Source: an uncultured Acidimicrobiia bacterium | Lineage (GTDB): Bacteria; Actinomycetota; Acidimicrobiia; Spongiisociales; Spongiisociaceae | DNA: 64,000 nucleotides | NCBI GenBank assembly: GCA_958295745.1 | Contig: OY282370.1 | Location: 558,001-622,000, forward strand | Direction: 5' to 3' | Shown here: one piece after another, positions 1 through 64,000 of the stretch | How positions within the stretch are numbered: position 1 is the stretch's first letter | Layout: every line of letters begins with the position of its first letter | The notes under the pieces: model-generated | Seen by the model: the letters and a program-made list of their open reading frames with translations, nothing else | Databases searched by the model: none | Told to the model about the DNA's origin: nothing | Position numbers and translations under genes: made by a program

Positions 1-376
1 CTGGAGCCTGGATGTAGCGGCGGATCAGCCACATCCAGGGCCAATCGAGACCGTCGTCGAGCGTCGAGACCACATGACGGGTGAGGGCGCCCCGCTCCCA
101 GGCCTCAACCGACGCCGCCGTCTCGGGCACGGCCAGCAACACCTCGCGCACGAGCCGCCCCGGAGAGGGAAACTCGACGTTGGCGCACACCCCGTCGCTC
201 GGGGTGCGCTCCCCTATCTCAGAAGCGATGCGCTGGGCGAGCCACCGCTCGATGCCCCGCGTGGGCACGGCCACCAGCTCCCCGGCGAACGGATCGGCGG
301 GCGGCGCCGCCAGATGACCGCACAGCTCCCCCACCAGCTCGTCGGGGTGCGACCGGACGTGAATCAGCAGCGCCAC
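1..376 (-). CDS. recC: RecC-like exodeoxyribonuclease V gamma subunit, N-terminal part (runs off left edge)
   Basis: Reading the minus strand from a GTG at 376 gives about 125 uninterrupted residues to the edge of the window. They begin MALLIHVRSHPDELV and contain VPTRGIERWLAQRIA, which matches the RecC N-terminal helicase-like signature (a VP.RG.ERWL.Q motif in actinobacterial RecC). Later residues WPWMWLIRRYI also fit. RecC is the Chi-recognising, inactive-helicase subunit of RecBCD, which repairs double-strand breaks and degrades foreign linear DNA. The longest plus-strand frame over the same bases is proline/arginine-rich and looks like a shadow. The gene is divergent from the defence island to its right. 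The start is chosen because the N-terminal homology begins there; no strong ribosome binding site is visible. Confidence 0.72.
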   Translation of the reverse strand, partial: MALLIHVRSHPDELVGELCGHLAAPPADPFAGELVAVPTRGIERWLAQRIASEIGERTPSDGVCANVEFPSPGRLVREVLLAVPETAASVEAWERGALTRHVVSTLDDGLDWPWMWLIRRYIQAP

Positions 377-695
377 GCCGCCCCGCCCCGGACACCTGGG
401 TTCCCGATGCCTATGACCTCCATACCCACCAAGGTATCACCCCCCACCGACACAACCCACCCCACCCACCGCGACCTGGAACTCAAGCCTTGCCCGGCGC
501 AGGTCGTGTGGATCTTCCAGTGCCTCCACGCCGACCGGCGGTTCAGACCCGTTCATTGCTCATAACCCCTGCTTATGCCGCCCGCGAGACGGGCTGTCGT
601 TTACCCCGGCGTCGGCACGCCTTCGTTCTGTCACTACCCTCTTGTACTCTTGTGCTCATGATATTCTGACATCCGAGGGGAGTGGAAAGTCCGAG
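377..695. other. Divergent intergenic region, no gene seen
   Basis: This 319-base stretch separates the divergent recC and methyltransferase starts. It includes a pyrimidine-rich block at about 437-470 (many CCCACC units). I see no convincing gene, tRNA or well-spaced sigma70 promoter. Base composition falls toward the methyltransferase side, marking the left border of the AT-richer accessory DNA. Confidence 0.5.
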
Positions 696-3485
696 ATGCC
701 CGGATCAACGACAGAAGAACAGATGCGCCACCTGCTCGACGGGGCCGACTTCTATGGGCTGTTCCTCGGGTTGGGTTGGGACAACCCCCCGGACACCGGC
801 CCTGTACAGATCGTCAACACCGGGCTGACAGCCCGCCCGGTGGCTACGAAGAAGGGTGTGGCGGTGTGGCTGGTGGTCTGGGACGCGCCTCCGCACGGTC
901 TAGAGAAGCGGCGGGTATCCCTCGCCCTGCGTAAATACTCCCCGATGGGACGCCTCGTGCTGTTCGACACCCCGGAGGAGGTGCTGTTCTTATGGCCGGA
1001 GCGTACCCAATCAGGCTGGGACCGTCTTGTTGAACATGTGTACCCGAAGGGGAGCGGCGGTGGGAACGCTGTATTGCAACGGCTCGAACGGGTGCGATTC
1101 ACTCTGGCTGACCAGGCGACACTCACAACGCTCAACGTTCTGGATCGGATGCGGCTTTCGTTCAATGTAGAGAAGGTAACTAGATCCTTCTACAGGGAAT
1201 TTCAATCTCACCACAAGGATCTTGTAGAACATATTGAGGGCATTTCGGATGAAAAGGACCGTGATTGGTACGCTTCTGTTCTGCTAAATCGGCTAATGTT
1301 CATCTATTTTATCCAACGCAAAAGATTTTTGGACGGCGACCAGAGCTACCTCCGCAACCAGCTAACTAAGGTTCGCGAATTATTTGGAACCGATCAGCCG
1401 TTTACTTTCTTCCGTGAGTTCTTGCTCCCTTTGTTTCACCAGGGTCTCGGCCACCCGAACCCGCAGTATGACAACTCCACAATAGAATGCCTCGTCGGTA
1501 GTCTACCATATGTGAACGGTGGCATATTCGAGACTCATCAACTTGAAGATGAATACGATATCTACATTGAAGATAAGGCATTTGAGCGTCTCTTCAAGTT
1601 CTTTGACAAGTGGCGATGGCATCTGGACGAGAATCCTACCGGTGCCTCTAATGAGATCAGTCCTCACATTCTCGGGTTTATCTTTGAGCAATCTATTAAC
1701 CAGAAAGAAATAGGAGCTTACTATACCAAACCCGATGTGACTAGGTATATGGTAACATCTTCGATCATACCAGCTATCATAGATAGACTTGTCGCTGCTG
1801 GACTTGAAGATCCGTGTATCCTACTAGCAAGCTCCGGCGCTGACTACATTCATAAAAGTCTTGGCTACGGAGTTCATAAGTCCCTTCCACAAGGGGAGTT
1901 GAATCCAGCAGAAAAGCCTGACTGTTCTCTAGATATCGCCCTGCCTGGGGAACGGTGGTGCGACGTACTATACCGTCGACAATGGTACGACAATCTGGTT
2001 GAAAGGTTGTCGGACAAAGAGATAGAATGGACTATTGATGATTTGGTTACATATAATCTAGATCTAACAACTTTGATGGATGATTATCTGTCGTTACTCA
2101 GTAGCAAAAAGGAAATAGAGACAGCCTTCGAAGTGCTTCGGTCTTTAAATATTTGTGACCCAACAGTAGGATCTGGAGCATTCCTGTTGGCAGCCGTAGA
2201 GTTACTCGATCCTATGTACACCGCCGTAATAGAAACAGCCCGTTACTTTAACAGAGCCTCGGATAATAAGGAAAACGAAATTACTTTCCTGGCTGAAGCC
2301 TCTGTATATACTAGTGAACGGTACTGGATGCTAAAAACAGCCTGCCTCAATAACTTATATGGTGTTGATCTAATAGCCGAAGCTGCTGAGATCACCAAGT
2401 TGAGATTATTTCTGAAACTCGTAGCGCAACTAGACAATATATCGCAGGTAGAGCCATTACCTGATTTGGACTTCAATATCAGAGTTGGTAATTTGCTGGT
2501 CGGATTAGCTGATTCCGAAGATGCCGTCCAACGGTTTGGGGATCGTTTACCACTTTCCGACTTAGACTTAGCTCGCCACGCTGCGGAGATGGCAGCAGAC
2601 GCTTATAAAGATTTTATAAAGGCTCAGTCTACTGACATAGAAAACGGACCGACTCTCTCAACTAAACGTAAACAGCAATTAGAAACGAAGGTCTGTATGG
2701 CGACTCACATAGCTGACTCAGCACTGCACCAGATGCGTAATGAACAGCCTTCTCTAAGTAATTGGCGCAGTACCCATCAACCTTTCCATTGGTTCACTGA
2801 GTTTCCTGCTGTCTGGCAACAGAAGGGATTTGATGTGATCATTGGAAACCCCCCATACATCAATACCAAAGGAAAACGCAAGACCGAAATCAATTACAGC
2901 TGGTATGGGTACTCTACCCAGTATTGTCCCGATATCTACGCGGTTTGTACAGAAAGAGCATCAAGCCTCCTGAACGACCAAGGGCGGTTAGCAATGATCG
3001 TTATGCACTCTTTGTGTTTCAACGATAAATTTAGCACATTGCGCGATTTCTTAATTAAACAATTTCCATCACTGTGGATCTCCTCTTATGCAAATATTCC
3101 TGATGGCTTATTCTCAGGTAGTGCCTCAGTTCGTAATTCGATTATTATTGGTAGCAGAAGAGGAAAAACAGGCCTATTAACAACACGTTGTCGCCGCTGG
3201 ACAGCAATTAGTAGAGAAACTATGTTCAACGGAGTGAAATATATCCATCCTCACAATGCATTATTACATTTACATGGAAAACCAAAATGGCCATTTGTAG
3301 ATGACCTAAATATATCTGATGCATTTTGCAATTTGATTAACAAAAATACGCCCTTGTCCGCAAATCTTGCGCCAAATAAACGCTACATCAACGGACCAGC
3401 TTTGTATTATAAAGATGTTGCTCGATACGTTCTTGGTGTCGCCAACACCCCCCCCCCCGCATTAATAATGACGGAGAAATTATAA
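696..3485 (+). CDS. Type II/IIG-like N6-adenine DNA methyltransferase, prematurely ended at a poly-C tract
   Basis: The protein has the amino-methyltransferase motif order of Eco57I/PglX-type enzymes: an AYYTKPDVTRYM segment, SAM-binding motif I DPTVGSGAF (Asp at about residue 488) and catalytic NPPY (about residue 718). It should methylate adenine N6 in host DNA as the modification half of a defence system. I start it at ATG 696, which has GGAAAG seven bases upstream; the frame is open from 642. The frame ends 27 bases after a run of eleven C residues, giving a nonsense tail ALIMTEKL. The natural C-terminus continues in another frame to 3895. The gene is clearly AT-richer than the flanking chromosome, so it was probably acquired. 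The PLD-helicase gene follows and is likely cotranscribed. Confidence 0.85.
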   Translation: MPGSTTEEQMRHLLDGADFYGLFLGLGWDNPPDTGPVQIVNTGLTARPVATKKGVAVWLVVWDAPPHGLEKRRVSLALRKYSPMGRLVLFDTPEEVLFLWPERTQSGWDRLVEHVYPKGSGGGNAVLQRLERVRFTLADQATLTTLNVLDRMRLSFNVEKVTRSFYREFQSHHKDLVEHIEGISDEKDRDWYASVLLNRLMFIYFIQRKRFLDGDQSYLRNQLTKVRELFGTDQPFTFFREFLLPLFHQGLGHPNPQYDNSTIECLVGSLPYVNGGIFETHQLEDEYDIYIEDKAFERLFKFFDKWRWHLDENPTGASNEISPHILGFIFEQSINQKEIGAYYTKPDVTRYMVTSSIIPAIIDRLVAAGLEDPCILLASSGADYIHKSLGYGVHKSLPQGELNPAEKPDCSLDIALPGERWCDVLYRRQWYDNLVERLSDKEIEWTIDDLVTYNLDLTTLMDDYLSLLSSKKEIETAFEVLRSLNICDPTVGSGAFLLAAVELLDPMYTAVIETARYFNRASDNKENEITFLAEASVYTSERYWMLKTACLNNLYGVDLIAEAAEITKLRLFLKLVAQLDNISQVEPLPDLDFNIRVGNLLVGLADSEDAVQRFGDRLPLSDLDLARHAAEMAADAYKDFIKAQSTDIENGPTLSTKRKQQLETKVCMATHIADSALHQMRNEQPSLSNWRSTHQPFHWFTEFPAVWQQKGFDVIIGNPPYINTKGKRKTEINYSWYGYSTQYCPDIYAVCTERASSLLNDQGRLAMIVMHSLCFNDKFSTLRDFLIKQFPSLWISSYANIPDGLFSGSASVRNSIIIGSRRGKTGLLTTRCRRWTAISRETMFNGVKYIHPHNALLHLHGKPKWPFVDDLNISDAFCNLINKNTPLSANLAPNKRYINGPALYYKDVARYVLGVANTPPPALIMTEKL
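3448..3458 (+). repeat. Homopolymer C11 tract in the methyltransferase gene
   Basis: Eleven consecutive C residues follow GCCAACA. With 11 Cs the frame stops at 3485. With 12 or 9 Cs the upstream frame would read through NTPPPRINND or NTPPRINND into the 3461-3895 frame. Long homopolymers inside methyltransferase genes are classic slipped-strand phase-variation sites. A sequencing or assembly miscount gives the same picture. Confidence 0.9.
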
Positions 3486-3895
3486 GTTTCGCGTATGAAA
3501 GAACACTTTTCTTTAGCACGACAGAACACAGAGATCTAGCACAATTAATATTGTCGGGCCTTTGGGGTTATATATGGTGGTTAATTTATGGTGATGAATT
3601 CTCTGTTATTAAAAGAGTAGTAATCTCATTTCCAGCCGGAATAACTGATCTAGAGATTTCACCCCAAGCTCCTAAATTATTTGATCTAGCAACTGCACTC
3701 CAAAAGGAGTTGCCAAAACACCTCAAATGGAAGGCCAATGCTGGACTGAAAGTCGGACGATATGACTTACGTGAATGTCGCCATATAACTGATGAGGCAG
3801 ATTGGCTACTCGCCGAGGCATGGGGACTAACTGAAGAACAGTTCTACGCTGCCGGTAATCTGAGAGACCGGATGACGTTTGGACGGAAGGACTAG
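3449..3895 (+). pseudogene. Out-of-frame C-terminal part of the methyltransferase
   Basis: This frame is open from the poly-C tract to a TAG at 3893-3895. It encodes RINNDGEIISFAYERTLFFS and then a segment including GLWGYIWWLIYGDEF and EADWLLAEAWGLTEEQF. Type IIG/PglX-like methyltransferases end in this kind of target-recognition and C-terminal helical region. A TTG at 3551 could in principle start a separate 114-residue protein. However, there is no good ribosome binding site, and the reading sense begins immediately after the C run, so this is best read as the continuation of the 696 gene. It becomes part of a roughly 1,065-residue enzyme when the tract has 12 or 9 Cs. Confidence 0.8.
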
Positions 3896-3901
3896 TAATC
3901 T

Positions 3902-6900
3902 ATGCCGAGAATTCTCGATAACATGTCTGCCTGGCTGGGGGAGGCCCTGAAGAGATCGCTTCGTGAGAACACCTTCTCTTTCGACGCAGCGGTCGGTTAC
4001 TTCAACTTGAGGGGTTGGGGGCTTATAGCCAATCAGGTGGACACCCTGCCCGGCAGAGATGGCAGTCCGAAGGTTCGCCTGCTAGTGGGGATGACAGAGC
4101 ACCCTCACGACGAGATGCGCCGCCTGCAGCGTCTCCGTGCACTCCCCACGATGGACCCAGAGACCGCCTCTAAGAACTCGGAGAAGGCATTTGCAGAGAT
4201 GCGCAACCAGTTGGAAGTCGGCCTGCCCACCGAAGCCAACGAGAAGACGCTGCAGCAGTTGCGCTCCCAGATCGATTCCGGCGAGGTAGAGGTGCGCCTG
4301 TTCTTGGCCCACCGTCTCCATGCCAAGCTGTTCCTCTGCCACAAGAGCAGTGTTGACAACCCGCGCACCGGCTATGTCGGTTCGTCGAACCTCACCCGGG
4401 CTGGGCTGTCCGAACAGGGTGAGCTGAACGTCGATGTGACCGACCACGATTCCACCGCGAAGCTCGCCGCGTGGTTCGACGAGATGTGGACCCATCATCT
4501 CACGCTGCCAGCGAACATCGAATTGGTAGAGCTACTCGATAAATCATGGGCCTCGAAACACGCTTTGCATCCCTACCTGGTGTACCTGAAGATGGCCTGG
4601 CATCTGTCAAAGGAGGCCCGGGATGGCCTCATAGAGTACGGACTACCCCTGTCCATGTCGAACAAGTTGCTCGATTTTCAGACCGCCGCGGTGAACATCG
4701 CCGCCCGGATAGTCCACCAGCGCGGCGGGGTCATCGTCGGAGATGTGGTCGGCTTAGGCAAGACTCTGATCGCCACCGCCATCGCCCGTCTGCTCCAAGA
4801 GGAGCACGGTACCGACACGCTCATCATATGCCCGAAGAACCTGGTAACCATGTGGGAACAACACATGGATGAGTACGACATCCGGGGTCGGGTGGTGCCG
4901 CTTTCGATGGTACCCCGTGGAGCATTGACAGAGCTGCGGCGATACCGGCTGATCGTGGTGGATGAATCCCACAATCTCCGCAATCGGAAGAGCAAAAGCT
5001 GGCAGGCCCTGCGGACCTACATCGCCGACAACGACTCGAAGGTGGTGCTGCTGTCGGCCACCCCGTACAACAAGGACGTGTCCGACATCGATGCCCAGAT
5101 GAGCCTTTTCATAGGCGACGATATAGATCTCGGCATCCGCCCAGAACGGGCTATCGCCGCAATGGGAGAAGCTGAGTTCGCGCTGAAATGTGAAGGCCGT
5201 ATGTCCACCATCGCCGCCTTCCGAAGAGGCGAACACCGGGATGATTGGCAGGAGCTGCTGTCGCAGTTCATGGTTCGCCGCACCCGCCGCTTCATCCAGG
5301 ACAACTACGCCATCAAGGACAGCCAAGGCCGTCAGTATCTGCTGTTCGAGAACGGCGGCAAGTTCTACTTCCCGGAACGGATCGCGAATCCGGTCGAGCG
5401 GGACTTTTCGCGCGATGACCCGGCCCGCGAGATGATCGCCCAGTCCACCCTCGACTCGGTGGCCGCCCTGCGCCTTCCTCGGTACAGGATCGGAGAACAC
5501 CTAACAGATGACACCGCTCTCAACGAAGAAGAACAAGAACTGCTGGACGACCTCAACAGGTCGGCCCGCGGCAACCTAATGGGGTTCACAAGGGTGATGC
5601 TCTTCAAGCGGCTGTCCTCTTCGGGACCTGCGTTCCTCGCCACCCTCAGACGACACGCCCTGCGAAACCTGATAGCCACCTACGCGATAGACAACGGGCT
5701 GCCCGTCCCGATCGGATCGGTGGACAAGTCACTGTGGTACACCGAAACCGACCAGGACACCGGCGACCTGTTCGAGGAAGGCGGACTAGAAGATGGCGGC
5801 CCTCTGGATAATTCCGTCCCGGCGGCGGCTTACCACGAACTGCGCCAAGCCGGTCGCCGCAACGTGCGCTGGCTGAGATCGGAGCTGCTCAAACCCCAGT
5901 TCTCCGACGACCTCGGCCACGACACCGCCGTCATCCGCGACCTTCTCGACCGGTTCGGACAGTGGAATCCTGACAAGGACGGCAAACTCGACCAGCTCGC
6001 AGACATCATCACCAAACATTCCCCCGAGAAGATCATCGTGTTCACCGAATACGCCGACACCGCCTTCTACATCGCCGCGGAACTCAGTCGCCGCGGTGTG
6101 GACGGTGTGGAAGCGGTCACCGGGTCATCGGACGACCCGCTAGCGCTGGCCTGTCGCTTCTCGCCCGTCTCCAACAACTTTGCCCCGCCGGATCGAAAAC
6201 TGATGGTGCTGGTATCGACCGACGTGCTATCGGAGGGCCAGAACCTCCAAGACGCCCACATCGTGGTCAACTACGACCTGCCGTGGGCCATCGTCAAACT
6301 CGTCCAGCGGGCCGGAAGGGTGGACCGGATCGGCCAGCAATCCGAACAGGTGCGCATCTACTCACTGCTCCCGGCAGGAAAGATCGAGGAGGAGATAGAT
6401 CTGAGGGGCCGCATCAGAGAAAGGCTCAGGGACAACGCGCAGCTGCTCGGCTCCGACGAGAAGTTCTTCGGCGACCCGAGCGAACAGGCCATGATCGCCG
6501 GCTTGTTCGACGAACACTCCGAATACCAGCTGGCGGACGACGGCGGAGACGTAGACCCCGTGTCGATGGCGTATGAAATATGGCGTTCGGCGGCCGCCGA
6601 CCATCCCGATCTCGCGGCCCAGGTGGAAAACCTGCCCGACGTTGTCTACTCCACTCTGGACAACAAGGCCGACAACCGGCCGTCCGCCGGGGTGCTGGTC
6701 CACTCCAAGACGGTTACGGGATCCGACGCGTTCGCGTTCGTCTCCGCCGCCGGGCGAGGGGAACGGATCACCCCCCAGAGAGCCCTGACAATGGCGGCAT
6801 GTGAACCGGATGAAGCCCCCGCCACCCGTCTGCCCGAACACCACGATCTGGTGGCGGCGGCCTTCGCGGGCCCGCTCACCGCCCCTCCCGAACGCCCAGG

Positions 6901-7243
6901 CGAGACTCCGACCGGCGTCCGAGGGCGGGTCTGGAACCGGCTGGAACCCCGCAGGGATTCCTTAACAGACAACCTGCTGTTCAGCCGAGATGACCTGGAA
7001 GCCGCCTTGAACGACCTAGCGTCATACTCGTTGATGCAGCCAGCCACCGAGAGGCTCGCAAAGGCTTTGAGCCAACGGAGCAACGAAGACTTGGCCGCCC
7101 TGCTGGTCAACCTCCACCAAGACGGACGGCTATGCGAGTACCCCGACACCTCCGACCGAGAAGGCCGACCCGAACCAAGGGTCATCTGCTCGATGGGATT
7201 CACCACAGCCCCACCTAACACGCCCACCTCTGTTCAGGAATAG
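3902..7243 (+). CDS. PLD-family nuclease fused to SNF2-type helicase
   Basis: The N-terminal domain carries one phospholipase-D-type HxK motif (LHAKLFL, about residues 138-145) followed by GSSNLTRAG, as in PLD nucleases of restriction systems. A superfamily 2 SNF2/RapA-like helicase follows: Walker A GDVVGLGKT (about 280), DESHNLRN (about 352), LLSATPYN (about 384) and the C-terminal lobe QRAGRVDRIGQQ (about 803). The start lies six bases after the methyltransferase stop, which implies translational coupling. The protein probably translocates along DNA and cuts with its PLD domain when DNA lacks the partner's methylation. The arrangement resembles the split parts of DISARM (DrmD helicase, DrmC PLD, DrmMI methylase) or Hma, but no DrmA/DrmB genes are present. 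The exact system type is unassigned. GC is higher than in the methyltransferase gene. Confidence 0.85.
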   Translation: MPRILDNMSAWLGEALKRSLRENTFSFDAAVGYFNLRGWGLIANQVDTLPGRDGSPKVRLLVGMTEHPHDEMRRLQRLRALPTMDPETASKNSEKAFAEMRNQLEVGLPTEANEKTLQQLRSQIDSGEVEVRLFLAHRLHAKLFLCHKSSVDNPRTGYVGSSNLTRAGLSEQGELNVDVTDHDSTAKLAAWFDEMWTHHLTLPANIELVELLDKSWASKHALHPYLVYLKMAWHLSKEARDGLIEYGLPLSMSNKLLDFQTAAVNIAARIVHQRGGVIVGDVVGLGKTLIATAIARLLQEEHGTDTLIICPKNLVTMWEQHMDEYDIRGRVVPLSMVPRGALTELRRYRLIVVDESHNLRNRKSKSWQALRTYIADNDSKVVLLSATPYNKDVSDIDAQMSLFIGDDIDLGIRPERAIAAMGEAEFALKCEGRMSTIAAFRRGEHRDDWQELLSQFMVRRTRRFIQDNYAIKDSQGRQYLLFENGGKFYFPERIANPVERDFSRDDPAREMIAQSTLDSVAALRLPRYRIGEHLTDDTALNEEEQELLDDLNRSARGNLMGFTRVMLFKRLSSSGPAFLATLRRHALRNLIATYAIDNGLPVPIGSVDKSLWYTETDQDTGDLFEEGGLEDGGPLDNSVPAAAYHELRQAGRRNVRWLRSELLKPQFSDDLGHDTAVIRDLLDRFGQWNPDKDGKLDQLADIITKHSPEKIIVFTEYADTAFYIAAELSRRGVDGVEAVTGSSDDPLALACRFSPVSNNFAPPDRKLMVLVSTDVLSEGQNLQDAHIVVNYDLPWAIVKLVQRAGRVDRIGQQSEQVRIYSLLPAGKIEEEIDLRGRIRERLRDNAQLLGSDEKFFGDPSEQAMIAGLFDEHSEYQLADDGGDVDPVSMAYEIWRSAAADHPDLAAQVENLPDVVYSTLDNKADNRPSAGVLVHSKTVTGSDAFAFVSAAGRGERITPQRALTMAACEPDEAPATRLPEHHDLVAAAFAGPLTAPPERPGETPTGVRGRVWNRLEPRRDSLTDNLLFSRDDLEAALNDLASYSLMQPATERLAKALSQRSNEDLAALLVNLHQDGRLCEYPDTSDREGRPEPRVICSMGFTTAPPNTPTSVQE

Positions 7244-7256
7244 AGCCGGGAGTATC

Positions 7257-7411
7257 TCAGCCAGTTCGGCCCTCAAGTGGTTGGCCGGTCAGGAGGTCGT
7301 AACCCGCCACCTCGGTTCTCCAAGGTCTTCACCATCTCGAGACCCTCGAGTCAGCAACTGCGTCGCCGAACCGTCGGGCGGTAAGGATGCGACCGCACAA
7401 CCAACCCTCGT
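7257..7411 (-). pseudogene. Frameshifted remnant of an MNT-HEPN gene 3' end
   Basis: The minus strand encodes fragments that match the C-terminus of the intact protein at 8383-9330 but lie in different frames. TRVGCAVA corresponds to TRAGCAVA, LEMVKTLENR to LDMVEALENR, and VAGYDLLTGQPLEG to VAGYDLLTGQPLAG. At DNA level 7277-7411 aligns along its whole length with 8397-8531 at roughly 70 percent identity by eye. The remnant lies just upstream of the AT-rich HEPN gene and downstream of the helicase. It shows that a second MNT-HEPN copy once stood here and was mostly lost or replaced. Confidence 0.8.
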
Positions 7412-7482
7412 AATGCTAGGGAAACACCGGTTCACCCGGAGATAACAATATTCGCTACCTTTAGCTTTATCAAGCACTTTGA

Positions 7483-8271
7483 TTAGAAAAAAGGCTGGTG
7501 ATCAGGAAAATCTACCCTACCTAGAGCCTGCCTACTGAGATGTTCCCCGAGTTCCGTGGCTTCTGCTCTGCGCCGACTAACAATCTTGCCTGCTTGTTCC
7601 CGTGTGATCCACGGTTTAGTAAAATCATTCTCCCATTGTCTAACTGATGGTACTGATGAATTTACTTTGCAGAGAAAGTCATGCCAACGGTGAAATATCT
7701 CATACAATTTATCAGCTGCGCTATGTAGGCTACCCATAGCCAAACCGAATTTTTGTCGATCTTTATCAAGATGAGCAACATATTTATTCGCATATGGTCT
7801 CACTTTATCAGACATTTTATCTAGTTCCTGTATATCCTGATAGACTATCTTCGGATCAAGATGGACTCCTTCATAGGAGATATTGTCAAAAGCTCTAAGA
7901 TACCGTTTATACATATCATAATGGTACTCTGTATTTATACTGTCTGGATACCTACTAATCCACCATTCACGAGTCAAAATATGGGCTTCGTCCTTTATAT
8001 TATTCAAAAGTAAATATAGAGACCTAGTCCGTTTATTTTTGTCACACATACTACGCACAACCATTGCCAAAGATCTTAGATAATTTTCGTTAACCCATTC
8101 GACAAAAAAGCTACTATCAAGCTGGGCAAAACCAACGATATCATTCCAACTTTCAAAGGCTCTACGCTTGAACCATATTCCACGAACTTGTTCAGCAATA
8201 TCACCTTGTATCCAATCACGCCAATAGGCTATCCTCACGGAGATATCTTTAGTTTCTCCTTTGTCGCTCAT
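7483..8271 (-). CDS. AbiU2-like HEPN-domain protein (tentative)
   Basis: This is a 262-residue, all-helical-looking soluble protein with markedly low GC. Residues 158-169 read RPYANKYVAHLD, like the basic-residue/His segment near the C-terminal helix of AbiU2-type HEPN proteins (toxin-like RNases or their relatives). The segment VVRSMCDKNKRTRSLYLLL (about 71-89) also resembles that group. I prefer ATG 8271 over 8310 because AAAGGA lies six bases upstream of it. The gene sits between a decayed and an intact copy of the MNT-HEPN 3' end, so it may be cargo inserted at this site. The HEPN assignment rests on short motifs only. Confidence 0.5.
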   Translation of the reverse strand: MSDKGETKDISVRIAYWRDWIQGDIAEQVRGIWFKRRAFESWNDIVGFAQLDSSFFVEWVNENYLRSLAMVVRSMCDKNKRTRSLYLLLNNIKDEAHILTREWWISRYPDSINTEYHYDMYKRYLRAFDNISYEGVHLDPKIVYQDIQELDKMSDKVRPYANKYVAHLDKDRQKFGLAMGSLHSAADKLYEIFHRWHDFLCKVNSSVPSVRQWENDFTKPWITREQAGKIVSRRRAEATELGEHLSRQALGRVDFPDHQPFF

Positions 8272-8382
8272 AACAATCCTTTTTCTTCCATTGATCTGAC
8301 AATATAGCAATGAAGTAGGTATAATAATACCATACTGGGAATATTAGTATCCTGAGTAGCACCAGGCGCGGTTACTTACCAC

Positions 8383-9330
8383 TTAACCTGCGAGCGGTTG
8401 GCCGGTCAGTAGGTCGTAACCCGCCACCCGATTCTCCAGTGCTTCCACCATGTCGAGCACCCGGCGCGCGTCGGGTACCTCGCCGCTGAACTGGCGGGCG
8501 GTGTAGGCCGCTACCGCACACCCCGCCCTCGTCAATTCCTCGACCATCTCCGGCGTGGCCGCATCGTCTACCCATCCCTCGTTCCAGTAGCGGGATTCCA
8601 TGTGCCAACGGGTGATCTCGTCTGCCGTCTCCTCAGACAGTCGAGAACGCACAGCCCGGCGATGGGGTTCGGCCATCTCGGCGCAGAGCTCGTTGATGTC
8701 ATGCCCCCAAGCCAGGCTTTCCCGGTCGGCGCCGAGATGGATCAGCGCCTTCAATGCAGCCTCCACGGTGTACTGGACGTGGGCGCACGCCCACCCGAAC
8801 CGGACAGCCGCCGCCAAGAAAGCAAAATCCTCATCGCCTTTCTGCTGTTCCAACTGCTCCTCGCGATCAGGCAGCAATCTCCCGCGGAGGGACACCAGCC
8901 CGCGCAGTGTTTCGTGAAGCCTTGTCAATGCCACTTCGTAGTCGCTGATAGGCATGACCATCTCCTTACCCCAGTTCACTTTGCCGGTGCCGCGGTCAAC
9001 CAGTACAACACCCTCCCTGGCGGCCCTGCTCTCGAACGAGGTGCGCACCTGCTCGGTGCGCACCTTCCATTCGGGGCGGTCGGTGACGAACACCTCAACA
9101 GGATGCCCGGCCGCTGCGCTCGCCAGCGAAGACAGCTCCTTCACCCGCTCAGAGCGGGTCCGGTAATCCAGGTCGTCATAGATCGCAGCGAGATCGATGT
9201 CGCTGCGTTCTGTGGCGTCGCCGCGGGCCACCGAGCCGAACAACACCACCCTGCTCACACCAACATCCGCCAGCGCCGCGGCGGCCCGTTCGGCATCCCC
9301 CCGGCGCGGCGGCGCCGTTCTTACAGGCAT
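8383..9330 (-). CDS. Nucleotidyltransferase-HEPN fusion (MNT-HEPN) protein
   Basis: Residues 1-110 are a minimal nucleotidyltransferase: VVLFGSVARGD followed by SDIDLAAI, which supplies the GS and DxD metal-binding residues. Residues about 165-260 form a HEPN domain, including WACAHVQYTVEAALKALIHLG and MESRYWNEG. In two-gene MNT/HEPN systems the MNT enzyme AMPylates and silences the HEPN RNase; here both are joined in one 315-residue chain. The fusion may be a self-controlled toxin-antitoxin unit or a substrate-modifying enzyme (kanamycin nucleotidyltransferase-like). Fragments of its 3' end (7257-7411) and 5' leader (13072-13150) occur elsewhere in the island. Unlike its AT-rich neighbours it has chromosomal GC. 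Confidence 0.8.
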   Translation of the reverse strand: MPVRTAPPRRGDAERAAAALADVGVSRVVLFGSVARGDATERSDIDLAAIYDDLDYRTRSERVKELSSLASAAAGHPVEVFVTDRPEWKVRTEQVRTSFESRAAREGVVLVDRGTGKVNWGKEMVMPISDYEVALTRLHETLRGLVSLRGRLLPDREEQLEQQKGDEDFAFLAAAVRFGWACAHVQYTVEAALKALIHLGADRESLAWGHDINELCAEMAEPHRRAVRSRLSEETADEITRWHMESRYWNEGWVDDAATPEMVEELTRAGCAVAAYTARQFSGEVPDARRVLDMVEALENRVAGYDLLTGQPLAG

Positions 9331-9511
9331 ACCTGTTCATCCTTCCTGCTCCGAACCCTCGGCTGCGGTCACTCCTCCCAGCACGGCAGCACAAGGTATG
9401 GCTGTGAGTCTACTTTCCACCCTCCCCGGATGCCCCCGAGCGGCGGGACCGCACATCGCGTAGTCTCCAAGGAACTCTTACGACCGTGAAACCCGCAGGA
9501 AAGGGGTTCGG

Positions 9512-9958
9512 ATGGCAAAGCGCAGATTTACCGAGGTCGAGGCGTACCAGCACGCCGACGATCAGTACTACTACCGGCCGGTGGTGGCGGGCAAGGAGCT
9601 GTTCACCTATGTGGCCCACGTGCCCGTCGGCGGACACATGCCGCCCCATGACGACGAGGCCGAACTCTTCGAGCTCTCGCTGTTCATGTTGGAAGGGGAG
9701 CTCGACATCCTGCTCGGCGGCGAAGAGGTGCAGATCGCCAGAGGAGACGCCCTCCACATTCCCCGATGCGTCCCGGTCGGCGTGACCAACAACGGTTCGA
9801 GCACCGCATCGTTCGTGCTCAGTTTCTCGCCCCCGCCGCCCAACGTCGATCTGGACACGATGAAGCAGTCGGCCATCGACCGGGGCCGGGTGGTCGTAGA
9901 ACCGTCCGACGTGGAGAGCGTGGTCGGCCCGCTCTCCTTCCCCGGAGGGGCTTCGTGA
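9512..9958 (+). CDS. Small cupin-domain protein
   Basis: This 148-residue single-domain cupin has the two beta-barrel signatures: PVGGHMPPHDDEAE..E (first motif with metal-binding His/Glu) and GDALHIPRCVPVGVTN (second motif with His). No DNA-binding domain is attached. A purine-rich GAAAGGGG lies about six bases before the ATG. An alpha/beta hydrolase gene follows 54 bases downstream on the same strand, so the two may be cotranscribed. Substrate is unknown; such proteins act as small dioxygenases, isomerases or binding proteins. Confidence 0.75.
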   Translation: MAKRRFTEVEAYQHADDQYYYRPVVAGKELFTYVAHVPVGGHMPPHDDEAELFELSLFMLEGELDILLGGEEVQIARGDALHIPRCVPVGVTNNGSSTASFVLSFSPPPPNVDLDTMKQSAIDRGRVVVEPSDVESVVGPLSFPGGAS

Positions 9959-10012
9959 TCGACCTCCATAGGAAGTAGTACACCTGATGGGCGGCAAACG
10001 GCTCACCGAGTA

Positions 10013-11017
10013 ATGACCTACCCGCCCCGATGTCGGGAGGAAACGCGTCTCGTCGGGGTCGAAGGGGCGGTGCTGGCCGGGACCTTTGCCTACCCCGCCT
10101 CCGGCGAGGCTTGGCCTGTGGTGCTTCTGCTGGGCGGCACTTTCGGCGATCTCCGGGATGGGGACGTCGATCCCCGGTTGTTCCCCGACGCGCCCAAGCG
10201 GGGCATGTACGCCCTGTTGGCGGGCGGCTTGGCGGAGGCTGGCATCGCTTCCTTCCGGTTCGACCGTAGAGGCGCCGGGGAAAGCACCGGCCGGTTCGGC
10301 GCGGGCCGCGCTCAGGAGGTGGCCGACGCCAGGGCCGTCTGGCGGTGGGTCCGGTCGCTCCGAGAAGGGAACGGGACGGCGGCCATGTTGGGGCACAGTG
10401 CCGGAGCCTATGTGCTCTGCCGGGTGGCGCTGGAGGCGGGCCAACCCGATGCGGCGGTATTGCAGGGCGCCTTGTACCGGTCGATCCCCGAACTGCTGGA
10501 ATACAACTCCCGCCCGGTGCTCGAATACATGAAGACCGGAGAGGCCCGGGCCCGCTGGGTCGAGGAGCATGCCCCCAGGGCCTACAGAGGCGCCCTGATG
10601 CTGGATGCGGTCCTCGCCGCCATCGAGAACGGAGACCGTACCGCCCGGGCCGTGATCGACGGCGCCCCGGTCGAGCGGGATCTGGGCGACCTCGACTACG
10701 ACTTGAGAATGCCCCCCGAGGACCAGTTCCGGCATCTCAAGGCCCCGACCTTGGTGCTGCATGCCGCCGAGGACTCGAACGTGCCGGTCGAAGACGCCTT
10801 CGACACCGTGCGCGCCCTGTGGGCCGCCGGCAACCGCGAGGTGGAGCTGCATCTCGTCCCCGGCGCCAACCATTCCTTCCAGATGGACGACCTCAACCCC
10901 GAAACCCGTCTCCGGGAAAAGATGACCCTCCAGAACTTCGCCCGGCCCTTCCACCCCCTGTACCCTGCCGCGGTAATCGACTACCTGTCTCGCCGCCTAC
11001 TTCCCGATACTCCGTAA
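10013..11017 (+). CDS. Alpha/beta-hydrolase
   Basis: The 334-residue protein has the nucleophile elbow GHSAGAYVLC (Ser about residue 126), an acid region HAAEDSNVPVED and the catalytic-His segment GANHSF near the C-terminus. FRFDRRGAGES is the usual strand-turn before the nucleophile. It is a predicted cytoplasmic esterase or peptidase-like hydrolase with no signal peptide. It follows the cupin gene closely. The high-GC codon use differs from the AT-rich genes to its right (11092-13011), so this pair looks like chromosomal DNA embedded in the island. Confidence 0.8.
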   Translation: MTYPPRCREETRLVGVEGAVLAGTFAYPASGEAWPVVLLLGGTFGDLRDGDVDPRLFPDAPKRGMYALLAGGLAEAGIASFRFDRRGAGESTGRFGAGRAQEVADARAVWRWVRSLREGNGTAAMLGHSAGAYVLCRVALEAGQPDAAVLQGALYRSIPELLEYNSRPVLEYMKTGEARARWVEEHAPRAYRGALMLDAVLAAIENGDRTARAVIDGAPVERDLGDLDYDLRMPPEDQFRHLKAPTLVLHAAEDSNVPVEDAFDTVRALWAAGNREVELHLVPGANHSFQMDDLNPETRLREKMTLQNFARPFHPLYPAAVIDYLSRRLLPDTP

Positions 11018-11091
11018 CTGTTAGTGAACGAGAAAACAGGACACCCTATCCATTTTATATCGGCCATCCCATAAGTTGGGTATCAGTCATA

Positions 11092-11481
11092 TTACGAGTT
11101 TGCATATATTACCTCCGCTGTGTTGAAAATATCATCTCGAATATGAGGAGGTATCATAGGCCAAGAAATGGCTCCCCGTGTGACCCAACCTACCTTTCGC
11201 CCTAATATATCTGACAACTCCTCTCGAGCACGTACACGCTCAAATATAGTCAAGTAACTATCTTCTTCATGGTCTACAAGGACATCAACATCGCTGTCGG
11301 GCGTGAAATCATTACGTAGAACAGAACCGAACAGGCACAACTCTTGTATATGCCATTTGCGACAGAACTGGGCCACAACGGACATATCCAACTCAATATT
11401 GTGGAGAATCTGTGGCGTCAATCTTCTGATACCCTTGCCGTCAGATGGTTGCTGACCGTACTGCTGGTCAACCTCCACCAT
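11092..11481 (-). CDS. Stand-alone minimal nucleotidyltransferase (MntA-like)
   Basis: The 129-residue protein has LCLFGSVLRNDF and DSDVDVLVD, the GSx10DxD signature of MntA-type nucleotidyltransferases, which AMPylate a HEPN partner. The usual partner, a DUF86-type HEPN gene, is not adjacent. Instead the overlapping pair at 11559-13011 lies upstream on the same strand, ending 77 bases before this start. The N-terminal extension of about 32 residues is uncertain: an internal ATG at 11385 is a shorter alternative. The gene is AT-rich. It could be an orphan antitoxin or could act with the neighbouring pair. Confidence 0.75.
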   Translation of the reverse strand: MVEVDQQYGQQPSDGKGIRRLTPQILHNIELDMSVVAQFCRKWHIQELCLFGSVLRNDFTPDSDVDVLVDHEEDSYLTIFERVRAREELSDILGRKVGWVTRGAISWPMIPPHIRDDIFNTAEVIYANS

Positions 11482-11558
11482 TCATTAGCCAATAGACAAC
11501 TCTTTTTGGATATCATCAGCTACGGCCATAACCACAAGCTATTATATCCCTGGCTTAA

Positions 11559-12137
11559 TCAAGTCTCCTGTTCTATCTCCTGTATATTACTGGCTTTTTG
11601 TCTCTCGGCTTCCTTGTGTCGCTGTAATGCCTTCATCTCTTCAATATATGACTCAATTTCAGCTATATTTCTGTCATGCTCCTTTGAAATATTCAACAGG
11701 GATGCTAACGCTAGTAGTAACCAACATAATAGCCAAATAGTTACAATAGAAAGGAAGTTAATTACCCAATTAATTTTGATTTCCGCAACCATTATAGCAG
11801 TCATCAAAGACAAAATTGACGAGGCAAAGGCTATCCAACATGTAATTGTATAAGGTAGTCGTATTTCGTTTTCTGACTTATCAACCATACGAACTATCTC
11901 ACCATAGTTAGAGCCTTGCAGTTGAGTCCGGAGAGTACTCCACCTATGCCAAACAAAACCCAGGATAGCGAATGATAAGGTCAGAATTGCAAAAAACCAT
12001 GTCTGCTTTAGTTTGAGATCCGTTTGAATAAAAATGATTGCTACACATACACTAAAGGCAGAGGCTATCCATAGATCCCAGTGCCATAAGCACCTAAGAC
12101 GAAGAACCCAACGGCGAGGCTCAGCTGGGTTCTTCAT
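11559..12137 (-). CDS. Four-helix membrane protein with charged C-terminal coil, unknown function
   Basis: I do not recognise the family. The 192 residues contain four probable membrane segments in two hairpins, near residues 17-35, 38-56, 96-117 and 125-147. A charged, probably coiled-coil tail follows (ISKEHDRNIAEIESYIEEM and onward). The start overlaps the end of the 12121-13011 gene by 17 bases, so the two are translated together. Small membrane proteins paired with a cytosolic partner are common effectors in anti-phage systems. That role here is inference from context, AT content and coupling. Confidence 0.7.
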   Translation of the reverse strand: MKNPAEPRRWVLRLRCLWHWDLWIASAFSVCVAIIFIQTDLKLKQTWFFAILTLSFAILGFVWHRWSTLRTQLQGSNYGEIVRMVDKSENEIRLPYTITCWIAFASSILSLMTAIMVAEIKINWVINFLSIVTIWLLCWLLLALASLLNISKEHDRNIAEIESYIEEMKALQRHKEAERQKASNIQEIEQET

Positions 12138-13011
12138 AATTTAGCTCGTCTTCAATATCCACGACAACTTTATTTCTACTTTGTGCTTCAAGCAGCTCAT
12201 GTTGAGTTTGCATTAGAACTTCATTTGACACTTCAATATCATCCTCACCAGAGGGAACTACAATAGGAGTCTCAACTGCTCCACCATTCACGTCTAGAAC
12301 AAATCGAGAGTCATCTTTAGTATTGAGGTCAGATCCAATCAAAGTTGCCCTACCATAACCAAGGCGTACATGATCCATAGCTTGTTGAGATAAATCGGAA
12401 GATATATCAATATATCCGTCCTTTTCAGCCTTAGCTTTGATATCTAATATCCCTGCCTTTAGCTCGCTCATCATATCTCTAATTTTCTGGCGACCTGTCC
12501 AGTTTGGATTCGGATATAATAGTCGAACTTTGAACGTCGAAACTCCGCCTACAGACTCCAGCCATTGATCTATTGTTTTACTGTATTTAAACTGTCTTAT
12601 AGTCCAAAAATGGGTACCATTAGCGCTGAGGAGTGCCTGCAGACTACCCGTCACGGTAGTCGGTCGTACTTCACCAGGAATGAGCTGAAATGTAACCAAG
12701 CAGTGAACATCACTTATGAGGAAGGGAACTACCACACCACTAGAAGCCTCACCTCGAATGAAGTCTTTCTTGGCTTCATCCCATTCTACAGTTGAGAAAT
12801 CGCCCTCTCTAACGAAACCAATATGTCCAGCCCAGAGACCATCTTCCGGCCTGGTAAATCTAGATAACCTCCAAGTGCGTGAATATCGAGTAACTTGTGT
12901 ACCCGCTACCCACGACTCTTTAAGTGCAGAGCGGAAGTATTCTGATGGGCCGTGCTCGCCTAGACCCTGCAGTTTGATCTCGGCATGAGAGACTCGAAAA
13001 TCTTTTTCCAT
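12121..13011 (-). CDS. Hypothetical 296-residue soluble protein of an overlapping two-gene unit
   Basis: No family is recognised. The protein has no signal peptide or membrane segment. It looks mixed alpha/beta in its first two thirds, including WAGHIGFVREGDFSTVEWDE and VVVPFLISDVHCLVTFQLIP, with an acidic C-terminal tail ending DIEDELNYEEPS. A helical stretch near residues 175-200 (IRDMMSELKAGILDIKAKAE) could mediate assembly. It is the first gene of a unit with the four-helix membrane protein, which it overlaps. The gene is AT-rich against its surroundings. A decayed leader of the MNT-HEPN gene lies about 60 bases upstream. Confidence 0.7.
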   Translation of the reverse strand: MEKDFRVSHAEIKLQGLGEHGPSEYFRSALKESWVAGTQVTRYSRTWRLSRFTRPEDGLWAGHIGFVREGDFSTVEWDEAKKDFIRGEASSGVVVPFLISDVHCLVTFQLIPGEVRPTTVTGSLQALLSANGTHFWTIRQFKYSKTIDQWLESVGGVSTFKVRLLYPNPNWTGRQKIRDMMSELKAGILDIKAKAEKDGYIDISSDLSQQAMDHVRLGYGRATLIGSDLNTKDDSRFVLDVNGGAVETPIVVPSGEDDIEVSNEVLMQTQHELLEAQSRNKVVVDIEDELNYEEPS

Positions 13012-13071
13012 CTAGAAATCTCCCTCGTCTATACCGCAGGAGGTTCTGACCAACCCTACTCTTGCTTGCAG

Positions 13072-13150
13072 GCATACCCAGTCGTCCTTCCTGATCCAAG
13101 CCTCAACTGCGGCCACTCCCCACGTCATAGCCGTCAGTCTACCTCCAGGA
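13072..13150 (-). repeat. Decayed second copy of the MNT-HEPN 5' leader and start
   Basis: The block aligns with 9324-9420, the leader and first codons of the intact MNT-HEPN gene. Shared tracts include CAGGCATACC, TCCTTCCTG, CTGCGG(T/C)CACTCC and AGTCTAC, with small deletions. On the minus strand it still gives ATGCCTG at the same place. Coding similarity ends there, and the AT-rich 12121-13011 gene takes over about 60 bases further on. Confidence 0.7.
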
Positions 13151-13235
13151 CACACCAGCCAGCGCACTGCCCACAGATCATAAACAAACTCACGGCCGCG
13201 GTCGACGGGTGTAGCCACACCCGAAACGAAGGAAA

Positions 13236-13254
13236 CCCAGGGCGTCGCCCTGGG
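13236..13254 (-). terminator. Hairpin downstream of tRNA-fMet
   Basis: CCCAGGGCG and CGCCCTGGG form a perfect nine-base inverted repeat around a single T, so the real loop is 3-5 bases. On the minus strand it lies immediately after the tRNA 3' end and is followed by a T-rich stretch (TTTCCTTCG). It fits a rho-independent terminator for the tRNA. Confidence 0.65.
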
Positions 13255-13260
13255 TCCTGT

Positions 13261-13338
<78 letters not shown>

Positions 13339-13394
13339 TCGTTGCGGCGATCATCGTAGCACAGTTCTGGGGGGTACGTGCAAGACGCCTGGGG

Positions 13395-14639
13395 CTACAG
13401 GGCGGAGGCGAACTCCAGGGCCTCGTCGAAACCGGCGCCCCTCATCAGCAATCCCCGCATCTTCATCAGGGGGCCTACCCGGTCTATGGCGAAGGCGCCG
13501 CCCAGCCGGTCGCCGTTGCGGTAGAGGGCCAGCAGGGCCGGCTCGCCGGGCGGGTCGTCTACGAACACCACATCCTCGGAGGCTAGGCCCACCAGCTGGA
13601 GGCGGTGGCCGTACTGGTCGGACCAGAAGTAGGGGACGCCCTCGTAGGGGGACGGGTCATCACCCCTGGAAACGTTCAGGATGTTGCGGGCGGCGGCGAC
13701 GGCCTGCTCGACCGTGTTGGTCCAGTGCTCCACCCGCATCCGCCGTCCGAAACGGGGGTTGTCCCACGAGGCGAGATCGCCCACCGCATAGACATCGGGC
13801 AGGGAGGTGCGCAGGTACCGGTCGCAGACCACCGCCCCTAGGTCGGTCTCGACCCCCGAACCCTCCAGCCATTCCACGTTGGGGATCACCCCTATCCCGA
13901 CCACCACCGCATTGCACCCGACCTCGCCGCCGTCCGAGAGTTCCACGGCCAAGCCGCCGCCGGGCATCTCCCTCACCCCCGCAACCCCCGCACCGCGCCG
14001 GAGCTCGGCCCCGTACAGGCCATGCAGCTCGGCGCACCGCTTCCCCACCTCACGACCCACGGCGGCGGCCAGCGGCTGGTCGGCGGCCTCCAGAACAACA
14101 ACCTCCACGCCCCTGCGCCGGGCGCTCGCCGCCACCTCGCTCCCGATGAAACCCGCCCCGACCACCACCAAACGGCGGGCATCCTCCAGCGAGGAGCGGA
14201 TGGCCGCGGCGTCGTCGAGGGTCCGCATCACGTGAACCCTAGGAATCCCTTCCGCGCCGGGCAGCGTGCGGGCGCGGGCGCCGGTTGCGATGACCGCGGC
14301 GCCGTATTCCAGCTCCTCGCCGTTGCCCAACCGGATCGTGCGGGCCCCGGCGTCTATCCCTACAGCCGGAGATCCCAGCCGCAGACCGATGCCCTGCTCC
14401 TCGAAGAACTCCGGGGTCCGGAAGAACGCGTCGGCGGGTTCTTTCTCCCCGGTCAGGACCTCCTTGGAGAGGGGCGGGCGGTCATAAGGGAGGTGCGGCT
14501 CGTCGCCCACCAGGGTGATCCGTCCCTCGAACCCGAGGCTGCGCAGAGTGGTGGCCGTCCGCAGGCCGCCGAGGGACGCCCCGACGACGACCACCGCCGG
14601 CGGCGGAGGCGCTGAAGAACCAGAGGCGGAAGCGCTCAT
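13395..14639 (-). CDS. FAD/NADH-dependent ferredoxin reductase of a Rieske oxygenase system
   Basis: The 414-residue protein has two Rossmann dinucleotide motifs: GASLGGLRTATTL (FAD, residues about 20-32) and VVVGAGFIGSEVA (NAD, about 150-162). PYDRPPLSKEVL and VYAVGDLA are signatures of BphA4/rubredoxin-reductase-type ferredoxin reductases. It should pass electrons from NAD(P)H to the small ferredoxin (15817-16017) and on to Rieske oxygenases. Its ATG overlaps the stop of the upstream oxygenase gene (ATGA), so both belong to one operon. It is the only such reductase in the window, although five Rieske oxygenases are present. Confidence 0.9.
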   Translation of the reverse strand: MSASASGSSAPPPPAVVVVGASLGGLRTATTLRSLGFEGRITLVGDEPHLPYDRPPLSKEVLTGEKEPADAFFRTPEFFEEQGIGLRLGSPAVGIDAGARTIRLGNGEELEYGAAVIATGARARTLPGAEGIPRVHVMRTLDDAAAIRSSLEDARRLVVVGAGFIGSEVAASARRRGVEVVVLEAADQPLAAAVGREVGKRCAELHGLYGAELRRGAGVAGVREMPGGGLAVELSDGGEVGCNAVVVGIGVIPNVEWLEGSGVETDLGAVVCDRYLRTSLPDVYAVGDLASWDNPRFGRRMRVEHWTNTVEQAVAAARNILNVSRGDDPSPYEGVPYFWSDQYGHRLQLVGLASEDVVFVDDPPGEPALLALYRNGDRLGGAFAIDRVGPLMKMRGLLMRGAGFDEALEFASAL

Positions 14640-15751
14640 CCGGCGGGGGCGGGCGCCAGCTCGAAGACGCCGTCGGCGAACTCCATGAGCCAGCGCCTAT
14701 ACATGACCGTCCCCAGGTCGGCCGCCTTGACGTGCATCTCGGCGGTCAGCTCCACGGGAAGCTCCTCGGGGCGCTGGGATTCGACCACCGGCTTGTCTTG
14801 GGCCAGGATGACCCGCTGCATGCGGTCGAACTCCTCGTCCTGGTCGAACCCGTAGTTACGCGCCATGAAGGTGAAACAGCGGGTCCGCTTGCGGCTCACC
14901 GGGGCAACCGCCACGTGGAGGATGTAGTGCTCGTCGGGGCCGGCGGAACTATCCAACCACATGGCGTTGGGCATGAACACCCGGTACCGCTTCCAGGCCT
15001 CGTAGGTCTCCCCCACCCCGGAAACCTGCGCGTTCTTGGGATTGTCGGTGTATTCGAGGAAGGGCCCGGCCGTTATGCGGATCTCGCCCCCCTGTCGGTA
15101 AGCCTCGTAATCGGCGATCACCGCGTTGTCCCTGTCGCCGAGGATGCCGTGATGTACGTGGGCGAAGTGCGAGAAGTCGAAGTAGTTCTCGAGGCGGCGG
15201 CCCACCGAACAGTCCCACTCGTAAGGATCCCACCGCATGATCCTATATGAGGGGTCGTCGAGTTCCGGTAGCACGGCGGGCGGGAACACGGGCAGATCAT
15301 CGCCCAGGCAGGTCCATACCAGGCCGCCGGATTCGACCGCCGGGTAGACCGGAAGCCGGGCCTTCAGCTTGCCGTTGAGCTCGGGACGGGCCGGGATGTC
15401 CACGACCGTGCCTTCCTTGTCGTAGGCCCAACCGTGGTAGGCGCAACGCAGGTAGCAGCCGTCGATGCGGCCCAAAGCCAGCGAGGAACCCCGATGGCGG
15501 CAGATGTCATCGAAGACATAGGGTTTGCCGTCGAGCCGGACCACCGCCAGACGGGTGTCGAAGAGCGTCACCTGATGGGGGGTGTCCGTCAATTCTTCGG
15601 AGAACGCCACCGGATGCCAGAATTTCTTCATCTGCTCGTAGAGGCGGGTCTCGCCCGCCACATCGAGCTGGGTGGAACCCTGTACTTCCCTCAAATCCGA
15701 TTCGGCGGTCCCGTAGAGCTTCTCATCCACCGGGTCCAACAGAGTGGTCAT
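14636..15751 (-). CDS. Rieske [2Fe-2S] non-heme iron oxygenase
   Basis: The Rieske ligands are C84-R-H86 in CRHRGSSLALG and C103/H106 in CAYHGWAYD. The mononuclear iron site lies in NYFDFSHFAHVHHG (His-His-Asp type, with the bridging Asp). Length (371) and single-subunit layout fit type IA monooxygenases such as VanA, dicamba O-demethylase and N-demethylases, which remove methyl groups as formaldehyde or hydroxylate rings. A strong AGGGGAGG precedes the ATG. The gene is coupled to its reductase downstream and has a ferredoxin gene upstream, so the three form a complete electron chain. Substrate is not deducible. Confidence 0.92.
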   Translation of the reverse strand: MTTLLDPVDEKLYGTAESDLREVQGSTQLDVAGETRLYEQMKKFWHPVAFSEELTDTPHQVTLFDTRLAVVRLDGKPYVFDDICRHRGSSLALGRIDGCYLRCAYHGWAYDKEGTVVDIPARPELNGKLKARLPVYPAVESGGLVWTCLGDDLPVFPPAVLPELDDPSYRIMRWDPYEWDCSVGRRLENYFDFSHFAHVHHGILGDRDNAVIADYEAYRQGGEIRITAGPFLEYTDNPKNAQVSGVGETYEAWKRYRVFMPNAMWLDSSAGPDEHYILHVAVAPVSRKRTRCFTFMARNYGFDQDEEFDRMQRVILAQDKPVVESQRPEELPVELTAEMHVKAADLGTVMYRRWLMEFADGVFELAPAPAG

Positions 15752-15816
15752 ATGGCCCCTCCCCTCTCATTTCGCAAAGACATTTCCATGCATGTCCGGC
15801 ACCCTTCTTCCGGCGG

Positions 15817-16017
15817 CTATCCGGGGTGGACGGTTATCGCCTCCACAGGGCAACATACGGCGGCGTTGTTCGCATCGTCGACCAGCTCATCGGGAAGGTT
15901 CGGCTGCAACACGATCACCTCGCTGTTGTCGTCGGCCACCTCGAAGATATCCGGCGCGACCGATGCGCACATTCCGGAAACGATGCATACCGCATGATCG
16001 ATCTCTACTGCCGCCAC
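15817..16017 (-). CDS. Small [3Fe-4S]/[4Fe-4S] ferredoxin
   Basis: The 66-residue protein starts VEIDHAVCIVSGMCASVAPD and ends with AAVCCPVEAITV. This gives the three or four cysteine ligands of actinobacterial 3Fe-4S ferredoxins, the kind that serve P450s and Rieske oxygenases. It starts at GTG 16017, with GGAGG about seven bases upstream. It is the first gene after the promoter at 16085-16113, followed by the oxygenase and reductase genes. Probable role: electron carrier between the 13395 reductase and Rieske oxygenases. Confidence 0.88.
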   Translation of the reverse strand: MAAVEIDHAVCIVSGMCASVAPDIFEVADDNSEVIVLQPNLPDELVDDANNAAVCCPVEAITVHPG

Positions 16018-16084
16018 CTCCGGCCTCCGTTCTGCTGCGAGCCTTGGCGCGGATGATAGCCGAAATCAGGACCTCCGCCCCGGA

Positions 16085-16113
16085 AATATACCCCTTGATA
16101 TAACTGTCGTCAA
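16085..16113 (-). promoter_or_regulatory. Sigma70-type promoter for the ferredoxin-Rieske-reductase operon
   Basis: On the minus strand TTGACG (16108-16113) is separated by exactly 17 bases from TATATT (16085-16090). It lies about 70 bases upstream of the ferredoxin start, in an AT-rich pocket within very GC-rich DNA. The divergent Rieske gene at 16219 starts on the other side, so the element may serve or influence both directions. Confidence 0.6.
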
Positions 16114-16218
16114 TATATCTGATCGGCCCGGACGCGAAAGGGTCGGCATCCGGCCGCCGAGAGACGACGCGGCGGCGGGGGTAAACTCTTCGGCGCAAGA
16201 AGCTAAGAAGGAGGGGCC

Positions 16219-17298
16219 GTGGCCATCGCCGGCGAGTACACCGTCGCCGAGGACCAGATCCGGTTCGACCGCCCCGCCGAGGAACGGCTGTACCGGGCGC
16301 TCTACGACTTCTGGCACCCGGTCGCCTACGCATCGCAGCTGAAAGACGACAAACCGCTGGCGGCCGCCCTCTTGGGCGAGTCGCTCGTGCTCGTCCGCCT
16401 CGACGGCGGGGTGAGGGCCTTCCGCGACCTGTGCGTGCATAGGGGCACCGCCCTCTCCCTCGGCTGGGTGGAAGACGACGCCCTTCGCTGCGCCTACCAC
16501 GGCTGGAAGTACGGCCCGGACGGCATGTGCACCGAGATCCCGTCCCGGTTCGGAACCCGCATCCCGCCCCGAGCCCGGCTCACCCGCTACGAAGCGGCCG
16601 AGGCGGCCGGCCTCATCTGGGTCTGCCTGTCAGGCGAACCGAGGCACCCATTGCCGGAGTTCCCTCAGATGGGCGACCCGGACTTCCGGATCATCGAAGT
16701 GGCGCCTTACGACTGGAACTGCTCGATGCCGCGGCGGATCGAGAACTACGTCGACTTCGCCCACTTCGCCTGGGTCCACGACGGGGTGCTCGGCGACCGC
16801 CGCGAGCCGGAGGTGCCCGACCACGGGATAGAGCGGGCGGGGCATGAGCTGCGCTTCGACCATCCCGGCCTGCGGCGCCTGCTGCCCGAATCGGGCGGGC
16901 CCGGCCAGGCGGGGCCGGAAACGGCGGTGGACGTCCTGATCGACTACCGGCTGTTCATGCCCAACACGGTCCTGCTAGACCATCGGATACCGGCGCTGGA
17001 CCAGCGGTACCTGCTGTTCTTCACGGTCTGCCCCACCGGTCCCAAGACCAGCCGATGCTTCACCCTCCAGGGCCGCGACTACTCCCACGACGAGGAGACC
17101 GACCGCGAGCTGCGCGAGTTCAACGCGCTGGTGATCGGCCAGGACCTGCCCATCGTGCAGTCGCAGAGGCCGGAGGAGCTCCCCATGGACCTGTCCGCCG
17201 AGGTGCAGATAAAGGGCGCCGACCGGGTGGCGGTCGAATACCGGCGCTGGCTCAAAGAGATCGCCGACGGCACCGGCGCGGACGCGGACGCGACCTGA
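16219..17298 (+). CDS. Rieske [2Fe-2S] oxygenase, recent paralogue of 50496-51563
   Basis: The Rieske ligands are C72/H74 (LCVHRG) and C91/H94 (CAYHGWKYG). The catalytic iron motif is NYVDFAHFAWVHDG. It starts at GTG 16219, with AAGGAGG nearby. The first ~210 residues are nearly identical to the second copy at 50496-51563, including long stretches with no nucleotide difference. The copies diverge most around residues 220-240. Unlike the other copy it has no tautomerase gene in front. It is divergent from the ferredoxin operon and probably uses that electron chain. Confidence 0.92.
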   Translation: MAIAGEYTVAEDQIRFDRPAEERLYRALYDFWHPVAYASQLKDDKPLAAALLGESLVLVRLDGGVRAFRDLCVHRGTALSLGWVEDDALRCAYHGWKYGPDGMCTEIPSRFGTRIPPRARLTRYEAAEAAGLIWVCLSGEPRHPLPEFPQMGDPDFRIIEVAPYDWNCSMPRRIENYVDFAHFAWVHDGVLGDRREPEVPDHGIERAGHELRFDHPGLRRLLPESGGPGQAGPETAVDVLIDYRLFMPNTVLLDHRIPALDQRYLLFFTVCPTGPKTSRCFTLQGRDYSHDEETDRELREFNALVIGQDLPIVQSQRPEELPMDLSAEVQIKGADRVAVEYRRWLKEIADGTGADADAT

Positions 17299-17336
17299 CC
17301 CGTCCGGCGCACGCGGTGGTACAGGCGGGAGGAAGC

Positions 17337-17375
17337 GGCGCGGCGGCGGCCGCAAACGGGGGCAACCGCCGCGCC
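17337..17375. terminator. Hairpin between convergent genes
   Basis: GGCGCGGCGG (17337-17346) pairs perfectly with CCGCCGCGCC (17366-17375) around a 19-base loop. It lies between the ends of the plus-strand Rieske gene and the minus-strand BMP gene. It could stop transcription from both sides, although neither flank has a clear T-tract. Confidence 0.5.
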
Positions 17376-17383
17376 GGTGCCGG

Positions 17384-18481
17384 TTACTCCGCCGCCACGA
17401 AGGGAATCTCGAACTCACCGGCCTGCACCTGCGCCAGCACCTCTTCGTACTTGGCCATGGCGTCGGCCGGGATGTCCTTGCCGAACCCGTCGTTGAGTTT
17501 CACGTAGAGCCCGTTGTCGGCCAAGCCCACCGAATAGAACTTGGCGGGTGTGAAGGTTCCGGCCCGGACGTCCTGCGCCATCAGGCGGAAAGTCTCGGAG
17601 AGGTTCCAGACCATCGACCCGAAGATGTTCTCCGGGGCGAGCGAAGACTGGTCCACCACGTACCCGAGCACCCCGCCGCCCGATTCACGGGCGCCTTCGA
17701 TGGTCCCGGCGTCCACCCCGCAGGTGACGAACATGTCGGCGCCCTGCTCCGCCTGGGCCAGGACCGCCTCCTTCGTCAGGGCCACGTCCACCCACGAACC
17801 GATGTAGGTGGATATCAGGCTGGCGCCGGGGTTGACCTCCCTGGCCCCGAGCACGAAGCCCTCGAGCATGGCGTGGCATACGGGAATGTCGAAACCGGCC
17901 GTACCGCCGAGCACCCCCGTCTCGCTCACGCCTCCGGCGAGGATGCCGGCCAGGTAGCTGGCCTCGTGGAAGGGCTGGTCGTAGTCGGCCACATTCTCGG
18001 CCGTGCCTCCGAAGCCCCCGGCCCAGGCGAAGGCGACATCCGGGTATTCGGGCGCCACCTCCATGACCGCGTCGCCGTAACTGAACGAGTGGGCGATGAT
18101 CAGATCGAACCCCTCGTCGAGCAGCGGGGTGAGCACCCTTCGGACCGCGGAGGTCTCGAACTCCAGCGCCTCTACCACCTCGAGGTCGATCAGGCCCTCT
18201 TCCTCCAAGACCTTGACGCCCTCGTAACCGGCCTGGCTCCAACCCAGGTCGTTGCGGGGCGACCCGATGATCAGCGCCACCTTCACCGGCTCCTCGGACA
18301 TCGCGGCGGCGGTGGTAACGACGGCGGTCGTGGTGGAGGGCGCTTCCGCCGCCGTGGTCGATGGAGCGGCGGTGGTAGAGGGCGCGGCCGCCGTGGTCGT
18401 GGTCGAATCGCCGCCGCAGGACGCTGCGACGACTCCGAACGCGATCAACGCCGCGATCGCTCCGATTCTCCGATGCTTCAT
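17384..18481 (-). CDS. BMP-family ABC transporter substrate-binding lipoprotein
   Basis: The start is ATG 18481, preceded by AAGGAGG; the open frame extends further upstream without support. The N-terminus is a lipoprotein signal with lipobox AASC (Cys22), followed by a Thr/Ala-rich linker. VKVALIIGSPRNDLGWSQAGYEG and the repeated Asp/Gly pattern belong to the BMP (basic membrane protein/PnrA-like) fold, which binds nucleosides and purine-like ligands. It is the last gene of the operon that runs from the Mo-hydroxylase (27124) through a Rieske enzyme and the importer ATPase and permeases. The 91-base gap before it may hold its own expression control. Confidence 0.88.
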   Translation of the reverse strand: MKHRRIGAIAALIAFGVVAASCGGDSTTTTAAAPSTTAAPSTTAAEAPSTTTAVVTTAAAMSEEPVKVALIIGSPRNDLGWSQAGYEGVKVLEEEGLIDLEVVEALEFETSAVRRVLTPLLDEGFDLIIAHSFSYGDAVMEVAPEYPDVAFAWAGGFGGTAENVADYDQPFHEASYLAGILAGGVSETGVLGGTAGFDIPVCHAMLEGFVLGAREVNPGASLISTYIGSWVDVALTKEAVLAQAEQGADMFVTCGVDAGTIEGARESGGGVLGYVVDQSSLAPENIFGSMVWNLSETFRLMAQDVRAGTFTPAKFYSVGLADNGLYVKLNDGFGKDIPADAMAKYEEVLAQVQAGEFEIPFVAAE

Positions 18482-18572
18482 GGGATCCTCCTTCCGGATC
18501 GCCGACATTCTACTGCTCGAACCTCCGAAGGACTCTTCCGGGACACCCTGAGAGCAGGCGGTCCACAAAAAG

Positions 18573-19553
18573 CTAGTCCTCCCGAGTGCCGGCCTCCTTC
18601 TCGTAGGGGAAACCCAGGGACTTGGGCTGGGCGTCGTCTCTCGCCCAGGCGGTGGCCGCCACCACCACCGCGATGGTCACGATGTAGGGAAGGGCCTGGA
18701 AGAGCTCGAACGGCACCCCGGTCTCCACACCGCCGCCCGCGGCCTGGATCCTCAGCTGCAACGCGTCGGTTATCCCGAACAGGAGGGCGCCGCCCATGAC
18801 CCGCAGCGGGCTCCAGCGCCCGAAGATGACCAGGGCGATCGCCACCCAGCCCCGCCCGGCGGTGATGTTGTCCCGGAACAGGCCCAGCTGGGCGACGATC
18901 AGCACCGCCCCTCCCAGCCCGCCCATCACGCCCGACACCAGCAGGGCGCACCAGCGGATCCGGTCGACGTTGACGCCGGCGGCGTCGGCCGCGTCGGGCC
19001 GCTCCCCCACCGCCCGCACCGACAGGCCGAACCGGGTGCGGTACAGGACCCACCAGACGGCCCCCACGGCCAGAATGGAGATGTAGACGAGCGCGTTCTG
19101 ATCGAACAGCACCGCCCCGACTCCGGGTATCGAGCCCAGCAACGGGATCTTCAACGACGGGAGGGTGTCGAAGCGGGGGGGCGTGGTGGTGACCCCGAAC
19201 AGCTTCTCATAGGCCAGCGAGGTGGCGCCCCCCGCCAGCAGCACGATGACGATCCCGTTGATCACCTGCTCGGTCTTGAAGGTGACGCTGAGCAGCGCCA
19301 TCAGGGCGGCCACCGCGACGCCTAGGCCGACCCCGGCGATCACCCCGATCCAAGCCTGGCCGCTGTAATAGGCGCCCAGGAACGACCCCAGCGCCCCCGA
19401 GAGCAGTATCCCCTCCAGGCTGAGGTTGAGAACCCCGGCCCGCTGGCACAGGGCCTCCCCCACCGCCGCCAGGCCGGTGGGCATGGCGAGGCGGATGCCG
19501 GCGTTGAGCAGCGGAATCAACGCGCCCGCTCCCAGGACGGCGGCCCAGTCCAT
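18573..19553 (-). CDS. ABC transporter permease (nucleoside/BMP type)
   Basis: This 326-residue polytopic membrane protein starts MDWAAVLGAGALIPL at ATG 19553 and overlaps the preceding permease stop (ATGA). The motif GEALCQRAGVLNLSLEGILL is the conserved N-terminal segment of BMP-importer permeases (YufQ/NupQ-like second permease). About eight to nine hydrophobic helices are visible. In a longer open frame the same stop is preceded by an unrelated arginine-rich reading of the upstream gene, which is not part of this protein. Confidence 0.88.
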   Translation of the reverse strand: MDWAAVLGAGALIPLLNAGIRLAMPTGLAAVGEALCQRAGVLNLSLEGILLSGALGSFLGAYYSGQAWIGVIAGVGLGVAVAALMALLSVTFKTEQVINGIVIVLLAGGATSLAYEKLFGVTTTPPRFDTLPSLKIPLLGSIPGVGAVLFDQNALVYISILAVGAVWWVLYRTRFGLSVRAVGERPDAADAAGVNVDRIRWCALLVSGVMGGLGGAVLIVAQLGLFRDNITAGRGWVAIALVIFGRWSPLRVMGGALLFGITDALQLRIQAAGGGVETGVPFELFQALPYIVTIAVVVAATAWARDDAQPKSLGFPYEKEAGTRED

Positions 19554-20602
19554 CAGCGCCTCGCCAACTTGTCCGCCACCAGCAGCACGATCACGAACAG
19601 CGCCTGCAGAACGAAGACCGCCGCCCGGGGCACCTGTTGGGAACGCTGCACGATGTCGCCCCCCACCGTGATGGTGGCGATGAACACGGAGGACAGGACG
19701 ATCCCGAGCGGCCTCATACGGCCTAGGAGGGCCGTGATTATGGCGGTGAAACCGTAGCCCGCGTCCAGGTTGTTGTTGAGGCGGCTTTCCACCCCCAGCA
19801 CCTGGGCTATACCGGCCAGGCCCGCGAAACCCCCCGATATCATCATCACCTTCACGATCAGGCGGTTGGTGTCGATGCCGGCGGCGCGGGCCGCGTCCCG
19901 GTTCATCCCCAGCACCCGGACCTTGAATCCGAAGGGGGTGCGCCCCATGGCGTATATGACCACCGGAACGAAGATCAGGCCGATCAACAGCCCGGCGTGG
20001 ACATCGAGGAAAGGAAGGTCGGGAAGCCGGGCGGCCGACGGGATGAGCTTGGACTGGGGAAGGTAGTAGTCCGGGTCCCGGAGGGGCTGGCGCACCAGGT
20101 AGGCCACCCCGAAGATGGCGACGTAGTTGAGCAGAAGCGAGCTGATCACCTCGTTGACCCCCCACACTGCTTGGAACTTGCCGACGATCCAGCCCCAGGC
20201 CGCTCCGGCCGCCGTCCCGACCAGCAGGGCCGCCGGTATCAGAACGACGGAGGCCTGCACGGGGGAGAGGATGGCGAACGCCCCTCCGACCACCGCCCCG
20301 ACCAGGTACTGACCCTCGGCGCCGATGTTCCATACCCGGCCCTGGAACGCTATTGCCAGGCCTAGGCCGATGAGCAGCAGGGGCGTCACCTCGCCCAGCA
20401 TCAAGGTGATCGTCGAACGGGAACCGAACGTGCCCGTGACTATGTCCGCGTAGGCGGTGATCGGGTTTCCGCCCGCCACAGCGATCACCCCGGCGCCGAG
20501 AACCAGGGCGACCGCCGCCGCTCCGACCACGTTGACAGGCGAGCCGATGCGGTCCTTCCACCGCCTGGAACGGACGGCCGGCGGAGGGGCGGGGGCGGTC
20601 AT
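19553..20602 (-). CDS. ABC transporter permease (nucleoside/BMP type), partner
   Basis: The 349-residue membrane protein begins MTAPAPPPAVRSRRW at ATG 20602, overlapping the ATPase stop. Signature segments are FQGRVWNIGAEGQYLVGA and LGMNRDAARAAGID, typical of the first permease (YufP/NupP-like) of BMP-linked importers. It should form the heterodimeric channel with the 18573-19553 protein. Overlap on both sides shows tight translational coupling within the importer cassette. Confidence 0.88.
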   Translation of the reverse strand: MTAPAPPPAVRSRRWKDRIGSPVNVVGAAAVALVLGAGVIAVAGGNPITAYADIVTGTFGSRSTITLMLGEVTPLLLIGLGLAIAFQGRVWNIGAEGQYLVGAVVGGAFAILSPVQASVVLIPAALLVGTAAGAAWGWIVGKFQAVWGVNEVISSLLLNYVAIFGVAYLVRQPLRDPDYYLPQSKLIPSAARLPDLPFLDVHAGLLIGLIFVPVVIYAMGRTPFGFKVRVLGMNRDAARAAGIDTNRLIVKVMMISGGFAGLAGIAQVLGVESRLNNNLDAGYGFTAIITALLGRMRPLGIVLSSVFIATITVGGDIVQRSQQVPRAAVFVLQALFVIVLLVADKLARR

Positions 20603-22200
20603 CGGACCCCGGCCCCGGATTCGGCCGCCACCCCGCCCATGGCCAGGCCGATCCGATCCCGGTCGAGCGGCGTCTCGGTCAACCGGCCCCTGTACATCAC
20701 GTAGCAACGGTCCGACAGGGCCATGACCTCGTCCAGATCCGTGGAGATCAGCAGGACCGCGACGCCCTTCCGGCGCTGCTCCCGCAGCTGCTGCCAGACG
20801 AACTCGATGGCGCCGACATCCAACCCCCGGGTGGGCTGGGCGGCCAGGCACAGACGGAGCTCCTCGCTCATGGCCCGGGCCAGGACAGCCCGTTGGGCGT
20901 TGCCGCCCGACAGGGTCCCCGCCCGCTCGGCCGCCGACCGCACCGCTATCGAAAACCGGTCGATCAGCTCGGCCCCGCGAGCCGTTATCGCCTTCGAACG
21001 GAGCCGCAGCGGGCTGCCGAAGGGCGGGCGGTCGATGCGGTCCAGCACCAGGTTCTCCGCCACCGACAGCTCCCGTACCAGCCCGTGCCGGTAACGATCC
21101 GAAGGTATGTAACCCACCCCGCGTTCGAGCACCCGGCGGGGCCGCGCCCCGGTCATGTCATCGCCGGAGAACCGCACGGCGCCGGAGTCGGGGGTCCGCA
21201 ACCCCATGAGCGCCTCCTCGAACTGGGCCTGGCCGTTGCCCTCCACCCCGGCGATCGAGACGATCTCCCCGGCGTGGACGGTGAGGTTCACCCCTCTCAG
21301 CTCCCTCGCGCCCCCGCCGGCGGGGGATACGGACTCGCCGGACATGACCAGGTCCTCGACTTCCAGAACGACCCGGCGGTCGGCATCGCCGGGCTCGCCG
21401 CCCTCCTCCCGCCGCTCTCCGGCCGAGGTGAGCACCTCCACCAGCGACACGTCCCTGCCGACCATGAGCCGCGCCAGCTCGGCCTGGTCCGTCTCGTCGC
21501 GATCCAGAGTCGCGACCTGCTTGCCCCGCCGGAGAACTGTCACTCGGTCGGCGGCGCTCATTATCTCGTCGAGGTTGTGGGAGATGATGATGATGGAGGC
21601 GCCTTGACGGGCCATGACGCGGATCCCCTCCAACAGCCGGTCCACCTCTCCGGCGGTGAGGGTGGCGGTGGGCTCGTCGAGGATCAGCACCCGGGCTTTG
21701 CGGTACAGCGCCCGCAGTATCTCGGCCCGTTGCTGCTCCCCCACCGAAAGTTGCCAGACGAAGGCGCCCGGCGGCACTTCGAGCCCGTACCGTTCGCCGA
21801 GGGCCTCGACCCGCCTGCCCACTTCGTGGAGGTCGGGCAGCCGCAGCCGCCGACCGCCGGTCTGTCCGAGGATGATGTTCTCCGCCACCGTGAGGCGCGA
21901 CACCAGCTTGAAGTGCTGGTGGACCATGCCGATCCCCCGGTCGATGGCGTCCTGCGGCGAGCGAAACCGGGCGGGCCGGCCTTCGACTTCCATGGTCCCG
22001 GAACCGGGCTGGATGAGCCCGGAGAGAACGTTCATCAGGGTGGTCTTGCCGGCGCCGTTCTCGCCCAGCAGGGCGTGTATCTCCCCCTTGCGGAGATCGA
22101 AGTCGACTTCGTCCACCGCCGCCAGCCCGCCGAACCGCTTGGTGATGCGGCTCATCGCAACCGCCGGTTCTCGATGCGGTGCAGAAGCTGACATGTTCAT
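20599..22200 (-). CDS. Duplicated-domain ABC transporter ATPase (nucleoside/sugar type)
   Basis: The 533 residues hold two nucleotide-binding domains. The first has Walker A GENGAGKTT (about residues 52-60), signature LSVGEQQR and Walker B VLILDEPTA. The second has a degenerate Walker A (GVEGNGQAQFEE) but signature LSGGNAQR, as in RbsA/YufO-type ATPases. It energises import through the two permeases downstream. It follows the Rieske gene (22241-23293) by 40 bases in the same operon. Confidence 0.92.
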   Translation of the reverse strand: MNMSASAPHREPAVAMSRITKRFGGLAAVDEVDFDLRKGEIHALLGENGAGKTTLMNVLSGLIQPGSGTMEVEGRPARFRSPQDAIDRGIGMVHQHFKLVSRLTVAENIILGQTGGRRLRLPDLHEVGRRVEALGERYGLEVPPGAFVWQLSVGEQQRAEILRALYRKARVLILDEPTATLTAGEVDRLLEGIRVMARQGASIIIISHNLDEIMSAADRVTVLRRGKQVATLDRDETDQAELARLMVGRDVSLVEVLTSAGERREEGGEPGDADRRVVLEVEDLVMSGESVSPAGGGARELRGVNLTVHAGEIVSIAGVEGNGQAQFEEALMGLRTPDSGAVRFSGDDMTGARPRRVLERGVGYIPSDRYRHGLVRELSVAENLVLDRIDRPPFGSPLRLRSKAITARGAELIDRFSIAVRSAAERAGTLSGGNAQRAVLARAMSEELRLCLAAQPTRGLDVGAIEFVWQQLREQRRKGVAVLLISTDLDEVMALSDRCYVMYRGRLTETPLDRDRIGLAMGGVAAESGAGVR

Positions 22201-22240
22201 CCCGGCGGGAAGGCTCGGCGTGTTTCGCCGGCAAGGGTGC

Positions 22241-23293
22241 TCAGCCTACCGCCGGCTCGATCCTCCCGTTGGCGATCTCCAGCAGCCACCGCCGGTATTC
22301 GAGCGTCCCCAGGTCGGCCCCCTTGACGTGCATCTCGGCAGCCAGGTCGGCCGGCAGCTCCTCGGGGCGCTGTGATTCGACGATGGGGCGGTCCTGGTCG
22401 GTGACCATCTGGGCGAACGCCCGGAAGTCGTCGTCGCTGCCCGGGTAGTTCCGGCCCACATACGTGAAACAGCGGGAACGCTTGCGGTTCACCGGCGCCA
22501 CGGCGACCCACAGCACGTAGTCCTCGACCGCCCCGGCGGCGCTGTTGAGCTTCATGGCGTTGGGCAGGAACACCCGGTACTGCTTCATGGCCTCGTACGT
22601 GTCGCCCGAACCCGATTCGGGGTTGTTCTTCACGTTGTCGGTGAACTCGACGAAAGGACCGGCTATGAACCGGATCTCACCCCCCGCCCGCTCCACCTCG
22701 TAGTCCTCGATGCGGGGTTGGCCGCTGTCCCCGAGTATTCCGTCATGCACCCAGGCGAAGTGGGAGAAGTCGAAGTAGTTCTCCAACCGGCGGGGCAGCG
22801 AGCAGTTCCATTCGTAGATGTCTAGGTGGAGAAATGTGTAATCCGGGTCGTCGAACTCGGGGATGGCGGGCGCGGGGAACTTGGGGTCGCCCAGCGTGGT
22901 GTAGATCATCCCCGAGGTCTCGACCACCGGGTAGGAGGGCACCCGGATGTTGGCGAAGGCGGGCGACAGCTCCTCCCGGGCCGGCACCCTGGTGACCCGG
23001 CCTTCGGCGTCGTAGGTCCAGCCGTGGTAGGGGCACCGGAGCTCACAGCCGTCGATCACCTTGCCGAGGGAGAGGGCCGACCCCCGATGGCGGCAGAGGT
23101 CCTCGAACACGCGGGGGGCTCCGGCGAGCCGCACCACCACCAGATCTTCCTCAAACAGGGTAAAACCCTGCGGCTCGTCCCCCAGCTCGTCGGAATAGGC
23201 GATCGGGAACCAGAAGTTGTCCCGCATCTGGTTGTAGAGCCGCTCCTCGGCCGCTAAATCGAGGTAGTCACTGACATGACCGTTGGACGACAT
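22241..23293 (-). CDS. Rieske [2Fe-2S] oxygenase in the Mo-hydroxylase/importer operon
   Basis: It starts at ATG 23293, with GAGGAGG upstream. The Rieske ligands are C67/H69 (LCRHRG) and C87/H90 (CPYHGWTYD). The iron site is NYFDFSHFAWVHDG, and the C-terminus has the shared segment SQRPEELPADLAAEMHVKG. It lies 17 bases after the 2Fe-2S subunit gene of the Mo-hydroxylase and 40 bases before the importer ATPase gene. Oxygenase, Mo-hydroxylase and importer probably handle one imported compound. No reductase is encoded in this operon. Confidence 0.92.
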   Translation of the reverse strand: MSSNGHVSDYLDLAAEERLYNQMRDNFWFPIAYSDELGDEPQGFTLFEEDLVVVRLAGAPRVFEDLCRHRGSALSLGKVIDGCELRCPYHGWTYDAEGRVTRVPAREELSPAFANIRVPSYPVVETSGMIYTTLGDPKFPAPAIPEFDDPDYTFLHLDIYEWNCSLPRRLENYFDFSHFAWVHDGILGDSGQPRIEDYEVERAGGEIRFIAGPFVEFTDNVKNNPESGSGDTYEAMKQYRVFLPNAMKLNSAAGAVEDYVLWVAVAPVNRKRSRCFTYVGRNYPGSDDDFRAFAQMVTDQDRPIVESQRPEELPADLAAEMHVKGADLGTLEYRRWLLEIANGRIEPAVG

Positions 23294-23310
23294 ACTGCCT
23301 CCTCTCTGCT

Positions 23311-23814
23311 CTACTGCGAATCCCGGCGGCGGCCCTCCACCCCCCACACCGAACAAACCGCCTTGACGATGTTCTGGTAACCCGTGCACCGGCACAGGTT
23401 CCCGGAGAGCAGCTCGACCACCTGCTCGGGTTCCCGGTAGTCATCGGGGTCGACGCTTTCCAGCGTCATCAGGAAGCCGGCGGTGCAGAAACCGCACTGC
23501 ATGGCGTGGTTCTCGTGGAAGGCCTGCTGCATCGGAGTCAGCTCCCCGTCGGAGGCCAGGTCCTCCACGGTTCTTATGTCGCTCCCGTCCACCTGGACGG
23601 CCAGGGTGGAGCAGGAGCGGATGGCGTCGCCGTCCGCGATCACGGTGCAGGCCCCGCAGTAACCGTGCTCGCATCCGACATGGGTGCCGGTCAAACCGAC
23701 CTCGTCGCGGATGAAATCGGAGAGCAGCAGCCGGGCGGGGACCCGGCGGCGCACCTCCATCCCGTTGATGGTGACCGTCAGATCTATCTCTCGAGAGCCC
23801 TGATCGGAAGTCAT
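23311..23814 (-). CDS. 2Fe-2S subunit of a molybdenum hydroxylase (CoxS/XdhC-type small subunit)
   Basis: The N-terminal plant-type cluster has Cys residues at about 48, 53, 56 and 68 (GCEHGYCGACTV...RSCST). The second cluster is QCGFCTAGFL plus GNLCRCTGY. This is the complete two-cluster small subunit (167 residues) of xanthine dehydrogenase/CO dehydrogenase-family enzymes; it passes electrons from the Mo site toward FAD. Start ATG 23814 overlaps the stop of the FAD-subunit gene (ATGA). Confidence 0.93.
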   Translation of the reverse strand: MTSDQGSREIDLTVTINGMEVRRRVPARLLLSDFIRDEVGLTGTHVGCEHGYCGACTVIADGDAIRSCSTLAVQVDGSDIRTVEDLASDGELTPMQQAFHENHAMQCGFCTAGFLMTLESVDPDDYREPEQVVELLSGNLCRCTGYQNIVKAVCSVWGVEGRRRDSQ

Positions 23815-24689
23815 CGTGCACCTGCCTTGCCGCCGTTCGATGCCGACACCGCCCGGGCGGTCCTGACCAGCAGAGACCCCAGCGCCTCCCGGCGGTATTC
23901 GCCCGAGGCGTGGATGTCGCCGACCGCATCGGCCGCGTCCTCGTAGGCCGCCCCGTACAACCCGTCCCCCGCCGCCCCGGCATGGAAACCCCGGACCGCC
24001 TCCTCCGCGGCGGCCAGCCGCTGCGGGCGGCCGCTCACCCCGAAGCTGACCAGACGCGCCCCGCCGACCGATCCGTCCTCCAAATCGAAGGCGGCCGCCA
24101 GCCCGACGACGGCGAAGTCTCCCGACCGCCTGGCGATCTCGTCGACCACCGTCACCGTTCCCGGGGCCTCGGCGGGGAAACAGACCCCGGTGATGATCTC
24201 CGACTGCTCGAGACCGGTCCAGTAGGGACCCAGGTAGAAGCCGTCCGCCGCCGCCGTCCGCTCCCCTTGCGGGCCCCGGACGGTCAACCGGGCCCCGGCC
24301 GCCATGGCCAGCGCCGGGAGCTCTGCGGCGGGGTCGGCGTGGGCCAGGCTGCCGCAGACGGTCCCGCGGTTCCTTATCTGGAGGTGCCCCACGAAACGCA
24401 GGGCTCGGCGCAGGCCGGGAACCGCCGAGTACGCCTCGTCCGAGTTCATGACCCGGCTCTGGGTGACGGAGGCGCCGATCGAGACCCCGTCCTGATCGAC
24501 CTCCAAGCCGTCGAGTCCTTCTACATCACGGATGTCGACCAGGAGGGAAGGCTGGGAGATGCGGAAGTTCATGGAAGGAACCAGGCTCTGGCCGCCGGCC
24601 AGCACTTTCGCCGAATCGGACGAAGCCAGGGCCGCCGCCGCCTCGTCGATGGAGGCGGGCCGGCAGTAGTCGAAAGCGGCCGGTTTCAT
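23811..24689 (-). CDS. FAD-binding subunit of a molybdenum hydroxylase (CoxM-type)
   Basis: It begins MKPAAFDYCRPASIDEAA at ATG 24689 and contains VLAGGQSLVPSMNFR (the first FAD-binding AGGQS motif) and RNRGTVCGSLAHADPAAELP (the second, TxGGxxAxAD-like). At 292 residues it is the normal medium-subunit length. Its ATG overlaps the large-subunit stop. The residues upstream of this start in the same frame are an arginine-rich shadow of the large-subunit gene. Confidence 0.93.
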   Translation of the reverse strand: MKPAAFDYCRPASIDEAAAALASSDSAKVLAGGQSLVPSMNFRISQPSLLVDIRDVEGLDGLEVDQDGVSIGASVTQSRVMNSDEAYSAVPGLRRALRFVGHLQIRNRGTVCGSLAHADPAAELPALAMAAGARLTVRGPQGERTAAADGFYLGPYWTGLEQSEIITGVCFPAEAPGTVTVVDEIARRSGDFAVVGLAAAFDLEDGSVGGARLVSFGVSGRPQRLAAAEEAVRGFHAGAAGDGLYGAAYEDAADAVGDIHASGEYRREALGSLLVRTARAVSASNGGKAGAR

Positions 24690-27124
24690 GAGGCCGCTCC
24701 GCGGGCGGCGGCTTCCCGGATGGCCCGGCGCACCGCGGCGGGCGTGACCGGCGTGGCCGTGATATCCACCCCTAGGTCGGCCAAGGCGTCCGACACCGCC
24801 CCGGTGATCACCGCGGGCGGGCCGATGGTTCCCCCCTCGCCGCACCCCTTGACTCCGAGGGGTTGTTCGGGGGCGGGCGTCTCGAAGTGCTCGACCGTCA
24901 TCTCCGGCACCTCGGAGCAGGTCGGGTAGAGGTACTCCATGAAGGAGGCGAACCGGGGCTGGGCGGTCTCCGGGTCGTACTGGAAGTGTTCGTACATGGC
25001 GCCGGCGATCCCTTGGGCGACCGCGCCGTGAACCTGGCCGTCGATGAGCATCGGGTTGATCATCGTCCCGCAGTCGTGCACCACCGCGTAGTCCTCGATG
25101 CGGATCTCCCCGGTGCTTATCCGCACGCTCACCACCCCGGCGTGGGCGCCGTTCGACCAAGTGGCCGCGGCGTTCACCTTGCCGTCGGCGCCGGGAAGAT
25201 GCTCCAGGTCAGGCGGCTCGAAATAGCCCGACATCTCCAGGCCGGGTTCCATCCCCTCGGGAAGGTCCACGGTGCGGGCCCAGGCGGCGGTGGCCACCTT
25301 GGCCCAGCTCACCTTGGGAGTGCCGCTTCCCGCCACGTGGAACCCGCCGTCCGCGAGCACCACGTCGTCCGACGACGCCTCCAGCATGTGGGCGGCGATC
25401 TCCCGCGCCTTGACCAGCACCCGGTCGGCCGCCATGAGGACGGATCCGGTCATCACCACAGCGCCCCGGCTCCCCCAAGCGCCCAACCCGTAGGGCGCCC
25501 GGTCGGTGTCGCCCATCACCACCGTCACATCGTCGGGATCGACCCCCAGCGCCTCGGCCGCCAGCTGGGCGGCCGTGGTTTCGGCGCCCTGGCCCAGGTC
25601 CGTGTTGCCCAAGGCCACCCGAACGGCGCCGTCCGGGTCGACCCGGATGGTGGCCGAGTCGTAGCCGGCCCAGTGGCCGGTGGTGAGGTGATAGGTGGGG
25701 GTGGTGGGCTCGACGTAGTTGTTGTACCCGACGCCTACCCGAACGTCGGGGTCGTCGGCGTAACGGGCCTTGGCCCGCGCCAGCGATTGCTCGATGAGCG
25801 CCGCGGCCCGCTCGAAGCCCTTGGCGTGGGAACCGGAATCCACCTTCCCCCCGCTGTGCATGATGTAGGGCATCTGGTCCTCTTGCAGGATCATTCGCCG
25901 GCGCAGCTCCACCCGGTCAGCCCCGGTGAGGCGGGCCACCCGGTCGATGATCCTCTCCATGACGAACATGCCCTCCGGCGTCCCGAAGCCCCGGTAGGCC
26001 CCGCTCGGGGTTTTGTTGGTCACCACGCAGACCGGGCGCACCTCCATATTGGGAAAGTCGTAACCCCCCGTGATGCAGCCGGCGGTTACGAACACCGTGG
26101 CGGTGCCGGGCATGAATATCTCGCCCGACCCCACATCGCAGTAGGCCGCGCAACGGACGGCCCTGATGGTCCCGTCGTCGTCGTAGGCCACCTCGACATC
26201 GTGACGCTGATCCCTGGCGTGGACCGTCGAGACGAGGTTCTCGAAGCGGTCCTCTATCCAGCGGACCGGGCGGCCCAGCTTCCGGGCGATCCACGCCAGC
26301 ACTATGTCCTCCGGATACTGGTGGGTCTTGGCGCCGAAACCGCCCCCCATGGCGGGGAGGATCACCCTCACCTGAGGTTCGGGAATCCCCAACATCATGG
26401 CGATGGTGGTGCGGACGATGTGGGGGCTCTGCGTGGACGACCACACGGTGAGCTGCCCGTCCACATCCTCAGCCACCACCCCCCGGCATTCCAGCGGCAA
26501 CCCGGTCTGGCGCTGGCTGACGTAGGTCTCGGTGAAGGTGTGGTCGGCTTCCTCGAAGGCCTTGGTCACCTCGGGTTTCTCGGCCGGGAAATCGACCAGG
26601 CGGTTGTCGGGCCAGGAGTCGTAGAGCCTCGGGGCGTCCTCGGCCAGCGCCTGGTCGAGGACGGCGACGGCGGGGAGAGTTTCGAACTCGGTGGAGGCGG
26701 ACACCAGGGCGGCGGCGTCTTCGGCCGTGTAGCGGTCGGCGGCCACCACCGCCGCGTAAGGCGACCCTACGTATCGGACCCGGTCCTCGGCCAAAGGCCT
26801 CTGGTCGACCGGGCGGATGTACTGGATGGTGTGGGGGAAGGACCCGACCTCGGCCAGATCGGCCGCCGTGTAGACGGCGTGGACCCCGGGCAGGGCGAGG
26901 GCGGGGCCGGTGTCGATGGAGCGTATGAGAGCGTGGGCTTCGGGGCTGCGGACGAAGGCGACCTCGAGCATGCCGGGGAGTTTCAGATCGGCTACGTAAC
27001 GCCGGCGGCCCAGCAGGGGCGAACGATCCTCCCGTCGGGGCAGGGAACTGCCTATATGGCCGGACCGATGACGAATCATCGGGTTGATCCCGGTGGGGCT
27101 CTCTACCTTCATCTGGACCGTCAT
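24686..27124 (-). CDS. Molybdopterin-binding large subunit of a molybdenum hydroxylase (xanthine dehydrogenase family)
   Basis: About 812 residues with the a/b hammerhead N-terminus, MGGGFGAK, an active-site loop SGAYRGFGTPEG and the C-terminal KGCGEGGTIGPP with the catalytic Glu. The loop reads AYRGFG, not the AYRCSFR of true CO dehydrogenase. It should therefore hydroxylate an N-heterocycle or aldehyde rather than CO. Start ATG 27124 is preceded by GGAGGT at about 11 bases; GTG 27157 is a possible longer start. This is the first gene of an eight-gene operon ending at 17384. Confidence 0.92.
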   Translation of the reverse strand: MTVQMKVESPTGINPMIRHRSGHIGSSLPRREDRSPLLGRRRYVADLKLPGMLEVAFVRSPEAHALIRSIDTGPALALPGVHAVYTAADLAEVGSFPHTIQYIRPVDQRPLAEDRVRYVGSPYAAVVAADRYTAEDAAALVSASTEFETLPAVAVLDQALAEDAPRLYDSWPDNRLVDFPAEKPEVTKAFEEADHTFTETYVSQRQTGLPLECRGVVAEDVDGQLTVWSSTQSPHIVRTTIAMMLGIPEPQVRVILPAMGGGFGAKTHQYPEDIVLAWIARKLGRPVRWIEDRFENLVSTVHARDQRHDVEVAYDDDGTIRAVRCAAYCDVGSGEIFMPGTATVFVTAGCITGGYDFPNMEVRPVCVVTNKTPSGAYRGFGTPEGMFVMERIIDRVARLTGADRVELRRRMILQEDQMPYIMHSGGKVDSGSHAKGFERAAALIEQSLARAKARYADDPDVRVGVGYNNYVEPTTPTYHLTTGHWAGYDSATIRVDPDGAVRVALGNTDLGQGAETTAAQLAAEALGVDPDDVTVVMGDTDRAPYGLGAWGSRGAVVMTGSVLMAADRVLVKAREIAAHMLEASSDDVVLADGGFHVAGSGTPKVSWAKVATAAWARTVDLPEGMEPGLEMSGYFEPPDLEHLPGADGKVNAAATWSNGAHAGVVSVRISTGEIRIEDYAVVHDCGTMINPMLIDGQVHGAVAQGIAGAMYEHFQYDPETAQPRFASFMEYLYPTCSEVPEMTVEHFETPAPEQPLGVKGCGEGGTIGPPAVITGAVSDALADLGVDITATPVTPAAVRRAIREAAARGAAS

Positions 27125-27171
27125 CTGGCTATCGCACCTCCCACTTCCCGCTTCCACATCCTCGCCGAATG

Positions 27172-27201
27172 ATCATAGGGCGCTTTTATTGATGGTGTCA
27201 A
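27172..27201 (-). promoter_or_regulatory. Sigma70-type promoter for the Mo-hydroxylase operon
   Basis: On the minus strand TTGACA (27196-27201) and TATGAT (27172-27177) are 18 bases apart. They lie about 50 bases upstream of the large-subunit start and just after the end of the second importer cassette. Confidence 0.6.
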
Positions 27202-27214
27202 TTCTACGGCGACG

Positions 27215-28189
27215 TCACCGCTCGCCGCGATGGTACGGAATGGCGAGCGAGAGCGGTGAACGGGAGCGGCTTCGGTTGAGCACCAGCGCGACGATCGTGA
27301 ACACGAAGGGGAGCGCCAGGAAGACCTGGTAATCGTCGCCGAAGAAGGGAAGGCTCAAGCCCTTCGCCTGGAGCGACAGCTGCAGGGCGTCTATCAGCCC
27401 GAAGAACAGCGAGCCCCACAGTATCCAGGAGGCCCGCCAGTTGCCGAAGATCACGATGGCCAGCGCGATCCAACCGCGTCCGGCCGCGATGTCCGGGAAG
27501 AACATCCCGGTGGAGGCCAGCGACAGGAACACGCCCCCCAAGCCGGCCATGGCCCCGCCGAACACCACCGCCGCGTACTGGCGGGGAACGATGTTGATCC
27601 CCCGCATGTCGCAGGCCTCCGGATTGTGTCCGATGCTGCGGAGCTCGAGCCCGTACCTGGTCTTGTTCAGCAGTATCCACACCATCGGGACCATCAGGAA
27701 CGCGAAATAGGTCAACCAGTGCTGGGAGAACAGCACCTCGCCCACCACCGGAATCCGGGACAGCCCCGGGATGTCCGCGGTGTCGAAGGTGGGGACGGTG
27801 GGAACGTCGAGGCTGGACCGGTCCTGGAATGAGCTCCTGAACCAGAAGAAAGCGAATCCGATGCCGAGGATGTTGAGCGCCAAGCCGGCCACCACCTGGT
27901 TCACCTTCACGGTGACCGTCATCAGCGCCATGATGAGCGAGAACAACATCCCGCTCACCACCGCCATCAACAACCCCATCCACAGGTTTTCGTACCAGCT
28001 CATCGCCATGAAGCCGGCGAAGGCGCCCAGGGTCATGGTCCCCTCGATGCTCAGGTTGAGGATTCCGCTGTTCTCGGACACCATCTCGCCCAGCGCGGCC
28101 AGCAGCAGCGGGGTGGCGATTCGCACGGCGCCGGCCAGTATCCCGATGATGACGGCCGGGGTCAGGAGATGGGTCAGTATCTCACCCAT
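27215..28189 (-). CDS. ABC transporter permease, second BMP-type importer
   Basis: The 324-residue polytopic protein contains LGEMVSENSGILNLSIEGTMTLG, the hallmark of the NupQ-type permease, and GHNPEACDMRGI in its cytoplasmic loop. It overlaps the end of the neighbouring permease gene by eight bases and is the last gene of its operon, ending just before the Mo-hydroxylase promoter. By comparison with 18573-19553 it is a diverged paralogue, so the two importers probably differ in ligand or affinity. Confidence 0.88.
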   Translation of the reverse strand: MGEILTHLLTPAVIIGILAGAVRIATPLLLAALGEMVSENSGILNLSIEGTMTLGAFAGFMAMSWYENLWMGLLMAVVSGMLFSLIMALMTVTVKVNQVVAGLALNILGIGFAFFWFRSSFQDRSSLDVPTVPTFDTADIPGLSRIPVVGEVLFSQHWLTYFAFLMVPMVWILLNKTRYGLELRSIGHNPEACDMRGINIVPRQYAAVVFGGAMAGLGGVFLSLASTGMFFPDIAAGRGWIALAIVIFGNWRASWILWGSLFFGLIDALQLSLQAKGLSLPFFGDDYQVFLALPFVFTIVALVLNRSRSRSPLSLAIPYHRGER

Positions 28190-29312
28190 GGCTAACGGAT
28201 GTCCTCACTATTCGATACCGGGCGGCCACCGCGGCCAGCAACACGAAGACCAGGGTCATCCCTTCGATCACCTGCACCAGGGCGGCCGGGATGCCGGTCA
28301 CGACCTGCACCGCGGTCGATCCGTTGATCAGCGCTCCGAAGGCGACGGCGGCGACCACCACCCCGAGCGGATGGAGCCGCGCCACCAAGGCGATGATGAT
28401 GCCGGTGAACCCGGCCCCCACCGCGATGTCGAGCTGGAGCCGGTGATGCAGTCCCAGCAGCTCGCCCGCTCCGCCCAGCCCGGCGACGGCCCCGCTGATC
28501 GCCATCACGGTGATGATCAACACGCCCACGTTGGCGCCCTTGTATCGGGAGGCGACCGGGTTGGCACCCAGCCCCCTTATCTCGTACCCGAGCGGGGTCT
28601 TGCGCAGGATGAAGTACACCAGGACGGCGGTCAGCACCGCTATGGCGAACCCCCAGTGGAGCCGGCTGTCCGTGGTGAACCTGGGCAGGAAGGTGACATC
28701 CGCCATCCGTTCGGTCTGGTAGTAGAAGGTGTTGGGGGACCTCCACGGCCCGGCCAGCAGCCAGGACAAGACGAAGAACATGACGAAGTTGAGCATCACC
28801 GTGGTCAGGATCTCGTTGGTCTTGAACACCGCCTTCAGCACGCTGGCGATCGACGCCCAAAGGGCGCCGGCGAGAGCCGCCCCGAGGAACATGAACACGA
28901 AGAGCAGGGGCGCAGGGCGCAGATCGGCCAGCAGGTCCGAAACCCACCAGGCGCCCGCCGCCCCGGCGTAGAACTGACCCTCCCCGCCGATGTTCCAGAT
29001 CGAGGCCCGGAAGGCGATGGCCGCCGCCAGCCCTGTCATGATCAGGGGGGTGGCCTGCACCAGGGTCTCCAGGGCCGAATCACGGGTGCCGAACGCCCCT
29101 TCGTACATGCCGCGAAAGGCTTCCAACACCCCCGCGCCGGCCACGGCCACGAGCAGGCCGGCCGCCGCCACCGAGATGCCGATGGCGATGATCACCGCGG
29201 CGAACTCCCGGACCGGGCCGGTGTACAGGCGCCGCTCGAAACGCCAGCCCGCACCCGGCTGCATCAGCATGGACCAGAGAGGTGACTGCTTGGGCGGCGG
29301 CGGGGCGCTCAT
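28182..29312 (-). CDS. ABC transporter permease, second BMP-type importer, partner
   Basis: It starts MSAPPPPKQSPLWSML at ATG 29312, overlapping the ATPase stop. The 376 residues include FRASIWNIGGEGQFYAGA and LGANPVASRYKGANV, signatures of NupP-type permeases. The N-terminal cytoplasmic extension of about 40 residues (RFERRLYTGPVREF) is longer than in the first importer. Eight or more hydrophobic helices follow. Confidence 0.88.
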   Translation of the reverse strand: MSAPPPPKQSPLWSMLMQPGAGWRFERRLYTGPVREFAAVIIAIGISVAAAGLLVAVAGAGVLEAFRGMYEGAFGTRDSALETLVQATPLIMTGLAAAIAFRASIWNIGGEGQFYAGAAGAWWVSDLLADLRPAPLLFVFMFLGAALAGALWASIASVLKAVFKTNEILTTVMLNFVMFFVLSWLLAGPWRSPNTFYYQTERMADVTFLPRFTTDSRLHWGFAIAVLTAVLVYFILRKTPLGYEIRGLGANPVASRYKGANVGVLIITVMAISGAVAGLGGAGELLGLHHRLQLDIAVGAGFTGIIIALVARLHPLGVVVAAVAFGALINGSTAVQVVTGIPAALVQVIEGMTLVFVLLAAVAARYRIVRTSVSHG

Positions 29313-30886
29313 TCTCCCGCCGCTCCGTTGCCGGACGACGCGGAAGCTCCGGCGGCATCCGGTTCGGAGGAGATGCCCGCCATCCAGAGACCGATCTCTT
29401 CGAGGTCCGTGTCGCCGGGCCTGGTCTCCGCCATGATCCGGCCTTCGTATATGACGGCTATCCGGTCGGACAGGTTGAAGATCTCGTCGAGGTCCTCGGA
29501 CATCAGCAACACGCCCGCCCCTTTGTCCCGCTCCTGGATCAACCGGCGGCGCACGTACTCGGCGGCGCCGACGTCGAGGCCCCGAGTGGGCTGGTGCACT
29601 ACCAACAACTTGGGCGCCTGGGACAGTTCCCTGGCCATGATCACCTTCTGCAGGTTGCCGCCCGAGAGGGTGCGGGTTACATGGGCGGCGGAAGGGGTCA
29701 TGATCTCGAACTCGTCTATCGACTGTTTGGCGAAGCCGTCGACCGGCCTGCGTCTGAGCAGCCCCCAAGAGGCGTAGGGCTTCGACCTGTGGCGCCCGAG
29801 GATGAGGTTCTCCTTGACTCGGAAGTCCATCACCAGACCCTGGCGGATCCGGTCTCCCGGAACGCTGGCCACCCCCAAGGAGGCGATCTTTCGGGCGGAA
29901 AGCCCGACGATCGACCCGCCGCCCAACCGGATCTCCCCGGACGACGGCTCGCGGACCCCCACCAAGGCGTCGAACAGGGCGTTCTGGCCGTTGCCGGACA
30001 CCCCGGCGACACCGACGATCTCGCCTTCCCGAACCGTGAGCGACAGCCCCTCGAGAGACCCGCGGCCCGACTCGCTCTCCACGTGGATTTCGTCCACCTC
30101 GAGAAGCAGCCCGCCCGGAGTCCCCCCCTCGTTCTCCACGGTGAACACCACGTCCCGCCCCACCATCATCCGGGCGAGATCCTGGCGGGTTACATCCGCG
30201 GTGTCGACCGTGTCCACCACCTTGCCCCGCCGGAGCACGGTGACCCGATCGGATATCTCCATCACCTCGTTGAGCTTGTGGGTGATGAGGATGACGGTGA
30301 GCCCATTTTCCCGCATCCGCCGCAGGATCCCGAAGAGCTGTTCGACGCCCTGGGGCGTGAGCACGGCTGTCGGTTCGTCGAGGATCAGTATCTCCAGCCC
30401 GAAGTAGAGGGTCTTGAAGATCTCGATCCACTGCTGCTCGCCCACCGACAGCCGGCCCACCTCCGCATCCGGATCGACCCGCACGTCGTAGGTGTCGAAC
30501 AGCTCCTGCAGGCGGCGGCGCGCCTGGCCCATGTCGAGCCACTGTTTGGAGTGGGCACCGATGATCACGTTCTCGAGCACGGACATCGGGGGCACGAACT
30601 CGAAGTGCTGGTGCACCATCCCGATCCCGGCCCCGATGGCGTCCTTCGGGGACGACATGCGCAGGGGCTCGCCTTTGAGGTAGAGAGCCCCGTCGTCCGG
30701 GTGGTGGACCCCGTAGAGGATGTCGGCCAGGGTGGTCTTACCGGCGCCGTTCTCCCCCAGCAGGCAGTGTATCTCCCCCTGCTCTATGTCCACGCTCACC
30801 GCATCGTTGGCCAAGACCCCTGGGAAACGCTTGCTCACTCGGTCGATCTTGAGGATCACACCCCCGGCGGAGGAACCCTCGGTCAT
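29309..30886 (-). CDS. Duplicated-domain ABC transporter ATPase, second BMP-type importer
   Basis: 525 residues. The first domain has GENGAGKTTLADIL, LSVGEQQWIEI and ILILDEPTAVLTP. The second has a degenerate P-loop (GVSGNGQNALFD) and LSGGNLQKVIMAREL. It follows the binding-protein gene at 30992 after a 105-base gap that holds a GC hairpin. Its two permeases follow with ATGA and eight-base overlaps. Confidence 0.92.
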   Translation of the reverse strand: MTEGSSAGGVILKIDRVSKRFPGVLANDAVSVDIEQGEIHCLLGENGAGKTTLADILYGVHHPDDGALYLKGEPLRMSSPKDAIGAGIGMVHQHFEFVPPMSVLENVIIGAHSKQWLDMGQARRRLQELFDTYDVRVDPDAEVGRLSVGEQQWIEIFKTLYFGLEILILDEPTAVLTPQGVEQLFGILRRMRENGLTVILITHKLNEVMEISDRVTVLRRGKVVDTVDTADVTRQDLARMMVGRDVVFTVENEGGTPGGLLLEVDEIHVESESGRGSLEGLSLTVREGEIVGVAGVSGNGQNALFDALVGVREPSSGEIRLGGGSIVGLSARKIASLGVASVPGDRIRQGLVMDFRVKENLILGRHRSKPYASWGLLRRRPVDGFAKQSIDEFEIMTPSAAHVTRTLSGGNLQKVIMARELSQAPKLLVVHQPTRGLDVGAAEYVRRRLIQERDKGAGVLLMSEDLDEIFNLSDRIAVIYEGRIMAETRPGDTDLEEIGLWMAGISSEPDAAGASASSGNGAAGE

Positions 30887-30931
30887 CGCCGCCGCACCCA
30901 GATACTTCCTGTCCGCCTCAACCGCCGAGGG

Positions 30932-30950
30932 CGGCGGGAAACGCCCGCCG
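30932..30950 (-). terminator. GC hairpin between binding-protein and ATPase genes
   Basis: CGGCGGG and CCCGCCG pair around AAACG. On the transcribed strand it lies between the end of the 30992 binding-protein gene and the ATPase start. It could partly terminate transcription or stabilise the upstream mRNA, giving more binding protein than transporter. There is no U-tract. Confidence 0.4.
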
Positions 30951-30991
30951 CGGGCCCGCCGGGGCTTGCCGCATATGGGCGGGGCGGGCGG

Positions 30992-32098
30992 TCACTCGAC
31001 CGGGCCCTCGTTGAACGCGACCTGCAGATCGCCGTTGATGATCTGCTCGCGGGCCTCCTCGACCGCAACCCTCACCTCGCCCGGCACCTGGTCGCTGATC
31101 CCTCCGATGTCCGACCCGCCGTCGGCCATCAGGTAGACGATGCGCTCCATCGGAGCATCGTAGGGCTGCCCCTCCGTGTGATATGCCCACCACGCGTCGA
31201 GAACGGTTTGGAAGGCCGGATCCCACACCGCCACCGAGCTGGTCAGCACCTGGGGTGTGAACCCCAGCTGGTCGGCGAAGTGCCCGAACGTCAGGACCCC
31301 TTCCGCCTCCGCCACCGCCTCGAACACGCCGAAGCTCTCGGCGTAGACCATGTCGGCGCCGGCGGCGATCTGCGCGGTGGCCGATTCCTTGGCCGTGGCC
31401 GGGTCGAACCAGCTCTCGATATAGGTGATGGAGTGTTCGATGTCGGGGTTCACCGAGCGGGCCCCCGCTATCCAAGCGTTGAGCGGGCCGTTCACGTTGG
31501 GGAACGGGAAGGCCGCCACCGCGCTGATATGGTTGGTCTCGGTCATCATCCCCGCCACGATCCCGGCCAGATAGGCGGGCTCATGGATGAACACATCGAT
31601 CCAGTAGGCGTTGCCGCCCACCGGGTCGTTGCCGGAGCCGGAGAACACGAAGATGATGTCGGGGTAGTCCTCGTTGACTGCGTCGATCGCATCCGAGTAG
31701 GTGCTGTGGCCGATGATCATCTCGTACTTCCCGCTGGCCGCGAGGTCGCGTATCACCCGCTCGCCGTCGGCGTAGGCGATGTTCTCGAGCACATCCAGCG
31801 TGATGTCGAGTCCGTACGGCCGCAGCTCGGCCGCCCGGTTGACGGTGTCGATGAGGGTCGCGTACCAAGGCTCTTCCTGCACCGAAACCAGGATCATGGC
31901 GACGTCCATCTCGGTAGGCGCCGACGATCCCGCGGCGGTGTCTGTCGTCTCCGCCTGGGTGGTCGGCGGGCGGGTGGTCGGAGGAGGGGTGGTGGTAGTG
32001 GTTGCGGATTCGCCGCCTCCGCAGGCCCCGGCCGCCAAGGCCAGAGCGAGAACGGCCCCCGCCGCGATGAAAGTTCGGCTCTTCATCAGCTTATCCAT
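30992..32098 (-). CDS. BMP-family substrate-binding lipoprotein (tandem copy 2)
   Basis: The start is ATG 32098, with GAGG six bases upstream; the frame extends to 32143 without support. The lipoprotein signal ends AAGAC (Cys26), followed by a short Thr/Pro linker. The mature part, with DVAMILVSVQEEPWYATLID and FSGSGNDPVGGNAYWIDVFI, is very similar to the gene immediately upstream (32283-33422). The two are a tandem duplication of roughly 75-80 percent identity by eye. Both should feed the 27215-30886 importer, possibly with different ligands. Confidence 0.88.
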   Translation of the reverse strand: MDKLMKSRTFIAAGAVLALALAAGACGGGESATTTTTPPPTTRPPTTQAETTDTAAGSSAPTEMDVAMILVSVQEEPWYATLIDTVNRAAELRPYGLDITLDVLENIAYADGERVIRDLAASGKYEMIIGHSTYSDAIDAVNEDYPDIIFVFSGSGNDPVGGNAYWIDVFIHEPAYLAGIVAGMMTETNHISAVAAFPFPNVNGPLNAWIAGARSVNPDIEHSITYIESWFDPATAKESATAQIAAGADMVYAESFGVFEAVAEAEGVLTFGHFADQLGFTPQVLTSSVAVWDPAFQTVLDAWWAYHTEGQPYDAPMERIVYLMADGGSDIGGISDQVPGEVRVAVEEAREQIINGDLQVAFNEGPVE

Positions 32099-32218
32099 GG
32101 GCATCCTCGATTCTTCGCACACCGCCCTGCGGCGTTTGCGCATCCGAATATACCAGCCCGCACCCTCGCGAGGCCGCCGGAACTCTGTGCGGGGCGGCGC
32201 CTCGTCCGCCGGGTATCA

Positions 32219-32251
32219 GGAAGCCCTTGCAGGCCGACTGCAAGGGCTTCC
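32219..32251 (-). terminator. Strong 13-bp hairpin between two tandem binding-protein genes
   Basis: GGAAGCCCTTGCA (32219-32231) pairs perfectly with TGCAAGGGCTTCC (32239-32251) around a seven-base loop. It lies 32 bases after the first BMP gene and about 120 bases before the second. The stem is the strongest in the window, but no T-run follows. It may be an attenuator, a 3' mRNA stabiliser or an RNase processing site. Confidence 0.6.
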
Positions 32252-32282
32252 GTTCCGTTGTCGGCGTGTGCGCCGTCGATGA

Positions 32283-33422
32283 TTACTCGATCGGGCCTTC
32301 GTTGAAATCGACCTCCAGCTCGCCGCTGAGGATCTTGGAGCGGGCGTCGTCCACCGCGGCTTTGACATCGTCCGGGATCAGATCGTTCAAGGTCCCGATG
32401 TCCGACCCGCCGTCGACCATGTAGTAGATGATGCGTTCCATCGGGGCGTTGTAGGGCGTCCCTTCCGACGCGTACGCCCACCAGGCGTCGACGACGGTGT
32501 TGAAGGCCGGATCCCACAAGGCCACCGGGCCGGTGAGAGCCACCTCGGGGGCGAAGGCCACCTGGTCGGAGAAGTGTCCGAAGGCGTAGACCCCGTCGGC
32601 TTCCTGGACCGCCTCGAAGGGGCCGAAACGCTCGGCGTAGATCATGTCGGAACCGGCGGCGATCTGCGCCGCGGCCGATTCCTTGGCCGTGGCCGGGTCG
32701 AACCAGCTCTCTATATAGGTCACCGAAGCCTCGATGTCGGGGTTCACCGAACGGGCGCCCGCCACCCAGGCGTTGAGCGGACCGTTCACGTTGGGGAACG
32801 GGAAGGCCGCCACCGCGCTGATCTGGTTGGTCTCGGTCATCATCCCCGCCACGATCCCGGCCAGATAGGCGGGCTCATGGATGAACACATCCAGCCAGAA
32901 CCCGTTGCCGCCCACCGCCTCGTTGCCGGAACCGGAGAACACGAAGGCGATGTCGGGGTAGTCCTCGTTGACCGCGTCGATCGCATCCGAATAGGTGCTG
33001 TGGGCGATGATCATCTCGTACTCCCCGGAGGAAGCCAGGTCGCGTATCACCCGCTCGCCGTCGGCGTAGGCGATGTTCTCGATCACATTCAGCGTGATGT
33101 CGAGCCCGTAAGGACGGTCGGTCATCGTCCGGTTGATACTGTCGATCATGGTCGCGTACCAAGGCTCTTCCTGCACCCCGAGCAGGATCATGGCGATGTC
33201 CAACTCGGTCGGGCCCATCATCTCCGCCTCGGTGGTGGCGGGCGCCTGAGTAGTGGCGGGCGCCTGAGTGGTAGCAGGTGCCTGAGTGGTAGCAGGCGCC
33301 TGAGTGGTAGCAGGCGCCTGAGTGGTGGTAGACGAATCATCGCCGCAAGCCCCCGCCACCATCACCAGAGCGAGCACGGCCGCCGCCAAGGCGAACGTTC
33401 GATGGTTCATGGCTTTCTTCAT
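32283..33422 (-). CDS. BMP-family substrate-binding lipoprotein (tandem copy 1)
   Basis: It starts at ATG 33422 with AGGAGG eight bases upstream. The signal ends VAGAC (Cys26). The linker to the mature domain is built from five 18-bp repeats encoding APATTQ, giving a long flexible Thr/Pro/Ala tether. The mature domain matches the 30992 copy closely. It is the first gene of the second importer operon, with a possible extended -10 promoter near 33558. Confidence 0.88.
   Translation of the reverse strand: MKKAMNHRTFALAAAVLALVMVAGACGDDSSTTTQAPATTQAPATTQAPATTQAPATTQAPATTEAEMMGPTELDIAMILLGVQEEPWYATMIDSINRTMTDRPYGLDITLNVIENIAYADGERVIRDLASSGEYEMIIAHSTYSDAIDAVNEDYPDIAFVFSGSGNEAVGGNGFWLDVFIHEPAYLAGIVAGMMTETNQISAVAAFPFPNVNGPLNAWVAGARSVNPDIEASVTYIESWFDPATAKESAAAQIAAGSDMIYAERFGPFEAVQEADGVYAFGHFSDQVAFAPEVALTGPVALWDPAFNTVVDAWWAYASEGTPYNAPMERIIYYMVDGGSDIGTLNDLIPDDVKAAVDDARSKILSGELEVDFNEGPIE
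33241..33330 (-). repeat. Five 18-bp tandem repeats (APATTQ linker)
   Basis: Five exact-length units of GGCGCCTGAGTGGTAGCA type, with a few substitutions, fill 90 bases in the signal-proximal linker of the binding protein. All preserve the frame. Copy number could vary by slippage and change tether length without frameshift. Confidence 0.9.
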
Positions 33423-33557
33423 TGGAATGTCCTCCTCACGGTTGGTCTCGCATCGAGGCGGCATTCCCGGGAACCTCACGTTCTGTAAGCCCGGAAACGG
33501 TGCCGATGACCCGCACCATTCCGATCGTCGATCAGAAAAGGGTGCCTTTCGACCGCA

Positions 33558-33566
33558 ATTATAACA
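33558..33566 (-). promoter_or_regulatory. Possible extended -10 promoter (TGTTATAAT)
   Basis: On the minus strand TGTTATAAT lies about 135 bases upstream of the 33422 start in an otherwise GC-rich gap. No good -35 box is present, as is usual for extended -10 promoters. It would drive the tandem BMP genes and the importer. Confidence 0.4.
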
Positions 33567-33597
33567 AGGACGAACGCCTGCTCTGGGACCTCCTCTG

Positions 33598-35202
33598 CTA
33601 CCTCCTCGACAGAACGGGCTTGCCGATGATGCGGTACGGCGGCCACCAGCGTTCCAGGCCGAGGTCTTCGACGATGACGTTGGCGGCGTTGTATCCGGGG
33701 CCGAAGTGGATCGACCCGCCCGGATGGCAGGCCGACCCGCACATGTACAGACCCTCGATAGGGGTGCGGTAGCCGCTCGCCTCCGGGAAGGGCCGGTTGA
33801 TCCCCCACTGGTCGTTGGTGTAGGCGCCCTGCCGACAGCCGCCGCCCACCATGTTGATGATCCGGTTCTGGATGTCGTCGGGGGTGTAGGCGTAGGTGGC
33901 CAGAATGTTGTCCATGGTCAGGTTGGGCGCGTACTCGGCCCAGCGGGCCCGCATCCGCTCCAGCAGGTCGTCCTTGATGTCGTCGTATGTCTTGGCGCCG
34001 TTCTCCAGCTTGTCGGCCGGAGGGCCGAACTGCCAGAACAGCAGGGTGTGCTTGCCTTCCGGGGCGTAGGAAGGGTCGATCACCGTGTGGCAGCAGGCGT
34101 CCCCCCCGAGCGCCGAGGGGATCTTGCCCTGCCCGATCTCCTCCCAGTGCTTGTCGAGCTCGGCCAGCGAGTTGACCCCGAAGAAGATGGCGAGGCCCTT
34201 GTTGGCCTCCTCCGAGTACTTGGGCGTGTAGTCGGGCGCCGCGTCGGCGGCGGCGTGAAACCCGAACAGGGCCGTATGGAACTCGATCTCCCAGTCCCGG
34301 CACCGCTGGGCGATCTCGGGCGAGATGTGCTCCTCACCCACCATGTCGAGGAAGGTGGCCGGTGGATCCACAGCCGAAGCCACGAAGCGGTCGGCGCGGA
34401 AGGTGCGTCCGTCCGACAGGGTCACCCCCGCCGCCCGTCCGCCTTCGATGTCGATCTTCTCGACGTGCGCCCCGGTGAGGACGACCCCGCCGTGGGCGTG
34501 GAAGAAGGCGGCCAGCGAGTGTGCGATCTGGTGGGTGCCGCCCCGCACGATGCTCAGACGGGGCGAGGCTGCGTAGCGGAGGAAGAAGTCCCCCACCCCG
34601 TCGGCGAAGTCCGGCATGCCGCGTACGCAGGCGTTCATGGCCATCCACGTCTTCAGGCGGTCGCTCTCGTAGAGCTCGTCCATCACCTCCCGGCCGGTCA
34701 TGCCGCACAGCTTCTGGTATTCGGCCCGGTCGGCGCCCCCCAGCCCCACCCCCCGCTCGGACGTAGGCTTGGGAGGCGCGTAGAACTCCTCCTCCACCTT
34801 GGTGAGGAAGCGGTGGTAGACATCCTCCATGGTGTCGAGGTCGGCCTTGGGGATCAGGCCCTCGAACTGCCGGTAGGTGCGCTGCGGGTCGTCGGTGTAG
34901 GTGAGCAGCTCGGCGCCGTCCTCGAACAGGTAGGCCCGCTCGACCTCGCTGCGCATCAGCTTCAGGCCGTAGCGGTGCAGCTCGAAGTCCTGGTGGGGAG
35001 GCCCGTAGGACCAGATGAAGTTGGCGTGCAGGTTGTGGTAGAAGCCGGGCTTGGTCACCTCCTCGGTGATGGTGGCACCTCCGTACGCCATCCGCCGTTC
35101 GAGAACCAGCATCCGCAGGCCCTGCTTGGCCATGTACCCGCCCAGGGTCAGACCGTTGTATCCGCCGCCGACGATGATCCCGTCGAAAGTTCCGTCCGCC
35201 AT
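33598..35202 (-). CDS. FAD-dependent oxidoreductase of the CrtI/PYROXD2 (phytoene dehydrogenase-like) family
   Basis: The 534-residue protein starts with the dinucleotide motif IIVGGGYNGLTLGGYMAKQG and the LERR...GGAT segment. It ends with the family C-terminal pattern YMCGSACHPGGSIHFGPGYNAANVI. There are no carotenoid genes nearby, so a role outside carotenoid synthesis is likely, for example oxidation of an imported compound. GGAGGG precedes ATG 35202, and a possible promoter lies at 35234-35263. It is transcribed toward the second importer operon but is separate from it. Confidence 0.85.
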   Translation of the reverse strand: MADGTFDGIIVGGGYNGLTLGGYMAKQGLRMLVLERRMAYGGATITEEVTKPGFYHNLHANFIWSYGPPHQDFELHRYGLKLMRSEVERAYLFEDGAELLTYTDDPQRTYRQFEGLIPKADLDTMEDVYHRFLTKVEEEFYAPPKPTSERGVGLGGADRAEYQKLCGMTGREVMDELYESDRLKTWMAMNACVRGMPDFADGVGDFFLRYAASPRLSIVRGGTHQIAHSLAAFFHAHGGVVLTGAHVEKIDIEGGRAAGVTLSDGRTFRADRFVASAVDPPATFLDMVGEEHISPEIAQRCRDWEIEFHTALFGFHAAADAAPDYTPKYSEEANKGLAIFFGVNSLAELDKHWEEIGQGKIPSALGGDACCHTVIDPSYAPEGKHTLLFWQFGPPADKLENGAKTYDDIKDDLLERMRARWAEYAPNLTMDNILATYAYTPDDIQNRIINMVGGGCRQGAYTNDQWGINRPFPEASGYRTPIEGLYMCGSACHPGGSIHFGPGYNAANVIVEDLGLERWWPPYRIIGKPVLSRR

Positions 35203-35233
35203 CGAGCCCTCCGTTCCTGATCCAGTCCTCGAT

Positions 35234-35263
35234 ATATTGGTGCTATCTATATTGATATGTCAA
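35234..35263 (-). promoter_or_regulatory. Probable promoter for the CrtI-like gene
   Basis: On the minus strand TTGACA (35258-35263) is followed after 18 bases by CAATAT (35234-35239). The -35 box lies inside a TTGATATGTCAA inverted repeat (35252-35263) that could bind a regulator. Confidence 0.5.
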
Positions 35264-35304
35264 ACGGCCCGCCCACCGACTTCCCGCAACAGCAGGGGGG
35301 AAAT

Positions 35305-35384
35305 CCTACATCAGCGCCGAGGAAAAACCTACATTAGCGCTCAGGAAATTCCTACATTAGAGTTACGGGGAATCCTACATCAGT
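35305..35384. repeat. Four 23-bp direct repeats (CCTACATYAG cores) upstream of a DUF4143 ATPase gene
   Basis: CCTACATCAG or CCTACATTAG begins at 35305, 35328, 35351 and 35374. The period is therefore exactly 23 bases, close to two helical turns. The spacer parts (GGAAA-rich) are less conserved. The last copy reaches to within about 10 bases of the ATPase start. As 23 is not a multiple of three the array is not a coding repeat; an operator array is the likeliest reading. Confidence 0.8.
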
Positions 35385-35394
35385 GTGGTATCCA

Positions 35395-36681
35395 ATGACT
35401 GACGCGATGTTGCCCAGGCACATATCACCCCAGATAGACGAGGCCTTGGAGTCGGCGCGGGTCACGCTCATCCACGGGCCCCGACAGACCGGCAAGACCA
35501 CCCTCGCCCGGCAGACCTGCGACCGGATAGGCGGCGTCTTCACCACCCTCGACGACCCGGCTCTGCTGGAGGCGGCGCGCCGCGACCCGGTGGGCTTCGT
35601 AACCCGGTCGCGCCCTCTGGTGATCGACGAAATCCAGCGTGCCGGGGATCCACTGGTGACCGCCATCAAGATGGCCGTGGATATGGACCCTGCGCCGGGC
35701 CGGTTCATCATCACCGGCTCCACGAACTTCCTGACCGTGCCCACGGTGTCGGAGTCGCTGGCCGGGCGAATGGCCATCATCGAACTATGGCCGTTCTCCC
35801 AGGGCGAGCTCACCCGCCGCGGGGCCGAGTCCTTCGTTCGGCAGGCCTTCGATGATCCCGGCGCGTTGCGCGACGGGCCGGCGGGGATATACACCCGCGA
35901 GCAGTATCTCGAGATGGTCTGCGCCGGCGGTTACCCGGCCGTGACCGACCTCACGGCGGCCCGGCGCCGCCGATGGTACCGAGACTACCTCCATACCGTC
36001 ATCCAACGCGACATCGTCGAGTTGGCTGACCTGCGCCGCGCCGAGGCCGTGGCGCCGGTGCTGGCCACCGCCGCCGCGCTGACTGGTCAACCGTTGAACA
36101 CGGCCCGCCTCTCCCGAGGCGCCGGTGTCGATGTCCGCACCGCCGAGAGATACCTCTCCTGGCTCACCACCGTGTTCTTGGTTCATCGCGTACCGATGTG
36201 GACCAGAAACCTGTCCACCAAGGCGGGCAAGACGGCCAAACTGTACGCAACCGACAGCGGACTCACCGCCCATCTCGCCAACAAGGACCCGACCGCGTTG
36301 AGCCGACCGACCGACACGTCCGTGGGCGGAATCGTCGAAACCTTCGTCGTCAACGAGGTGTCCAAGCAGCTCACCTGGAACGACACCGGCGCGCGGCGCC
36401 ACCACTATCGCGATCACCGCGGTGCGGAGATAGACCTGATCCTCGAAGCTCCCGACGGGCGGATAGTCGCCATAGAGGTCAAGGCCGCCGTCTCACCGCG
36501 CGCCTCCGCCGCCCGATGGCTCGCCTGGCTCCGGGACCGTCTGGACCGTATCGGCAACGACTTTGTGCACGGCTATGTGCTGCACCTGGGACCCAACCGG
36601 GTCAGCCTCGGCGACCGGCTCACCCTGCTGCCCCTCGAAGCCCTCTGGACCCCGACCGGCTACACTGGAAACGGTATCTGA
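35395..36681 (+). CDS. AAA ATPase with C-terminal DUF4143 domain
   Basis: 428 residues from ATG 35395 (an in-frame GTG lies at 35383). Walker A is GPRQTGKTT (residues about 28-36) and Walker B is LVIDEIQRA (about 75-83). The DUF4143 region has the typical VKAAVSPRASAARWLAWLRD (PD-(D/E)XK-like EIDLILE...EVKA). These archaeal/bacterial STAND-like ATPases are common accessory genes; their function is unproven, with defence or toxin-antitoxin roles suggested. No ribosome binding site is visible; the 23-bp repeat array ends at the start. Confidence 0.85.
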   Translation: MTDAMLPRHISPQIDEALESARVTLIHGPRQTGKTTLARQTCDRIGGVFTTLDDPALLEAARRDPVGFVTRSRPLVIDEIQRAGDPLVTAIKMAVDMDPAPGRFIITGSTNFLTVPTVSESLAGRMAIIELWPFSQGELTRRGAESFVRQAFDDPGALRDGPAGIYTREQYLEMVCAGGYPAVTDLTAARRRRWYRDYLHTVIQRDIVELADLRRAEAVAPVLATAAALTGQPLNTARLSRGAGVDVRTAERYLSWLTTVFLVHRVPMWTRNLSTKAGKTAKLYATDSGLTAHLANKDPTALSRPTDTSVGGIVETFVVNEVSKQLTWNDTGARRHHYRDHRGAEIDLILEAPDGRIVAIEVKAAVSPRASAARWLAWLRDRLDRIGNDFVHGYVLHLGPNRVSLGDRLTLLPLEALWTPTGYTGNGI

Positions 36682-36705
36682 CAAGCCCGAAGCGGGTTCA
36701 CTCCC

Positions 36706-37380
36706 ATGGTCGTATTCCGAGCAACCGGCTCGTTGGCCATCGCGGCGATGATCACTCTCGCCGCATTCGTGATGACTCCCGAGGCCGCCCATGCGTGCAG
36801 CTGCGCTCAAACCACGCTATCCGAATATGCCGACGAAGTGGATGTAGCCTTCGCCGGGCGTCAGATCGATCGGAATGCCGACTCCGACGGGGTGACACTG
36901 CTACTGGAGGTCCATCGCGTGTACAAGGGCCAGGCCGGCCCCTTCATCGAGGTTCGCACCGGATATGGCAGCGGTGATTGCGGCACCGAATTCGACCTAT
37001 TGGGCACCACCGGTGTCGCAGCGAGTATCCGTGGAGAGCATGGCTGGTGGGTTGGGGAGGAGGGTGATCTCCTTGTGGATTTCTGCTCTTCCCATGTCAC
37101 GATCGCTGAACTCGAAACCGTGTTCGGCGCCGGCTACCCGCCGGACGACACAATCCCACCGCAGGAAGAACCGAACGCAGAGGAACCGAACGACACAATC
37201 CCACCGCAGGAAGAACCGGACACGGAGGAACCGAACGACACAATCCCACCGCAGGAAGAACCGGACACGGAGGAACCGAACGCCTTGTCGCCCATAACCA
37301 TTGCTCTGCTTGCCGGCGGCGCCGCGGTGGTTATATCGGTCGGCTTGACGTTTTATCTACTGAGAAAGAAACGCGGCTGA
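36706..37380 (+). CDS. Secreted, C-terminally anchored protein with TIMP/NTR-like Cys motif and repeat stalk
   Basis: An N-terminal signal peptide (ATGSLAIAAMITLAAFVM) ends before AHACSCAQ. A CSC start after cleavage resembles bacterial netrin/TIMP-like domains. Further Cys residues at GDCGTEF and VDFCSSH could form disulfides. A stalk of three exact-length 15-residue repeats (NDTIPPQEEP...) follows, then a hydrophobic helix (IALLAGGAAVVISVGLTFYLL) and a basic tail RKKRG. The protein should be displayed outside the membrane on an acidic Pro-rich stalk. No ligand can be named. It follows the ATPase gene by 24 bases. Confidence 0.75.
   Translation: MVVFRATGSLAIAAMITLAAFVMTPEAAHACSCAQTTLSEYADEVDVAFAGRQIDRNADSDGVTLLLEVHRVYKGQAGPFIEVRTGYGSGDCGTEFDLLGTTGVAASIRGEHGWWVGEEGDLLVDFCSSHVTIAELETVFGAGYPPDDTIPPQEEPNAEEPNDTIPPQEEPDTEEPNDTIPPQEEPDTEEPNALSPITIALLAGGAAVVISVGLTFYLLRKKRG
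37147..37281 (+). repeat. Three 45-bp tandem repeats in the stalk of the anchored protein
   Basis: Units start at 37147, 37192 and 37237, each beginning GACACAATCCCACCGCAGG. Units two and three are identical, and unit one differs at a few positions. The repeat keeps the frame, so copy number would change stalk length only. Confidence 0.92.
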
Positions 37381-37425
37381 GCACAGCCGTTCGTCCCACA
37401 AGTCTCGTAGCTGAATCCCTGTACG

Positions 37426-38328
37426 TCAGCGATGTCCTTCCACGGAAGTTACAAGCTTCCATAGGATGCCCTCGGAACCTACGACCAGTTCACGACACCG
37501 ACGGTAATCTACTTCGGTCAGTTCATCGATATGAGCAGCCTTGTTTCTGAACTCGGTCGTGAGGGTAACGATTGCGAGCCGTAATCCGTCCGGATCCAAG
37601 AGCCATTGGGAACCATTCCAATCAGTCGCCAACCTCAAGAAGGCGCGCATCAGCTCGCTTGTATGACGACGCTGTCGACTATGAAATACTGTCTGTATGA
37701 AATGGGCAATAGTTCCCAACTCTGGGGGCTTTCGACTTGGATCGGCACAGAACGCAGCTACTCGTCCAATGTCTCTATCTCTTTTGTCACTTGCCAAGTC
37801 CAGAGATTCTGCTTGCTGGGCCAGGGGCCGGATCAAGCAGTTCACGACTTCCGTCTCGACTGTCTTGCAGAGGCCGATGATGACCGGGGACCATTCGAGG
37901 TCTATTTCTGAACGGAGACTATCTGCCAGATACTCGGTTGTGGCCAGGAAACGTAACGCTTCTGACGATAGACGGTTGGCGCGGTTCTCTGATGTCAATA
38001 ATAATCGCTCCGCTTGTTTCTGCTTATCAACCTTGACCGCACCAAGAAGGTAAGCACTCAGTTGTTCAATCTTTTTATGATCAGGACTCGTTCCGGCTTT
38101 GACCTTGTACAGTGATCGTAGATAGCCATAGCAACCATTACATAACCTTTTTGACCCTTCACTCCTATAGATCACAATCGACTTTGATTTCTTTGACTTG
38201 CTACACCGAAAACAGTCAAATGCCGTTGCCTTGGCAAAGCGGAATTGCTGAAGAGGTCCTATCTGAGAATAAGTTTTCGTCAGGGTTGAAGGTATCGGGT
38301 TCAAGTCAGGTGGACTTCCAGAGCACAT
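37426..38328 (-). CDS. Zinc-ribbon plus HEPN-like protein, unknown role
   Basis: The 300-residue protein has a four-cysteine zinc ribbon: CFRCS (C39, C42) and CNGCYG (C63, C66). The rest is helical and ends with EFRNKAAHIDEL, giving R261-x4-H266, the catalytic RNase motif of HEPN domains. The segment WSPVIIGLCKTVETEVVNCL fits a HEPN helix. A nucleic-acid-binding ribbon joined to a HEPN RNase suggests RNA cleavage or a toxin-like role. It is AT-richer than its neighbours. A perfect inverted repeat lies six bases upstream of the start codon, and TAGAAT within it could be the -10 box. Confidence 0.65.
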   Translation of the reverse strand: MCSGSPPDLNPIPSTLTKTYSQIGPLQQFRFAKATAFDCFRCSKSKKSKSIVIYRSEGSKRLCNGCYGYLRSLYKVKAGTSPDHKKIEQLSAYLLGAVKVDKQKQAERLLLTSENRANRLSSEALRFLATTEYLADSLRSEIDLEWSPVIIGLCKTVETEVVNCLIRPLAQQAESLDLASDKRDRDIGRVAAFCADPSRKPPELGTIAHFIQTVFHSRQRRHTSELMRAFLRLATDWNGSQWLLDPDGLRLAIVTLTTEFRNKAAHIDELTEVDYRRCRELVVGSEGILWKLVTSVEGHR

Positions 38329-38333
38329 AATTC

Positions 38334-38362
38334 GATTCTACCGCAATTTGTACGGTAGAATC
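38334..38362. promoter_or_regulatory. Perfect 10-bp inverted repeat at the zinc-ribbon/HEPN promoter
   Basis: GATTCTACCG (38334-38343) and CGGTAGAATC (38353-38362) flank a nine-base spacer. The element sits directly upstream of the 38328 start and 20 bases past the end of the SDR gene at 38382. It may be an operator for autoregulation, the SDR operon terminator, or both. On the minus strand the promoter-proximal arm includes TAGAAT, a possible -10 box very close to the start codon. Confidence 0.7.
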
Positions 38363-38381
38363 ACTCCATCGTCCGACCTGT

Positions 38382-39134
38382 CTAGTGGAATCCGGAACCG
38401 CCGTTCACCCAGATGTTCTGGCCGGTCACGAAGTCTGACCACGGGCTTACCAGATACAGGAGGGTGCCGACCATGTCGTCGGGCACCTGGGTGCGCTTGA
38501 AGGCGCGGCGGGCGGTTATGAGTTCGTCCACACCCGGCTGCTTGGCGGCGTACTCCGCGTCGTGGGGGATGTAGTCCGGGGTCAACGTGTTGACGGATAT
38601 GCCGGAGTTGCCCAGCTCGCGCGCCAAGGACCGGGTAAGGCCCCAGATGGCCGCCTTCGACGCGACGTAATGGAGGAACCCCGGGGTGCCGTCGTTCACG
38701 GTCATCGAGGCGATGTTGACAATCTTGCCGCTCCCTTGGGCCCTCATGTAAGGCGATACAGCCCGGGCGCAAAGCCAGGACCCCTTCACGTTCACCGCGA
38801 AGCACAGGTCCCACTCGTCCGGCGGGATATCCTCCATCGGACCCTGCGTGATCGACAGATAGAAGGCGGCGTTGTTGACCAAGGCGTCGATCTTTCCGAA
38901 GGCGTCGTGGGCGGCCTTCGCCATGGCCTCCGTGGAGGCCGCGTCGCTCACGTCCACATGCACCGAGACGGCCCGTGCGCCCAGCTCCTCGGCCTCGGCC
39001 ACCATCTCGGACCCGTCCACGAGGTCGGCCACCACCAGCGAAGCCCCCTCGGAGGCCAGCCCGCGGCAGTAGGCGCTCCCGATACCGCCGGCGCCGCCGG
39101 TGACTATGACTACTTGCCCTTCGAGCATGCCCAT
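38382..39134 (-). CDS. Short-chain dehydrogenase/reductase (SDR)
   Basis: 250 residues with TGGAGGIGSAYCRGLASEGA (NAD(P)-binding TGxxxGxG), NNAAFYLSI and the catalytic YVASK. It is the last gene of an SDR-Rieske-SDR operon. A partner SDR at 40294-41043 is a paralogue of similar length. It should oxidise or reduce an alcohol/ketone in the pathway of the Rieske product. The end ATGQNIWVNGGSGFH is typical of classical SDRs. Confidence 0.9.
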   Translation of the reverse strand: MGMLEGQVVIVTGGAGGIGSAYCRGLASEGASLVVADLVDGSEMVAEAEELGARAVSVHVDVSDAASTEAMAKAAHDAFGKIDALVNNAAFYLSITQGPMEDIPPDEWDLCFAVNVKGSWLCARAVSPYMRAQGSGKIVNIASMTVNDGTPGFLHYVASKAAIWGLTRSLARELGNSGISVNTLTPDYIPHDAEYAAKQPGVDELITARRAFKRTQVPDDMVGTLLYLVSPWSDFVTGQNIWVNGGSGFH

Positions 39135-39201
39135 GGGCCACTCCCTTCGTTCCCGTTCGACATTAGATATCTCACATCGATCCCCGCCCCGGCGCTCCGT
39201 C

Positions 39202-40254
39202 CTACTCCCCTGCGAACCCGGCCGCCAGCTCGAACAGCCAGGAACGGTAGGCGAGGGTTACATCGTCGGCCACCTTGACGTACATCTCGGCGCTGAGCAG
39301 GTCGGGCAGGTGCTCGGGCCACTGCGACTCCACCACCGGTTGATCCTGATCCAGCACCATCAGCTCGAAGTCCACGAGGAAGGCCAGATCCTCGTCGGTG
39401 CGGGCGAAATCGGAGCCTATGTGCCAGAAGTTGCGGCAGTCGGCCGGCCCGGTGGGGGCCGAGACCATGTAGAGCCCGTAACGCTTGCCGTTGGGGAACA
39501 CCCGCAGCAGGTAGATGGTGCCGGGCAGCGACAGGTAGTACTTGTTCTCCACGGTGACGATGTCGTCCTCTATCCCGAGTATCTGCTTCATCCGCTCGTC
39601 GTTGGGCTCCTGGACGAACCGGTCGAAGCGGAGCATCTGCCCCTCCCGCCAGACGGTGTGATCTTCTATCTCTGCCTTGTCCCGGGTGCCCAGGATGTTC
39701 TCGTGCACGAACGGGAAGTGGGAGAAGTCCACGAAGTTCTCCAGCCGCCGCGGGGCGCTGGTGGCCCAGTCATAGACCGGGGGCGACTGCCAGTGCATAT
39801 CCGGATCGTCCCAGTCGGCCAATCCGGGGGGGTCTCCCCACGGTTCGTCCACCAGGCAGACCCAGATCAGCCCTGCCCTCTCCCGGCATTCGTAACGGAC
39901 CAGGTCGACCCTCAGGATCCCGTTCAGCTCGGGGCGGGAGGGGATGTTGACCAGGTTGCCCTCCATGTCGTAGGTCCAGCCGTGGTACGGGCAGTGGATG
40001 CAGCCGTCCTCGATCCATCCGAGGGACGGCGCCGCCCCCTTGTGGCGGCATACGTCCATGAAGGCCCGCGCCGCTCCCCCATGCCGGACGATGAGTATCC
40101 GCTCACCGAGCAGCCGCCCCTGCATCATCTCGCCCTCGGCCACATCGCTGCCGTAGGCGACCGGATGCCAGAAGTGCCGCATGGCCCGGTACCACTTGGA
40201 GGACCGCTCGGGTGTGAATGGATCGGCCAGATCCTGCATCGTCGGCTTGGTCAT
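39202..40254 (-). CDS. Rieske [2Fe-2S] oxygenase in an SDR operon
   Basis: 350 residues with ligands C69/H71 (VCRHKG) and C88/H91 (CPYHGWTYD). The iron motif is NFVDFSHFPFVHEN, in which the second His is followed by Glu. It is the most diverged of the five oxygenases in this window: the C-terminal segment reads SQWPEHLPDLLSAEMYVKVADD. AGGAGG precedes ATG 40254. The SDR genes on both sides suggest an alcohol intermediate handled by dehydrogenation. No reductase is linked. Confidence 0.92.
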   Translation of the reverse strand: MTKPTMQDLADPFTPERSSKWYRAMRHFWHPVAYGSDVAEGEMMQGRLLGERILIVRHGGAARAFMDVCRHKGAAPSLGWIEDGCIHCPYHGWTYDMEGNLVNIPSRPELNGILRVDLVRYECRERAGLIWVCLVDEPWGDPPGLADWDDPDMHWQSPPVYDWATSAPRRLENFVDFSHFPFVHENILGTRDKAEIEDHTVWREGQMLRFDRFVQEPNDERMKQILGIEDDIVTVENKYYLSLPGTIYLLRVFPNGKRYGLYMVSAPTGPADCRNFWHIGSDFARTDEDLAFLVDFELMVLDQDQPVVESQWPEHLPDLLSAEMYVKVADDVTLAYRSWLFELAAGFAGE

Positions 40255-40293
40255 ACCGGTTTCCTCCCTAGAGTCTCGACAATCTCAGACGCA

Positions 40294-41043
40294 TCAGATG
40301 AAGAAGGCGCCCCCGTTGACCAGCAGGCTCTGGCCGGTCACGAAGTCGGAGGCGGGGGAGCTCAGATAGATGATGGTCCCCACCATGTCCTCGGCCTCCT
40401 GGGTGCGCCGCAGCGCCCGGCCGGCCACCACGAAGGGATCGCTGGTGGCGTCCGTGGGCCGGATATCCGGGTTGGGTATCAGGTCGGGCGACACGGTGTT
40501 GACCGTGATCCCGTCCGGGCCGAGCTCGTTGGCCAGGCACCTGGTCAAACCCAACAGGGCGGATTTGCTCGCCACGTAGTGGGGAAAGCCGATCGTTCCC
40601 TTGTAACAGGTGTTCGAGGCGATGTTGATGATCTTCCCCGAACCCTGGGCCGCCATGTGGGGATGGACGGCCTTGATGCACAGCCACACGCCCCGGACGT
40701 TGACCTCGAATGTGCGGTCCCATTCCTCGACCGTCAAGTCGGTGAAGGGGCCGCGGGTGGTCTCGGAGAACATCGCCGCGTTGTTGATCAGCACGTCCAC
40801 ACGACCGAACCGATCCATGGCCGCCGCCGCCATCGCCGCGGTGGAAGCCTCGTCGCTGACGTCGGTCGTTACCGCGATCGCCTCACCCCCCGATCCGGCC
40901 ACCTCCTCGGCCACCGGCGACCCGTCGAGCAGGTCGGCGACGACCACCCCGGCGCCTTGGGACGATACACCTAGTGCATAGGCGCGGCCGATCCCCCGGG
41001 CCCCGCCGGTGATGATCACCACCTTGCCGTCGAGTACACCCAT
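40294..41043 (-). CDS. Short-chain dehydrogenase/reductase (SDR)
   Basis: 249 residues with TGGARGIGRAYALGVSSQGA, NNAAMFSE and YVASKSALLG (Tyr/Lys catalytic pair). It is the first gene of the operon with the Rieske enzyme and the second SDR, with GGGAGG upstream of ATG 41043. It resembles 38382-39134 closely in its coenzyme-binding half, so the two may have arisen by duplication and act on consecutive or stereoisomeric substrates. Confidence 0.9.
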   Translation of the reverse strand: MGVLDGKVVIITGGARGIGRAYALGVSSQGAGVVVADLLDGSPVAEEVAGSGGEAIAVTTDVSDEASTAAMAAAAMDRFGRVDVLINNAAMFSETTRGPFTDLTVEEWDRTFEVNVRGVWLCIKAVHPHMAAQGSGKIINIASNTCYKGTIGFPHYVASKSALLGLTRCLANELGPDGITVNTVSPDLIPNPDIRPTDATSDPFVVAGRALRRTQEAEDMVGTIIYLSSPASDFVTGQSLLVNGGAFFI

Positions 41044-41108
41044 GCGACACCTCCCCGTTGCTCGGGACTCAACTCCCTTAATCCGGTCCCTTATTCCGGC
41101 CTTTGCTC

Positions 41109-41138
41109 AGGATACAGGTATATTATTACTTCTGTCAA
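41109..41138 (-). promoter_or_regulatory. Sigma70-type promoter for the SDR-Rieske-SDR operon
   Basis: TTGACA (41133-41138 on the minus strand) is followed after 18 bases by TATCCT (41109-41114). It lies about 65 bases upstream of the SDR start, in an AT-rich patch shared with the divergent amidohydrolase gene (41214). Confidence 0.6.
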
Positions 41139-41213
41139 TATGCTTCGGATCGGGATCCACGTATCCGGGCAGCCGCCCCTCGGGCGGAGATCGGTATCAT
41201 CGAAGGCCGTCAT

Positions 41214-42641
41214 ATGAGTGAACACCAACCGTCTTCGGCGCCGCCGCCCGCATGCGATCTCCTGATCGAGGGCGGGATCGTCATCACCCTCGACGACCGC
41301 CGGCGGGTGATCGAAGACGGCGCGGTGGCCGTCGCCGATGGACGCATCGCGGCAGTCGGCGCCCGATCCGAGCTGGGCGTCTACCGGGAGGGGGCCGCCA
41401 GGATCATCGACTGCACCGGCAAGCTGGTGCTGCCGGGCCTGACCGACGGACACACCCACCTCTTCCAAACCTTGGGAAGGAGCCTGGGAGACGGGATGAG
41501 CCTGGTTCCTTGGCTGCGGCATTTCATGCTCCCCTATTCCTTGAACATGACCCGGGAGATAGCCGAGGCCGCCGTCCGCCTCGGCGCTCTGCAAGCCGCT
41601 CTCTCGGGGACCACCATGGTGGTGGACAACCACTACGCGCCCACGGACACTGAGACGACCCTGGCGGCGGCGCAGGCGGTGGAGGACGTGGGGATCAGGG
41701 GCGCAATCGCCCGGGGGGTCTTCGGGGAGATGAACCCAGGCGCCGAGCTCATGGGGGTGGAACCCCGGCTGTTCATGTGGACCGCCGAACAGGAGCTTGC
41801 GATAACCGAAGAATGCATGGCCGAACGGCCGGCCGGGTCCCGGGTCGAGGTATGGCCCTGCCCGGAGAACATCGTCTACGTCACCCCCGATCTGATCGAG
41901 AGCTGCGCCCAGCTGGCCGAATCGGGCGGGGTCCGCTGGCACATGCATTGTTCCGAGGCGCAGGACGAGATCGGATTCTTCGAGGCGGTCCACTCGGCCC
42001 GCCCGGTGGCCTGGCTGGAGGACCGGGGCCTCCTCTCCGAACGGACCACCTTGGCCCACGCCATCTGGCTGGACCCCGACGAGGTGGCCGCCATGGGCGA
42101 GCGGAAGGCGACCGCCGTGCACAACCCGGTCTCCAACCAGTACCTGGCATCCGGAGTCCTGCACCTCCGGCCTCTGCTCTCGGCGGGCGCCAACGTGGCG
42201 CTGGGAAGCGATGGGATAGCGGTGGCCGGGCAGGACATGTTCGAAGCCATGAAGTCGGGAACGCTGATGCACCGGGTCGCACACCTCGATCCGACCGCCG
42301 CCACGGTCGAGCAGTTCCTCGAGCTGGCCGCCTTGGGGGGCGCGGCCATGACCGGAATCGACGGAGGATCGCTGGCGCCCGGCAAGGCGGCGGACCTGGT
42401 GGTGCTCGACATCGACCGGGTCAGGCACACCCCGTGGAACCGGCCGGCAGCCTCGGTGGTGCACTCGGGCCGGGCGGGCGACGTAGAGACGGTGGTGGTG
42501 GCCGGCGAGGTCATCGTGGAGGACGGCCGATCCACCCGGGTGGACGAGGACGAGGTGCGGGCCGCCGCCGCGGAAGCGGCCGGAAAGCTGTTCGGGAAGG
42601 CCCATCTGACGGGCACCGACCTCATGAAAGACTGGCAATAG
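41214..42641 (+). CDS. Metal-dependent amidohydrolase (ATZ/TRZ or 8-oxoguanine deaminase-like)
   Basis: 475 residues from ATG 41214; the frame is open from 41103 but without support. The metal-site motifs are GHTHLFQTLGR (HxH), WHMHCSEAQDE, LAHAIWLD and GSDG. The FQTL after HxH is characteristic of 8-oxoguanine deaminase, guanine deaminase and triazine hydrolase relatives, which remove exocyclic amino groups from N-heterocycles. It is divergent from the SDR-Rieske operon. An alpha/beta hydrolase gene follows 45 bases later. The end product could feed purine-like degradation. Confidence 0.85.
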   Translation: MSEHQPSSAPPPACDLLIEGGIVITLDDRRRVIEDGAVAVADGRIAAVGARSELGVYREGAARIIDCTGKLVLPGLTDGHTHLFQTLGRSLGDGMSLVPWLRHFMLPYSLNMTREIAEAAVRLGALQAALSGTTMVVDNHYAPTDTETTLAAAQAVEDVGIRGAIARGVFGEMNPGAELMGVEPRLFMWTAEQELAITEECMAERPAGSRVEVWPCPENIVYVTPDLIESCAQLAESGGVRWHMHCSEAQDEIGFFEAVHSARPVAWLEDRGLLSERTTLAHAIWLDPDEVAAMGERKATAVHNPVSNQYLASGVLHLRPLLSAGANVALGSDGIAVAGQDMFEAMKSGTLMHRVAHLDPTAATVEQFLELAALGGAAMTGIDGGSLAPGKAADLVVLDIDRVRHTPWNRPAASVVHSGRAGDVETVVVAGEVIVEDGRSTRVDEDEVRAAAAEAAGKLFGKAHLTGTDLMKDWQ

Positions 42642-42686
42642 ACCGATGAGAGCCGAACCGGGCTCCCGTACCGAAAGGAAAAATCC

Positions 42687-43487
42687 ATGCTGACATCCGA
42701 GGTTCGCCACGGCTACGCAACCGGATCCCAGGGCAACCGCCTGCACTATCTCGACTACGGCGGAGAAGGAACACCTCTGATCTGCATGCACGGGGTGACC
42801 GGCAACGCCTGGAACTGGCATGCCGTAGCGGCGGACATCCGCAGCCGGCGCCGGGTGCTGGCCCTCGATTTCCGCGGCTACGGCGAGAGCCAATGGTCGG
42901 CCTCCCATGACTATCGGACGGACGACCACGCGGCGGACCTGACCGCTCTCATCGATTCGCTCGGTGAGGACCAGGTGGACCTGATGGGCTCCTCGTGGGG
43001 CGCCTTGGTGGCGATCCAATACGCAGCCGATAACCCCGGCCGGGCGGGGAAGGTGGCGGTGGTCGATGTGGAGCCTTCCTTCGCCCAAGGCGAGACCGAC
43101 CTGTTTCCCCGCCCCACCAGCCACGCCGACCACGAAGATGTGAAGAACGGGGTGAGGATGGCCTACCCCAACGCACCGGAGGACATGGTGGAGCTCACCG
43201 CCGCCGCCTGCTTCGGCCCGGTGGACGGCGGACGCCTGGCCCCCAAGCACGATCCCTTCTTCTTCGAGCGGTGGCCGTTCCGCTCCGACGACCACTGGGA
43301 CCGGCTCGGAAGGCTCCCCGCAACCCTCTACGTCCACGCCGCCGACAGCTTCGTGAACGGCGGGGTGATGGCAGAAATGGCCGAACGCACCCCCGACGCC
43401 CGCCTGGTCGAGGTGGCCGACAGCACCCACGTGATCCCGGTCGACAACCCCGCCGGCCTGGTGGAGGTGCTGCTTCCCTTTCTCTGA
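42687..43487 (+). CDS. Alpha/beta-hydrolase
   Basis: 266 residues with the oxyanion HGVTGNAWNW segment, LDFRGYGES, the nucleophile GSSWGALVA (Ser about 108) and the catalytic His in STHVIPVDNP near the C-terminus. AAAGGA precedes the ATG. Cotranscribed with the upstream amidohydrolase by spacing. Family members of this size hydrolyse esters, lactones or C-C bonds, for example ring-cleavage products. Confidence 0.85.
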   Translation: MLTSEVRHGYATGSQGNRLHYLDYGGEGTPLICMHGVTGNAWNWHAVAADIRSRRRVLALDFRGYGESQWSASHDYRTDDHAADLTALIDSLGEDQVDLMGSSWGALVAIQYAADNPGRAGKVAVVDVEPSFAQGETDLFPRPTSHADHEDVKNGVRMAYPNAPEDMVELTAAACFGPVDGGRLAPKHDPFFFERWPFRSDDHWDRLGRLPATLYVHAADSFVNGGVMAEMAERTPDARLVEVADSTHVIPVDNPAGLVEVLLPFL

Positions 43488-43607
43488 AAGCGCAGCCTCG
43501 AAATTGTCGGGTTCATAGCCCGGACAGACCCGAGGCGCCGTAGGCTGGACGAGGCAATCGACGCCGGGCGCGTGGATACGGCCGGGCGCGTGAACAAGGA
43601 GTGCGAG

Positions 43608-44789
43608 ATGGACAACGGTTTGAAAGCAAGGGCGGATGCGGTACTTCAAGGAGTTGTGTCCTCCGATCCGAGGGTGCCGGGGGTGGCGGCGGCGGCCACC
43701 GACCGGGACGGCGACATCTACCGGGGGGCGGCCGGCGTGCGGGTGCTGGGCGGCGACGCCGAGATGACTACCGACACCGTATGCGCCATCTTCTCCACCA
43801 CCAAGGCCGTGGCGGGCACCGCCTGCCTGCAGATGGTGGAAGACGGCACTCTGGATCTGGATGCCCCCGCCAAGACCTACGCGCCCGCCATCGGCGAGAT
43901 GCAGGTGCTGGAGGGGTTCGACGACAACGGAGACCCGATGCTCCGCCCGCCGAAGCGGGACATCACCACCAGGATGCTGTTGCTGCACACGGCGGGCTTC
44001 GGCTACGACTTCTTCAACGAGCAGTACAACCGGATGGCGCAGGACCACGGCCAGCCCAGCGTGGTTACTTCCTCCATGGCGTCGATCACCGCGCCGTTGC
44101 TGTTCGATCCGGGCGATGAGTGGGAGTACGGCGCCAACATCGACTGGGCGGGCTTGGTGGTGGAAGGCATCGCCGGCAAGCGGCTGGGCGAGGTGATGGC
44201 GGAACGGATCCTAGAGCCGCTGGGGATGACCTCCACCTCGTTCACCCTCGACGGGGATATGCGCAGCCGATTGGCCGACATCCATCAGCGCGGGGGCGAC
44301 GGGTCGCTGGATCCCCTGGGATTCGAGCTCCCGCCCGACCCGGAAGTGCACATGGCGGGCCACGGCCTGTATTCGACCGCCGAGGACTATTCCAAGTTCA
44401 TCCGCATGTGGCTGAACGACGGGATGGGGCCGGACGGGCCGGTCCTTCAGAAGCAGACGGTGGAGATGGCGGAACAGAACGGGCTGGAAGGGGACATGAA
44501 GATCAAGGGTCTGCCCGGGGTGATCCCGGAGCTGTCCAACTACGCCGAGTTCTTCCCCGGTATGCCCAAGTCGTGGGCGTTGACCTTCATGATCAACGAG
44601 GAGGACGCCCCCACCGGACGCCCGGCGGGTTCGCTGGCCTGGGCGGGGCTGGCCAACCTGTACTACTGGATCGACCGGAGCAACGGCATCGGCGGTTTCT
44701 GGGCCACCCAGATCTTCCCGTTCGCCGACCCCACCTCGGTGGTCGGCTACCTGGACTTCGAGACCGCGGTCTACGACAACGCCGCCTGA
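43608..44789 (+). CDS. Serine hydrolase of the beta-lactamase/esterase class C family
   Basis: 393 residues from ATG 43608 with AAGGAG upstream; the frame continues to 43572 without support. It has SxxK in FSTTKAVAG (Ser about 59) and YGANIDW (YxN). There is no signal peptide, so a cytoplasmic esterase or peptidase is more likely than a beta-lactamase. It is the third plus-strand gene in the amidohydrolase-hydrolase group, about 120 bases after the previous one. Confidence 0.85.
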
Positions 44790-44882
44790 TCCGTCGGCGG
44801 CCCCCCGGATCGCCCCTTCTATCGGAGAGAAAGGGCTATCGGAGAGAATAGGGGCAGCTCATACGGCGCGTTCGGCCGGCCC

Positions 44883-46037
44883 TCAACCGAGTAGGCGTTG
44901 TATTCCAAACATGGAGATGTCGTAGGGCGGCGTCCGTCCGGCGGCCAAGTCGGCTACCGCTTCCCCGACCGCGGGCGAGAACTTGAAGCCGTGGCCGGAG
45001 CAGGCGCTGCTGATGATCACATTGGGATGGCCCGGGTGGACGTCCAGCAGAAAATGCTCGTCCGGCGTGTCGGTGTACATACAGACGATGGAACGCAGGA
45101 CGCGTCCGCCCAGCCGGGGCAGGATGCCGGAGATCGCATCCCGCAGGTCCTGCTCGTCGGAGAGGCGCACCTCCCGGTCCACGTCCTCCGGGCGGTCATA
45201 CATCTCTCCGTCATGGTGGAAGCCGGCCTTCACCCCCCGCCCGAAGTCGGGCTGGCAGTAGAGCAACCGCCCCGGCGCCCATTCCCAGGAGTGGTTGGGG
45301 CACCGGTCAGGACCGAACAGCCCGCCCCCGCCCGCCGGCTCGAACCAGACCTGCACCTGGCGCTCCACCCGCAGCGGGAGATCGGGTTCGGAAACCAGAC
45401 GGCGGTTCCAGGCGCCGGCCGCCAGCACCACCGCCCCCGCCGCATACTCGCCGGAGTCCGTGAACACCTTCACCCCGCCTCCGTCGGGCTGCCATCTTCG
45501 GACCGGTTCGTCGAAATGCAGCCGGGCCCCCCGCCGTGCGGCCTCCTCCAGCTGCGCCCGCACACACTCCTCCCCGAACAGCACACCGCCGTTGGGGTCG
45601 TAGACGCCCACCATCTCCTCCTGCGGCTCGAACTGCGGCCACCGCCCCCGTATCTCGTCGGCGTCCAGCATCTCCATCGGCAGGCCATGCTCCTGCGACG
45701 ACCGCCGCACCCCCAGTATCGACCCGCTGTCCGGCCTGCCGATGGTGACCCCGCCCGTGATCCGCAACAGCTCTCCCCGCCCCCTGCCGGAAGACTCCTC
45801 CAGCCGCCGCCACAGCCGGTAGGCCTGCCGGACCATCGGCACATACGCAGGGTGCTCGGCGTACAACTCCCTGATCATCCGGGTCTCGCCGTGACTGGAT
45901 CCCAGGGCATGCGGAGGGGTGCCCGAGTCGAACCCGGCCACCGAGAGTCCGCGCCGAGCCAGTGAAACAGCCGCCGCACTCCCGTGCGCGCCCAACCCCG
46001 CCACGATCACATCGAAAGCCGCCGGCGCGCCCATCAT
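44883..46037 (-). CDS. Monomeric sarcosine oxidase/N-methyl amino acid oxidase-like flavoenzyme
   Basis: About 385 residues. The FAD Rossmann motif is GLGAHGSAAAVSLARRG. CMYTDTPDEHFLLDVHPGHP includes the Cys that binds FAD covalently in MSOX/MTOX, and SGHGFKFSPAVGEAVADLA matches the C-terminal flavin-binding segment. The enzyme should oxidatively remove N-methyl groups from secondary amines, producing formaldehyde and H2O2. The true start is likely ATG 46037 or 46034, not the TTG at 46046. Confidence 0.88.
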   Translation of the reverse strand: MMGAPAAFDVIVAGLGAHGSAAAVSLARRGLSVAGFDSGTPPHALGSSHGETRMIRELYAEHPAYVPMVRQAYRLWRRLEESSGRGRGELLRITGGVTIGRPDSGSILGVRRSSQEHGLPMEMLDADEIRGRWPQFEPQEEMVGVYDPNGGVLFGEECVRAQLEEAARRGARLHFDEPVRRWQPDGGGVKVFTDSGEYAAGAVVLAAGAWNRRLVSEPDLPLRVERQVQVWFEPAGGGGLFGPDRCPNHSWEWAPGRLLYCQPDFGRGVKAGFHHDGEMYDRPEDVDREVRLSDEQDLRDAISGILPRLGGRVLRSIVCMYTDTPDEHFLLDVHPGHPNVIISSACSGHGFKFSPAVGEAVADLAAGRTPPYDISMFGIQRLLG

Positions 46038-46117
46038 CCCAACCAAGAATACGGAAATCGCCGGTCAGATGGAGGATTTCGGTAGATGCTCTACACCAGG
46101 CCGTCTATCCGCTTCTA

Positions 46118-46738
46118 TCATCGAGCTGCCGGAAACCATTCTTGCATCAGGCTTTTGAACTCCTGGAACGATCTGTCCGTGCAACGGCGCAGGGATACCT
46201 TTTCGGCCATCCGTAGATAGAGGGAAGCGCTGCGAGGTTGCCTCGTCTCTCGTAATGCCGCATGGAATGCTTCCTTGGGTTGATCGGGCTTATACTCGCC
46301 TTCCTGCAGCCATCCCTGATCCCTCAACCAGCTACGAAGCTGCGGCCTGCGGCCTTTCCACCCCGCCACCTCGTCAACTTGGGGAGAGTCGCTCCATACC
46401 CACACCTCCAGCTCAGGCGACAGTACGATAGCCCGCGCTCGACCCTTCCACGGCAATCGGACGAAATCATTATTGAGCGACTCTTGTAGCTCCTCCCTGG
46501 GGGTGGTTTCTCGTCCACTCCCTTCGTGATCGAACATCAGTAGCCCGTGTTCATACCGGTTCGAGAAGCTGGATAAGAATTGTACGCCTCGTAACGCGCA
46601 ACCAGGATCATGTTGTGGATGAACCATTATCTCCACCTCGATCGGTCGTATGTCCAATGCCTTCGGCCTCGACAAGAGACCCTTTAACGTATATTCTATA
46701 TCCTTGTCGGCAGCGAGCACTAACAAATCTTTCTTCAT
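46118..46738 (-). CDS. Small TOPRIM-like acidic-motif protein paired with an AAA ATPase
   Basis: 206 residues from ATG 46738, which overlaps the ATPase stop (ATGA). The start reads MKKDLLVLAADKDIEYTLKG, with Asp11/Asp13 and Glu15, and a later acidic motif LLMFDHEGSG lies at about residues 67-76. The spacing of an N-terminal acidic strand and a later D-x-E strand resembles TOPRIM-like nuclease subunits such as those of OLD, RloB/AbiLii or AriB, though the fold cannot be proved by eye. Adjacency and coupling to an SMC/RecF-like ATPase support a two-component defence unit. Confidence 0.65.
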   Translation of the reverse strand: MKKDLLVLAADKDIEYTLKGLLSRPKALDIRPIEVEIMVHPQHDPGCALRGVQFLSSFSNRYEHGLLMFDHEGSGRETTPREELQESLNNDFVRLPWKGRARAIVLSPELEVWVWSDSPQVDEVAGWKGRRPQLRSWLRDQGWLQEGEYKPDQPKEAFHAALRETRQPRSASLYLRMAEKVSLRRCTDRSFQEFKSLMQEWFPAAR

Positions 46739-47991
46739 CCTAATATCCCTGAAGCAAGCAGCGTGCCGAGGTCCACCTCTTGATTCCATTCCCTAAGCAT
46801 CGGGTGTTCGGAACCTAATACTATATCTGTAGCCCCCTCATCGTTTTTGGCGAAACAGAGCACTTGTTTCGGATCAGATTCGTTCAACATTACGGGCGAA
46901 TGAGTAGCAAGGAGCACTTGAGCATCATAGACCGAGGAGAGAGAATCGTACATGGTTGTCACTGCCTTGGGATGAATCCCATTCTCTGGCTCTTCTATCA
47001 GGTATATTCCCTGAGAATCGATCAGATAGGCTGGCAGGGTGAGAGCCGTGAGCCGTAACGTACCATCGGAAACCAACCAGGAAGGAACCCCGTGTCCACC
47101 CCGATATTCATAGATCATATAGCAATGCCTATCCTCAGGACGCTCTGTAGTGGTGATATCGACCAGGTCAGGAAGAGCAGTACGCAAGTGATTTATCCAA
47201 GCATCATATCTTTCTTTGTTTTCTTTCCGTAAACGCGAGACCACCCAGGGTAGATTCGATCCATCAGGCAAGAATCCCCGAAATTTGGTCGGGGGGCTGG
47301 GCCGCCTGATCGCAAGGCTGTTGAGCACAAAACTCTGGACGCCCTGCTCCAGATAGTCTCGAAACCAAGTAGCGACAGGAAAGGAATTTTCGTCTGAGAT
47401 CAGGTTGCCGAAGGCTGACTTTTTGGGTCCCAGCTTGAAGGAAGGCTTCCAGCCTTTTCCCGCAGGATGCTTTTCGCTGTAGAAATTGTCGTTCCCACCC
47501 GGTGCCTTGTTGATCATTACTTTGGTGTCCTGACCGCGGATCTGTACTTGCAAAGTGCTGGGAGGAGTGATAGGCACGGGAAACAACTCCCGTTGAGGGG
47601 CTTCAACCACTGTGGCTTTCTTGAACAGAAGCGTCTCCGCTTTGAACTCGAACCCACGTTCTGTATCATCGAATCCAATCTCGACCTGGTACCTGACCGT
47701 ATCCATTTCCGGTTTCTCGATTATTTTTCTCAGTTCGTCGGGGATTCTTGCCTCCACCGCTAATTCGAAGCTGTCGCCTCGACCTTGGAAGAGGAGGCTC
47801 TCAGGATTAGGAGTACGACCGGCAATGGTTTCGTCCAACCCATCCGAGATCAGGTCACTAAGGAAGCCGACGGTGTCCAGAAAGGTGGTCTTACCTGACG
47901 CATTAGGGCCCACCAGGATATGAAAGGATTGCAACGGCCTTTGCGCATACCGCAGACAACGGTAGTTGAGAGCCTCGATGAGCGTGATCAT
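46735..47991 (-). CDS. RecF/OLD-like AAA ATPase (AAA_21 type)
   Basis: 418 residues. Walker A is GPNASGKTTFLD (residues about 28-39); Walker B is IYLIEEPENGIHPKA (about 320) and VSDGTLRLTALTLPAYL contains the ABC-type signature. The insert between them is long and charged. Such ATPases act as sensors or molecular clamps in PARIS, Septu, AbiL and Gabija-like systems. The gene lies between a sarcosine-oxidase-like gene and an XRE regulator, outside the main defence island, and is AT-richer than both. It is the first gene of its unit. Confidence 0.88.
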   Translation of the reverse strand: MITLIEALNYRCLRYAQRPLQSFHILVGPNASGKTTFLDTVGFLSDLISDGLDETIAGRTPNPESLLFQGRGDSFELAVEARIPDELRKIIEKPEMDTVRYQVEIGFDDTERGFEFKAETLLFKKATVVEAPQRELFPVPITPPSTLQVQIRGQDTKVMINKAPGGNDNFYSEKHPAGKGWKPSFKLGPKKSAFGNLISDENSFPVATWFRDYLEQGVQSFVLNSLAIRRPSPPTKFRGFLPDGSNLPWVVSRLRKENKERYDAWINHLRTALPDLVDITTTERPEDRHCYMIYEYRGGHGVPSWLVSDGTLRLTALTLPAYLIDSQGIYLIEEPENGIHPKAVTTMYDSLSSVYDAQVLLATHSPVMLNESDPKQVLCFAKNDEGATDIVLGSEHPMLREWNQEVDLGTLLASGILG

Positions 47992-48074
47992 CCGTTTCCT
48001 CCATCGAGCGCCGCCGTCGGAAGTTCCCTACCCGAACACCTGCGACTCTAATTGAATCGGCAAAGCCGCGCCTA

Positions 48075-48680
48075 TCAGAACGAGGGGGGTGAGGTGATTA
48101 TGAGCACACGGCAGGTCTGGTGCTCGTTCGTAGACATGACGTGAGGGACGGTGGCCGGGTAGAGGTATATATCTCCCGGAGTCAGCTCCACGCTGCCGAA
48201 CCCTTCCAGATCCACCTGCAGGCGCCCCTCCAAGACAAAAAGCATCTCCTCGCCCGCATGTCCGGCGTTCTCGGTGCGGACTCCCGGCTCGAAGTTGACC
48301 TCGCTCGGATCGATCAGCTGGGACCGCCCGCGGGTGAGGAACCGGGTGGTGGCGCCTTCGGTCAGCTCGTAGACCTCGCCCTCTCCGCGTCGTATCAGGC
48401 TCACCTGCGGCTTTCTCTGCGGCTGGAGCAGACCGTGGGCGGTGGCGCCGAGGGCTTGGGCCACGTTGTGGAGAGCTATCAGGCTCGGCATGGCCTTCCC
48501 GTTCTCGAGCTGGCTCAAGAACGGCTGAGAAAGCCCGCAACGGTCAGCAAGCTGCCGAAGGGTGAGGCCTTGGGCCTTCCGCAGCGTCCTGAGCGCCGTC
48601 CCCAGTGCGGAGGCCACCGCCTCCTCGTCGACCGCCGGAGGGGCTTGCCCGGCGATGGTTTTCACTGCCATGACCGCCAT
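48075..48680 (-). CDS. XRE-family regulator with C-terminal cupin domain
   Basis: 201 residues. A helix-turn-helix (LRQLADRCGLSQPFLSQLEN, about residues 41-60) is followed by a cupin sensor domain with GHAGEEMLFVLEGRLQVDLE and GDIYLYPATVPHVMST. GGGGAGG precedes ATG 48680. These repressors or activators sense small ligands in the cupin. It lies 31 bases after the amidohydrolase gene on the same strand and is probably cotranscribed with it, so it could be an autoregulatory sensor of that pathway. Confidence 0.88.
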   Translation of the reverse strand: MAVMAVKTIAGQAPPAVDEEAVASALGTALRTLRKAQGLTLRQLADRCGLSQPFLSQLENGKAMPSLIALHNVAQALGATAHGLLQPQRKPQVSLIRRGEGEVYELTEGATTRFLTRGRSQLIDPSEVNFEPGVRTENAGHAGEEMLFVLEGRLQVDLEGFGSVELTPGDIYLYPATVPHVMSTNEHQTCRVLIITSPPSF

Positions 48681-48711
48681 GTTACCCGCCTCCCCATCGG
48701 CGGATGGCTTG

Positions 48712-50097
48712 TTACCTGAGCCCTATCCTTCGGATCAGGTCGCGGGACCGGGCTTTGGCCTCGGCCATCACCTCGTCCTGATCGACCTCGGTGCATCTGC
48801 CCTCCTCCACGATGATCCGCCCCCCGACGATGTTCAACACCACGTCGCTCGCCCGGGCCGCATAGACCAAAGCGGCGAGGGGATCGTGCACCGGCGTCAG
48901 ATGGGGGCGGTGGAGATCGACCGCTATCACATCGGCCAGGGCCCCCGGTTCCAACCGCCCGGAGTCCAGGCCCAGCGCCGCCGCCCCGCCTCGGGTGGCC
49001 AGATGCAGCGCCTCCCCCGCCGAAGAAGCCCCCGGGTCCATATCGGCCAGCCTATGCATGAGAACCAGCATCTTCATGTTCTCGAAGAGGTCCTGGCGGT
49101 GGCCGCAGGTCGAACCATCCGTCCCCAGAGCCACGGTCGCCCCCGACTCCAGCAGGCGGCGCATGGGCATGACGCCGTAAGGCACGTATTGGTTCGACAT
49201 CGGGCAGTGCGCTACCGCGGTGCGAGTCGAGCCGAGCGCCTCGATCTCCTCCTCGTCCAGCCAGGCGGCGTGGGCCAGCACGGTGTCGGGGCCCAGCAGC
49301 CCGTTGTCGCGGAGCCAAACGGCGGGCCGTACCCCGTAGGCTTCCCGGTATACCTCGGGATCGCTCCTCGGCGCGCTGAGATGGGTGTGCCAACCCGTCC
49401 CATACGACCGGGCCATCTCCACCGCGGCCGCCAGTAGGTCCTGGTCGGTGTAGACCGCGTTGATCGGACCGGGCCATACAACCACCTTCGATCCGGGCGG
49501 GCGCGCCCTGATGCACGCTTCGGTGATGGCCAGCTCTTCCTCGCCGCTGAGCGAAAAAGCATTCCTGGGCAGCCCTTGGCGCTCGGCGAGAGCGGTATAG
49601 CCGCCGGCCACCCCCCTCGCCACCACCCCTCTTAGCCCCACCTCCTCTATGGCCTCCGCAACCGCCAGCGTCGCTGCCTGATCGGTGCGCCCGTAGTGGT
49701 GATCGAGCAGACAGGCGGCGCCCGCCAAGGCCGCCTCGACCGCCCCTAGGTAGACCGCCGCCCTGGTCTCCTCCGGCGTGATCTGCGCGGCGTAGGGCCA
49801 CATGAACCTGCCGAGCCATTCCCAACCGGGAAGCCCCTCGCCGAGCGTGCGCCCCAACGATTGGAAGAGGTGGTTGTGGCAATCGATGAGGCCCGGCATG
49901 ACCAGCCGCCCCCGGCACGAGATCACCCTGGCGGCCCGGTAGGCGGAGGCTTCGTCTTTCGATCCGACGGCTGCTATCCGGTCGCATGAGATCGCCACGA
50001 AGCCGTCCTCGATGACCGGGCGGGCGGGGTCGAGCGTCACGACCGCGCCGGATTCGAGGAGGAGATCGCATTGCACCGGCGGTCCGGCGGACTTCAT
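48712..50097 (-). CDS. Metal-dependent amidohydrolase (ATZ/TRZ or cytosine-deaminase-like), second copy
   Basis: 461 residues from ATG 50097 with GAGGAG upstream. Metal motifs are DCHNHLFQSLGRT, GWHTHLSAPR, LAHAAWLDEEE and GTDGSTCG. It is a paralogue of 41214-42641 (FQSLGR in the same place), but with shorter loops. It probably deaminates or hydrolyses an N-heterocycle. The XRE-cupin gene follows on the same strand. Confidence 0.88.
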   Translation of the reverse strand: MKSAGPPVQCDLLLESGAVVTLDPARPVIEDGFVAISCDRIAAVGSKDEASAYRAARVISCRGRLVMPGLIDCHNHLFQSLGRTLGEGLPGWEWLGRFMWPYAAQITPEETRAAVYLGAVEAALAGAACLLDHHYGRTDQAATLAVAEAIEEVGLRGVVARGVAGGYTALAERQGLPRNAFSLSGEEELAITEACIRARPPGSKVVVWPGPINAVYTDQDLLAAAVEMARSYGTGWHTHLSAPRSDPEVYREAYGVRPAVWLRDNGLLGPDTVLAHAAWLDEEEIEALGSTRTAVAHCPMSNQYVPYGVMPMRRLLESGATVALGTDGSTCGHRQDLFENMKMLVLMHRLADMDPGASSAGEALHLATRGGAAALGLDSGRLEPGALADVIAVDLHRPHLTPVHDPLAALVYAARASDVVLNIVGGRIIVEEGRCTEVDQDEVMAEAKARSRDLIRRIGLR

Positions 50098-50274
50098 ACA
50101 CACTCCTCGTTGTTCGCTCCGCCGCCGGGCGGGTGTGATGGTCGTCTTTCGAGTCGAGTCCGAGGCGGCGGTGAAAGGGTGCTGGATGTGAACATCGGGG
50201 GGACCTGGAAAATACCCATCTGGTAGGATAGTAGATAGAGGGGTTCACTCCTGCAGCCAACCCGTAAGAGCTCG

Positions 50275-50496
50275 ATGCCGATTGCTCACATCCATTTCAT
50301 GTACGACTTGGTGGAGGGGGATCTGCGCGCCGCCAAGCGCAGACTCGCCGAGGACGTGGCCGACAGCATCGCCCGCCATGTCGTCCACCATCACCAAGGC
50401 TCGCCCAAGGATCTGGTGACCGTGGTCTTCCACGATATAGGCGCGGACGATTGGGCGTCCGGGGGCAAACTCTTCAGCGACAAGGAAGACGAGTAG
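50275..50496 (+). CDS. 4-oxalocrotonate tautomerase-family protein (short)
   Basis: 73 residues starting MPIAHIHFMYDLVEG: after Met removal Pro1 would be the catalytic N-terminal proline of the tautomerase family. RAAKRRLAEDVADSIARHV fits the following helix, and LVTVVFHDIGADDWASGG fits the second strand. Its TAG stop overlaps the GTG start of the Rieske gene by one base (TAGTG). Family members isomerise enols, decarboxylate or dehalogenate. The one-to-one coupling to an oxygenase suggests it works on the oxygenated product. Confidence 0.75.
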   Translation: MPIAHIHFMYDLVEGDLRAAKRRLAEDVADSIARHVVHHHQGSPKDLVTVVFHDIGADDWASGGKLFSDKEDE

Positions 50497-51563
50497 TGAC
50501 CATCTCCGGCGGGTACACCGTTACCGAGGACCAGATCCGGTTCGACCGGCCCGCCGAGGAACGGCTTTATCGGGCCCTCTTCGACTTCTGGCATCCGGTG
50601 GCCTACGCATCGCAGCTGAAAGACGACAAACCGCTGGCGGCCGCCCTCTTGGGCGAGTCGCTCGTGCTCGTCCGCCTCGACGGCGGGGTGAGGGCCTTCC
50701 GCGACCTGTGCGTGCATAGGGGCACGGCCCTGTCCCTCGGCTGGGTGGAGGACGACGCCCTTCGCTGCGCCTACCACGGCTGGAAGTACGGCCCGGACGG
50801 CATGTGCACCGAGATCCCGTCCCGGTTCGGAACCCGCATCCCGCCCCGAGCCCGGCTCACCCGCTACGAAGCGGCCGAGGCGGCTGGCCTCATCTGGGTC
50901 TGCCTGTCAGGCGAGCCGAGGTATCCGCTGCCCGAGTTCCCTCAGATGGGCGACCCGGACTTCCGGATCATCGAGGTCCCCTCGTACGACTGGAACTGCT
51001 CGATGCCCCGGCGGATCGAGAACTATGTCGACTTCGCCCACTTCGCCTGGGTCCACGACGGAGTTCTCGGCGACCGCAACGAACCGGAGGTCCCCGACCA
51101 CGGGATAGAACGGGTAGGCCGCGAGCTGCGCTTCGACCACCCTCACATGGCGGAACCGCCCGACTCCGGCAAGAACAAGGGCCTCGATTCAGGCGGCGGG
51201 CCGGTGGACGTCCAGATCGACTACCGGCTGTTCATGCCCAACACGATCCTCCTGGACCAGCGGATACCCGAGCTGGATCAGCGTTACCTGCTGTTCTTCT
51301 CGGTCTGCCCCACCGGCCCCAAGACCAGCCGGTGCTTCACGTTCATGGGCCGCGACTACTCACTCGACGAGGAAACCGACCGCGACATGATCGAGTTCAA
51401 CGCGCTGGTGATCGGTCAGGACCTCCCCATCGTGCAGTCGCAGAGGCCCGAGGAGCTGCCGATGGACCTGTCCGCCGAGGTGCAGATAAAGGGTTCCGAC
51501 CGGGTGGCCGTCGAATACCGCCGCTGGCTCAAGGAGATCGCCGTCGGCGCCGACTCATCCTGA
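50496..51563 (+). CDS. Rieske [2Fe-2S] oxygenase, recent paralogue of 16219-17298
   Basis: 355 residues from GTG 50496; the frame extends to 50451 inside the tautomerase gene without support. Ligands are C72/H74 and C91/H94; the iron motif is NYVDFAHFAWVHDG. Long stretches of DNA are identical to the 16219 gene, such as the region encoding QLKDDKPLAAALLGESLVLV. Differences cluster at residues about 215-240 and in the C-terminus. The upstream tautomerase and downstream LysR gene differ from the neighbours of the other copy, so only the gene was duplicated. Confidence 0.92.
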   Translation: MTISGGYTVTEDQIRFDRPAEERLYRALFDFWHPVAYASQLKDDKPLAAALLGESLVLVRLDGGVRAFRDLCVHRGTALSLGWVEDDALRCAYHGWKYGPDGMCTEIPSRFGTRIPPRARLTRYEAAEAAGLIWVCLSGEPRYPLPEFPQMGDPDFRIIEVPSYDWNCSMPRRIENYVDFAHFAWVHDGVLGDRNEPEVPDHGIERVGRELRFDHPHMAEPPDSGKNKGLDSGGGPVDVQIDYRLFMPNTILLDQRIPELDQRYLLFFSVCPTGPKTSRCFTFMGRDYSLDEETDRDMIEFNALVIGQDLPIVQSQRPEELPMDLSAEVQIKGSDRVAVEYRRWLKEIAVGADSS

Positions 51564-51571
51564 AAACCCAT

Positions 51572-52513
51572 CTAGGGCTTCTTCCCGGTCGCCGCACCTC
51601 TGTCGGGGCCGACCACTTCCGAGAGATCACACCGATGCACCTCCTGCAACAAGCCGAGAAAAGCCAGCACGGGCGAGCTGTAGTGCTGAGCCCGGCGCAC
51701 CAGTACGTGGGTCGGTAGATAGACCCGATGCTCGTCGGCCATCGCGATGGGGCAGAGCGCCCCGCTCTCCACCTCACTCCGGATGGCACTGCGCGGCAGG
51801 AAGGATATTCCGAGCCCCAGGGCCACCATGCGCTTGGTCGCTTCGATGCTGTCGAGCGTGGTCTCGATCTGGGGAACGATCCCCGCCTCACGGCAGGCCT
51901 GGTTGATGAGCAGGAAGTAGGTCGAGCTGGGGTCGTAGAGGATGAGAGGTTGCCGCGCCACCTCTTCGATACTGGTGGAACCCCGCCCGGCAAAGGGATG
52001 GCCGGGGTAGGCGACGAGGACGATCTCCTCGTCGTAGAGGTAGAGCGAGTGGACTTCAGGATGGTAGATGCCCCTCGAGAGACCGACATCCACCACCCCG
52101 CCCGCCGCCATTTCGATCACATCGGAGGAGCGCCCGGTGCGGATGTGGACGGAGACGTGGGGAAAGCGGCGCTGGTAGAGGTCGAGGGCCGGGGGAAGCA
52201 TGTAGGTGCCGATGGTCCTCGCCGAGCCGATGGTGAGCGTCCCCTCCCGGGTGTCCAAGGTCTGCCTGACGGCTTCCCGGCCCTTGTCGAGCATGTCGAT
52301 GGCCCGCTCGGCGAAGGGTCGAAAGGCCTCGCCGGCTTCGGTCAGACGTACACCGCGCCCCAGACGGTGGAAAAGCGGCGTGCGCAGCTCGCGCTCCAAG
52401 GACTTGATGCGGGCGCTCAGTGAGGGCTGGCTCATGTAAGAGGCGCGGGCCGCGGCGCGGAAGCTGCCGACCTTGGCCGCCTCGAGAAACGATTCGAGCT
52501 GCCCTAACTCCAT
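51572..52513 (-). CDS. LysR-family transcriptional regulator
   Basis: 313 residues. The N-terminal winged helix reads LESFLEAAKVGSFRAAARAS and LSARIKSLEREL (LTTR HTH, residues about 5-50). The effector-binding domain follows from about residue 90 (GTLTIGSARTIGTYMLPPAL). It is convergent with the Rieske gene and divergent from the isocitrate lyase gene across a 159-base gap. It is a likely regulator of that gene or of the tautomerase-Rieske unit. Confidence 0.9.
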   Translation of the reverse strand: MELGQLESFLEAAKVGSFRAAARASYMSQPSLSARIKSLERELRTPLFHRLGRGVRLTEAGEAFRPFAERAIDMLDKGREAVRQTLDTREGTLTIGSARTIGTYMLPPALDLYQRRFPHVSVHIRTGRSSDVIEMAAGGVVDVGLSRGIYHPEVHSLYLYDEEIVLVAYPGHPFAGRGSTSIEEVARQPLILYDPSSTYFLLINQACREAGIVPQIETTLDSIEATKRMVALGLGISFLPRSAIRSEVESGALCPIAMADEHRVYLPTHVLVRRAQHYSSPVLAFLGLLQEVHRCDLSEVVGPDRGAATGKKP

Positions 52514-52550
52514 ATGTCCGCCCTCCCGACGTCCGCACCCCTCACCGAGG

Positions 52551-52560
52551 TATAGCTATA
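52551..52560. promoter_or_regulatory. TATAGCTATA palindrome in the LysR-isocitrate lyase gap
   Basis: A 10-base perfect palindrome lies 38 bases from the LysR start, within an AT-rich stretch of the divergent promoter region. It could be part of a regulator-binding site. The evidence is only symmetry and position. Confidence 0.3.
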
Positions 52561-52672
52561 TCCTATCACTTTGATTGGAAATTGGGGGCTTGTCTTATCG
52601 CTCCGTTTACCGGATACTGAATAAGGGATGACAATCCTCTGCACCCGGTACTGGGAAGGGAACGGAAAGACC

Positions 52673-53965
52673 ATGTTGATGAGAGGCCGGAACAGGCATC
52701 GGGAAGCAACCGCTCTCCAATCCCGCTGGGACCGCGAGGCGCGCTGGCAGGGAATAGAGCGCACCTATACGGCGGTGGACGTGCTCCGGCTCCGCGGCAG
52801 CCTCGATATCGAGTACAGCATCGCCCGGCACGGCGCCGAGCGGCTCTGGTACCTGCTCCAAACCGAGCCGTTCATCCGCACCTTCGGCGCCCTGACCGGA
52901 ACTCAAGCCGTCCAGATGGTGAAGGCGGGGATGAAGGCTATCTATCTGAGCGGCTGGCAGGTGGCCGCGGAGGCCAACCTGTCGGGCCAGACCTACCCCG
53001 ACCAGAGCCTCTATCCGTCCAACAGCGCGCCGCATGCGGTCGAGCGGATCAACAACGCCCTGACGCGGGCCGATCAGATCGCCGCGATGAACGGTGAGCA
53101 CGATGTGAATTGGTACGCCCCGATCGTGGCCGACGCCGAGGCCGGATTCGGCGGCCCCGTCCATGGGTTCGAGATGATGAAGGCGATGATCGAGGCAGGC
53201 GCGGCAGGCGTCCACTTCGAGGATCAGCTCGCCTCCGAGAAGAAATGCGGACACATGGGGGGCAAGGTCCTGGTGCCGACGTCGCAGTTCATCCACACCC
53301 TGACCGCCGCTCGGCTGGCCGCCGACGTGATGGGTGTGCCGACCATCCTCATGGCGCGAACCGACGCCCGCGATGCCAGGTTGCTGACGAGCGGCATCGA
53401 CGAGCGCGACCGAGAGTTCACCACCGGGGAGCGAACCCACGAGGGTTATCACGGGGTGCGGGGCGGTATGGAGTCCGCCATCGCCCGATCCCTGGCATAC
53501 GCTCCATACGCCGATATCCTATGGTTCGAAACGTCCCGGCCGGACGTCGAAGAGGCGGCCCGATTCGCCGAGGCGATCCATTCCCGGTTTCCCGCCAAGT
53601 TGCTCGCCTACAACTGCTCCCCGTCTTTCAATTGGAAACACCACCTCGGCCGGGAACAGATCACCGATTTCCAGGAGCGGATCGCCTCGCTGGGCTTCAG
53701 ATTCCAGTTCGTCACCCTGGCGGGCTGGCACCTTCTCAGCTATCACAGCTTCGATTTCGCCGACGCGTACGCCGCCCAGGGAATGGACGCCTACAGCCGG
53801 CTGCAGGATCGTGAAATCGCCGCCGAGGCCCGCGGCTACACCGCCGTCAAACACCAGGCAGAGGTCGGCGCCGGCTATTTCGACGAGGTGGTGCAGATAA
53901 CGACCGGCGGCCGGGCCTCCACCCTCTCACTGGTCGGATCGACCGAAGCCAAACAGTTCATCTGA
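52673..53965 (+). CDS. aceA: Isocitrate lyase
   Basis: 430 residues from ATG 52673; an in-frame ATG at 52628 is possible but has a poorly placed ribosome binding site. The catalytic motif is KKCGHMGGK, with [13 protein letters not shown] before it and NCSPSFNW later, all invariant in ICL. The enzyme splits isocitrate into glyoxylate and succinate for growth on C2 compounds. A malate synthase gene is not in the window. Its placement beside a LysR regulator and among oxygenase genes suggests the degradation pathway yields acetyl-CoA or glyoxylate. Confidence 0.95.
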
Positions 53966-53969
53966 CCGA

Positions 53970-53989
53970 CGGCGGCGCACACTCCGCCG
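53970..53989. terminator. Short hairpin between convergent genes
   Basis: CGGCGG and CCGCCG pair around an eight-base loop between the isocitrate lyase stop and the end of the third importer operon. The stem is only six pairs, with no T-tract. Confidence 0.35.
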
Positions 53990-53999
53990 ACCCCTGCTC

Positions 54000-54947
54000 T
54001 CAGCGGCTCTCCCGTGAATACGGAACCGCCAACGCGGAGGGTGCGCTGTACTTGCGGGCGGCGGAGGAACGAGCAGAGATGAGAATGAGAGCCGCGATGG
54101 TCAGAACGAACGGGAGGGCGTTCAAGAAATCGGCCGGAATATCGACACCGATTATCTGCAGCGAGAAACCCAGGTTGCGGAGGACTCCGAATATGTAGGC
54201 GGCGGCCAACGCCCGCCAGGGCCGCCACCCTGCGAAGATCACCAAGGCGAAGGCGATCCAGCCCAGCCCGGCGGTGATGCCGTGCTGGTAGTTGCTGAAA
54301 ATACCGGCGATGAGGTAGGTGCCGCCGAGACCCGCCCCGGCGCCCCCTACCATCGTATAGATATAACGGGTGGCCGTCACCGATATCCCGACCGTGTCGG
54401 CGGCCGCCGGATCCTCGCCGACGGCGCGGAGCGAGAGGCCCCACCTGGTCCGGAACAGCCAGAATGCCGACGCCGCCACCAAGACCCACGACAGGTAGAC
54501 CACCCAGTCGTGGCCGAACACCAGAGGCCCGACCAGGGGAAGATCCCTCATCCCCTCCCCGAACACCGGCTCGAAGGAAGAGAGGGGCCGCTCATAGGTC
54601 AGGGCCGAGTCGTTCAGGCTGCCTATGAAAGCCGCGAACCCGGTTCCGGTGATCACCAAGGCCAGCCCGGACACGATCTGGTTCACCCGGAGCGTCACCG
54701 CCAGGAAGGCATGGACGAGTGCGAACAAGGCGCCCACCGCCGCCCCCACCGCCAACGCCAGCGGGAGGGAGGTGTGCTGGGTGCTCACCCAGAAGCCCAC
54801 CACCCCGCCGCCCAGCATCATCCCCTCGATCCCCAGGTTCATCACCCCCGAGTGCTCGGTGTACATCTCACCCAGCCCGGCCAGCAGGATGGGCGTGCCT
54901 ATCCCCACCGCGGAAACGATCGACAGCAGGATCACGGATTCGTTCAT
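54000..54947 (-). CDS. ABC transporter permease, third BMP-type importer
   Basis: 315 residues from ATG 54947, which overlaps the stop of the next permease. It contains LGEMYTEHSGVMNLGIEGMMLGG, the NupQ-type signature, and GEDPAAADTVGI. It ends the third importer operon close to the isocitrate lyase stop. Diverged from the first two importer permeases, so it probably has a different ligand. Confidence 0.88.
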   Translation of the reverse strand: MNESVILLSIVSAVGIGTPILLAGLGEMYTEHSGVMNLGIEGMMLGGGVVGFWVSTQHTSLPLALAVGAAVGALFALVHAFLAVTLRVNQIVSGLALVITGTGFAAFIGSLNDSALTYERPLSSFEPVFGEGMRDLPLVGPLVFGHDWVVYLSWVLVAASAFWLFRTRWGLSLRAVGEDPAAADTVGISVTATRYIYTMVGGAGAGLGGTYLIAGIFSNYQHGITAGLGWIAFALVIFAGWRPWRALAAAYIFGVLRNLGFSLQIIGVDIPADFLNALPFVLTIAALILISARSSAARKYSAPSALAVPYSRESR

Positions 54948-56059
54948 GCCGGCCTCGCCGCCGGTGACCCGGCCGCCGGTTGAACACGGATGGTGTTGCG
55001 GAGGAACCACTCCCCGGCCACGATGCAGAGGAAGAGTATCCCTTCCAACATCAACACCACCTCGGAGGAGACCCCGATCGACTGCAGGCCGGGGCCGGCG
55101 TTGGTGATGCTGGCCACGAAGACCGCCACCGGAACCACGCCGAACGGCGACAGCCGGGCCAGGGCCGCCACCACGATCCCTGCGAACCCCACCCCCAGGC
55201 TGAGCGCCCGCGGATCCAGACTGTGCAGCACACCCCCCACTTCGATGCCGCCCGCCAGGCCGGCCAAGGCGCCCGATACCATCAAAACCGAGAGTATCTT
55301 GCGGTCGACGCCCATCCCGGCATAGCGGGCGGCCCGGGGCGAGTCACCGGTTACCTGCACCTCGAACCCCCACCTCGTGTAACGAAGCGCCCACCACAAG
55401 ACCGCAGCCGCCGCAACAGCTATGAACAACCCGATATGGAGGCGGCCCGACAAGCGCGGCAGGAACAGGATTTCGCTTATGCCGCGCCCGCTCGGGAAGG
55501 TGACCCGCTCGGCGTCCCGCCAGTAGCTGATCGAGCTGAAGATCAGATAGTTCATGATGTTCAGGGCCACGAAGTTGAGCATCAAGGTCGATATGACCTC
55601 ATCGGTGTTGAAGTAGGCCCGGGGCAGGGCGGCCAGCGCCGCCCACAGCGCCCCCGCCGCCGCCCCCGCCGCCAGCATGATCACTATGCCGACCGGGCCG
55701 CCGACCCCGTCCCCTATCCACAACCCCATCCCGGCCGAGGCGACCGCGCCCATGATGAGCTGGCCTTCGGCGCCGATGTTCCATATCTTCATACGGAAGG
55801 CGACCAGAGCGGCCAGTCCGGTCAGGATCAGGGGGGTGGCGATCACCAGAGTCCCGATCAGCGGCAACCGGCCCAGGAAACCCTTCTTGACCATCTCGGT
55901 GTAGGCGAGGACCGGGTCTTGGCCGGCAGCCCATATGATCACCGCGCCGATCACCAGGCCGAAGAAAACCGAGAAGGTGGGCGCCGCCGCCCGCACCCAC
56001 AGAGGCGGGAGAGGCCGCCGCTCGACGACGATCTCGCGGGCGCCCACCGCGAGGTTCAC
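54944..56059 (-). CDS. ABC transporter permease, third BMP-type importer, partner
   Basis: 371 residues starting at GTG 56059, overlapping the ATPase stop (GTGA). FRMKIWNIGAEGQLIMGA and TGDSPRAARYAGMG are the NupP-type signatures. Hydrophobic helices begin near residue 25. Together with 54000-54947 it forms the membrane channel. Confidence 0.88.
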   Translation of the reverse strand: MNLAVGAREIVVERRPLPPLWVRAAAPTFSVFFGLVIGAVIIWAAGQDPVLAYTEMVKKGFLGRLPLIGTLVIATPLILTGLAALVAFRMKIWNIGAEGQLIMGAVASAGMGLWIGDGVGGPVGIVIMLAAGAAAGALWAALAALPRAYFNTDEVISTLMLNFVALNIMNYLIFSSISYWRDAERVTFPSGRGISEILFLPRLSGRLHIGLFIAVAAAAVLWWALRYTRWGFEVQVTGDSPRAARYAGMGVDRKILSVLMVSGALAGLAGGIEVGGVLHSLDPRALSLGVGFAGIVVAALARLSPFGVVPVAVFVASITNAGPGLQSIGVSSEVVLMLEGILFLCIVAGEWFLRNTIRVQPAAGSPAARPA

Positions 56060-57633
56060 GCCGGGTCCACCGTACGGCCCGCCATCAGCATCCCCAAGAC
56101 CTCCGGGCTGGCCTGCCCCGGTTCCAGCCTGCCCATGATCCTGCCCTCGTAGAGCACCACGATCTCATCCGAGAGCTCCATGATCTCCTCCAGATCCTCC
56201 GAGATCATCAGGATGGCGGTCCCCGCCTCCCGTTCCTCCAGCAGGAGCCGACGGATGGCCTGGATGGCGGCCACATCCAGACCCCGGGTGGGGGCGGCCG
56301 CCACCAGCACCTTCGGCCCCGCCGAGAGCTCCCGCGCCAGTATGGCCCGTTGGATGTTGCCGCCCGACAGCAGGCTGGTGGGCAGCCCCCACCGCACCCC
56401 GCGGATATCGAAGCGATGCTCTAAGCGGCGGGCCCGATCATCCATGGCCCGCTTCGACAACAGCGGCCCTCTGGAGAGCGGAGGCCGGCGGTAGGCCTTG
56501 AGGGCGAGGTTGGCGGGAAGCGGAAGGCCGCCCGCCATGCCGGTGCGCATCCGGTCCTCGGGTACGAAACCGAGCCCGAGCCGAATGCGCTGCCGGGGAG
56601 AGGCGCGGGTGATATCGACCCCGCCGAGGAATATCTGGCCGTGCTCGATCCTGCGCAGACCCGCTATGGCCTCGGCAAGCTCACGCTGCCCGTTGCCGGC
56701 CACCCCGGCCACGCCGACGATCTGGGAGGCCCGCACCTCTATATCCACATTCCGGACCGCCTCGATGCCTCGGTCGCCGGCGGCGGTGAGTCCGGTGATG
56801 GACAGGACCGGCGCCCCGGCTTCTATCCGGGGCCGGTCGGGAACCGCCAGGTCCCGCCCCACCATCATCCTCGCCAGCCGGGCCGGGTCCGCCTCGGCGA
56901 TTTCCATCGACCCCACCATCCGTCCGTCCCGGAGCACGCTCACCCGGTCGGACACCTCCATCACCTCGTCCAGCTTGTGCGAGACGAAGATGATCGCCCG
57001 GCCCTCGTCCGCCAAGGCCCGCATGGTGGCGAACAGACTGCGGGCCTCTTGAGGGGTGAGCACGGCGGTCGGCTCGTCGAGGATGAGAATCCGCACCCCC
57101 CGATGCAGCAACTTGAGGATCTCGACCCGCTGCTGTTCACCGACGGAAAGCTGCCAGACCCCCGCCTCCGGCGCCGCCTCGAGACCGTACCGCCTCCCCA
57201 GCTCCGCCACCTGCCGCTCGAGTTCCTTACGCGAGGCGAGCACTTTGGTGTCCGGGTGACCCAGCGCCAGGTTCTCGGCCACGGTGAAACGTTCGACCAG
57301 CCTGAAGTGTTGATAGACCATGCCGACACCCTGTTCCAAGGCATGATGCGGGGATCGGAGCTCCACCTGCTCGCCGTCGAGGCGGATCTCGCCGCTGTCG
57401 GGGTGGTAGAGACCGGCCAAGACCGAACAGAGGGTCGATTTCCCGGCCCCGTTCTCCCCCAGCAGGGCGTGTATCTCCCCCCACCTGAGGTCGAAATCTA
57501 CGTCTTCGTTGGCGGCCTGCCCGTAGAAGCTCTTGGTGATGGAGGTCAGACGGGCGGCCTCACCGCCGAGCCGCCCGTCCGACCTATCGATCTGCGCCGC
57601 GGCCCCGGCGGCGCCCGCCCGATCTAACGGCAT
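56056..57633 (-). CDS. Duplicated-domain ABC transporter ATPase, third BMP-type importer
   Basis: 525 residues. Walker A GENGAGKSTLCSVL; first signature LSVGEQQRVEILKLL; Walker B ILILDEPTAVL; second domain with degenerate P-loop GVAGNGQREL and signature LSGGNIQRAILAREL. An N-terminal extension of about 25 residues precedes the first domain. It follows its binding-protein gene by 30 bases. Confidence 0.92.
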   Translation of the reverse strand: MPLDRAGAAGAAAQIDRSDGRLGGEAARLTSITKSFYGQAANEDVDFDLRWGEIHALLGENGAGKSTLCSVLAGLYHPDSGEIRLDGEQVELRSPHHALEQGVGMVYQHFRLVERFTVAENLALGHPDTKVLASRKELERQVAELGRRYGLEAAPEAGVWQLSVGEQQRVEILKLLHRGVRILILDEPTAVLTPQEARSLFATMRALADEGRAIIFVSHKLDEVMEVSDRVSVLRDGRMVGSMEIAEADPARLARMMVGRDLAVPDRPRIEAGAPVLSITGLTAAGDRGIEAVRNVDIEVRASQIVGVAGVAGNGQRELAEAIAGLRRIEHGQIFLGGVDITRASPRQRIRLGLGFVPEDRMRTGMAGGLPLPANLALKAYRRPPLSRGPLLSKRAMDDRARRLEHRFDIRGVRWGLPTSLLSGGNIQRAILARELSAGPKVLVAAAPTRGLDVAAIQAIRRLLLEEREAGTAILMISEDLEEIMELSDEIVVLYEGRIMGRLEPGQASPEVLGMLMAGRTVDPA

Positions 57634-57663
57634 CCTTTCGTCACCTCATCGGCGGCCGGCTGC

Positions 57664-58851
57664 TCAGCTAGTAGGAATCTCCCCGACCACGCCTTCTATC
57701 AGCCACTGGCAACAAGCGGTCCGCTCGCCCCAGGGAACCGTCCCGCCCTCGGGGACGACCACATTGCCCTGGTTGTCCATGATCGGGCCCGCGAAGTAGT
57801 CGAAAGTACCGTCGATGATCGCCTCTCTCCGCTCCTGGATCAAGGCGAGCGTCTCGTCCGAGACGGTAGGTCCGAAGGGCGCCATATCGATCATGTCGTC
57901 CTTCAAACCGCCGTAGAAGATGGCCGGTTCCCAGGCCCCGGCGGCTACCGCCTCGGCCTGCGCCAAGAAATAGGGGGCCCAGTTGAAGACGAAACCCGAC
58001 AGCCAGGAGTTGGGGGCGATGCCGGTGCCGGTCGGGCTTCCGTCCGTACCGTAGTGGACGTACGGGATGCCCGCTTCCTCGGCCACTCCGGCCACGGCCG
58101 GGGCGTTGACCTCGCCGGCGAGCAGATCGGCGCCCAGATCCACCAGCGTCTGTGCGGCCTGCTGCTCGGCGGGCGGGTCATACCAGCTGTTGACCCAGAC
58201 CACCCGGACCTCGACCCCCGGGTTCAGCTCCCGGGCGGCTTTGGTGAAGATGTTGAGACCCCTCACCACCTCTTCGATGGCGAAGCCGGCAACATAACCG
58301 ATCATGTCCACATCGGGCTGGCTGCCGGCGGCCAAGCCGTCCAGGTAACGGCCGTCTTCGGTGGCGACGTCGAAGTGGCCGACGTTGCCTACTTCCTCGT
58401 CCAACTGCCAGCCCGCCCACGACAGGAATATCGTGTCGGGGTAATTGGGGGTTATATCCAAGAGGTCGTCCTGGATATAGGTGGTGCCGATGACTATGTC
58501 GTAACCCTGCTCGGCGAAGTCTTCGAGGGCGGCCTGGGTTTCGGAACCCGGCGACACCTCCTCCACGAAGGTGGTCTCTACCCGGTCCCCCATGTTGGCC
58601 TCCACGTACTGGCGGGCGGCGTCGTAGGCCTGATTCCAGCCTCCATCGTCGGCCTGGCCGTCGTAGATGAAAGCCATCCGCACCGGTTCCATAGTTTCCT
58701 CCGGCGCGGCGGCGGTCGTCGCAACGGCAGTCGTCGCGGCGGCGGTCGTCTGGGAGGCGGGTGTCGTGGTCGTTTCCTCACCACCGCCGCAAGCCGCAGC
58801 AACCAGCGCCAAGACCGCGGCCAGAAGAACAAACAATCGGATCTTTCGCAT
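57664..58851 (-). CDS. BMP-family substrate-binding lipoprotein, third importer
   Basis: 395 residues from ATG 58851, with GGGAG eight bases upstream; the frame extends to 59145 without support. The lipoprotein signal ends VAAAC (Cys21), followed by a Thr/Ala linker. The mature domain, with MAFIYDGQADDGGWNQAYD and YVAGFAIEEVVRGLNIFTKAA, is the most diverged of the four BMP proteins here. It is the first gene of its operon. A CC pair near the C-terminus (TACCQWLIEG) is unusual. Confidence 0.88.
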   Translation of the reverse strand: MRKIRLFVLLAAVLALVAAACGGGEETTTTPASQTTAAATTAVATTAAAPEETMEPVRMAFIYDGQADDGGWNQAYDAARQYVEANMGDRVETTFVEEVSPGSETQAALEDFAEQGYDIVIGTTYIQDDLLDITPNYPDTIFLSWAGWQLDEEVGNVGHFDVATEDGRYLDGLAAGSQPDVDMIGYVAGFAIEEVVRGLNIFTKAARELNPGVEVRVVWVNSWYDPPAEQQAAQTLVDLGADLLAGEVNAPAVAGVAEEAGIPYVHYGTDGSPTGTGIAPNSWLSGFVFNWAPYFLAQAEAVAAGAWEPAIFYGGLKDDMIDMAPFGPTVSDETLALIQERREAIIDGTFDYFAGPIMDNQGNVVVPEGGTVPWGERTACCQWLIEGVVGEIPTS

Positions 58852-59146
58852 TACGAGCACTCCCTCATCGGTATCGCTTCCGAGGATAATTGAAGACATC
58901 AAAGATGGCAACAGATCGTTTCGGGTTCGGGGAGGCTCCATGAACGAAAGGAACAAGCCGAGGCGGTGGTAAAAGTCGGCTTCGGCGACTGGGAGTGAGG
59001 TGTTGGCCGCGACCGAGTCGTTACCGCCGCTCCGGACCATAGCTCGGCTTGGGGTCCGGCTAGGCGGGCTCGGCGGGACACGAGGCGCAGCGCCTGTCTG
59101 TCTGGTGCCCGGAAGGACGGCGCCGACGCACCCTACAATCAACAAA

Positions 59147-60115
59147 ATGCTCGTTACCGTTCTACTCGCCCTCTCCGGCTCTTTGGCGTATGGAAGCGTC
59201 GACCACGTGGGAACCGAGGTCGGCCGGAAGAGCCGCCTGATGACGGTGGTGCTTTGGGGCTACCTGTTCGCCGTACCCTCAGCGTTCGGGTTGGCGGTAC
59301 TGGTGGGGGGCGAGCCCACCATGTCCGACCTGTTGCTGGGCGCCGCCTCGGGGCTGGGTGCGAGCATGGGGCTCATACAGCTCTACCGCGGATACACCAC
59401 CATGGGGGCCGCGACCGTCGGGCCGGTAGCGGCGGTTACGAGCGCGGTGATCCCGGTAATCGCGTCCGCGATCTTCGAAGGCCTGCACTCGGCGGTCGTC
59501 GGGTACGGCATATTGGTGGGGATTGCCGCCGTCTGGATGATCAGCATCCCCGGACATATCGATTTCAGCGAATGGCCCCGCGCCCTCGTGCGATGCGTCC
59601 GGCGCGGCGACCAAGCCTACTGCTCCACGATATGGGACTGGGTTGCCGTACGGCACGGTCTGGCGGCCGGGGCGCTGTTCGGAATACAGATCACCCTGCT
59701 GGGCTTGACCAGCGACGCCTCTGGTGTCTGGCCGGCGGTGCCGGGGCGGATGGTAGCCGCCGGCACGGTGGCCTTCGTGATTCTCGTCGGCCACCCTCGG
59801 CCTCCGTGGAGGTGGTGGACGGTGCGGCGGGCCGGCATGGTCCTGAAGGTGGTTCTCCTCGGCCTCCACACCACCAAGTGGCTGAAGAGAATCATACTGG
59901 CGACAGCTCTGATGGGGTTGGCCTGGTCGGCGGGCATGGGACTCCTCACGCTGGCGGCCCAACGGAATATCGCCGTCACCGGGCTCCTCTTCCAGATGGC
60001 ATACGGGTTCACCCTGCTGTTCCAGGTCCTCTTCGCCGGCGAACGCACCACCCGCACCCAGGTGGTCGGGTTCGGGCTGGCGGTCGCATCCCTGACCATG
60101 ATCATCCTCGGCTGA
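59147..60115 (+). CDS. DMT/EamA-like permease (tandem copy 1)
   Basis: 322 residues with about ten hydrophobic helices in two similar halves, from ATG 59147 (ACAAAATG). The frame is open from 59000, but the extra residues are not membrane-like. GLAVLVGGEPTMSDLLLGAA and the C-terminal GLLFQMAYGFTLLFQVLFAGE fit the drug/metabolite transporter superfamily. It may export a metabolite or import an amino-compound. A near-copy follows after a 134-base gap. Confidence 0.8.
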   Translation: MLVTVLLALSGSLAYGSVDHVGTEVGRKSRLMTVVLWGYLFAVPSAFGLAVLVGGEPTMSDLLLGAASGLGASMGLIQLYRGYTTMGAATVGPVAAVTSAVIPVIASAIFEGLHSAVVGYGILVGIAAVWMISIPGHIDFSEWPRALVRCVRRGDQAYCSTIWDWVAVRHGLAAGALFGIQITLLGLTSDASGVWPAVPGRMVAAGTVAFVILVGHPRPPWRWWTVRRAGMVLKVVLLGLHTTKWLKRIILATALMGLAWSAGMGLLTLAAQRNIAVTGLLFQMAYGFTLLFQVLFAGERTTRTQVVGFGLAVASLTMIILG

Positions 60116-60249
60116 CAGACCCAGCGGCCTCCCCGGAATACGGCGCTGCCGCGCAACGAGACCGAACGGGCTGTTCCGCCGTCTGAAGGCTGTCGCGGAT
60201 TCATCCTGTTCGTACTCGTCATCGACACCTACGATCTATATCGAACAAA

Positions 60250-61203
60250 ATGATCGTTACTGTCCTGCTCGCCCTCTCCGGCTCTTTGCTGTGCGGGCTC
60301 GTCCACCACGTGGGAACCGAGATCGGTCGGAAGAGCCGCCTGATGACGGTGGTGCTTTGGGTCCACCTGTTCGCCGTAGGTTCGATCATCGGGTTGGCGG
60401 TGCTGGTGGGGGGCGAGCCCACCATGTCCGACCTGTTGCTGGGCGCCGCCTCGGGGCTGGGTGGAAGCATGGGGGTCATACAGCTCTATCGCGGTTACAC
60501 CACCAAGGGGGCCGCGATCGTCGGGCCGGTAGCCGTGGTAACGGGCGCGGTGATCCCGGTGATCGCGTCCGCGATATTCGAAGGCCCGCCCTCGGCGGTC
60601 GTCAGGTACGGCATATTGGTGGGTGTTGCCGCCGTCTGGATGATCAGCCTCCCCGGACAGATCGATCTCAGCCGCATCCGGCGCCGGCGCGGCGAAGACC
60701 GGGCGAACCCTTCCAACATATGGGACTGGGTTGCCGTTCGGCACGGTCTGGCGGCCGGGGCGCTGTTCGCGATGCAGATCACCCTGCTGGGCATGACCAG
60801 CGACGACTCGGGGGTCTGGCCGGTGGCGCCGGGGCGGGTGGTAGCCGCCGCCACGGTGGCCTTCGTGATTCTCTTCGGCCACCCCCGGCCTGCGTGGAGA
60901 TGGTGGACTGTGCGGCGGGCCGGCATGGTCCTGAAGGTGGTTCTCCTCGGCCTCCACACCACCAAATGGATGAAGAGCATCGTAGTGGGAACAGCTCTGA
61001 TGGGGTTGGCCTGGTCGGCGGGAGTAGGGTTCTTCACGCTGGCGGCTCAACGGAGCCTCGCCGTCACCGGACTGTTCTACCAGATGGCATACGGGTTCAC
61101 CCTGCTGTTCCAGGTCCTCTTCGCCGGCGAACGCACCTCCCGCATCCAGGTGGCCGGGTTCGGGCTGGCGGCCGCGTCCCTGACCATGATCATCTTCGGC
61201 TGA
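60250..61203 (+). CDS. DMT/EamA-like permease (tandem copy 2)
   Basis: 317 residues from ATG 60250. It aligns along the whole length with the 59147 gene, with long identical DNA blocks around LVGGEPTMSDLLLGAASGLG. Divergence is greatest in the loop near residues 140-155, where copy 1 has SEWPRALVRCVRRGDQAYC and copy 2 has SRIRRRRGEDRANPS. The two arose by tandem duplication, and the loop is the likely place for functional difference. Confidence 0.82.
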   Translation: MIVTVLLALSGSLLCGLVHHVGTEIGRKSRLMTVVLWVHLFAVGSIIGLAVLVGGEPTMSDLLLGAASGLGGSMGVIQLYRGYTTKGAAIVGPVAVVTGAVIPVIASAIFEGPPSAVVRYGILVGVAAVWMISLPGQIDLSRIRRRRGEDRANPSNIWDWVAVRHGLAAGALFAMQITLLGMTSDDSGVWPVAPGRVVAAATVAFVILFGHPRPAWRWWTVRRAGMVLKVVLLGLHTTKWMKSIVVGTALMGLAWSAGVGFFTLAAQRSLAVTGLFYQMAYGFTLLFQVLFAGERTSRIQVAGFGLAAASLTMIIFG

Positions 61204-61239
61204 CGGACTCGGCGGCTTTCCCCCGGAATACGGCGCTGC

Positions 61240-62529
61240 TCAGGTCCGGGACAGATCGATGAAGGGGAGGCCGGTAACTACCGCGGGGGCTTCTATGGAC
61301 TCCCCGGCGCCCGGAATATCCCAGACCACCCCCACCTCCGTCCCGGGCTCACCCAAGCGCCGCAGGAGATGGCCGAAACCGATCAGCTTCTCCACTGTCG
61401 GCCCCCAGGTGACGCTGGACGCCCGCCCTACGGGGTGTCCGCCCTCGTGCACGGGTTTGGCTATCCATTCGACCCGCGGCGATACGTTGGGCGGCACACC
61501 CTTCTCCAGATGCGCCTCGACGACCGCCCGCCAGTCGATGTCGAGCCCTGCCAGCGTGCGCAACGGGCCGCCGGCTTCCTGCTCCGCAACCAGGGCCTCG
61601 CGGCCGATGAAGCCCTCCTTGGAGAGATCGACGAACCGGCCCATCCCCAACTCGAACGGCGACGACCGATATTCGGGGTCGGAAGCCGAGACGGTGTGCG
61701 AACCGGTTACGTCGGGGCCTGCGTTGGCGTAATCGGGGCCGGGTATGAGCAGACCGGCCTCGACCCTCGCCACGTCGATGGCCCACTCCCCGCACGGGCG
61801 GATGCCGAACGGCTCTCCCGCCGCCGCCACCGCATCCCAAACTCGATCCCCCGCGCCTGCCGGCGTCAATATCTCGTAACCGTGCTCACCCGTGAAACCC
61901 TGGCGGGCCGCGTCCACCTCCACCCCTCCGATCTCGAAGCGGCCCAGCCGGGAAAACCCGAGTTCTAATCCGTCCACACCGGTTGCGGCCTCCATCACTG
62001 CACGAGACCTCGGCCCCTGGACGGCGAGTATCCCCAGCTCGTCGGTCCGTTCCTCGACCCTCACGTCACAGCCCTCCGCGTTCTGGAGAAACCACTCGCC
62101 GGAGGGGTCCCCTGTGAAGAGATAGGAATCCTCGCCGGTGCGGAACACCAACCCGTCCGAGACCACCTTCCCGTCGTGGCTGCACCACGGGGTGTAGAAG
62201 ATGCCGCCCGGGGCCAGGTCGTCGATTCGCCTGGGGATCAACCGGTCTACCAACCGCCCGGCGTCCGGCCCTTCTACCAGTATCTTGCACAACGGCGACA
62301 TGTCCCCCATCGCGACGTTGGTCCGGATGGCGCCCAGCTCGGCGTGGAAATCGTCGTAGACATCCACCACATGACACAGGTCCCAGTTGAAATACCACGG
62401 CGTCTCGCTGCGGGCGGCCGTCCGCTCGTGGAAGGGCGTACCGATCGCCCCGTCCGGCCGGAACCTGCTCGCCCGGGCCGGTTCCCACTCCGGAGGCCCG
62501 GACCGCCCTCTCGTTCCCTGCCCGCCCAT
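61240..62529 (-). CDS. GcvT/DmdA-like aminomethyltransferase-family protein
   Basis: 429 residues from ATG 62529 with GGAAGGAG upstream; the frame extends to 62994 over a proline/arginine-rich shadow. YFNWDLCHVVDVYDDFHAEL, VAMGDMSPLCKILVEGPDA and RQGFTGEHGYEIL match the T-protein/DMSP demethylase/dimethylglycine-type folate-binding fold. It should transfer a one-carbon unit from a methylated substrate to tetrahydrofolate. No other glycine cleavage genes are adjacent, so a stand-alone demethylase is likely. It is divergent from a Mo-hydroxylase operon. Confidence 0.8.
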   Translation of the reverse strand: MGGQGTRGRSGPPEWEPARASRFRPDGAIGTPFHERTAARSETPWYFNWDLCHVVDVYDDFHAELGAIRTNVAMGDMSPLCKILVEGPDAGRLVDRLIPRRIDDLAPGGIFYTPWCSHDGKVVSDGLVFRTGEDSYLFTGDPSGEWFLQNAEGCDVRVEERTDELGILAVQGPRSRAVMEAATGVDGLELGFSRLGRFEIGGVEVDAARQGFTGEHGYEILTPAGAGDRVWDAVAAAGEPFGIRPCGEWAIDVARVEAGLLIPGPDYANAGPDVTGSHTVSASDPEYRSSPFELGMGRFVDLSKEGFIGREALVAEQEAGGPLRTLAGLDIDWRAVVEAHLEKGVPPNVSPRVEWIAKPVHEGGHPVGRASSVTWGPTVEKLIGFGHLLRRLGEPGTEVGVVWDIPGAGESIEAPAVVTGLPFIDLSRT

Positions 62530-62627
62530 GCTCGAGTGCTCCTTCCCTCGACCCTCGACGTCTGAAACCGCGGCCCGCCCGCGGATTTGATGACACCAAA
62601 CATGCATAATAGACTTCGACCGCCCCA

Positions 62628-62655
62628 TGAAGCCCCCACGGTGAAGCCCCCACGG
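62628..62655 (+). repeat. 14-bp tandem duplication at the start of the FAD-subunit gene
   Basis: TGAAGCCCCCACGG occurs twice in direct succession (62628-62641, 62642-62655). The upstream copy leaves ATGAAGCCCCCACGGTGA, a five-codon reading frame whose TGA overlaps the GTG used as the present start. Without the duplication ATG 62627 would lead straight into the gene. Confidence 0.92.
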
Positions 62656-63498
62656 TTCAGATACGCTCGACCGGAAACCCTCGACGAAGCCCTGCACCTC
62701 TTGGCCGAACACGGAGACGAGGCCCGGGTGCTGGCGGGCGGCCAGAGCCTGATCCCGCTCCTCAACTTCCGTCTGGCCCGACCGGAGGTATTGATCGACA
62801 TCACGATGGTGGAGGAGCTGCGGCTCATGGCGGTCGAGAACGGAACCCTGCGGATCGGCGCCGCGGTCACCCAGCGCACGGTGGAGCGTTCGGAGGAAGC
62901 CGCCCGGGCCTGCCCGTTGCTCACCAAAGCCCTCCCCTTCGTGGGTCACCTCCAGAACCGGACGCGGGGTACGGTGGCCGGAAGCATCGCCCACGCCGAC
63001 CCGGCGGCGGAGCTGCCCGCTGTGGCGGCGGCTCTCGACGCGGTCATGGTGGTGCGGTCCTCCTCCGTCGAGCGTACCGTCCCGGCCGGCGAGTTCTTCT
63101 TCGGGCCGTTCACCACCGCCCTGGAACCAGACGAGATCCTGGTCGAGGTGCGTTTCCCCTCTTCGGGGGGTGCAAGGTCATCGGTGGTCGAGATATCCCC
63201 CCGCTCGGGCGACTTCGCCATAGCCGGCGCGGCGGGCCTGCTCCTCGCTTCCCCGGGCGGCCGGACGGCGGAGTGCGCCTTGGCGCTGTTCGGCGTGGGG
63301 GGCGCCCCCCAGCGGCTGACCGAGGTGGAGGACCACCTGAAAGGCCGCCGGGTCACAAGCGGCCTGCTCGACGAGGCCGAGGAAATGACCGCCCGCACCG
63401 CCCTGGCCGACAGCGAGGACATCCACGCCGACGCCGCCTACCGAGCCCGGGTGGCCGGGGTGCTGGTGCGGCGCGCCGTGGAGGAGATGGCGGCGTGA
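62641..63498 (+). CDS. FAD-binding subunit of a second molybdenum hydroxylase (CoxM-type)
   Basis: 285 residues from GTG 62641: MKPPRFRYARPETLDEALHL. FAD motifs are VLAGGQSLIPLLNFR and RTRGTVAGSIAHADPAAELP. It is the homologue of 23811-24689. Its stop overlaps the next gene's GTG (GTGA). This operon has the order FAD subunit, 2Fe-2S subunit, with the large subunit presumably just beyond the window, whereas the first operon has the order large, FAD, 2Fe-2S. Confidence 0.92.
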   Translation: MKPPRFRYARPETLDEALHLLAEHGDEARVLAGGQSLIPLLNFRLARPEVLIDITMVEELRLMAVENGTLRIGAAVTQRTVERSEEAARACPLLTKALPFVGHLQNRTRGTVAGSIAHADPAAELPAVAAALDAVMVVRSSSVERTVPAGEFFFGPFTTALEPDEILVEVRFPSSGGARSSVVEISPRSGDFAIAGAAGLLLASPGGRTAECALALFGVGGAPQRLTEVEDHLKGRRVTSGLLDEAEEMTARTALADSEDIHADAAYRARVAGVLVRRAVEEMAA

Positions 63499-64000
63499 GG
63501 CCGGTGCCGCGCCCCGCCGACCGGATCACGGTGTCGATGAGCGTGAACGGAGGCCCGGTGGAGCGCACAGTGGACTCCCGCAGGCTGCTGGCCGATTTCC
63601 TGCGCGAAGACCTCGGCCTTACCGGCACCCACCTGGGCTGCGAGCACGGCGTGTGCGGCGCCTGCACTCTGCTGGTGGACGGCCGGCCCGTCCGTTCCTG
63701 CATCATGCTGGCCGTCCAGGCCGACGGGTGCGAGGTGACCACGGTGGAGGGGATAACCCCCCGAGAAGGCCTCAACCCCATACAGCAGGCCTTCAAGGAC
63801 CATCACGGCCTGCAGTGCGGGTTCTGCACGCCCGGCTTTCTGATGACCCTGACGGGCGCCGAGCCGTCCGAATACCCCGACGACGAGAGCATCCGGGAGC
63901 TGCTGGCCGGCAACCTGTGCCGCTGCACCGGCTACGAGGGAATCGTCGAGGCGGTCAGGGCGGCTTGGGGCCGCGATGAGCGGGAGGGGCGGCGCCCTTG
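63495..64000 (+). CDS. 2Fe-2S subunit of a second molybdenum hydroxylase, runs off right edge
   Basis: 168 codons from GTG 63495 with no stop before the edge. GCEHGVCGACTLLVDG and SCIML give the first cluster; QCGFCTPGFLMTL and GNLCRCTGYEG give the second. It is essentially complete. A large subunit gene is expected immediately to the right. Confidence 0.9.
   Translation, partial: MRPVPRPADRITVSMSVNGGPVERTVDSRRLLADFLREDLGLTGTHLGCEHGVCGACTLLVDGRPVRSCIMLAVQADGCEVTTVEGITPREGLNPIQQAFKDHHGLQCGFCTPGFLMTLTGAEPSEYPDDESIRELLAGNLCRCTGYEGIVEAVRAAWGRDEREGRRP

Follow-up and report, generated by a model that had tools for sequence, protein, structure and literature searches.

The window, by which we mean the whole stretch of 64,000 nucleotides analysed here, carries near its beginning a two-gene module on the forward strand, consisting of an N6-adenine DNA methyltransferase whose reading frame is interrupted and an intact helicase with a nuclease domain (Table 1). 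The interruption falls at a run of eleven Cs, whose exact span, 3448-3458, was confirmed in the letters of the window, and which is the only run of at least eight identical bases (A, C, G or T) within the 64,000 nucleotides. The frame ahead of the tract starts at ATG 696 or 723 and terminates at a TAA (3483-3485), while the frame after it is open over 3452-3892 and has its stop codon at 3893-3895; joining the two frames needs a tract of 9 or 12 Cs. The ATG of the helicase lies at 3902, six bases past this last stop codon. On the tract, the two stops, the lengths that would join the frames and the six-base distance, the original prediction agrees with the sequence, and its observation that the methyltransferase is out of frame while the helicase is intact is also borne out in the window.

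Table 1. Features of the module in the window (coordinates with two dots) and sites of simple repeats in the methyltransferases of Acidimicrobiia loci (residues).
Feature	Position	Strand	Evidence or repeat units
N-terminal part, with the catalytic core, of the N6-adenine DNA methyltransferase	696..3485	+	Pfam Eco57I 1.3e-29; PADLOC PDLC03628 7.6e-155; aligns to G022 residues 1-918
C11 tract, proposed slipped-strand switch	3448..3458	+	sequence; PP/PPP motif codons in relatives
Remainder of the target-recognition region, at the C-terminus of the same methyltransferase	3452..3895	+	PDLC03628 964-1087, E 1.5e-4 (weak taken alone); G022 residues 917-1062
Intact fusion of a PLD(HKD)-type nuclease and an SNF2 helicase	3902..7243	+	Pfam PLDc_2, RE_NgoFVII, SNF2-rel_dom, Helicase_C; adjoins methyltransferase in relatives
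Repeat site	near residue 222		G (G538)
Repeat site	near residue 400		G, C, TC, CCAG, GGAC, TCGG/ACGG, TCAG, GCCCA
Repeat site	near residue 525		GA, TG, G
Repeat site	near residue 582		C
Repeat site	near residue 916		C (window)

The PADLOC model (1100 positions) is matched in order, by the upstream part over positions 11-886 and by the downstream part closer to its end. The homologue in G022 (locus L019) is a protein of 1062 residues in one frame that contains no repeat and has a helicase directly after it. Since both window frames align to this protein, at 53% and 55% identity for its earlier and later residues, respectively, the fragment past the tract represents the genuine C-terminal end of the methyltransferase. 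Relatives do not end at the position of the stop at 3485 but run through the junction, and the Cs coincide with codons for a PP/PPP motif shared by relatives that have no tract. The tract thus parts two frames of one protein, the arrangement of a phase-variable gene, in which a simple repeat lies inside a coding sequence and the frame is lost at it. As befits an N6-adenine methyltransferase, there are invariant alignment columns around D490-F498 and N722-Y725, which we take to be motif I (DPTxGSGAF) and motif IV (NPPY), and in a profile search with the methyltransferase PglX/BrxX had the highest scores of the solved structures.

Taken by itself, such a tract is not rare. Dinucleotide shuffles of the whole window contain on average 0.42 C/G runs of at least 11 bases, and 27 such runs were counted in the main contig of the same genome, so that it is the relatives that give the tract its meaning; we therefore dropped its local rarity as proof. 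Within the methyltransferase gene, whose GC content is 46% vs 64% for the window, no C/G run of at least 11 arose in 2000 shuffles.

We searched for the gene in four overlapping sets of 138, 395, 397 and 298 genomes, with an E-value limit of 1e-30 for the first and 1e-80 for the other three, and found it in 5, 11, 17 and 13 genomes, respectively. A wider scan of contigs gave 80 loci (the best 80 of 299 confirmed stretches), of which 11 belong to the class Acidimicrobiia (nine already found and counted once, plus L085 and L087) and 69 form the outside set. The 28 records of the class correspond to 26 loci, as the genes of G352 and G274 are each split over two contigs. A long repeat was defined as at least 9 identical bases, 6 dinucleotides, 5 trinucleotides or 4 tetra- or pentanucleotides. 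By this definition a long simple repeat lies within the methyltransferase, or at a contig end cutting the gene, in 18 of the 26 class loci; G352 and G464 were scored as repeat-bearing on the latter ground, with the repeat at the contig end beside a part of the gene. The repeats comprise C11, G9, G10, G13, C10, C13, (GA)8, (TG)15, (TC)9 and (TC)12, as well as (CCAG)14, (GGAC)16, (TCGG)9(ACGG)5, (TCAG)13 and (GCCCA)5, with tetranucleotide arrays of 56-64 bases among them. The eight class loci in which no repeat was seen are the intact G022; G448, with an in-frame TAG; G033, which has lost one base; G106, with an inverted internal segment; and G624a, G194, G647 and G274, where the gene is partial or split. 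The related loci may derive from sponge microbiomes, as their bin names suggest.

No long repeat was observed in the adjacent helicases of the class set (0/22, 71 kb scanned), nor inside any of the 69 outside methyltransferases drawn from the best 80 of the 299 stretches, where the lone flagged case, a T9 in L105, lies beyond the end of the gene. By Fisher's test, with related loci treated as independent, the p-value is 1.4e-13 against the outside methyltransferases and 3.1e-7 against the helicases, so the repeats are over-represented relative to both neighbours and homologues, as one would expect of a phase-variable gene. This contrast is valid for long repeats only, since short runs are common outside the class: runs of at least 7 occur at 33 of the 69 outside methyltransferase loci and at 21 helicase loci, and runs of at least 8 at 8 and 3, respectively.

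The state of the frame at the repeat could be read in 15 loci, the exceptions being G496, which has a gap of Ns, and the contig-end cases G352 and G464. It is lost (OFF) in 12 of them (window, G026a, G311, G624b, G605, G526, G314, G343, G634, G480, L085 and L087) and kept in three (G026b, G538 and G444), which is close to the 2:1 ratio predicted for random lengths. In the window, G634 and G480 the first aligned piece runs over the tract, and they were scored as OFF because the frame changes directly afterwards, while the in-frame state of G026b is seen only up to the contig end at residue 541. With G480 and G444 left out, the repeat is present in 16 of 24 loci and the frame lost in 11 of 13 readable ones. 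The relatives thus speak strongly for the original proposal that the tract is a phase-variable switch, and the module is very probably a two-gene, restriction-modification-like defence system (N6 methyltransferase and PLD-SNF2 helicase) in which the methyltransferase is a contingency gene carrying a slipped-strand switch. As judged from sequence comparisons, this appears to be a defence system built for random ON/OFF switching.

During replication the tract would gain or lose bases through slipped-strand mispairing, and a population would thereby come to switch. With 11 Cs translation would end at 3485, and with 9 or 12 Cs the full enzyme would be made. What the OFF product might be worth can be judged from a predicted model of the intact homologue (pLDDT 79.4), which we used for local features only because its pTM is 0.49. 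In this model, residues 601-1047 superimpose on M.BseCI (Z 17.7 over 296 residues, rmsd 3.9), and superposition of the whole-length model on PglX is poor (rmsd >20). Of the repeat regions, those around residues 400, 525-532 and 914-918 are predicted to be coil, some of them at helix ends, and the one around residue 222 is placed within a helix. Truncation at about residue 918 takes away the last ~145 residues, most of which are modelled with high confidence, so the OFF methyltransferase would probably have no working recognition domain and be inactive.

An inactive methyltransferase next to an intact nuclease raises the question of how the cell survives, and here the original prediction had suggested that translation of the helicase is coupled to that of the methyltransferase, so that the OFF state would silence both genes by polarity. 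This explanation fits the window, with its six-base gap, and the helicase starts 2-6 bases past the methyltransferase stop codon in 14 loci, window included. It does not hold in general: in five of the 12 OFF loci the helicase lies ~1.2-1.4 kb from the methyltransferase (G605, G314, G343 and L085 (APA7)) or upstream of it (G480, which carries C13), and yet these helicases are open. Coupling as the sole safeguard was therefore rejected, and we regard a phase switch made safe in this way as rather unlikely, even if coupling may add to silencing in the window. It is likelier that the nuclease depends on the recognition domain of the methyltransferase. There are other systems in which the modification subunit finds the target. 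In type I BREX, according to a published study, defence and methylation both need site binding by BrxX (PMC11842806). As the recognition domain here lies within the methyltransferase, the PLD-helicase would probably be idle without it, and the OFF state would silence the whole module rather than kill the cell; the benefit may be bet-hedging of phage defence. Those loci whose helicase is distant or upstream also put to the test whether the PLD nuclease is active solely in combination with the methyltransferase.

One may also consider that the tract is a sequencing or assembly error, the true length being 9 or 12 Cs and the gene intact in the strain. Homopolymers of 11 bases are hard to call, the genome is a draft of nine contigs and the only one of its genus in the comparison set (G000), and the frame is otherwise open on either side of the tract. 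Such an error would, however, account for one genome only, whereas other assemblies break at dinucleotide or tetranucleotide repeats elsewhere in the gene. Furthermore, 17 of the 69 outside loci (16 if IRC1_bin_16 is left out) come from MAG series with names like those of the class, and none of these has a repeat in the gene, which argues that shared assembly methods are not the source of the repeats. Even a true tract of 12 Cs would still be prone to slippage, and we consider the error explanation improbable. MAG-derived genomes usually have public reads, in which mixtures of tract lengths are directly measurable.

The frameshift might, on the other hand, be a step in the loss of a dying methyltransferase gene. 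Some relatives do have breaks away from repeats: besides G033, G448 and G106, already described, G538 has a large gap and G624b is broken a second time near residue 890. All 12 OFF loci, however, lose the frame at the repeat itself, and in the sequence present only G624b shows a second break; in addition, each of the 17 helicases examined stays open to near its expected end. For G314/G343, an OFF/OFF pair, the part past the repeat contains no stop codons and has a dN of 0.053 and a dS of 0.408 (dN/dS 0.131), compared with ratios of 0.095 ahead of the repeat and 0.108 in the helicase. The second OFF/OFF pair, jk18 (L087)/G624b, is more equivocal, with a dN/dS of 0.403 past the repeat vs 0.124 ahead of it and an identity of 82% vs 96%, and likewise in G022/G033 the later part is 68% identical vs 94% for the earlier, with a ratio of 0.253. 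This higher divergence of the later part would fit exchange or diversification of the recognition domain, but is weaker evidence of constraint. The two OFF/OFF ratios nonetheless indicate that the part past the repeat is under purifying selection, i.e. that the gene is kept functional despite being OFF, as phase-variable genes are, and we find gene loss very unlikely. If instead RNA polymerase or the ribosome slipped on the tract, full-length protein would be made at a steady low level with no genetic switch. This would agree with the persisting selection on an out-of-frame gene and with the known ability of long homopolymers to cause transcriptional slippage, but (TG)15, (TC)12 and the tetranucleotide arrays at other sites fit slippage in replication better, and we give it hardly any credence.

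Pathogens and the Pgl system of Streptomyces provide the best-known examples of phase-variable methyltransferases. In Streptomyces coelicolor, the phase variation of Pgl is attributed, in one study, to changes in the length of a G-tract in pglX (PMC4365076). Pgl, or type 2 BREX, thus resembles the module described here in being an actinobacterial defence methyltransferase with a homopolymer switch, but here there is a PLD-SNF2 helicase partner instead of PglZ, and many repeat units and sites are found across one class. PglZ (PF08665) had no match anywhere in this genome (two of 14 control genomes matched), and the scores of the BREX PglX models were far below their cut-offs. A parallel is offered by type III mod genes (modA, modS and others), where according to two papers simple repeats within the gene give ON/OFF switching of the methyltransferase (PMC8125046, PMC3498834), and which the first of these names as the best-known class (PMC8125046). 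Unlike these, the locus has no Mod/Res match, its methyltransferase is Eco57I/BrxX-like with a BseCI-like fold, and its effector combines PLD and SNF2 domains.

The Type-2 BREX-related (BR) system, as described in a further paper, has an HKD nuclease fronting its Swi2/Snf2 helicase and, besides an N6 methyltransferase, contains a DUF499 ATPase as well as DUF3780 (PMC12839542); the HKD-SNF2 effector and the N6 methyltransferase are also found in the window module. DUF499 has three matches in the genome (C1 0.861, 1.562 and 2.806 Mb), none of them in the window (0.558-0.622 Mb), and DUF3780 had no match among the ten proteins scanned. Class 1 DISARM (DrmD and DrmMI) also pairs an SNF2 helicase with an N6 methyltransferase, and there are weak cross-matches to the DrmD and DrmMI models, the former scoring 141 vs a curated cut-off of 610 bits. 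DrmA, DrmB and DrmC had no match among the six neighbours scanned, and PF09369 occurs in this genome only at C1 1.79 and 2.48 Mb. Because their defining partners were not found in the scans of the locus, DISARM, BREX and the BREX-related system were rejected as the identity of the module. In the papers found to name both phase variation and Acidimicrobiia, the passages concerned do not report it in this class, which is no proof of its absence. We regard the module as a known switching principle applied to another type of defence system, in which the kinds of repeat are unusually numerous.

How often the switch arose can be approached through a tree of the C-terminal parts, in which 23 class rows cluster together with support of 100/99 and G480 and G444 are outlying. 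The first of these two is also one of the loci that lack the arrangement needed for coupled translation. The neighbours of the window in the tree (support 95/93) are G022 and G033, which have no repeat, G106 with its inversion, and G026a, which has (GA)8 near residue 525. As these neighbours have no repeat at the window site near residue 916, where none of the relatives has one, the C11 tract would most simply be an independent gain. Elsewhere, L087 and G624b carry (GGAC)16 and (CCAG)14, respectively, at one site in closely similar surrounding sequence, and G314 and G343 carry TC12 and TC9 at one site. By our own count there are 14 combinations of unit and site among the repeat-bearing loci. 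Together with the replacement between GGAC16 and CCAG14, and perhaps the inversion in G106, this inclines us, with some reservation, to regard the module as a hotspot at which phase switches evolved repeatedly and independently within one class, in the recognition gene, with none seen in the nuclease. If so, it would constitute a natural replicate experiment in which random silencing of defence itself was selected. With so many different repeats in an environmental class, one can ask, by counting independent gains, whether selection favours the random switching of immunity or only tolerates it.

The class also differs from the outside set in gene order. Class loci in which both genes are present are methyltransferase-first, with the exception of G480, while 60 of the 69 outside loci (from the best 80 of the 299 stretches) are helicase-first and the other nine yielded no same-strand helicase. 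We considered whether the methyltransferase-first order is a requirement for repeats, but G480 is helicase-first and nevertheless has C13 and is OFF; thus, gene order is a correlate at most.

Long G tracts on the main contig of the genome that holds the window (G000:C1) show a strong replichore polarity. Of the C/G runs of at least 11 bases, the 16 located before 1.26 Mb all have C as their plus-strand base, whereas the 11 located after 1.49 Mb all have G. The sign of the average GC skew, computed on the sequence stretches around the tracts of this contig, parallels tract orientation (-0.054 before 1.26 Mb and +0.121 after 1.49 Mb).

Several of these tracts lie at other genes of the same genome (Table). 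A second candidate phase-variable restriction system is found at L184, where a type ISP-like gene consists of two overlapping ORFs of 543 and 926 aa, the second of which contains the ISP coupler, N6 methyltransferase and ISP specificity domains. A C12 tract falls within the C-terminal end of this gene, and C11 and C10 tracts follow shortly past its stop. At L031, a DUF499 gene may have a tract at its 5' end; the tract lies about 150 bases 5' of the start of the DUF499 match (C1:860937; open frame of 1027 aa). DUF499 is described as the core ATPase of BREX-related systems (PMC12839542). Tracts were also observed close to the predicted start codons, or some 14-133 bases 5' of them, in genes for surface-type proteins with SLH domains plus FG-GAP, LRR or RCC1 repeats, which suggests that these are contingency loci as well. 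Two further ORFs with internal tracts match a PADLOC candidate (1.7e-52 for L027 and 1e-9 for L037).

Features at other tracts of the genome, at related loci and beside the module
Feature	Location	Strand
Type ISP-like restriction gene, two overlapping ORFs	L184:8833-13192 (G000:C1 253832-258191)	minus
C11 tract near DUF499 gene	L031:2474-2484 (G000:C1:860773-860783)	
C/G tracts of 11-12 near large surface-type proteins	L042; L034:5248-7950; L043:2421-4031	
ORF with internal 11-base C/G tract, PDC-M33A match	L027:1014-2627	minus
ORF with internal 11-base C/G tract, PDC-M33A match	L037:2124-4031	
Inverted middle segment of methyltransferase gene, ~residues 199-530	L023:10471-11484 (G106)	
Helicase frame change close to C9 run	L098:4157-4208 (Candidatus Dadabacteria)	
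G11 tract and tRNA-Thr gene, next to the beginning of the methyltransferase alignment	L022:7129-7240 (G026b)	
AbiU2-type HEPN protein; nucleotidyltransferase-HEPN protein	window 7483-8310; 8383-9330	minus

Among relatives carrying the methyltransferase gene, some loci are unusual. The inversion in G106 has an imperfect inverted repeat at its borders, about 19 bases long as read by eye; it represents either a switch that works by inversion or an assembly chimera. In the Dadabacteria locus, from outside the class, it is the helicase rather than the methyltransferase that shifts frame, and the methyltransferase has one in-frame stop. The G11 tract of G026b lies 10 bases upstream of the tRNA-Thr gene (L022 7150-7225) and the methyltransferase alignment begins at 7237, which suggests insertion at a tRNA gene. 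Methyltransferase and helicase are separated by ~1.2-2.8 kb in G605, G314, G343, G496, G352, L085 (an Acidimicrobiia locus) and G194; in G496 and G352 the interval holds an opposite-strand ORF that, on visual inspection, looks similar to L031's DUF4143/AAA_14 protein. In the window itself, the module is adjoined by the two HEPN proteins listed in the table.

Follow-up and report, generated by a model that had tools for sequence, protein, structure and literature searches.

Two adjacent genes in the 64,000-nucleotide stretch of DNA analysed here (the window) probably constitute a self-contained antiphage unit of the MAD3-MAD4 family, in which an ATPase would restrain a Toprim effector until a phage trigger arrives. 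The reading that we consider most likely is that of a horizontally acquired, PARIS-like sensor/effector pair. Computation supports the integrity of the pair, the Toprim-like fold of the second protein, the conserved acidic and lysine residues at its strand ends, the split of the pair from other MADS genes, and the defence company kept by its relatives, which includes MADS operons, HsdR/HsdM-S, HmaA/HmaB, BREX PglX, and a PLD-SNF2 helicase with a type IIG methylase. The original prediction of a candidate defence system is supported, relatives being linked to defence loci, whereas antiphage function is something that we infer.

The gene pair and its setting

Both genes lie on the minus strand and share an ATGA (46738..46735) that joins the stop of the ATPase gene to the start of its partner. 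The ATPase, our proposed sensor, is a 418-residue MAD3-like protein of the ABC/OLD type (OLD/RecF-type) encoded at 46735..47991 (-), and the partner, the proposed nuclease effector, is a 206-residue MAD4-like protein encoded at 46118..46738 (-). The coordinates, the coupling and every motif quoted in the original prediction are present in the sequence. The ATPase carries a Walker A motif, GPNASGKTT (residues 28-36), a signature-like VSDGTLR, a Walker B motif, IYLIEEPENGIHP, and an H-loop, ATHSP; EEPENGIHP is also present. It scores 488 bits against the NCBIfam model NF047739 (MAD3; cut-off 420), and in Pfam it matches AAA_21 (5.5e-30, 105.9 bits) and AAA_15 (54.1 bits). The partner scores 214.8 bits against NF047734 (MAD4; cut-off 160). 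These assignments bear out the proposed RecF-like ATPase and, together with the structural comparison below, its TOPRIM-like companion. Both proteins pass curated cut-offs, and almost all of the homologous loci retrieved preserve the order ATPase-partner; judged from sequence, the pair is therefore far beyond chance. The -4 overlap recurs in 39 of 81 homologous pairs, with a -1 overlap in nine and a gap of 0-30 nt in 27, and the ATGA indicates that ATPase and partner are translationally coupled. A promoter and terminator scan returned promoter matches at chance level only, none of them upstream of the pair on the minus strand.

The pair occupies a low-GC segment (46047..48074, unstranded) between an oxidase gene and an HTH-cupin gene. 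Its GC content is 0.522, compared with 0.639 in the remainder of the window and about 0.66 locally, in agreement with the earlier observation that the unit is AT-richer than its neighbours. Those neighbours, an N-methyltryptophan-oxidase/SoxA-type oxidase, the HTH-cupin regulator and an amidohydrolase, are metabolic or regulatory on both sides, so that this copy sits in catabolic surroundings and in no defence island. Nine genomes of the host's family have the HTH-cupin gene without the pair. Synteny with family members ends where the HTH-cupin gene does, at approximately 48065-48077, and past that point the genes differ, so that a clean empty site was not found in these relatives. Because of the low GC content and the nine relatives with the HTH-cupin gene but no pair, the segment was probably gained horizontally. 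An imperfect 20-nt direct repeat (80%) has its copies at the two edges of the pair, 46107-46126 and 47990-48009; we considered it as an insertion scar but set this reading aside, chance repeats of similar quality being found in the same region. Two other low-GC ORFs of the window, encoding proteins of about 300 residues without a family match (12121-13011 and 37426-38328, both minus-strand), were probably also acquired recently, to judge from composition. A separate protein at 35383-36681 (+) matches the PADLOC candidate PDC-S01 at 1.5e-148.

RecF and Toprim proteins act in DNA repair. A housekeeping role for a RecF-like ATPase with a RecR-like Toprim partner has this precedent and the metabolic neighbours in its favour, yet the distribution of the genes makes it very improbable. 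The MAD3-MAD4 family was found in 2 of 296 genomes sampled from the host's phylum, one being the window genome (which has a single MAD4) and the other carrying a MADS operon, and in none of 14 control genomes. This patchiness, the low GC content and the recurrent embedding of relatives in defence loci all speak against repair, and the homologues show no tie to a housekeeping operon.

The fold and residues of the partner protein

Searched against Pfam, the partner gave no match at E<=1, and phmmer and profile searches of PDB sequences gave nothing credible; the assignment of its fold therefore rests on structure comparison. With 71 homologues as input, AlphaFold2 gave a model with a mean pLDDT of 95.7 and a pTM of 0.90. 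Its four leading Foldseek matches in the PDB are all C-terminal (Toprim) regions of OLD proteins (probability 0.97-1.00), with modest E values of 2.5e-3 to 1.1e-2, and a viral structure library added an RloB-like protein (probability 0.98). The model thus supports the nuclease-like Toprim alpha/beta fold that had been predicted for the 206-residue protein. OLD nucleases, Gabija GajA and AbiL share the architecture of an ABC ATPase with a Toprim domain; OLD and GajA, however, are single polypeptides and not two genes, and the sequence similarity of all three to the window pair is confined to the ATPase motifs.

Conserved residues of the partner are found where successive strands end. D11 follows strand 3-9 and belongs to DKDIE (residues 11-15); D44 follows strand 35-39; D70 closes strand 62-70 within FDHEGSG (69-75); E109 and E111 follow strand 101-106; and K150 and K155 lie further on. 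The invariance of E109, E111, K150 and K155 in 80 homologous loci is partly built in, as these residues lie within the patterns used for retrieval; in 16 loci that came from a profile search and are free of that bias, D44, D70 and the same four residues were kept in 16 of 16. OLD enzymes use E377/D381, D431/D433 and S478/E480 together with an Arg or Lys (PMC7049728). When mapped by sequence and not by superposed coordinates, the partner has counterparts for D431/D433, S478/E480 and the role of K562. The glutamate of Toprim motif 1 is not retained, A10-D11 standing in its place; D11 is a possible substitute, and the variable E15 is also near that position. In the DxD motif D70 is invariant, while E72, at the second aspartate position, varies among E, A, H and D. 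Because the motif-1 glutamate is replaced by A10 and position 72 is variable, we regard the partner as Toprim-like in its predicted fold, with catalysis that, if any, would be atypical.

The original prediction that the motifs of the partner differ from those of AriB proved accurate. PARIS (AriA-AriB) likewise comprises two genes, for an OLD-type ATPase and a Toprim-fold partner; the AAA_15/AAA_21 content expected of its ATPase is found in the window protein, and the AriA profile matches at 9.5e-32. The PARIS partner is defined by DUF4435 (PF14491) at >= 27 bits (PMC9122126). This domain was absent from the window partner in the Pfam search, which rules out PARIS proper, and the essential catalytic glutamate of AriB (E26) corresponds to A10/D11.

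Relatives of the pair and their neighbourhoods

A pattern-based scan of one genome per species (84,980 species) yielded 80 loci, which a tree of both proteins divides into three groups, each separated from the rest by a branch with SH-aLRT support of 99-100. MADS, reportedly the methylation-associated defence system of Maestri et al. (2024), is an eight-gene antiviral system and the source of the names MAD3 and MAD4. With a complete MADS operon, carried by a Piscinibacter plasmid, as the source of query genes, 11 of the 80 loci were identified as MADS loci. A second group of nine loci, all from Pseudomonadota, has HsdR and an HsdM-HsdS fusion followed after a 4-nt overlap by the pair, wherever the contig reaches; such type I restriction-modification operons are seen in L065 (3570-11421), L057 and L066, and in L065 a 241-residue ORF without a Pfam match comes after the pair. 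The remaining 60 loci, from many phyla, make up a pair clade that includes the window copy, whose closest relative, from a member of the Caldilineaceae, is 65% identical over both proteins. Among plasmids the one MAD4 match was a full MADS operon, and phage records gave none.

The window genes resemble their MADS counterparts in gene order and coupling and pass the MADS3 and MADS4 cut-offs, but they are 38% (MAD3) and 32% (MAD4) identical to the proteins of one MADS operon, fall in the separate pair clade, and have no methylase, specificity, kinase, MAD7 or MAD8 gene nearby. None of the other mad genes adjoins the pair or occurs in the window or within 20 kb to either side of the window. Were the pair what is left of a decayed MADS locus, its equivalog scores would be explained; this we consider highly implausible, and reject, on the strength of two intact reading frames with conserved motifs and of the grouping with stand-alone pairs. 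The two-gene form is also common to distant phyla, and MAD5 and MAD7 have no match in the host genome, in a search run without a positive control.

Defence genes of other systems neighbour the pair in 13 of the 60 pair-clade loci, about a fifth. Eight of these are Hma loci (one with a fragment only), where the pair lies between or beside HmaA and HmaB, two have BREX PglX, and one each has a PLD-SNF2 helicase with a type IIG methylase, an SNF2 helicase with AddAB-like genes, and an MrfA-type helicase. The AddAB-associated locus (L027, 5801-17276), in which an SNF2 helicase, the pair, and AddB-like and then AddA-like helicase-nucleases run in one direction, is a possible composite defence operon by its gene content. 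Of the pair-clade loci, 28 extend for 5 kb or more to either side of the pair, and in 22 of these it stands alone, as assessed with profiles built for this analysis; since only these were applied, neighbouring partners may have gone unrecognised. Some stand-alone pairs adjoin housekeeping genes, such as those for valyl-tRNA synthetase (L018) and SecA (L021). In 15 Planctomycetota loci from a profile search of 392 genomes, several on short contigs, the same profiles recognised no neighbouring methylation-system gene. That so many loci are stand-alone suggests that the pair is able to act alone.

The Hma-linked relatives invite comparison with HEC-01, a candidate that PADLOC describes as Hma-embedded. 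HEC-01A is the best PADLOC match of the ATPase (4.8e-41, full length; mad3, 1.9e-28), and homologues of the window pair are truly embedded in Hma loci. HEC-01B, however, matches the partner at only 0.0022 (15.8 bits), mad4 doing no better (0.002), and the HEC-01B proteins of two loci (L113 and L114) have DGPSD/EGPFD in place of ADKDIE. An hhalign comparison of MAD4 with two HEC-01B proteins was not significant (E 0.46), with PELEvW/TEAW and PKEA/PKEF lining up.

Because the pair recurs beside methylation systems, a guard function is attractive: the pair would watch over a methylation-based system located elsewhere in the cell, firing when a phage inhibits it, much as PARIS senses the anti-restriction protein Ocr (PMC12409363). 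Homologues lie in or beside MADS, type I, Hma, PglX and type IIG/PLD-helicase loci, and the host has candidates for a guarded system. A second defence locus at 642-7243 (+) comprises an Eco57I/type IIG-like methylase (642-3485), a small ORF and a C3a139/DrmD-like PLD-SNF2 helicase (3902-7243, +); homologues of its methylase and helicase (34% and 42%) lie directly upstream of the pair in another locus (L010). Elsewhere in the genome (L123, 6787-14056; C1:1544000-1563000) HmaA, at 1347 bits to the PADLOC model, is followed by an HmaB-like methylase, the two making up an Hma system. Guarding in trans is nevertheless unlikely to be the function here, as most pair-clade loci have no methylation-system neighbour and the window methylase-helicase locus is 40 kb from the pair and on a different strand. 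Adjoining that locus are genes for a weakly matching HEPN_AbiU2-like protein (7483-8310, -) and an MntA-like nucleotidyltransferase (8383-9330, -), which by sequence are a possible HEPN-MNT toxin-antitoxin pair (7483-9330).

Proposed mechanism and implications

We propose, by analogy with PARIS, that the MAD3-like ATPase, as an ATP-bound oligomer, would keep its MAD4-like partner inactive; that the ATPase, on binding a trigger that comes from the phage (perhaps an anti-restriction protein or abnormal DNA), would release or activate the partner; and that the freed partner would cut nucleic acid, either tRNA or DNA, stopping phage growth at the cost of the cell. PARIS uses the same two kinds of protein in this way (PMC12409363; PMC9122126): AriB is sequestered by a hexamer of AriA and, once a phage protein such as Ocr has bound, is released and cleaves tRNA (PMC12409363). 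It is from this parallel that we infer the oligomer, sequestration, trigger, target and abortive outcome, and the antiphage and nuclease activities of the window pair are likewise putative. The same two-gene logic, with mobility and tight coupling, would suit a plasmid-defence or toxin-antitoxin-like addiction module, in which the ATPase restrains a Toprim toxin and its loss or disturbance kills the cell. We think this improbable; single deletions in PARIS are non-toxic, which excludes a toxin-antitoxin reading there (PMC9122126).

Pairs of an ATPase with a Toprim protein are of a known kind, and MADS has already been named among the systems that join a Toprim domain to an ABC ATPase (PMC12409363). 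BREX loci are known to recruit ATPase-Toprim modules (PMC12839542), and the idea of candidates embedded in Hma loci is likewise established (PMC12988326). The suggestion that the partner might represent a new branch holds in part: the families are not new, as both proteins already carry the names MAD3 and MAD4, but the lineage that stands alone without other MADS genes, together with its portability, appears to be unrecorded, no description of such a lineage having been found in the open literature searched. In an ATPase tree with distant ATPases as outgroup, the branches to which are very long, both the MADS and the type I loci nest within the diversity of the stand-alone pairs, a hint of capture. 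Going further, and tentatively, the pair may be a portable, self-sufficient immune module travelling by itself among many bacterial phyla, with a Toprim site lacking the motif-1 glutamate, that MADS, type I restriction-modification, Hma and BREX-like systems have repeatedly captured as an alarm and effector firing when the methylation system is inhibited.

If our favoured interpretation as a self-contained unit is correct, the MADS-equivalog label assigned by annotation pipelines names a separate and wider-spread two-gene system after one of its hosts. As a small unit that is readily cloned, the stand-alone form would make the role of mad3-mad4 inside MADS directly testable, along with the general question of why defences based on methylation acquire ATPase-Toprim pairs again and again.
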